Shown here piece by piece: positions 1-20,064 of a stretch of DNA of 20,064 nt. The notes beneath the pieces were generated by a model, which made no database searches, was not told the origin of the DNA, and saw nothing but the letters and a program-made list of their open reading frames with translations. Made by a program: the position numbers and the translations under genes. Position 1 is the first letter of the stretch; every line of letters begins with the position of its first letter. Origin of the DNA: a virus; IMG/VR virus record IMGVR_UViG_3300027631_000178, positions 1-20,064 of that record, one strand, 5' to 3'.

Positions 1-7
1 AAACAAC

Positions 8-313
8 ATGGCTAAGAAAATTAGTACAAAGGTGAATTATCAGGTAACAGAATTAGTAAACAACTTAAACGAAGCGGCAACGACTCAAAGTGAACAAAAG
101 AGAGATTTCTTTACCACTAAGGCGTTATACAATGCTAAAAGATTATCGTCAATTTTATCTACTGCTAAGGTAGGTGCAATGACTTTAATTCTTGCGATTA
201 GTATGGTAGCTTGTGGTGAGGCTGAAGTTAAATCAACTGAAGCATCTGCTCCAGTAAGTGCAGATACAACTGCAACTGCTCCAGTAGCTGATACTGCAAC
301 TGCAGTAAAATAA
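8..313 (+). CDS. Small lipoprotein-like or membrane protein with Ala/Thr/Pro-rich tail
   Basis: A 101-residue protein of no family I recognise. Residues 1-54 are polar and basic (many K, Q, N, T). Residues 55-68 are a single hydrophobic stretch ending in MVAC at Cys69, which resembles a lipobox. Residues 70-101 are low-complexity A/T/V/S with two near-repeats of an APVxAD-TATA unit. A lipobox would normally follow a short N-terminal signal, so either the protein is a single-pass membrane protein with a cytoplasmic head, or translation also starts at Met58, giving a 44-residue lipoprotein. Such a lipoprotein would lack the usual N-terminal lysines. A hairpin and a tRNA gene follow. The left neighbour lies outside the window. 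It could be a lysis (spanin-like) or envelope protein, but nothing in the sequence proves that. Confidence 0.65.
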   Translation: MAKKISTKVNYQVTELVNNLNEAATTQSEQKRDFFTTKALYNAKRLSSILSTAKVGAMTLILAISMVACGEAEVKSTEASAPVSADTTATAPVADTATAVK

Positions 314-316
314 TTA

Positions 317-337
317 ATACGGGCATAGGGCTCGTAT
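317..337 (+). other. 8-bp hairpin between the lipoprotein-like gene and the tRNA
   Basis: ATACGGGC (317-324) pairs with GCTCGTAT (330-337), one G-U included, around a 5-nt loop. It starts 3 nt after a stop codon and ends 7 nt before the tRNA. No U-tract follows, so it is not a classical intrinsic terminator. It may protect the mRNA 3' end or guide tRNA processing. Confidence 0.45.
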
Positions 338-344
338 CAATGAA

Positions 345-443
345 GCGGTGAAGGTGTAATGGTATCCACACGGACGTAAAAGCCCGCGGGTAGCACGATA
401 GTCTTCCAGATTATAAGAGTTAGTTCAATTCTAGCTCACCGCT
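345..443 (+). tRNA. tRNA-Gly(UCC) with a 28-nt D-loop insertion
   Basis: The cloverleaf parts are all visible. Acceptor GCGGTGA (345-351) pairs fully with TCACCGC (436-442), with discriminator T443 as expected for Gly. Anticodon stem ATAGT/ATTAT (398-402/410-414) closes loop CTTCCAG with anticodon TCC (405-407). T-arm GTTAG-TTCAATT-CTAGC (419-435) has the invariant TTCRA. The D stem GTGT (354-357) can pair with GCAC (393-396), leaving the normal D loop AATGGTA (358-364) followed by 28 extra nt (365-392). Without these the gene would be 71 nt, normal for tRNA-Gly. Alternatively GTGT pairs with ACAC (368-371), and the extra bases lie between the D and anticodon arms. Position 8 is A rather than the usual U. 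No CCA is encoded. Identity is firm; whether the RNA is functional is open. Confidence 0.8.
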
Positions 444-463
444 CTATATCAAAAGCATATTGG

Positions 464-502
464 TTACTTTACAAATGGTTATTCTCCGATTTACTTTACA
501 AA
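464..502 (+). repeat. Two copies of TTACTTTACAAA
   Basis: The 12-mer TTACTTTACAAA occurs at 464-475 and 491-502, between the tRNA and the terminator. Its TAnnTTAC core resembles the -7 box of the promoters at 15164 and 16620, but no TTTG box lies 20 nt upstream of either copy. A regulatory role is only a guess. Confidence 0.4.
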
Positions 503-521
503 GAAAGCTTTGATAGTTAAC

Positions 522-552
522 AAAGTGGCATCCCAATAGTGCCACTTTTTTT
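522..552 (+). terminator. Rho-independent terminator after the tRNA
   Basis: A perfect 9-bp stem, AAAGTGGCA (522-530) with TGCCACTTT (540-548), encloses a 9-nt loop and runs into a T tract (546-552). It ends the lipoprotein/tRNA transcript 18 nt before the next start codon. Confidence 0.88.
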
Positions 553-569
553 ATAACCAAAATAATAGG

Positions 570-1001
570 ATGATTTACTTAAACACAAAGATTGAAAGTT
601 TAGAGAGAAAGCATGCCGTATCAATATCAAATATGGCATTGCGATGGTGCCGGAAGCATATGGGTACAAATAAAAGAAAGAAGTATCAACCAATATGGTC
701 AGTACGCATAGGGTGGGATAGTGATTGTGGTGAATATGATGCAACGGATAATGAAGTACATATATACTATAACAATTGCTACGATGTAAGAGAGCTGATA
801 GGTACTTGCATACACGAATGGACACACCAACTGCAACCGATATTAACAAAGTACGATAAGTACCCAGGCTCATATAGTAGAAACCCATATGAGAGGCAAG
901 CAAGACGAAACGAAGATAAATATTTAAGACCGTGCTGGTCACACATAAAACAAAAAGCAAAATGGATTACGCAATACACAAACTTAAACAAGACGAGGTA
1001 G
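570..1001 (+). CDS. Small HExxH zinc metallopeptidase-like protein
   Basis: A 143-residue protein with HEWTH at residues 82-86, followed 22 residues on by Glu108 in NPYERQAR. That spacing fits a gluzincin-type zinc site: two His from HExxH, a third Glu ligand and catalytic Glu83. The N-terminal 80 residues, which carry an acidic WDSDCGEYD segment, would form the small domain before the active-site helix. It is shorter than most secreted proteases and has no signal peptide, so it should act inside the cell. Small phage proteins with HExxH plus an NPxExxA motif are common and poorly characterised. Start ATG570 is preceded by only a weak AGG and follows a terminator by 18 nt; no clear promoter is seen. 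The protease fold is well supported, the substrate unknown. Confidence 0.78.
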   Translation: MIYLNTKIESLERKHAVSISNMALRWCRKHMGTNKRKKYQPIWSVRIGWDSDCGEYDATDNEVHIYYNNCYDVRELIGTCIHEWTHQLQPILTKYDKYPGSYSRNPYERQARRNEDKYLRPCWSHIKQKAKWITQYTNLNKTR

Positions 1002-1192
1002 TATTAATGAAGAAGATTAAATCATTGCAAGATGGCAAACCTAAATGGGCTGCAGCAGAGCAGTTAGATGAGATACGGTCCGCAATAGCTTTGCTTGAAC
1101 GATACAATGATATATCGGAGCAGGACATAGAGAATGAAGATGAATATTTAAAACAAATATTTGAATTGCAGCCGGCAAAAGCAAAAGCATAG
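962..1192 (+). CDS. Small helical hypothetical protein
   Basis: About 76 residues if the start is ATG962. An earlier in-frame ATG (932) would overlap the metallopeptidase gene by 70 nt, and a later one (1007) has a better-placed GAGG just upstream and would give 61 residues. The protein is almost entirely predicted helix: KLKQDEVVLMKKIKSLQ, then AAAEQLDEIRSAIALLERY, then an acidic stretch DIENEDEYLK and an alanine/lysine tail. There are no cysteines and no known motif. It probably forms a short coiled coil or helical hairpin. It overlaps the upstream gene by 40 nt in this start model, so the two are co-transcribed. No function is assigned. Confidence 0.6.
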   Translation: MDYAIHKLKQDEVVLMKKIKSLQDGKPKWAAAEQLDEIRSAIALLERYNDISEQDIENEDEYLKQIFELQPAKAKA

Positions 1193-1246
1193 TCGGACAA
1201 TCTTAATAGAAATAAATTCAGTTCAAATCATAAAGTATATAGTAGT

Positions 1247-1456
1247 ATGAATAGTAATAGTATAATAGATAGTATAGACATAGAGAAGTATAATAGTATA
1301 GAGAAGGAGAGAGAGAAGTTAATGGGTGATAAGAAATTTATTGCATGGTTAAAGAAGTATAAGATAGGTAGCAGAGTAGAAGTGAAAGATTATCGAGCTA
1401 CTGAACTTATGCAACAATATACTAACTATCCTAAGTGGGTAGCACGTATATTTTAA
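1247..1456 (+). CDS. Small hypothetical protein (69 aa)
   Basis: A 69-residue protein with a low-complexity N-terminus (residues 1-22, rich in N, S, I, D, E, encoded by AGTATA-type repeats) and a denser C-terminus. The C-terminal part has a basic helix KKFIAWLKKYKIGSRVEVKD and aromatic residues near the end (YTNYPKWVARIF). The C-terminal 45 residues look like a genuine small folded domain; the N-terminus looks recently expanded. It sits 54 nt after the preceding gene and is followed by a 337-nt stretch without sizeable genes. No family is recognised. Confidence 0.55.
   Translation: MNSNSIIDSIDIEKYNSIEKEREKLMGDKKFIAWLKKYKIGSRVEVKDYRATELMQQYTNYPKWVARIF
1259..1302 (+). repeat. Short imperfect AGTATA repeats at a gene start
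   Basis: AGTATAATAG occurs at 1259-1268 and 1287-1296, and AGTATAGA at 1271-1278 and 1295-1302. All lie inside the first codons of the gene at 1247. They encode a repetitive S/I/D/E segment, consistent with slippage or local duplication rather than a regulatory array. Confidence 0.45.
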
Positions 1457-1504
1457 AAAGAATATGGTTTGTTTGATTCATAGGTTCGTTTATTTATTTT
1501 AATT

Positions 1505-1564
1505 ACAAAGAGCTCCCGTAAGGGATGACCCGATAGCAGGTAAAAGAGCTGTCGGGTTCTTTGT
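1505..1564 (+). ncRNA. Candidate structured RNA: three-way junction
   Basis: Three nested or adjacent helices fit in 60 nt. P1: ACAAAGA (1505-1511) with TCTTTGT (1558-1564), 7 bp. P2: TCCC-GTAA-GGGA (1514-1525), closed by a GNRA tetraloop. P3: ACCCGATAGC (1528-1537) with GCTGTCGGGT (1548-1557), 10 bp with one G-U, stacked directly on P1. GACCCGAT (1527-1534) is also a perfect 8-bp complement of ATCGGGTC (1620-1627), so P3 has a competing partner downstream. The stretch is visibly richer in G and C than its surroundings. It could be a noncoding RNA, a switch-like leader or an elaborate terminator with a weak U-tract. It matches no ribozyme or riboswitch I recognise. Confidence 0.5.
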
Positions 1565-1793
1565 GCTCATTATTGCCGCACCGAGTTTCATGTAACTAAG
1601 AAAGCAGACGCAATTATAAATCGGGTCGGATACGTTTAAATACCGGGGTCAATTTTTTTGTGTATAGGAGCAATTTTGATATGATGTATGATATACACAA
1701 AGTGAAATTAAGTGGTTTTCTTTTACCTAAGTGATACTTATTTATACGATATCGGAATTAGTTGACTTATTTTTTAACCAAACTAAATTAAAT
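1565..1793 (+). other. Non-coding stretch after the structured RNA
   Basis: Together with 1457-1564 this makes 337 nt without a sizeable gene. It holds the possible alternative strand ATCGGGTC (1620-1627), a weak hairpin around CGGATA...TACCG (1627-1645) followed by a run of seven T (1653-1659) that could act as a weak terminator, and an AGG AG-type ribosome-binding sequence (1666-1670) before a 17-codon ORF starting at 1681. I see no tRNA, repeat or clear promoter in it. Confidence 0.4.
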
Positions 1794-1904
1794 ATGGAAG
1801 TATTAGATTTCGTTTTACACTATCCGTTTTGGGTAGGTGTATTAGTAGGGTGGAAAGTATTACCTTACGCAATCACTTTTTTCAAAAGGTTTATTAAATT
1901 ATAA
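1794..1904 (+). CDS. 36-residue single-pass membrane peptide
   Basis: The ORF begins ATG GAA GTA and encodes an acidic/amphipathic start (MEVLDFVLHY), a hydrophobic segment (about residues 11-30, rich in V, L, G, W, F) and a basic end (KRFIKL). This is a textbook layout for a small membrane protein with the positive end in the cytoplasm. A strong terminator starts 5 nt after the stop codon, so it is the last gene of its transcript, which supports it being real. It has no recognised family; small phage membrane peptides include holin-like and superinfection-exclusion proteins, but neither is shown here. Confidence 0.6.
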   Translation: MEVLDFVLHYPFWVGVLVGWKVLPYAITFFKRFIKL

Positions 1905-1908
1905 ACTG

Positions 1909-1940
1909 AGACCCTCTACTTAAAACGTAGGGGGTTTTTT
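1909..1940 (+). terminator. Rho-independent terminator
   Basis: ACCCTCTAC (1911-1919) pairs with GTAGGGGGT (1927-1935), one G-U, around the 7-nt loop TTAAAAC. Six T follow (1935-1940). It sits immediately after the 36-residue membrane-peptide gene. Confidence 0.88.
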
Positions 1941-1965
1941 ATTTGTTTTTGAGATATTTATTAGT

Positions 1966-2157
1966 ATGAAATCAAATAAGAAAATAAGACTAAAAGAATT
2001 ATTGTTAAAGGTATGTGAGGGCAAGTGTGAAAGATTACCAAATGAAACAGATGAGGACTTTATTAGTAGATGTGGTAATGATATGTTTAATCAAAATTAC
2101 TTTGATGTATACAAACAAAAGGTAGGTACTTTTAAGAATCGAAATTTAATGAAATAA
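1966..2157 (+). CDS. Small hypothetical protein (63 aa)
   Basis: A 63-residue basic protein starting MKSNKKIRLKELLLK, with three cysteines (CEGKC near residues 17-21, RCG near residue 36) and a helical beginning. The segment LPNETDEDFISRCGNDMFNQ looks like a second helix. Three cysteines are too few for a convincing zinc finger. The stop codon TAA shares its last base with the next ATG (TAATG), so translation of the two genes is probably coupled. It is the first gene after the 1909-1940 terminator. No family recognised. Confidence 0.6.
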   Translation: MKSNKKIRLKELLLKVCEGKCERLPNETDEDFISRCGNDMFNQNYFDVYKQKVGTFKNRNLMK

Positions 2158-2444
2158 TGTTAGACGAAGAAATATATCAGGACGTAAGTAAAGAATTCGG
2201 CACAAGTGTCGGTGTAGCACATATCATAGGGTATAAGACAAAGGAAGAACATATTGAAGAAAGAACTACCGAATCATATAAACACTTAACAAATAGTTTA
2301 GACATCAACGATATAGTAGCAGATGCGATATACGAAGATTTATATGAGGAGTTACAAAAGAAGTTATACGAATTAAACAAAAAGAAAAGAAGGGGAACTA
2401 AAGAGATTACAATTTATAAAAGAGCTTGGAAAGAAATAATTTAA
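2157..2444 (+). CDS. Hypothetical protein (95 aa), acidic head and basic helical tail
   Basis: A 95-residue protein. Residues 1-65 are acidic (MLDEEIYQDVSKEFGTSVG, then a DINDIVADAIYEDLYEEL helix) and residues 66-95 are strongly basic (KKLYELNKKKRRGTKEI). The charge split is compatible with a small adaptor or nucleic-acid-binding protein, but there is no diagnostic motif. It starts on the stop codon of the preceding gene and its own stop is directly followed by the next ATG, so it belongs to a three-gene translationally coupled set with the 63- and 326-residue proteins. Confidence 0.65.
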   Translation: MLDEEIYQDVSKEFGTSVGVAHIIGYKTKEEHIEERTTESYKHLTNSLDINDIVADAIYEDLYEELQKKLYELNKKKRRGTKEITIYKRAWKEII

Positions 2445-3425
2445 ATGGCAAAAAGGAAATTAGAAAAGAACCCACAAAGATATATTAAAGGGCCGATGGG
2501 ATGGGAAGTTACCGCATCACCAGATGATAAGCAGGCTGTTCCTCCTTATATGATATCGGGCATTGTACCTTTCGGCCAAAAACCAACTGCTACAAAGTTA
2601 TTAGATGACACCGGTGCATTGGTTGTAGAGTTAGAAGATGAATACCTTATATCAAAACGTATTAGTTTAGATTTGAGAGACTCCGGAGAAACCAATCCAC
2701 ATTTTACATATAGGCATAATGGTGAAGTAAGAATACCTCAATTAGATGAATCAGGTTCTATTATGGGTTATTCAATTACTCCAATAGGTAAGACCATCCC
2801 AATCATCAGGGTAGACATAGACGCATTAAATAAAAAGGTAGAAGAAGAATCCATACCACTTGCAAAAGCAGGAGTAGCGGACGTTGTATTCATATCAGAG
2901 GATTCAAACAAACTATTAGCACAAATTAACTTTACTTTATCCCCTTCAGCGGTTAGAGAAATGGATGAGTATAGGTTGTATGATTTAAACCTTAACGATG
3001 ATGTATATAGTATAAATGCTCCACCGATTGAGGCGTTAGATGAGAATGCAAAGATAGACGAAGATAAACTATCCAAAAACTTAGAAGAGATAGATAGAAG
3101 ACTACAAGCCCTAAACAAAGACTTTAATATGATTAAGCAGGTTTACTTTAATGGCAAGACTCCTATGGGTACTATAAAGGATAAGACTACTGGTAAGATG
3201 TTAGAAGGTGTAACAACTACTACAAGTGTCACTGCTGATTCTAATTCATCTAAGTCCGAAGATACCACTCCACAACGTATCATAGAAGAATCTAAAATAA
3301 TTAACACACCAAAAAATACAAAGGGTGGCCTGTTCGGCTTCTTAGGGAAAAGCAGAGAAGGAGTTGATACTAATAAGAAAGAGATTGCAGGATTGGCGAA
3401 TAGATTAAACGCATTAGAAGAATAA
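2445..3425 (+). CDS. Hypothetical phage protein (326 aa) with coiled-coil and C-terminal linker
   Basis: A 326-residue soluble protein with three zones. Residues 1-195 look like a folded mixed alpha/beta domain (RYIKGPMGWEVTAS, ISGIVPFGQKP, SRNP-like loops). Residues 200-235 are a heptad-like helix (LSKNLEEIDRRLQALNKDF). Residues 245-290 are a Ser/Thr-rich linker, and a second short coil closes the C-terminus (KKEIAGLANRLNALEE). Folded head, coiled coil and T/S linker is a common plan for phage structural or connector proteins, for example baseplate or neck components. I cannot place it in a family. It directly abuts the preceding gene. A C-rich tract and a new promoter follow it, so it probably ends its transcription unit although no hairpin terminator is obvious. 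Confidence 0.75.
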   Translation: MAKRKLEKNPQRYIKGPMGWEVTASPDDKQAVPPYMISGIVPFGQKPTATKLLDDTGALVVELEDEYLISKRISLDLRDSGETNPHFTYRHNGEVRIPQLDESGSIMGYSITPIGKTIPIIRVDIDALNKKVEEESIPLAKAGVADVVFISEDSNKLLAQINFTLSPSAVREMDEYRLYDLNLNDDVYSINAPPIEALDENAKIDEDKLSKNLEEIDRRLQALNKDFNMIKQVYFNGKTPMGTIKDKTTGKMLEGVTTTTSVTADSNSSKSEDTTPQRIIEESKIINTPKNTKGGLFGFLGKSREGVDTNKKEIAGLANRLNALEE

Positions 3426-3469
3426 AACTATCAATAGGAGGTATGTTCTAAAAATTTTCTTAAAACCGA

Positions 3470-3489
3470 CCCATTTCCCCCTACCCCCC
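3470..3489. other. C-rich tract upstream of a promoter
   Basis: CCC-ATTT-CCCCC-TA-CCCCCC on the + strand, three G runs on the - strand, 10 nt upstream of the TTTG box of the next promoter. In such A/T-rich DNA this stands out. Two-tier quadruplex or i-motif formation is possible, as is a simple slippage tract. Confidence 0.5.
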
Positions 3490-3499
3490 TATATATATT

Positions 3500-3531
3500 T
3501 TTGGTAAATTGAAAAACTTTTACTATATTTG
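3500..3531 (+). promoter_or_regulatory. Bacteroidota-type promoter for the radical SAM operon
   Basis: TTTG (3500-3503), 20 nt, TATATTTG (3524-3531), a perfect match to the Bacteroidota TTTG / TAnnTTTG pattern. The start codon of the next gene begins only 5 nt after the -7 box, so the transcript would be leaderless or nearly so. Confidence 0.75.
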
Positions 3532-3536
3532 AGATT

Positions 3537-5285
3537 ATGAATACTAAGTTAGATAATATTATTAACCCATCGGAACAAGTCACAAAGACCGAAGGTAGGA
3601 TTAAATCACAAATAGAATCTGGTGTAGAAGTATTTGATGTTAAAGTAGACCTTCTACAATACATGCGTCAAACGGAGAGAATACGACACTCAAAGATTAA
3701 AGTAGAACATAAGTTTCATTTTGAAGATATTGAAGAACAAGATTGTTTATTAATGCAAGTTCCCAATATCAATGAATCGGGATACTATTCTGGTATAGTA
3801 GGTTTAAAGACCTATATAGATAAGTTCCATCCAGATTTAAGAGTTGCAATCATTGACCCTGTTATAGACTATTTCTTTTTAAACCCTCCTGATAAGAGTA
3901 GTGATTTCTTTAATCATTTTAATACTTACTCTCGTCAAGGTGAATACCATATACTATATAAGTACAAAGAGATATTGGATATCGCATATGGTTTTGTTGG
4001 TAGATACATTGAGAAAGCAAACCCTGCATTTTTAGGATTTAGTGTTATAGATGGTAACATAGATGCCACACTTGCTATTGCACGATTAATAAAAGAAAAA
4101 TATCCTCACATTAAAATACTAATGGGTGGTAATGGTATAGAAGTGTTAGACTTTGGTAAATTACCCAATACACAATATAAGACAAAAGAATATACTTTTA
4201 TCGATGCGTTTAGTAGAGGTGATGGTGAAATGACATTAGTAGAAATACTTAAATCCGATTGGAGTGAACAATCCTTAATGAATATAAAAGGTTTAGTGTG
4301 GAATTGTAATGGTGTATTCATACATAATAAGACACGACCTAATATTGATATGGATTCTTTACCTTTCCCAGACTATTCATCGTTAGAAGATAATTACTAC
4401 TATAAATCAACATACCAATATAACGTACCTTTGGTAATGAGTAGAGGATGTCCTTATAGATGTTCTTTTTGTTCAGTACCTGATTTTATACCTGAGTTCC
4501 GTTATCGTACAATTGATAATGTAATTGAGGAAATAGAACATTGGGTTGCAAAAGGTCAAACAAATTTCTTTTGTCACGATTCTATCATTAATGGTAGTCC
4601 AAAATGGATTAAAGCATTTTGTGAAAAAATTATCGAAAAAGGATTAAAGATTACATGGGGTGGTAATATGAGACTACAAGCTCCAATGAGAGATTTGGAA
4701 ACTATGAGATTATATCGTAAGGCCGGCTTGATGAAAATGATTACTGGCTTTGAGTCTGCATCCGAACCTGTCCTTCGACATATGAAGAAATATACCGATA
4801 CACAAGGTGTAAGAGAAATATTTGAAAATGTTCGTACCATTAATAGTGAGAACGAATGGCCGATGCAATTTGCAATGCAGTTGATTATTGGTTATCTAAA
4901 CGAAGGTGAAGATGATTTTCAAAAAACATTGGACTTTGTTGAAGAATTTCACGATTGTATGGCAGAAATCTTAACTTGTTCAGCATTCTTAATTCACCAA
5001 CCTTTACTAATACGTTGGAGAGATGAGGAAAAACAATGGATTGAATATCATAACGGAGTAAACTTTTCAACAAAATGGAATACTCCTTTGGATAGATTGG
5101 ATAGATTAGAACGTTCGGAAAAATTATTTAAAGAAATTGGTATACCTTATTCAATCTATAATAGAGGATTATATTTAGAGTTAAAAGAAAAATTAGTTAT
5201 TGAAGAAAATCAAAAAGCATCGGAAAAAAGAAAACAAGAAGATGAAGCATTTTTCAAATTATATCCTGATTTAAAATTATTATAA
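3537..5285 (+). CDS. B12-binding-domain radical SAM enzyme
   Basis: A 582-residue protein. Residues 100-245 form a B12-binding-like Rossmann domain with family hallmarks (LGFSVIDGN near 166, LMGGNG near 195, FSRGDGEMT near 225). The radical SAM core follows, with the cluster motif SRGCPYRCSFC giving Cys305, Cys309 and Cys312 in CxxxCxxC spacing, and a GFESASE segment near 404 that fits SAM contact. The last 100 residues are helical and charged. These enzymes use a 4Fe-4S cluster, SAM and often cobalamin for methylation or rearrangement of unactivated carbons; the substrate here is unknown and the exact DxHxxG cobalamin ligand motif is not visible. It is first in an operon with two small membrane proteins and two sulfotransferase-like proteins. 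If the leaderless start is not used, Met43 is the next candidate. Confidence 0.92.
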   Translation: MNTKLDNIINPSEQVTKTEGRIKSQIESGVEVFDVKVDLLQYMRQTERIRHSKIKVEHKFHFEDIEEQDCLLMQVPNINESGYYSGIVGLKTYIDKFHPDLRVAIIDPVIDYFFLNPPDKSSDFFNHFNTYSRQGEYHILYKYKEILDIAYGFVGRYIEKANPAFLGFSVIDGNIDATLAIARLIKEKYPHIKILMGGNGIEVLDFGKLPNTQYKTKEYTFIDAFSRGDGEMTLVEILKSDWSEQSLMNIKGLVWNCNGVFIHNKTRPNIDMDSLPFPDYSSLEDNYYYKSTYQYNVPLVMSRGCPYRCSFCSVPDFIPEFRYRTIDNVIEEIEHWVAKGQTNFFCHDSIINGSPKWIKAFCEKIIEKGLKITWGGNMRLQAPMRDLETMRLYRKAGLMKMITGFESASEPVLRHMKKYTDTQGVREIFENVRTINSENEWPMQFAMQLIIGYLNEGEDDFQKTLDFVEEFHDCMAEILTCSAFLIHQPLLIRWRDEEKQWIEYHNGVNFSTKWNTPLDRLDRLERSEKLFKEIGIPYSIYNRGLYLELKEKLVIEENQKASEKRKQEDEAFFKLYPDLKLL

Positions 5286-5286
5286 T

Positions 5287-5559
5287 ATGAAATTAAAGAT
5301 ACTAACCGAAAAAAGGGTAAAATGGATGGAGCATGTAGGTGTAGCAATGAGAGTTATTGCATTTGGTACTCTTTCTATTATGGGACCTGATACACCATTT
5401 CTTGCAATGTGGATATGGAATACAATAGACGCAGTTATTCTTACTTATGCTGCATGGGAAAGAGATAATAAAGCATATCTTATTTTAAATATTTTCTGGA
5501 TGATTGTCGGATTTGTTGGAATTTATACATCAATTTTTGGAAATGGACTCTCCCACTAA
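5287..5559 (+). CDS. Small integral membrane protein (90 aa)
   Basis: A 90-residue protein with a short basic amphipathic N-terminus (MKLKILTEKRVKWMEH) and about three hydrophobic segments: residues 18-33 (VAMRVIAFGTLSIM), 38-56 (PFLAMWIWNTIDAVILTYA) and 64-84 (YLILNIFWMIVGFVGIYTS). A conserved-looking WIWNTIDAV motif and a charged WERDN loop separate the last two. It starts one base after the stop codon of the radical SAM gene, so it is co-transcribed and probably coupled. Small tryptophan-rich membrane proteins of this type recur in large phages without known function. It may anchor or transport for the pathway, but that is a guess. Confidence 0.72.
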   Translation: MKLKILTEKRVKWMEHVGVAMRVIAFGTLSIMGPDTPFLAMWIWNTIDAVILTYAAWERDNKAYLILNIFWMIVGFVGIYTSIFGNGLSH

Positions 5560-5698
5560 AAGTATAAAGGATATTATAACCATTATAATACTCATTCCTG
5601 TCATTTTACTTACTACCTGTGGTGCTACAATCTATTGGGTGTGTAAGTTTCCGTTTTGGTATATAGAGAGGAAAAAATGGTATAGAAAGAGTAAATAA
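5543..5698 (+). CDS. 51-residue single-pass membrane protein
   Basis: I chose ATG5543 (MDSPTKSIKD...), because the in-frame ATG at 5504 would overlap the preceding gene by 56 nt rather than 17. The protein has a polar start, one long hydrophobic segment (about residues 11-34, IITIIILIPVILLTTC onward) and a strongly basic aromatic C-terminus (WYIERKKWYRKSK). It would sit in the inner membrane with the basic tail in the cytoplasm. It follows another small membrane protein and precedes two sulfotransferase-like genes in the same transcription unit. No family recognised. Confidence 0.62.
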   Translation: MDSPTKSIKDIITIIILIPVILLTTCGATIYWVCKFPFWYIERKKWYRKSK

Positions 5699-5704
5699 AG
5701 GTAT

Positions 5705-6268
5705 ATGGTATTAAAACGATTTACATATAAAAATGGATTAGATATAATAGCACCTTTAAAATGTGGCACCCGTTGGTTAGAAGAAAAAACAAATCCAATT
5801 AAAATGCAAGAATTCAATAATGTAAATCTTATGCAGAATCCGATGACCGGAGTTACAAATAAAACTTATTGGATATATAGAGATGGTAAAGACCATTTAG
5901 TAAGTGCATTGAGAACTGAAATCAGAGATGCAATCGAGTTTCGTAAAGAAAATACAAATTCAATAATAGATGAGTTTATAAATGGAATAGGTACACATTG
6001 GTCTCCTGAATTATATAAATGTATGTATTCATATTGGAATCGTGTAGAATTGAATCCAATACATTTAAACGATTTGTCAAATTTATTTATTGGAATAGAA
6101 TATGATTCAAAAAATTATGATATGCACCACTATGATAAAACTAAACATACAAAAGAGGATATTGTTAAATTAGTTGGTTCTATCAAAATGAATGAATTAT
6201 ATAAACTATTAGATAAGGATATTATTTGGTTGGATAAAATATTCAATAAAGAACACACTTTAATTTAA
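5705..6268 (+). CDS. Sulfotransferase-like protein A
   Basis: A 187-residue protein. Near the N-terminus, IIAPLKCGTRWLEE (residues 14-27) resembles the phosphosulfate-binding loop of sulfotransferases (PKxGTTSL type). YWIYRDGKDHLVSALRTEI (55-73) resembles the second donor motif, in which an Arg and a Ser of an RxPxxRxxSA-type sequence bind the 3'-phosphate of PAPS. The family would transfer sulfate from PAPS to a hydroxyl or amine. It is short for the family (usually 230-300), so the acceptor region is minimal. It forms a pair with the next gene, which shares both motifs. Known: motif roles. Inferred: activity. Alternatively it is a degenerate member with a non-enzymatic role. Confidence 0.62.
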   Translation: MVLKRFTYKNGLDIIAPLKCGTRWLEEKTNPIKMQEFNNVNLMQNPMTGVTNKTYWIYRDGKDHLVSALRTEIRDAIEFRKENTNSIIDEFINGIGTHWSPELYKCMYSYWNRVELNPIHLNDLSNLFIGIEYDSKNYDMHHYDKTKHTKEDIVKLVGSIKMNELYKLLDKDIIWLDKIFNKEHTLI

Positions 6269-6276
6269 TTTAAACG

Positions 6277-6990
6277 ATGGATATAGGAATTTATTGTGGA
6301 AAATGGATACTACCCGCTAAAAATGGCACCCGTTATTTAGATAAAATTTTTAATGCAAAATCACAAGGTAATTCAAACGACTTATTAAATAATGTTTCAA
6401 AGGGGAAACGGGTTAAAAACAAATGTGTTATACAATCTCACGAATTATATATGTTAAGTGAAACCAATGTTACTCACCTTTTTATAAGAGAACCAACAAC
6501 TCAATTACAATCTGCACTATATACGGATTTGTGGGGGCATCTAACTATCGAAGAAAGAAAGTTAGGATTAACAAATGAAAATATTAGAATAGTAGAATTA
6601 CTTAACTCATACACAGTATTTGGTACAGGTCATTGGTGTTATAATTTATATCAATCTTTATATTGGTTATTAAAAGCTAAACCTGATATAAAAATATTAC
6701 CCCTTTCCGAATTGACACCATTTATGGAATCTTTAGGATATTATGAAAAATATAATCCGAATGACTATAATTTTAAAAATCCAACTGGTGATGATGTATC
6801 AATGGACATTATAAATGTAACTCGTATTGATTTATTTAGATGGTTATCGAAAAACTATCCAAAACAAATTAATAATATTGTTACATTATTAATGACCGAA
6901 ATTTCCTATTATAATAAAATAATCAATAAAGATTTTGAGGATGAGTTACCCAAAGTAAAAAAACTTATAAAAAAATTTAAAATTATTTAA
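6277..6990 (+). CDS. Sulfotransferase-like protein B
   Basis: A 237-residue paralogue of the preceding protein. WILPAKNGTRYLDKIF (residues 10-25) corresponds to the donor-binding loop and THLFIREPTTQLQSALYTDL (66-85) to the 3'-phosphate motif, with Arg71 and Ser79 in the expected places. The shared Gly-Thr-Arg (GTR) after the loop, where canonical enzymes have GTT or GTS, suggests a distinct phage subfamily. Its length is more typical of a complete sulfotransferase domain. A GTGHWCYNLYQSLYWLLK segment corresponds to IGTHWSPELYKCMYSYW in protein A, a second conserved region and possibly the acceptor site. It is the last gene before the next promoter. Substrate unknown. Confidence 0.65.
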   Translation: MDIGIYCGKWILPAKNGTRYLDKIFNAKSQGNSNDLLNNVSKGKRVKNKCVIQSHELYMLSETNVTHLFIREPTTQLQSALYTDLWGHLTIEERKLGLTNENIRIVELLNSYTVFGTGHWCYNLYQSLYWLLKAKPDIKILPLSELTPFMESLGYYEKYNPNDYNFKNPTGDDVSMDIINVTRIDLFRWLSKNYPKQINNIVTLLMTEISYYNKIINKDFEDELPKVKKLIKKFKII

Positions 6991-7022
6991 TTTGGTAATG
7001 TAAAATATTTATTGTATATTTG
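6991..7022 (+). promoter_or_regulatory. Bacteroidota-type promoter for the fiber/modification operon
   Basis: TTTG (6991-6994), 20 nt, TATATTTG (7015-7022), identical in spacing to four other promoters in the window. It begins right after a stop codon. A leader of about 45 nt precedes ATG7075. No terminator is seen in the ten genes up to 13942, so it may drive them all. Confidence 0.78.
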
Positions 7023-7074
7023 ATTAAAATAGATTATAATCATATTTATAAGGGAATATAAATAACAAAACAAT

Positions 7075-8997
7075 ATGAGAGCAGTTCTAACAGGTACAGA
7101 CCTTTTAAAAGATATCGATGGTTCGTTCAAGGCCATTGAAACTAATACAAATATACAAACAGCTGTCGATGCAAATATATATTTTAATCAAAATGATTTT
7201 AATACTCTTATTTCTTCATCGGTAATAAACGAAATAGTTTTAATTTCAAAATCAGAATTAAATTTAATTGTAACCGATGTTGAGTTAAATCAAAATAATG
7301 AAATTATTTCATATACAGGAATGGAAGACCTTTCTGTATTTCTAAAAAAATATTGTCAAACTAAAAGTATAACGTTTACACCAATTATTGTTGATAAAAA
7401 CGCCGTTACCATTCCGTTTGTAGAAGATACTGATAATAAGTTGATTATTAGAATTGCATATGATACCACCGCAATCATTGATGATATATATGCAAAAGAC
7501 AATTGGGAATTTCTTAAATTAATGTACGATACCGATGTGAATTCAATACCAAAAACATATATAAACGATGAAGAATTGGGGTTTGATTCTATTGGTACAA
7601 CAATTAGAGACAATGGTGGCCACCCCAATTTTTTAGTTAAAAAAAGATTTACTCCTGCAGATAATAGAACATTTCCAAAAGTATTAAAAATAAATACAAT
7701 TGAAGAATTGGAAACAGTAAAAACATCATTAGATAGTGAAGAATATTTACAAGAATACATTTATAACCCAAATGATTTAATAGATAATAGAGTAAAATTT
7801 TATAGAAGTGTTGATTTAATATATGGTTCAAATTTAGATATTTTAAATCTATGGTGTGTAGAACATGGAAATTCTTTTGAAATTGATTCAACCTGTGATT
7901 ATGATGATAATAACATGGTGCAATATTGGGAAAGGCCTAAATATATTTATAAATTTATTAATTCAGGTGACAAAGACCCACACTTATCAGGGGATGAAAA
8001 CACAATTGTATTATTAGAAGATAACACAAAAATTAACCTGTCTGCATTAGAAACTAATTCAGTAATTAAAACGATTGCAATACCAAATTTACCAATAAAT
8101 GAATTAGATTATTCATTAAGTGAATGGTCATCATCGTATACCGATTTTATAAACAATTATCAAACCGATACTGCAACTTTAAAAAGTAAACATTTACAAG
8201 AAAATTGGATTGGATTTTTTATTGAGATAGAGACAACCGATGGGATTAAATTTTCCGATGTGAGTCAAGCTACAATATTGTGTAAAGTTTTAGAATCCGG
8301 TTCAATGGATAATTATATAGTAAAATTTAAATTATATACCGATATAAAAACAAACGATATTTTATTATTGTTTGATACCGAAACATCAACATTTGCCGAC
8401 AAAATTATTGATAATATTAAAATATCATATAATATGGTAGATGTGTATAGAACGGATTTTGAACAGATAGATATTTTCTTAACTATGGAAGAATCTGAAA
8501 ATTCAAGATGGGGTATAATGACACATAATTACGATTTTGATTGTAGAGAAATAGGGTATTTTCCCTATTGTTATGATTGTGGTAGTGGTAATCAATCATG
8601 GCATGGAGTTACTGGATGTTGTAGATGTGCTTCTTGGTATGGAGGGTGTAGTTCTATTGGAACTGCCACTTGTTATGATGTTGATGCAAATTTTTCAAGA
8701 GTTTGTGACTATTATGCTTATTGTAATGCAAATAAATCCGACAAAAGATTAAAGAAAAAAATTAAACATACTAAAACGTTAGAAAATGGAATAAAACTTT
8801 ACACTTTTGAATTCAAAGAACATTTTATTAAAAAAACAATATCACTATATAACGAAGATATGAGTGGTATTTGGGAAGGTGTTATGGCTCAAGATTTAAT
8901 AGGAACACCATATGATATGTACGTTAAATTAGAAGAAGATGGTTATTATTCGGTAGATTATAAAGGGTTAGGAATTAAATTAAATAAAATAAAATAA
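7075..8997 (+). CDS. ATP-grasp-like domain fused to a Cys-rich segment and an S74 self-cleaving chaperone
   Basis: A 640-residue protein. Residues 1-110 resemble a pre-ATP-grasp domain. Residues 124-275 resemble an ATP-grasp fold: a RIAYDTTAIIDDIYAKDN segment, HPNFLVKK (183-190) as the nucleotide-binding lysine strand, INTIEELETVK (206-216) and YLQEYI (224-229). Residues 300-480 are an unrecognised, probably beta-rich region. Residues 490-550 carry ten cysteines (CYDC, CCRC, and others) with many Tyr, Gly and Ser. Residues 555-638 are a clear S74 intramolecular chaperone: SDKRLK with the Ser555/Lys560 dyad, EGVMAQDL and DGYYSVDYKGLG. S74 domains trimerise phage fibers and then cleave themselves off. 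The S74 call is firm; the ATP-grasp call is pattern-based. Such a fusion is unusual: either an enzyme rides on a virion appendage or the N-terminus is an ATP-grasp relative used structurally. Confidence 0.8.
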   Translation: MRAVLTGTDLLKDIDGSFKAIETNTNIQTAVDANIYFNQNDFNTLISSSVINEIVLISKSELNLIVTDVELNQNNEIISYTGMEDLSVFLKKYCQTKSITFTPIIVDKNAVTIPFVEDTDNKLIIRIAYDTTAIIDDIYAKDNWEFLKLMYDTDVNSIPKTYINDEELGFDSIGTTIRDNGGHPNFLVKKRFTPADNRTFPKVLKINTIEELETVKTSLDSEEYLQEYIYNPNDLIDNRVKFYRSVDLIYGSNLDILNLWCVEHGNSFEIDSTCDYDDNNMVQYWERPKYIYKFINSGDKDPHLSGDENTIVLLEDNTKINLSALETNSVIKTIAIPNLPINELDYSLSEWSSSYTDFINNYQTDTATLKSKHLQENWIGFFIEIETTDGIKFSDVSQATILCKVLESGSMDNYIVKFKLYTDIKTNDILLLFDTETSTFADKIIDNIKISYNMVDVYRTDFEQIDIFLTMEESENSRWGIMTHNYDFDCREIGYFPYCYDCGSGNQSWHGVTGCCRCASWYGGCSSIGTATCYDVDANFSRVCDYYAYCNANKSDKRLKKKIKHTKTLENGIKLYTFEFKEHFIKKTISLYNEDMSGIWEGVMAQDLIGTPYDMYVKLEEDGYYSVDYKGLGIKLNKIK

Positions 8998-9001
8998 TAA
9001 A

Positions 9002-9151
9002 ATGGCAACAGAAATAAATAAAAACAAAAAGTGGTCAAATCCAGATGATGTAAAAAAAAGAAGAAAAAAAAATATTAATGAAACCACCATTAGTAATATT
9101 AAATCTATTATGAATTTGTTTATAGGAGCAATAAAAACCAAACATACTTAA
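9002..9151 (+). CDS. 49-residue basic peptide
   Basis: A short gene starting 5 nt after the S74-fusion stop codon. The protein begins MATEINKNKKWSNPDDVKKR, continues with a lysine/arginine-rich patch, and ends with a short amphipathic helix (SIMNLFIGAIKTKH). It is too short for a domain call. Tight spacing on both sides (4 nt upstream, 15 nt downstream) supports it being translated. It could be a small chaperone or cofactor of the fiber-like protein, a nucleic-acid-binding peptide or, more speculatively, a substrate of the surrounding modification enzymes. Nothing in the sequence selects among these. Confidence 0.58.
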   Translation: MATEINKNKKWSNPDDVKKRRKKNINETTISNIKSIMNLFIGAIKTKHT

Positions 9152-9166
9152 AATCGTTGAATAAAA

Positions 9167-9454
9167 ATGTTACAGAAATTTAAAGAAATAGCTAGTGCGT
9201 GGATAATTGCTCACAATCCAACAAACGACCAAAAAATATTAGCAGAAAATAGATTTATTATTTGTGATAATTGTCCTTCTAAAAAAGTTTTTTCGGATAA
9301 AATTAAAATTTCAATATTATGTAATGAATGTGGGTGCCCAATATCTAAAAAAATATTTTCACCAGAATTCAACCCATGTCCATTAAAAAAATGGGAAAAT
9401 GTTGATAAAACTTTTTACGGAAACACACAAAAAAAATCTAAAACTTTTTTGTAA
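9167..9454 (+). CDS. Phage zinc-ribbon protein (six Cys)
   Basis: A 95-residue protein with a CxxC pair (Cys33, Cys36), then CNECGCPISKK (Cys52, Cys55, Cys57) and a final NPCPLKKW (Cys71). The pattern 'CxxC...C-x2-CGC-x4-K...CPLxxW' is a small zinc-ribbon type I know from many phages and prophages (the DUF6171-like kind), with four of the cysteines probably binding zinc. A helical N-terminus precedes it (KFKEIASAWIIAHN). Function is unknown even for well-conserved relatives. Its stop shares a base with the next start (TAATG), so it is coupled to the glycosyltransferase-like gene. Confidence 0.75.
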   Translation: MLQKFKEIASAWIIAHNPTNDQKILAENRFIICDNCPSKKVFSDKIKISILCNECGCPISKKIFSPEFNPCPLKKWENVDKTFYGNTQKKSKTFL

Positions 9455-10743
9455 TGTTACATAAAATATATGTACACCATTATTATACAAAATCATTATT
9501 TTATAAATTAGCACATAACACCAAAGATAGAATATATAATATTCAAAATGAAAGAGGTAGTGTTAAATGTTCATTCAACAATATTGAATTAGAGTTCATA
9601 TTTGAACCAGAAATAAATGATAATGAAGATGGTTATCATTTATTAGATTTTCTTACAATACTTTATCAATTAAATAAAGACGTAAAATTTAATTCAATTG
9701 ATTGTTTTAATAAAAAACAAGGTGAAGATGCCCATAGAGGAAAGTGGGGTGCAGAGTTTGGTGTTAACGATGTACCACTAATGAAGTGGATATCCGATAC
9801 ATTAAAAGATAAAAAAGATTGGTTAGTATGTTTATTCAGAACTGAAAAATCTTTTATTAAATACGATGGTATACAATATTTTCCAATTTCAGATTTAGAA
9901 ACTCAAATAGATAGATTAAAAAATCATAAAATAATAAGTGATAATTGTTTTATAAATGATATTATTGAAGAAAAATACACAAATCATTTTTTTGCATTAA
10001 CCAACACAATACATGAGTGGAATGATTTATTATCCATTCGTTGGTATTATGAATTTAAAAATATATTTGAAAAATTAAATCAACCATATGATTTATGTTT
10101 TTCAATGAGATACCACAAAAGAAATAGAACGGCAATAATAAATGGTTTAGCCAATTTAAATAATTCAAAAATTTATTTATCAAGAGTAGATAATTGTATA
10201 AATAATGAATATTCATTATATGGTAAAACAATTAAAAATAATAATATAAATTTTAATATAACAAATGGTAATGATTTTAATGATATAAGTTGGATTGAAA
10301 ATATTGAACATTATTTAGATTATCTAATGAGAATTTTACCACAAGCCAAAATGCATGTTTTATCGGAAACATGGGATTGGGTGCCAGGAAATTTAACATC
10401 TAATTATTTATCGGAAAAAACATATGGTTTAATATTAGCAAATATCCCATTCATATCAACACACACATATCCATTGGATATTTTACAAAAAATATTAGGT
10501 GTTGAAAAACATCCATTTTATGAAGAATCTAAAAATTCTATTAATAATCCAATCAAATTTGTAGAATTTATAAAAAACTTTATGAAAAATTTTGAAATTA
10601 ACAATAATTTGTGTATATTATGGACAAATAAATGCCACACATTATTAATAGAAAAAATTAATAATGAAAATTCATTATTAAATATGATTCTTAATAACTT
10701 TGAAAAAAATGAATTTAAACCAATATCAAAAAAACTAATATAA
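9454..10743 (+). CDS. Glycosyltransferase-like protein (exostosin/fucosyltransferase-type C-terminus)
   Basis: A 429-residue protein. The best diagnostic part is residues 319-355: LSEKTYGLILANIPFIS, then TYPLDILQKILG. This matches the nucleotide-sugar-binding tail of exostosin and alpha-1,3-fucosyltransferase-like enzymes (SEKT near the start, a PFI strand, then a leucine-rich stretch). Two GT-B lobes would be residues 1-210 and 215-400; SMRYHKRNRTAIINGLANL (217-235) starts the second. It would transfer a sugar to a protein, lipid, DNA or surface glycan; sugar and acceptor are not evident. It is coupled by one-base overlaps to both neighbours, a zinc ribbon and a sulfotransferase-like protein, which suggests a shared glycan or protein target. 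The call rests on one motif region. Confidence 0.62.
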   Translation: MLHKIYVHHYYTKSLFYKLAHNTKDRIYNIQNERGSVKCSFNNIELEFIFEPEINDNEDGYHLLDFLTILYQLNKDVKFNSIDCFNKKQGEDAHRGKWGAEFGVNDVPLMKWISDTLKDKKDWLVCLFRTEKSFIKYDGIQYFPISDLETQIDRLKNHKIISDNCFINDIIEEKYTNHFFALTNTIHEWNDLLSIRWYYEFKNIFEKLNQPYDLCFSMRYHKRNRTAIINGLANLNNSKIYLSRVDNCINNEYSLYGKTIKNNNINFNITNGNDFNDISWIENIEHYLDYLMRILPQAKMHVLSETWDWVPGNLTSNYLSEKTYGLILANIPFISTHTYPLDILQKILGVEKHPFYEESKNSINNPIKFVEFIKNFMKNFEINNNLCILWTNKCHTLLIEKINNENSLLNMILNNFEKNEFKPISKKLI

Positions 10744-11579
10744 TGTTTGTTATAGAAAATGAATTAATATTTGTATCAGTACCTAAAAATGCTAGTATGG
10801 CCGTACATTATGCATTAGAAGAATCTACAATTAATTTTGAACCTGCATTTAATTATAGTGAACTTATTACAAAAATCAATTCCCATTCACCAAATTTTAT
10901 ACATCAATTTTCAAATAAAAATCATAAAATAAAAATACACATGCATTATACTACTGCAGATATGTATTCAATGTTAAACAAAAAATTACCAACAATTTTT
11001 ATAAAAAGAGACTATTCAGAAAGATTCATAAGTGCACTAAATTATATTTTTAATTTTAGATTACCACTTGCATATCCAGAATTAAAAAACATATTACATA
11101 ATATTGACAACGATTGGATTTATAAAAATATAAATAAAGACGATATAACAAATATAAAAATATTTAACCCAAGTGAAGATAAAATTTATATAGATGGTAA
11201 AATAGACTCACCACAAGATTTAGTACATAGAAATATAATAAATTCATTAAATAAGTTTTTAAAAAATAAAATAAAATTAAAAAATACAATGGTACAAATT
11301 AATGAACCATTTCCAAAAAATAAACACATTAATTTTAAAATGTTAGATTCACAAGAAATATGGAAAAGCGGCCACAACCCGAAACATATTTTTGATATAA
11401 AAGAATTAAATAAATTAGAAGAATTTATAGAAAATAAATACGAAAAAGAATTTAAAATAAAAAATATAAACACATCCGCCGACATCGATATTAGAACAAA
11501 TTTTGTTAATGATACTAAATTAAGAAACTGGGTTTGGGATAATTTTGAAAAACATCATTTTATAAAAAGAATATTTTAA
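10743..11579 (+). CDS. Sulfotransferase-like protein C
   Basis: A 278-residue protein with the clearest sulfotransferase pattern of the three. IFVSVPKNASMAVHYAL (9-25) has the VPKNAS loop of the Sulfotransfer_2 type, and PTIFIKRDYSERFISALNYI (83-102) supplies Arg89 and Ser97 of the 3'-phosphate site. Length is normal for the family. A later YNPK-type segment (SGHNPKHIFD near 205) may contribute to the acceptor site. It shares no stretch with proteins A and B beyond the motifs, so it is a separate lineage. Coupled to the glycosyltransferase-like gene upstream and 4 nt from the oxygenase gene downstream, it probably sulfates the same target. Codon use is strongly AT-biased, like the rest of this operon. 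Confidence 0.7.
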   Translation: MFVIENELIFVSVPKNASMAVHYALEESTINFEPAFNYSELITKINSHSPNFIHQFSNKNHKIKIHMHYTTADMYSMLNKKLPTIFIKRDYSERFISALNYIFNFRLPLAYPELKNILHNIDNDWIYKNINKDDITNIKIFNPSEDKIYIDGKIDSPQDLVHRNIINSLNKFLKNKIKLKNTMVQINEPFPKNKHINFKMLDSQEIWKSGHNPKHIFDIKELNKLEEFIENKYEKEFKIKNINTSADIDIRTNFVNDTKLRNWVWDNFEKHHFIKRIF

Positions 11580-11583
11580 ATAT

Positions 11584-12150
11584 ATGAAATATAAAAAAAA
11601 TTATTTTAGTAAAACAGAATGTAAAAAAATTATTAATCTTCATAAAACCTATAAAAATTTTGGTTTTAATTTTGATTGGTATAAAAATACATACGATGAG
11701 AATAATAGAAGGGAAGGGGGAACAAGTAAATTCCACGCATATTTAATTCCAAACTCACCACATACAAAGTGGTTATTTGATAGATTACAAATATTCTTAG
11801 AAGAAAGTACCGGCCTAAAATTTATAAAAAATATCGATTGGTGTCAATTATATAGATACGAAACCGGCGATGTATTTCAAAAACATATAGATTTGGCTGC
11901 ACAATATCCAAAAAGAAGATATAACCTAGGTGTTAATTTAAATGAAAATTATGATGGTGGAGAATATTATTGTTGGCCAGGTGATGTAGAGGATGATAAT
12001 GTAGAAATAATACCTAAAAACGCCGGTACGATATGTGTCTATCACTCTAGACAATTACATGAGATAAAAGAAATAACCAAAGGTATACGGTGGTCTCTAG
12101 TCATTAAAATAGAATCTGATTTTATAAATGAAAAAGTAAACATTATTTAA
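11584..12150 (+). CDS. 2OG-Fe(II) oxygenase (prolyl-4-hydroxylase-like) 1
   Basis: A 188-residue protein with the full facial triad and co-substrate arginine. His101 and Asp103 are in KHIDLAAQYP, His159 is in SRQLHEIKEI, and Arg169 is in KGIRWSLVIK. The double-stranded beta-helix strands between them carry NLGVNLNENYDGGEYYCW, where the DGGE turn is typical of P4Hc-type enzymes. These enzymes hydroxylate protein or small-molecule C-H bonds using O2 and 2-oxoglutarate. Short single-domain versions are abundant in large marine and freshwater phages, mostly of unknown substrate. It is immediately followed by a second oxygenase, so two oxidations of one substrate are plausible. Confidence 0.9.
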   Translation: MKYKKNYFSKTECKKIINLHKTYKNFGFNFDWYKNTYDENNRREGGTSKFHAYLIPNSPHTKWLFDRLQIFLEESTGLKFIKNIDWCQLYRYETGDVFQKHIDLAAQYPKRRYNLGVNLNENYDGGEYYCWPGDVEDDNVEIIPKNAGTICVYHSRQLHEIKEITKGIRWSLVIKIESDFINEKVNII

Positions 12151-12152
12151 TT

Positions 12153-12803
12153 ATGGATAAAATTTATTATGACGATACCACATATATTTGGAAAACAAAG
12201 TTAAATTTTGCAAAACATAAAAAAAGTCTAATACAAATAGCAAAAAATTTAATGCAAAACCCAGACGGAAAAAAATGGGATGGATACGAATATAAATCTG
12301 AAACGGAAAATATTAATTTTATTGGTGATTTATTAATACAAAATACTTTTGATGATATAGTTCAAATGGGTATTAATTTATGTAAAGAATTGTGTAAAGA
12401 GACAAGTACACAATATAATAAATTAAATTATGAAGCATGGGTAAATGTTGTTCGTTCAAAAAAACCAAAGCAAAATGCATTTATTAATAATAAATTAAAA
12501 GATATAGACAAATACCATTCACATACAGAATTGAATGAAAAAAGAAAAATATTTATACCGATGTATACATTTGTATATTACATACAAATGCCAAATATTT
12601 TAGAAGGTGAAGACGGCGTATTATATTTTAAAGGAAATAATAATAAAGAATATTGGATATTACCCGAAGAAGATGATTTAATTATTATGCCTGGTTATAT
12701 GCCCCATGCACCAAATAACGCTCCAAAATCAAAAATTGATAGGATTGTATTAGCGGGAAATATTGGGTTTGAATATTTAAAAATTAAAAAAAGTATAATA
12801 TAA
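12153..12803 (+). CDS. 2OG-Fe(II) oxygenase-like protein 2 (HxE variant)
   Basis: A 216-residue protein with the layout of the phage '2OG-FeII_Oxy_5'-type family: NYEAWVNVVRSKK (92-104), HSHTEL with candidate ligands His124 and Glu126, YTFVYYIQMPN (138-148), EGEDGVLYFKG (151-161), MPGYMPHAPNN with His185, and DRIVLAGNIGFE with Arg197. The first motif reads H-T-E rather than the usual H-x-D, which is tolerated in some family members. It starts 2 nt after the preceding oxygenase gene. Sequence similarity between the two is low, so they are not a recent duplication. The fold call is good; activity depends on the HxE ligand being functional. Confidence 0.78.
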   Translation: MDKIYYDDTTYIWKTKLNFAKHKKSLIQIAKNLMQNPDGKKWDGYEYKSETENINFIGDLLIQNTFDDIVQMGINLCKELCKETSTQYNKLNYEAWVNVVRSKKPKQNAFINNKLKDIDKYHSHTELNEKRKIFIPMYTFVYYIQMPNILEGEDGVLYFKGNNNKEYWILPEEDDLIIMPGYMPHAPNNAPKSKIDRIVLAGNIGFEYLKIKKSII

Positions 12804-12804
12804 T

Positions 12805-13506
12805 ATGAAAAATCAAGAATTACTTAATAAGTTACATATCAATCCATCCGCAAAAAACGCACTAATAGAATCGTATAATAGTAGAGGATTTTTTAAAAGT
12901 TTTGAAATAAAACAACCGGTTAGATTTGACATAGATTACCCAATGCTTACACATTCATTTATTGACTGGTTTATCTCTTGGGATTTATCAAAATTAACTT
13001 ATTTAGAAATAGGTTCAGGTGCAAGTACTGTTTATTTTCAAAAATATTTTAAAAATATAACATCCGTTGAACCAAGTATAAATTTTTATAATGATTTAAA
13101 ATCTAAATTAAATAAAAATGTAGATTATAAAAATATTAGTAAATTAAAATTAGAAGATGGTGATTTTAATGTAAATAATTATTATGATTTTTGTTTAATA
13201 GATGACAATCTACATAGACATTCATTAGTATCAAATTTATTAAAAAAATCAAACTTTGCATATTTAATTTTTGATTCAACAGAAGAGTATCCAAATACTT
13301 GTGAATTTATTAGAGATAATGGTTATACAACACAAATAGATTTTTGGGGATTTAAAAATTCACATACTTGGGAAAGTTGTACATCTGTTTTTATAAATGA
13401 CAATATCAAGTTAAGATTAAATAAAATAAACAGATATCCCGCACCATGTTCAGTAAAAGTATATGGTGATTTAGAAGAAGACTATGAAAAAATATCAACT
13501 AAATAA
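12805..13506 (+). CDS. Class I SAM-dependent methyltransferase
   Basis: A 233-residue protein. SAM motif I is TYLEIGSGASTVYFQKYF (65-82), with the GxGxS loop. The motif II acid follows at Glu88 in ITSVEPS, which would bind the SAM ribose. YDFCLIDDN (about 126-134) supplies the motif IV region and IFDSTEEYPN a later strand. Residues 1-60 are an N-terminal extension that may gate the acceptor. This type of small phage methyltransferase often modifies sugars or small molecules. It lacks the DPPY or NPPY motif of N6-adenine DNA methyltransferases, which argues against a DNA target. It overlaps the acetyltransferase gene by 23 nt. Confidence 0.83.
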   Translation: MKNQELLNKLHINPSAKNALIESYNSRGFFKSFEIKQPVRFDIDYPMLTHSFIDWFISWDLSKLTYLEIGSGASTVYFQKYFKNITSVEPSINFYNDLKSKLNKNVDYKNISKLKLEDGDFNVNNYYDFCLIDDNLHRHSLVSNLLKKSNFAYLIFDSTEEYPNTCEFIRDNGYTTQIDFWGFKNSHTWESCTSVFINDNIKLRLNKINRYPAPCSVKVYGDLEEDYEKISTK

Positions 13507-13942
13507 AGAAAATTATATTAAAGAAAAACAATTACATATCGAAATATTGGAATTGGATAATATACTTGCATTAGAATATTTCACACCTAATATCCAATTT
13601 TTAATAGATTCATTTAATAAAGAATATCAATGGGATGGTATGTTTGATATTGATGAAGTTAAGAATAGAATTAATAAAGGACATATTTTATTTATATTAT
13701 ACTATGATAATCAACCAATTGGATATGTTTGGTTTAAAGAGTTGGACAATACCACATGCTTTGGATATAATCTATATGTGACAAAACAGATAGAAAGACC
13801 AACAGATGCACCCAAATGGTTTTATAATAACGTAAGTGGAATCATATTAGAAAAATACAATACCATCAAAGTTGAAATTGAAGATTGGAATCGTGTTGTT
13901 TTTGAATTGATAGAAAGTATTGGATATAAAGAAATTTGGTAA
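13484..13942 (+). CDS. GNAT-family acetyltransferase
   Basis: A 152-residue protein matching GNAT organisation. A helical N-terminus is followed by the central strands GHILFILYYDNQPIGYVWFK (68-87), where NQPIGYVW is the typical beta-3/beta-4 turn. Then comes FGYNLYVTKQIERP, where the acetyl-CoA loop normally lies (the Q/RxxGxG/A motif is poorly conserved), the helix WFYNNVSGIILEKY, and EIEDWNRVVFELIESIGYKEIW, a typical C-terminal 'N..a...y...Gf' region. It would acetylate an amine on a protein or sugar nucleotide. The weak CoA-loop motif is a caution. The start overlaps the methyltransferase gene by 23 nt, and the last codons carry the -33 box of the next promoter. Confidence 0.68.
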   Translation: MKKYQLNKENYIKEKQLHIEILELDNILALEYFTPNIQFLIDSFNKEYQWDGMFDIDEVKNRINKGHILFILYYDNQPIGYVWFKELDNTTCFGYNLYVTKQIERPTDAPKWFYNNVSGIILEKYNTIKVEIEDWNRVVFELIESIGYKEIW

Positions 13943-13966
13943 TGTCAAATATTTGTCGTATATTAG
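13935..13966 (+). promoter_or_regulatory. Bacteroidota-type promoter for the HD hydrolase gene
   Basis: TTTG (13935-13938), 20 nt, TATATTAG (13959-13966). The -33 box lies in the last codons of the acetyltransferase gene. The leader to ATG13995 is about 24 nt, so unlike two other promoters this one is not leaderless. Confidence 0.68.
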
Positions 13967-13994
13967 AGTATTATAAACAATTAAACTCTAAACA

Positions 13995-14642
13995 ATGAAA
14001 CAAAAGACAGAACAAGAATTGAAAGCAAATTATGACCGATTTATAGGTATAATTAAGAAGTATTTTACAGGAGAAAGATTGGAGAAATTACTCCATATGT
14101 ATTCCGAAGAAGAATTGGGTATTAACCTTACACTATCTGCCGCATCTGGCTCAAAACACTATCATAACGCATATATAGGTGGGTATATAGACCACATCTT
14201 TAATGTATGTAAGAACGCTCTTAAAATGAGAGACCTGTTCGTATTGCAAGGTGGTGTGATAGATTTTACCGAAGAAGAATTGATATTTAGTTGTCTACAT
14301 CACGATTTAGGAAAGTTAGGTATTAAAGGTGAATTACACTATTTACCAAATCAAGAAGAATGGTCTCAAAAGAAATACGGAACCCTATTTGTTCGTAATG
14401 AGAATATCCCATATATGACCTTAACCGATAGAACTTTCTTTTCATTGAACCACTACGGTATTCAGTATAATGAGAAAGAGTATTTTGCAATCAAACTTAC
14501 TGATGGTATGTATGATGAAGATAATCAAAAGTATTTAGCAGGTCACGACTTAAAGAAACAATTAGTTTATAAGTTACAATTTATTATGCATTGGGCAGAC
14601 CATATGTCGACAATCATTGAAAGACAAGATAACGTAATTTAA
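13995..14642 (+). CDS. HD-domain phosphohydrolase
   Basis: A 215-residue protein with the HD-superfamily metal site: His55/His57 and His67 in GSKHYHNAYIGGYIDH, HHDLGKLG with His102/His103/Asp104, and a C-terminal HWADHMS that gives the final Asp. A TLTDRTFFSLNHYG segment near 142 is also typical. HD proteins hydrolyse nucleotide or phosphate esters, and phage members often act on nucleotides or cyclic nucleotides. It has its own promoter and sits apart from the modification operon, suggesting a nucleotide-metabolism role. Codon use is less AT-extreme than in the upstream operon. Confidence 0.88.
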   Translation: MKQKTEQELKANYDRFIGIIKKYFTGERLEKLLHMYSEEELGINLTLSAASGSKHYHNAYIGGYIDHIFNVCKNALKMRDLFVLQGGVIDFTEEELIFSCLHHDLGKLGIKGELHYLPNQEEWSQKKYGTLFVRNENIPYMTLTDRTFFSLNHYGIQYNEKEYFAIKLTDGMYDEDNQKYLAGHDLKKQLVYKLQFIMHWADHMSTIIERQDNVI

Positions 14643-14657
14643 TGACACATTTTCCGA

Positions 14658-14694
14658 TTTGTAATAAAGTTAAGGTAGTTTTGTCATAACTTTG
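14658..14694 (+). promoter_or_regulatory. Possible promoter for hsp20 (weak)
   Basis: TAACTTTG (14687-14694) is a perfect TAnnTTTG -7 box upstream of the hsp20 gene. The nearest TTTG (14658-14661) is 25 nt upstream, not the 20 nt seen elsewhere, so the pair is imperfect. A 6-bp hairpin (TATAGT 14713-14718 with ACTATA 14725-14730) lies in the leader. Confidence 0.42.
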
Positions 14695-14761
14695 TAACAA
14701 AATAAGGGATGGTATAGTATTTGGACTATATGGAGTATTATTAACAAAAAAACATTTTATT

Positions 14762-15148
14762 ATGATTTCTTATGATTTCAACGGATTATTCGATGAGTTT
14801 TTTCCAATCGAGCAACCAAAGACAAGAACAACGTATGTTCCAAACAAATTCGCAGTAGACATTAAAGAGGATTCTGCAACTCTAGCATTATCAGTATTAG
14901 GACACAATCCAGATGATATTGAAATTAATTGCTTTGAGGACAAAATTGAAATTAAAGCTAAAAAGACAAAAGAGGATAAAGAAAATCCTTTTAATCAATT
15001 AATTTCAGATATTGAAGAACGAATACAAGTAGGTAAAAACTTTGATGGAAAAAAATCAAAAGCTGAGATTAAAAATGGCATTCTCTTAATTACCATCGAA
15101 AGAAAAGAAGAGTCCAAACCAAAAAAATTAACCTTAAAAGTTGGTTAA
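14762..15148 (+). CDS. Hsp20/alpha-crystallin small heat-shock protein
   Basis: A 128-residue protein. The alpha-crystallin domain starts near residue 27 with NKFAVDIKEDSATLALSVLG and continues through NPDDIEINCFEDKIEIKAKK, a typical beta-sheet pattern, to the C-terminal KAEIKNGILLITIERK. The GILLITI segment corresponds to the G-V-L motif that ends the domain. The N-terminal YDFNGLFDEFFP is a short membrane- or client-contact segment. It would act as an ATP-independent holdase. Phage Hsp20 genes are well known in T4-like viruses, where they may aid virion protein folding. It has its own weak promoter signal, and a strong terminator ends within 60 nt of its stop codon. Confidence 0.93.
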   Translation: MISYDFNGLFDEFFPIEQPKTRTTYVPNKFAVDIKEDSATLALSVLGHNPDDIEINCFEDKIEIKAKKTKEDKENPFNQLISDIEERIQVGKNFDGKKSKAEIKNGILLITIERKEESKPKKLTLKVG

Positions 15149-15171
15149 TTCAGTTATTTTTCGTATATTAC
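15140..15171 (+). promoter_or_regulatory. Bacteroidota-type promoter overlapping a terminator
   Basis: GTTG (15140-15143, one mismatch to TTTG), 20 nt, TATATTAC (15164-15171). The -33 box is in the last codons of hsp20. Transcription would begin inside the left arm of the following hairpin, so RNA from this promoter could not form the full terminator while read-through from hsp20 could. Confidence 0.62.
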
Positions 15172-15205
15172 AAAGGTAGGAGTTTAATCACTTCTACCTT
15201 TTTTT
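15172..15205 (+). terminator. Rho-independent terminator after hsp20
   Basis: A 12-bp stem, AAAGGTAGGAGT (15172-15183) with ACTTCTACCTTT (15190-15201), one G-U, a 6-nt loop TTAATC and a T tract 15199-15205. It is one of the strongest hairpins in the window. Confidence 0.9.
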
Positions 15206-15227
15206 ATACAAATAAATACTTATTACT

Positions 15228-15404
15228 ATGATATACAACGAAAAAATACAAGGATTGTTAGAGGCTTTAGACGGAAAGTTAAGGATTTTACAAAACGGAA
15301 TTACAGGTGCACAACAAATGTCACCATCCGAAGGCCATACAACATTGGAAGACGCTAGAAAAATAGTAGAGCGTATTTCCGAATTAACTAGAATCAATCG
15401 TTAA
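15228..15404 (+). CDS. Small helical protein (58 aa)
   Basis: A 58-residue protein beginning MIYNEKIQGLLEALDGKLRI, with two amphipathic helices (residues 4-24 and 40-56, LEDARKIVERISELTR) separated by a turn (GITGAQQMSPSEG). It ends exactly one base before the ATG of the next gene. It follows the overlapping promoter/terminator at 15140-15205. The helix-turn-helix-like hairpin suggests a dimerising small protein, possibly an inhibitor or scaffold of the downstream membrane protein. No family recognised. Confidence 0.7.
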   Translation: MIYNEKIQGLLEALDGKLRILQNGITGAQQMSPSEGHTTLEDARKIVERISELTRINR

Positions 15405-16592
15405 ATGAATTGGCTTAAATATTTAGTCGGATTTTCTGCACTAATTATCGCCGGTTGTGCAGCATTCTTTTCAGTAACAGGATTGGGTGTTCTATTTAGT
15501 GGAGCATCAACGGCAGTAATGGTTATGGCAAGTTCATTAGAATTTGCTAAATTAGTTGCAGCAACTTATCTTAAACAAAAATGGGATGAGATTCAGGGAT
15601 TTAATAAGTGGTATTTGGTATCAGCGGTTGTATTACTAATGTTAATTACATCTGCAGGTATCTTTGGTTATCTATCCAACGCCTTTCAGGCACAATCACT
15701 TAAACTACAACAGGTAGATAGGGAAATTATGGTACACTCTACTAAAATTGACCAAAATACTATCCAAATTACGCAACTATCAACACAAATTAGTGAGTTT
15801 AACAAAAATCAAGGTAAAATCATTGATGGTAGTAAGGTAAATTCTCGTCTTTTACGTTCAATAGACAATAGAGATAAAGAAATTGCTAAAATTAACAAAA
15901 AAATTAGTGATTTACAAGACCAGACTGCAAAAGAAAAGGAAAAAATCAATGAAATTAAGACTTCTAACATAGATTTGGAGAAAGAAGTAGGCGGTTTTAG
16001 GTTTGTAGCGGAAGCATTTGGTGTAGAATTGAAAAATGTAGTAAAATTCTTCATATTTTTGATTGTAATGGTATTTGACCCATTAGCAGTAGCATTAATT
16101 ATCGCATTTAATGGTTTAATTGAAGATAAAAAGAAAAAACAAAAAAGACTTATAGGTGAAATTATAGAAAATGACGAAAAATTAGGTTTATATGATAATT
16201 TAGATGACTTAATGGAGGAAAACTACAAAAATTACCAAATTTACGGAGATAGTAGAAAATATTCTACAAAAGAGGATGAAAATAAAGTTATAGTGGAAAA
16301 TATTCTTAACGAAAACAAAGAAAATGAGAATTCAATTGTTAGGATTCCTATTGACTTGGATGGTGATGGAACAATTGATGGTTATGATACGAACAATGAT
16401 GGGATTATAGATGAGTGGTCTATTGAAGGTCACGCTGAAAGAGCATCTGGTAATAGAAATTTATTACCATACTACGCTAAAACCGATTTTGATTGGGATG
16501 ACAAACCAAAATGGATAAATGACCAAAATGCAATTAATTATTGGTTAAAATACAAAAAGAAACAGGAAGACGATTTAATTAAAACTTATTAA
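15405..16592 (+). CDS. Membrane protein with coiled coil and calcium-binding-type loops
   Basis: A 395-residue protein. Four hydrophobic segments (residues 6-30, 34-55, 70-92, 211-238) bracket a long coiled coil (95-195, many K/E/Q with heptads such as KEIAKINKKISDLQDQ). After the last membrane segment comes a KKKKQKR patch. Further on, IPIDLDGDGTID-GYDTNNDGIIDEW (315-338) contains two calcium loops of thrombospondin-3/EF type, with Asp317-319-321-325 and Asp328-332-336. The C-terminus is Trp-rich (DWDDKPKWINDQNAI). Membrane anchor, coiled coil and calcium loops suggest an envelope- or membrane-remodelling protein of the infected cell. Large phages encode such proteins without known function. 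It directly follows the 58-residue gene. Confidence 0.8.
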   Translation: MNWLKYLVGFSALIIAGCAAFFSVTGLGVLFSGASTAVMVMASSLEFAKLVAATYLKQKWDEIQGFNKWYLVSAVVLLMLITSAGIFGYLSNAFQAQSLKLQQVDREIMVHSTKIDQNTIQITQLSTQISEFNKNQGKIIDGSKVNSRLLRSIDNRDKEIAKINKKISDLQDQTAKEKEKINEIKTSNIDLEKEVGGFRFVAEAFGVELKNVVKFFIFLIVMVFDPLAVALIIAFNGLIEDKKKKQKRLIGEIIENDEKLGLYDNLDDLMEENYKNYQIYGDSRKYSTKEDENKVIVENILNENKENENSIVRIPIDLDGDGTIDGYDTNNDGIIDEWSIEGHAERASGNRNLLPYYAKTDFDWDDKPKWINDQNAINYWLKYKKKQEDDLIKTY

Positions 16593-16595
16593 TTA

Positions 16596-16627
16596 TTTGG
16601 TAGTTTAGAATAATTTTCGTATATTAC
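16596..16627 (+). promoter_or_regulatory. Bacteroidota-type promoter for the nucleotidyltransferase operon
   Basis: TTTG (16596-16599), 20 nt, TATATTAC (16620-16627). The ATG follows only 4 nt later (16632), so the transcript should be leaderless. It starts 4 nt after a stop codon and may drive the six genes to the end of the window. Confidence 0.72.
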
Positions 16628-16631
16628 AAAT

Positions 16632-17027
16632 ATGAAAAAATACGCATTATTTATAGGAAGGTGGCAAACGTGGCATAAAGGTCATGAGTGGTTAATAAAT
16701 CAACAATTAGAGAAAGGAAAGAATTGTTGGGTAGCAATTAGAGATGTTCAAAAAGATGAGAACAACCCTAAATCAGCACAAGAGGTATTACAAGAATTAC
16801 AAAAAGAACCATTTTTTACACAAAATTGGGATAAAATTTTATTATCAATAATTCCAGACATTGAAAGTGTAAACTATGGTAGAGGTGTAGGTTATGATGT
16901 AATCTATCACGAACCACCAAAAGAAATCGAACAAATTAGTGGAACTGCTATTAGAAAAAAATACATAGACTCCAATGGAGATGTGATTGTTTACAACATA
17001 GATAACGAAGATGTTAGTAGAGCGTAA
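16632..17027 (+). CDS. HxGH nucleotidyltransferase (NMN/APS-kinase-associated type)
   Basis: A 131-residue protein with the cytidylyltransferase-superfamily site: GRWQTWHKGH (9-18, the HxGH motif) and ISGTAIRKKY (102-111, the ISSTxxR-type motif). IPDIESVNYGRGVGYDV (74-90) is a segment I recall from phage and cyanobacterial enzymes annotated as NMN adenylyltransferase-like or associated with APS kinase. It transfers a nucleotidyl group to a phosphate or a phosphorylated substrate. It starts 4 nt after the -7 box of the promoter. The next gene, DUF2061, overlaps it by 17 nt. Known: family and motifs. Inferred: a role in sulfate activation (PAPS) or in NAD supply. Confidence 0.8.
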   Translation: MKKYALFIGRWQTWHKGHEWLINQQLEKGKNCWVAIRDVQKDENNPKSAQEVLQELQKEPFFTQNWDKILLSIIPDIESVNYGRGVGYDVIYHEPPKEIEQISGTAIRKKYIDSNGDVIVYNIDNEDVSRA

Positions 17028-17220
17028 AAGACACATTGCTAAAACCATCTCATATCGCATTTTAAGTACCTTAATTGGTTTCTTATTAATGTGGTTGATA
17101 AGTGGTTCAATTAAAGTTGGAGCAGCGTTTGGAGTAGCAGAATTGATTTATAAACCCATACAATACTATATTCACGAAAGAGTGTGGTATAAATGGATTA
17201 AATACGGATTAAAAAAATAA
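17011..17220 (+). CDS. DUF2061 small membrane protein
   Basis: A 69-residue protein matching the DUF2061 pattern: RHIAKTISYRILSTLIGFLLMWLISG, then IKVGAAFGVAELIYKPIQYYIHERVWYKWIKYG. It has two hydrophobic segments, the second followed by the characteristic K-P...YYxHERxW motif. From memory, DUF2061 is often fused to or next to adenylylsulfate kinase, so its place just after an HxGH nucleotidyltransferase is informative. It overlaps that gene by 17 nt. Membrane location is clear; function remains unknown in the family. Confidence 0.85.
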   Translation: MLVERKRHIAKTISYRILSTLIGFLLMWLISGSIKVGAAFGVAELIYKPIQYYIHERVWYKWIKYGLKK

Positions 17221-17223
17221 AAT

Positions 17224-17859
17224 ATGAAATTAATAGTTGACAAAGGTTCTAATGGATTAACAACAAAAGAGTTTACGGAGTATCTTAAAACTCCTATATT
17301 AAAGTCGGAAATAACTCAACAAGAAGCCGATGAGTTAAGGTTACAATTAAATGAAGCTTTGGAAAAGAATCCAGGATTAGGAATTTCGGCAACTCAAATA
17401 GGAATTAAAAAAAGAGCATGTTTAATTAAATTTGGTGATGAAGAATTATTCTTAGTAAATCCAATTATAACGGAAAAATCAAAAGAAGGATTTCTATTCT
17501 ATGAGGGTTGTTTATCAATCCCTTCAACTTTAACAAAACCAATTAGAACCATACGTGCATCCAAAGTTATTGTACAAACTGATAATTTAGGTGAATTAAC
17601 ATTTGAAATTAATCCAGAAGGTGATAAAGCAAATGAATCGGTATCAAAGGAAACAATGATGACCGTTATAGTTCAGCATGAAATTGACCATTTAGACGGA
17701 TTCACAATTAAAGATAGAGTTTATAATACACAAGTAGTTAAAAGACAAACTTATGGTAGAAATGAAAAGATTGTAATGAAATCAAAAGAAGGAGAATTAA
17801 TTGAAGTTAAATTTAAAAATGCAAATAAATTCTTTTTAGAAGGATACGAAATAGTTTAA
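17224..17859 (+). CDS. def: Peptide deformylase
   Basis: A 211-residue protein with all three deformylase motifs: GLGISATQ (51-58, GxGxxAxQ), EGCLS (94-98, with the metal Cys96) and QHEIDHLDG (151-159, HExDH, metal ligands His152 and His156, catalytic Glu153). It removes formyl groups from new N-terminal Met. The C-terminal 50 residues extend past the minimal phage forms, and the N-terminal 40 are a little longer than average. Phage deformylases are common in large marine phages and are thought to speed maturation of phage or photosystem proteins. It lies 4 nt after DUF2061 and 2 nt before the next gene, in the leaderless operon. Confidence 0.95.
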   Translation: MKLIVDKGSNGLTTKEFTEYLKTPILKSEITQQEADELRLQLNEALEKNPGLGISATQIGIKKRACLIKFGDEELFLVNPIITEKSKEGFLFYEGCLSIPSTLTKPIRTIRASKVIVQTDNLGELTFEINPEGDKANESVSKETMMTVIVQHEIDHLDGFTIKDRVYNTQVVKRQTYGRNEKIVMKSKEGELIEVKFKNANKFFLEGYEIV

Positions 17860-17860
17860 T

Positions 17861-18121
17861 ATGGAAATAATAATAATAATTTTAACTATATTTTTAGCAA
17901 TTGCTGGATATAGTATATGGAATCTTCTAAATAAATTAGAAAAATACGAAGATACATACGAAGATACACAAAAATTTATACAAACAGAAATCGAAAGAAA
18001 CGAAGCATTACTGGAAGCATTAAGACAAATTGATAATCGTCAAATGTTTGAGAAGGATGATGATGTAGGTTCTATATTTTATCAAATAAAAGAAACTATT
18101 CAAAAATTCAAACAAAGGTAA
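17861..18121 (+). CDS. Membrane-anchored coiled-coil protein (86 aa)
   Basis: An 86-residue protein with an N-terminal hydrophobic anchor (MEIIIIILTIFLAIAGYSIW, residues 1-20), then a helix running to the C-terminus with heptad-like spacing (LLNKLEKYEDTYEDTQKFI, EIERNEALLEALRQID). There is no cleavage site after the anchor, so it should stay tethered with the coil in the cytoplasm. Such small anchored coils are typical of large phages. It is tightly packed between the deformylase and sigma-factor genes (1 nt and 2 nt gaps). No specific function. Confidence 0.72.
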   Translation: MEIIIIILTIFLAIAGYSIWNLLNKLEKYEDTYEDTQKFIQTEIERNEALLEALRQIDNRQMFEKDDDVGSIFYQIKETIQKFKQR

Positions 18122-18123
18122 TT

Positions 18124-18819
18124 ATGCCAAGAAAAAAAAGGGGCCCCAATAGACAATACTTTACAAAGGATACAGAGGATGCTATTATAGAGTATAATCT
18201 AACAAATGACCAATATATAAAAGATAAACTATATAGAGAAAGAATTGCATCTGCATTTGACAAACTTGCAGAGATAGTTTATAATAAATGGAAGTTTACT
18301 TACTTTGACGATGACCCAAGAGATGTAATGTCGGAAGTTGTTGCATTTATGATTGAAAAAATTCATATGTACAAAGCGGGTAAAGGTAAAGCATTTAGTT
18401 ATTTTACTATTGTTGCAAGGAATTATCTTATTTTAAATAATAATGCAAATTATAAAAGATATAAAGAAACCGATGTAATGTCTGGATTACCAGATTCATT
18501 TGATACTGAAAATAATTTTAGAGAGGAAGAAAGAAATGATGAACACAGAACATTTAATAAAAGAATGCTTGAATATTGGGATACACATTTAGAAAACTTT
18601 TTCCCAAAGAAAAGAGATTTACAAATTGCAGATTCAGTATTGGAATTATTTAGAAGAGCAGAACATATAGAAAATTTTAATAAAAAATCTTTATACCTTC
18701 TTATTAGAGAAATCACAGGCCACCCTACACATTATATTACCAAAGTTGTCAACAAGATGAAAGAAAAACAAATGGCACTTTATAATGAATTCGACAGAGA
18801 AGGTGATATAAAAATTTAA
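18124..18819 (+). CDS. T4 gp55-like late sigma factor
   Basis: A 231-residue protein of the gp55 type. Residues 35-110 resemble the sigma region 2 core that binds the polymerase beta' subunit and the -10 element: EIVYNKWKFTYFDDDPRDVMSE, then GKGKAFSYFTIVARNYLI (86-104), the best-conserved segment of the phage family. Like T4 gp55 it lacks a full region 4. A basic N-terminus (MPRKKRGPNR) and a charged C-terminus flank it. In T4 this protein, with a sliding clamp and a coactivator, drives late transcription from short -10-only promoters. Its presence is the strongest argument for a T4-like phage. It does not obviously match the TTTG/TAnnTTTG promoters, which look like host-sigma sites. Confidence 0.86.
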   Translation: MPRKKRGPNRQYFTKDTEDAIIEYNLTNDQYIKDKLYRERIASAFDKLAEIVYNKWKFTYFDDDPRDVMSEVVAFMIEKIHMYKAGKGKAFSYFTIVARNYLILNNNANYKRYKETDVMSGLPDSFDTENNFREEERNDEHRTFNKRMLEYWDTHLENFFPKKRDLQIADSVLELFRRAEHIENFNKKSLYLLIREITGHPTHYITKVVNKMKEKQMALYNEFDREGDIKI

Positions 18820-18821
18820 AT

Positions 18822-20064
18822 ATGGTACAATTAGGTTTATCAGCATTTTATCATGATTCTGCGGCAGCATTAGTTATAGATGGTAAAGTTATATGTGCAA
18901 TTGAAGAGGAGAAACTATCCGGCGAAAAACATGATAGTTCTTTTCCGTTTAAAGTAATCCAATGGTGTTTAGAATACGCAAAAATAACAATTGATGAAGT
19001 TGATATGGTTTGTTGGTATGAAAATCCAAACGATAAATTCGAAAGAGTTAGAGAAACAATTGGTAAGTGGGGTGGTTTACGATTTCCAATGAAATGGAGA
19101 CAATTCTTAAAAAGATGGAATGAAACGGAAGGTAATTTAAAAGGAATATTGAAATCAATTGGATATGATGGTATTATTACTTACACACACCACCATTTAT
19201 CACATTTAGCACTCTCATATTATACATCACCATTTGATAGAGCAATTGGTTTGTCAATTGATGGAGTTGGAGAAAGGCATTCGGTATATGCCACAATGTG
19301 TGATGACAAAGGATTTCATAAAATACAAACACTACACTTTCCATATTCATTGGGATTAATATATTCGGCATTTACGGCATATTTAGGGTTTAAACCAAAC
19401 GAAGGTGAGTATAAGGTTATGGGACTTGCACCATATGGTAATAATCAAAAATATAATAACATATTTGATAAAGTTGTTACTACTGGTGGTGAAACCGATA
19501 TTGTAAAGATGGACATGTCTTACTTTACATGGCATACATCGGATAATGATATGTTTCACCAAAAACTCATTGATTTAATTGGATTTCCTCCACGATTTAA
19601 AGACGAACCAATCGAACAACATCATAAAGACTTAGCTGCATCATTACAACAATGGTATGAAGGTGCACTATATTTTATCATCAATAGAATTACAAATAGT
19701 TGGGAATCTGAAAACTTAGTATTAGGTGGTGGGTGTGCATATAATGGAACCGCCAATGGTAAGATAAAAACAGCTACATCAATTAAGAATGTATTCATAC
19801 CATTTGCACCTTCGGATAGTGGTTCTGCAATTGGTGCATGTTTATATCAACATCATATTGTAATGGGTAATCCAAAAGTAAAAGGTGGTGATAATCAATC
19901 TCCATATTTGGGTGAGGAATGGAGTAACCCCGAATTACTTAAAATTATATTACAAAATCATAGAAAAAAAGTTGTAATGTTTGATACCGATGAAATGTTG
20001 TGTAAAGAAGTTGCAAGATTAATTAATGATGGTAATATTATAGGTTGGTTTCAAGGTAGAACCG
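18822..20064 (+). CDS. NodU/CmcH-type carbamoyltransferase, 3' end outside the window
   Basis: The visible 414 residues cover the N-terminal, Kae1-like part of an O-carbamoyltransferase. GLSAFYHDSAAALV (5-18), HHHLSHLALSYYTSPF (123-138, with the metal-type His residues), LSIDGVGE (144-151) and GEYKVMGLAPYG (near 197) are all family hallmarks, as is LVLGGGCAYNGTANGKI (near 305). The enzyme moves a carbamoyl group from carbamoyl phosphate, via carbamoyl-AMP, to a hydroxyl. Nearly identical layouts occur in antibiotic, nodulation-factor and phage proteins. In phages it may carbamoylate a modified base or a glycan. The gene runs off the window edge, so the C-terminal domain is not seen. Confidence 0.93.
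   Translation, partial: MVQLGLSAFYHDSAAALVIDGKVICAIEEEKLSGEKHDSSFPFKVIQWCLEYAKITIDEVDMVCWYENPNDKFERVRETIGKWGGLRFPMKWRQFLKRWNETEGNLKGILKSIGYDGIITYTHHHLSHLALSYYTSPFDRAIGLSIDGVGERHSVYATMCDDKGFHKIQTLHFPYSLGLIYSAFTAYLGFKPNEGEYKVMGLAPYGNNQKYNNIFDKVVTTGGETDIVKMDMSYFTWHTSDNDMFHQKLIDLIGFPPRFKDEPIEQHHKDLAASLQQWYEGALYFIINRITNSWESENLVLGGGCAYNGTANGKIKTATSIKNVFIPFAPSDSGSAIGACLYQHHIVMGNPKVKGGDNQSPYLGEEWSNPELLKIILQNHRKKVVMFDTDEMLCKEVARLINDGNIIGWFQGRT

Follow-up and report, generated by a model that had tools for sequence, protein, structure and literature searches.

We interpret the gene described here as encoding a precursor that processes itself to give a disulfide-rich and probably tailored peptide, and we hold this reading with moderate confidence. 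The gene lies in a 20,064-base stretch of DNA (here called the window) from an uncultivated aquatic virus of bacteria (IMG/VR), and its product is predicted to carry, in this order, a permuted ATP-grasp domain, a Hint domain, a Cys-rich core, and an S74 domain (Table 1).

Table 1. Features of the window, numbered from its first base
Feature	Position	Strand	Details
TATTTATA promoter-like element	7043..7050	+	25-32 nt before ATG
Precursor gene	7075..8997	+	Open, 640 aa; permuted ATP-grasp, Hint, Cys-rich core, and S74
Circularly permuted ATP-grasp domain (predicted)	7075..7953	+	Residues 1-293; AF2 fold and Foldseek
Metal-binding hairpin D9...E22-x-N24-T25	7099..7149	+	D9, E22, N24, and T25 invariant in 68/68; at the N terminus (permuted)
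Motif R126-x2-Y129-D130-x-T132-A133-x2-D136-x2-Y139-x2-D142	7450..7500	+	Conserved in 68 sequences: R126, D130, A133, D136, Y139 100%; T132 99%; D142 94%; Y129 90%
K189, putative ATP-binding lysine	7639..7641	+	Invariant in 68/68; model strand 186-190
Hint (Hedgehog/intein fold) domain (predicted)	7978..8529	+	Residues ~302-485; without Cys1
H484-N485, predicted Asn-cyclization cleavage site (after N485)	8524..8529	+	His-Asn in 81/81 complete relatives
Cys-rich core peptide	8530..8736	+	Residues 486-554, 69 aa, 10 Cys
S74 chaperone-like domain	8737..8994	+	Residues 555-640, Ser555/Lys560
Zn-ribbon-like partner	9167..9454	+	95 aa, C33xxC36...C52xxC55xC57...C71; PHROG 13558
B12-binding radical SAM protein, candidate tailoring enzyme	3537..5285	+	PF04055 1.9e-14, PF02310 3.3e-5
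Sulfotransferase-like P-loop protein, candidate tailoring enzyme	10743..11579	+	Cluster in 53/68 loci; named by motif, no Pfam match
2OG-Fe(II) oxygenase-like, candidate tailoring enzyme	11584..12150	+	PHROG 61 at 9.7e-9; cluster in 58/68 loci
2OG-Fe(II) oxygenase-like, candidate tailoring enzyme	12153..12803	+	PHROG 81 at 2.1e-10

The protein family and its permuted ATP-grasp domain

Relatives were recovered from IMG/VR scans and from one MAG contig, giving at least 83 distinct proteins including that of the window; one of the IMG/VR scans contributed the best 80 of its 170 confirmed stretches, and the family must therefore extend beyond 83. The contigs carrying these genes reach 288,673 bases (289 kb), and a match to T4-type gp23 was found in 7 of the 18 long family records checked, with 6 of them above the family cut-off. 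Two diverged copies of the precursor gene (L135 and L140) were located ~38 kb apart in one phage, on the same 211,168-base contig. The window also encodes an Hsp20 (14762-15148), a peptide deformylase (17224-17859), and a NodU-like carbamoyltransferase (18822-20063), as in marine T4-like phages, and searches for Rfam families and tRNAs in the window gave no hits. The window protein had no match among 50,697 isolate phage records, and the distant members L079 and L084, when compared with isolate phages, gave either nothing or only matches of the second Hint domain to RNR inteins and other short matches. Direct Pfam and PDB-sequence searches with the whole window protein returned a weak S74 match or nothing, and the fused architecture had no match among the same isolate records, Pfam, PHROGs, and predicted viral structures. 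The family is common in environmental phages, large, and without annotation.

Upstream of the gene we noted a short element, TATTTATA, which was present within 45 nt upstream of 48 of 74 family genes versus 13 of 791 other open reading frames and showed no enrichment over the whole window. The same element also precedes some genes near gp23. Taken with its enrichment before family genes, this indicates that the precursor gene is probably transcribed from a phage promoter of its own, and TATTTATA may serve these phages as promoter. It is not itself the T4/cyanophage late promoter (TATAAATA/NATAAATA), of which it is the reverse complement, and a scan of the window for sigma-70 patterns gave matches at chance level.

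The initial annotation had called the N-terminal part ATP-grasp-like, and this was borne out by the predicted fold. An AF2 model of residues 1 to 300, built from an alignment of 68 relatives that are 27 to 73% identical to the window protein, had a pLDDT of 91.7 and a pTM of 0.85. Its best PDB matches in Foldseek were yeast glutathione synthase (5.8e-6), Escherichia coli YjfC (3.9e-5), homoglutathione synthetase (1e-4), and a putative gamma-glutamylcysteine synthetase, with E values for the best set ranging from 6e-6 to 9e-4 and modest TM-scores of 0.39 to 0.43 by query length. The predicted fold thus confirms residues 1 to 293 as an ATP-grasp domain of the circularly permuted glutathione synthetase/YjfC class. 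In the model, strands 2-12 and 18-24, which form the metal-ligand hairpin, come first, and this position at the very N terminus would correspond to the element order of the permuted eukaryotic glutathione synthetase, a known ATP-grasp permutant according to the title of Polekhina 1999 (cited in PMC2213659). YjfC and YgiC are named as peptide-spermidine ligases in PMC12568646, which cites Pederick 2023 on this point, and the database annotation agrees.

At the level of primary sequence the similarity was much fainter. Alignment with YjfC/YgiC using hhalign was weak (E of 0.023), yet the metal motif lined up (YjfC MDFAW..KLLEYN versus TDLLKDIDGSFKAIETN). None of the curated ATP-grasp Pfam models matched the window protein, and RimK and ATPgrasp_ST each matched one family member at E values of 0.03 to 0.05. 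A PDB profile search with the 68 sequences gave no match, a BFVD fold search with the ATP-grasp domain gave nothing significant, and the N-terminal domain was likewise absent from PHROGs. Sixteen alignment columns were invariant across the 68 sequences (M1, D9, E22, N24, T25, P114, R126, D130, A133, D136, Y139, P184, N185, K189, P201, and R244), a pattern that an active enzyme would be expected to keep. As for the ATP-site residues that the domain had been expected to show, the metal-binding acid/Asn set (D9, E22, and N24) was found, together with a putative ATP-binding lysine (K189), one of the two looked for.

A Hint domain, a Cys-rich core, and an exchangeable C-terminal end

Between the ATP-grasp domain and the cysteines, the initial annotation had placed a middle region; such a region exists, and what had been overlooked is that it appears to be a Hint domain with an invariant His-Asn end. 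When the full-length model was compared with the PDB in Foldseek, approximately residues 300 to 490 matched 4o1s (2.0e-7), hedgehog 1at0 (3.8e-7), and the BIL domain 2lwy (TMt of 0.82); this region had 45 PDB matches at an E value of ≤0.001, and the matches listed were inteins, hedgehog, and BIL domains. In intein chemistry, Cys1 or Ser1 carries out the N-terminal step, and His-Asn together with F:13 supports Asn cyclization and the C-terminal cut (PMC4031507). In all 83 members, the domain is free of Cys over its first 28 residues, and position 1, read by eye, is His in the window and His, Lys, Arg, or Ile in relatives; the block-B His is replaced by Gln in the window and in L010. The F:13 position, as aligned by eye, is Asp in 64 and His in 12 of the 81 relatives (76/81). 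The loss of the N-terminal nucleophile and the retention of the Asn-step residues point to C-terminal cleavage alone and suggest an Asn-cyclization cut after N485. The +1 residue varies freely (Tyr, Pro, Ser, Ala, and others), as would be expected if no ligation followed cleavage. The ATP-grasp part, which had been thought to remain in the mature product once the S74 domain was lost, would then probably be cut off as well. Two relatives, L085 (open reading frame 5270-6673) and L086 (6001-7404), end five residues past His-Asn (R[IF]EKI), and no separate Cys-rich gene was found in their surroundings; retention of His-Asn with so little after it means that the pair could instead be structural.

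The stretch that follows was said to contain ten cysteines, and exactly ten were counted between residues 486 and 554. Across the family, Cys makes up 13.5% of the core compared to 0.6% of the body (22-fold), so the richness in Cys is not due to chance; Trp, Tyr, Gly, and Pro are also more frequent there. Nearly all members have ~26 to 109 residues after His-Asn, with ~26 to 50 being typical of members that lack S74. The number of cysteines between the predicted cuts is even in 79 of 80 members, whose sequences are related by descent, the sole exception being L103 with 7. Even numbers together with free spacing favor disulfides, to judge from these sequences. The core tails diverge faster than the bodies but retain their cysteines, and the tail dN/dS is often 2 to 3 times the body value and never above 1. 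In the pair L046/L047, the bodies are near-identical (pS of 0.05) and the tail pS is 0.48, and the tail was apparently swapped. These values led us to reject diversifying point selection on the tail, since exchange by recombination fits better, and a diversity-generating retroelement was also rejected because the changed codons were not A-specific. No separate Cys-rich peptide genes were recognized nearby besides that of the Zn-ribbon-like partner.

The C-terminal domain was assigned to S74 with a Ser555/Lys560 dyad in the initial annotation, and both residues are present at the S74 spacing. Pfam PF13884 matched the window protein weakly, at an E value of 0.2 with the whole protein and 0.016 with residues 539 to 640; its score of 16.0 bits is below the cut-off of 22 bits, which the close relative L001 exceeded (6e-5, 23.7 bits); PHROG 6121, “virion structural protein,” matched residues 554 to 630 at 3e-5. 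The third module is variable. Among 80 members, 17 have S74 with the pattern SD-x3-K, 57 have nothing, and 6 have a second Hint domain (Hint-2). Where present, S74 starts directly after a Lys or after a Lys plus one or two residues, and a Lys lies within 4 residues of the predicted cut in 17/17. L010, which is ~61% identical to the window protein, stops with YCNHQK* where S74 members read YCNxxK|SD, so its stop coincides with the predicted S74 cut, and no S74 remnant was found 3′ of the stop. Hint-2 follows the core in L104, L107, L117, L153, L080, and L084. In the first four of these it matches Pfam Intein_splicing (1e-9 to 9e-14) and has Cys1 and a His-Asn near its end, and in L080 and L084 it ends in VYD, not VHN. 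For L117, splicing is predicted to yield PCYCNGWNCGTWYCESFCVACTGG-FEKKA, which is similar to the tail that L118 encodes directly, SCWCPWNYCGYFCNSYGCPGCGGGGFEKA; removal of Hint-2 from L107 or L117 would leave 29-residue, 6-Cys peptides ending in EKKA, and direct tails end in FEKA or FEKV. Three different ends would thus converge on one predicted type of peptide, and since most relatives lack S74 and end after the Cys-rich tail, the idea of a fiber is not required.

Neighboring genes

Gene neighborhoods were counted over 68 less redundant loci. The gene of the Zn-ribbon-like partner was present in 62 of these, always on the same strand as the precursor gene, with 51 of 64 copies within 400 bp and all six cysteines 100% conserved; its product is possibly a redox, zinc, or chaperone partner. 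In addition to the clusters given in Table 1, a second sulfotransferase-like cluster (named by its P-loop motif, not by HMM) was found in 38/68 loci, SGNH-like proteins (assigned by eye) in 45/68, a Trp halogenase (PF04820, 1.9e-87) in 21/68, APS kinase (PF01583, 2.5e-19) in 18/68, and radical SAM proteins in 15/68. The radical SAM protein of the window has a homologue, 73% identical, only near L081, and this gene is apparently mobile between these clusters. The window also has a small nucleotidyltransferase-like gene (16632-17027); with the APS kinases that lie beside sulfotransferase-like genes in relatives, it possibly belongs to a phage sulfation pathway.

On 18 long records, all 8 Trp halogenases lay within a few kilobases of the precursor gene, as did 35 of 53 2OG-oxygenase matches within 7 kb, where 6.1 were expected. 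Trp occurs in the core at 18 of 18 halogenase loci for which the upstream sequence was long enough versus 15 of 29 loci without a halogenase (Fisher 2.5e-4, a comparison confounded by phylogeny). The isolates HTVC008M, S-PM2, and S-RIM44 carry halogenases without the precursor gene, and we therefore rejected a halogenase role confined to that gene and offer halogenase action on the core only as a suggestion. Since 2OG-oxygenases also occur in phages that lack it, the enzymes of the cluster may have other virion proteins as their targets. One publication describes the proposed role of cyanophage prnA as speculative (PMC2984593), and the proteusin brominase SrpI provides the closest precedent for ribosomal-peptide halogenation with a folded leader (PMC10858898).

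Proposed processing route, rival explanations, and known systems

We propose the following route. The Hint domain, having no N-terminal nucleophile, would sever the core by Asn cyclization after N485. S74 would then fold the C-terminal side and release itself by a cut before Ser555, so that a peptide of 69 residues with 10 Cys and the ending YCNANK is left; in relatives, in which the place of S74 is empty or held by a splicing-type Hint-2, the product would look alike. The ATP-grasp domain, as a member of the glutathione synthetase/peptide-spermidine ligase class, would catalyze amide bond formation on the peptide, in the simplest case at the C terminus, acting either in cis while the core is still attached or in trans once it has been released. 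In the last step, the weakest of the route, oxygenases, sulfotransferase-like proteins, the radical SAM protein, and, in relatives, Trp halogenases might decorate the Tyr/Trp-rich core. The product may be a virion-displayed binder or a secreted peptide.

The features that might instead suggest a virion adhesin are the S74 domain itself (17/80 members), which is usually a chaperone of fibers or spikes, the match of PHROG 6121 to it, the occurrence of TATTTATA before the precursor gene and some genes near gp23, and the fast-changing, apparently exchangeable tail. The Cys-rich region would then be a trimeric receptor-binding tip, trimerized by S74, with the ATP-grasp and Hint domains as an assembly module that is removed or kept. 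We consider this explanation rather unlikely, given that 63 of 80 relatives have no S74, that many tails are only 26 to 50 residues long with no fiber shaft anywhere, that a tip has no need of an invariant enzyme active site, and that no recognized tail gene adjoins the gene in the window. For the Cys-rich part, the initial annotation had left a choice between a metal- or disulfide-stabilized tip and a peptide modified by neighboring enzymes. Of these, disulfide bonding is likely and the modified peptide is favored over a plain fiber tip, and it may have a virion role. A secreted anti-competitor or effector peptide that resembles a bacteriocin and is not a virion part would share with our preferred route a small, disulfide-rich product with variable loops and tailoring-type neighbors, but no export or immunity gene was recognized and several long records have a T4-like phage setting; we regard it as the least probable of the explanations considered.

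The remaining explanation denies processing altogether. If the Hint domain were domesticated and inactive, His-Asn would be structural, the protein would stay uncut, the ATP-grasp domain would act elsewhere, and the Cys-rich tail would be a metal- or substrate-binding appendage. The loss of Cys1 and block-B residues, the near absence of sequence after His-Asn in L085 and L086, and the CxxC pairs, which could bind Zn, are in its favor. On the other hand, His-Asn is kept in 81/81 relatives down to 27% identity though the N-terminal nucleophile is lost, the even Cys numbers and nonconserved spacing favor disulfides, and the interchange of S74 and Hint-2 as modules at the C-terminal end speaks for processing; we regard an inactive Hint as unlikely. 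Returning to the self-processing precursor, its most far-reaching form would be a new class of phage-made ribosomal peptide with ligase, self-cleaving leader, and core in one polypeptide, in which the ATP-grasp domain joins an amine (a polyamine, an amino acid, or the peptide's own N terminus) to the C terminus of a disulfide-rich core freed by Hint and by S74 or Hint-2, and in which a phage halogenase, sulfotransferase-like protein, and oxygenases decorate the core. We put this form forward as an improbable speculation; it would give the unexplained tryptophan halogenases of phages a substrate. Should the self-processing precursor as such prove right, modified disulfide-rich peptides would be encoded by phages themselves via an autocatalytic route, and the core is a candidate substrate for the tryptophan halogenases (prnA) and the many 2OG-oxygenases of phages.

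Several known systems resemble parts of this protein. The predicted ATP-grasp domain is like eukaryotic glutathione synthetase, homoglutathione synthetase, and GspS-YjfC-YgiC in fold, in element order (the D..E-x-N hairpin first), and in its best PDB matches; unlike the glutathione synthetase/YjfC ligases, to which it is ~10% identical, it has no Pfam or PHROG match, is shorter, and is fused to a Hint domain and a Cys-rich core. Graspetides also pair an ATP-grasp enzyme with a ribosomal peptide, but theirs are encoded by separate enzyme and precursor genes and have no Hint, whereas the window has a glutathione synthetase-type permuted fold in the same polypeptide. The graspetide enzyme is RimK-like and not permuted, and the combination of a RimK-type ATP-grasp partner with a separate precursor is not found for the window protein. 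The S74 domain shares its Ser/Lys dyad and C-terminal position with the Peptidase_S74 fiber chaperones, but it is attached to a 69-residue Cys-rich peptide, not to a long beta-helical fiber, and is missing in most relatives. With inteins and type A BIL domains the protein shares the Hint fold and the C-terminal His-Asn, and its +1 Tyr is as in a Magnetospirillum BIL (PMC4031507); unlike them, it has neither Cys1/Ser1 nor a +1 nucleophile, so class 1 or BIL type A splicing would not occur and the Asn step alone remains. Borosin precursors of the omphalotin type likewise hold a modifying enzyme and a C-terminal core in one polypeptide (PMC7878506), but they use an N-methyltransferase where the window has an ATP-grasp domain, and they have no Hint and no Cys-rich core. 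Among known cases of an enzyme and its core sharing one chain, the borosin precursor comes closest (PMC7878506); neither it nor SrpI has a Hint domain. The component folds are known, and their combination in a single chain appears to be new.
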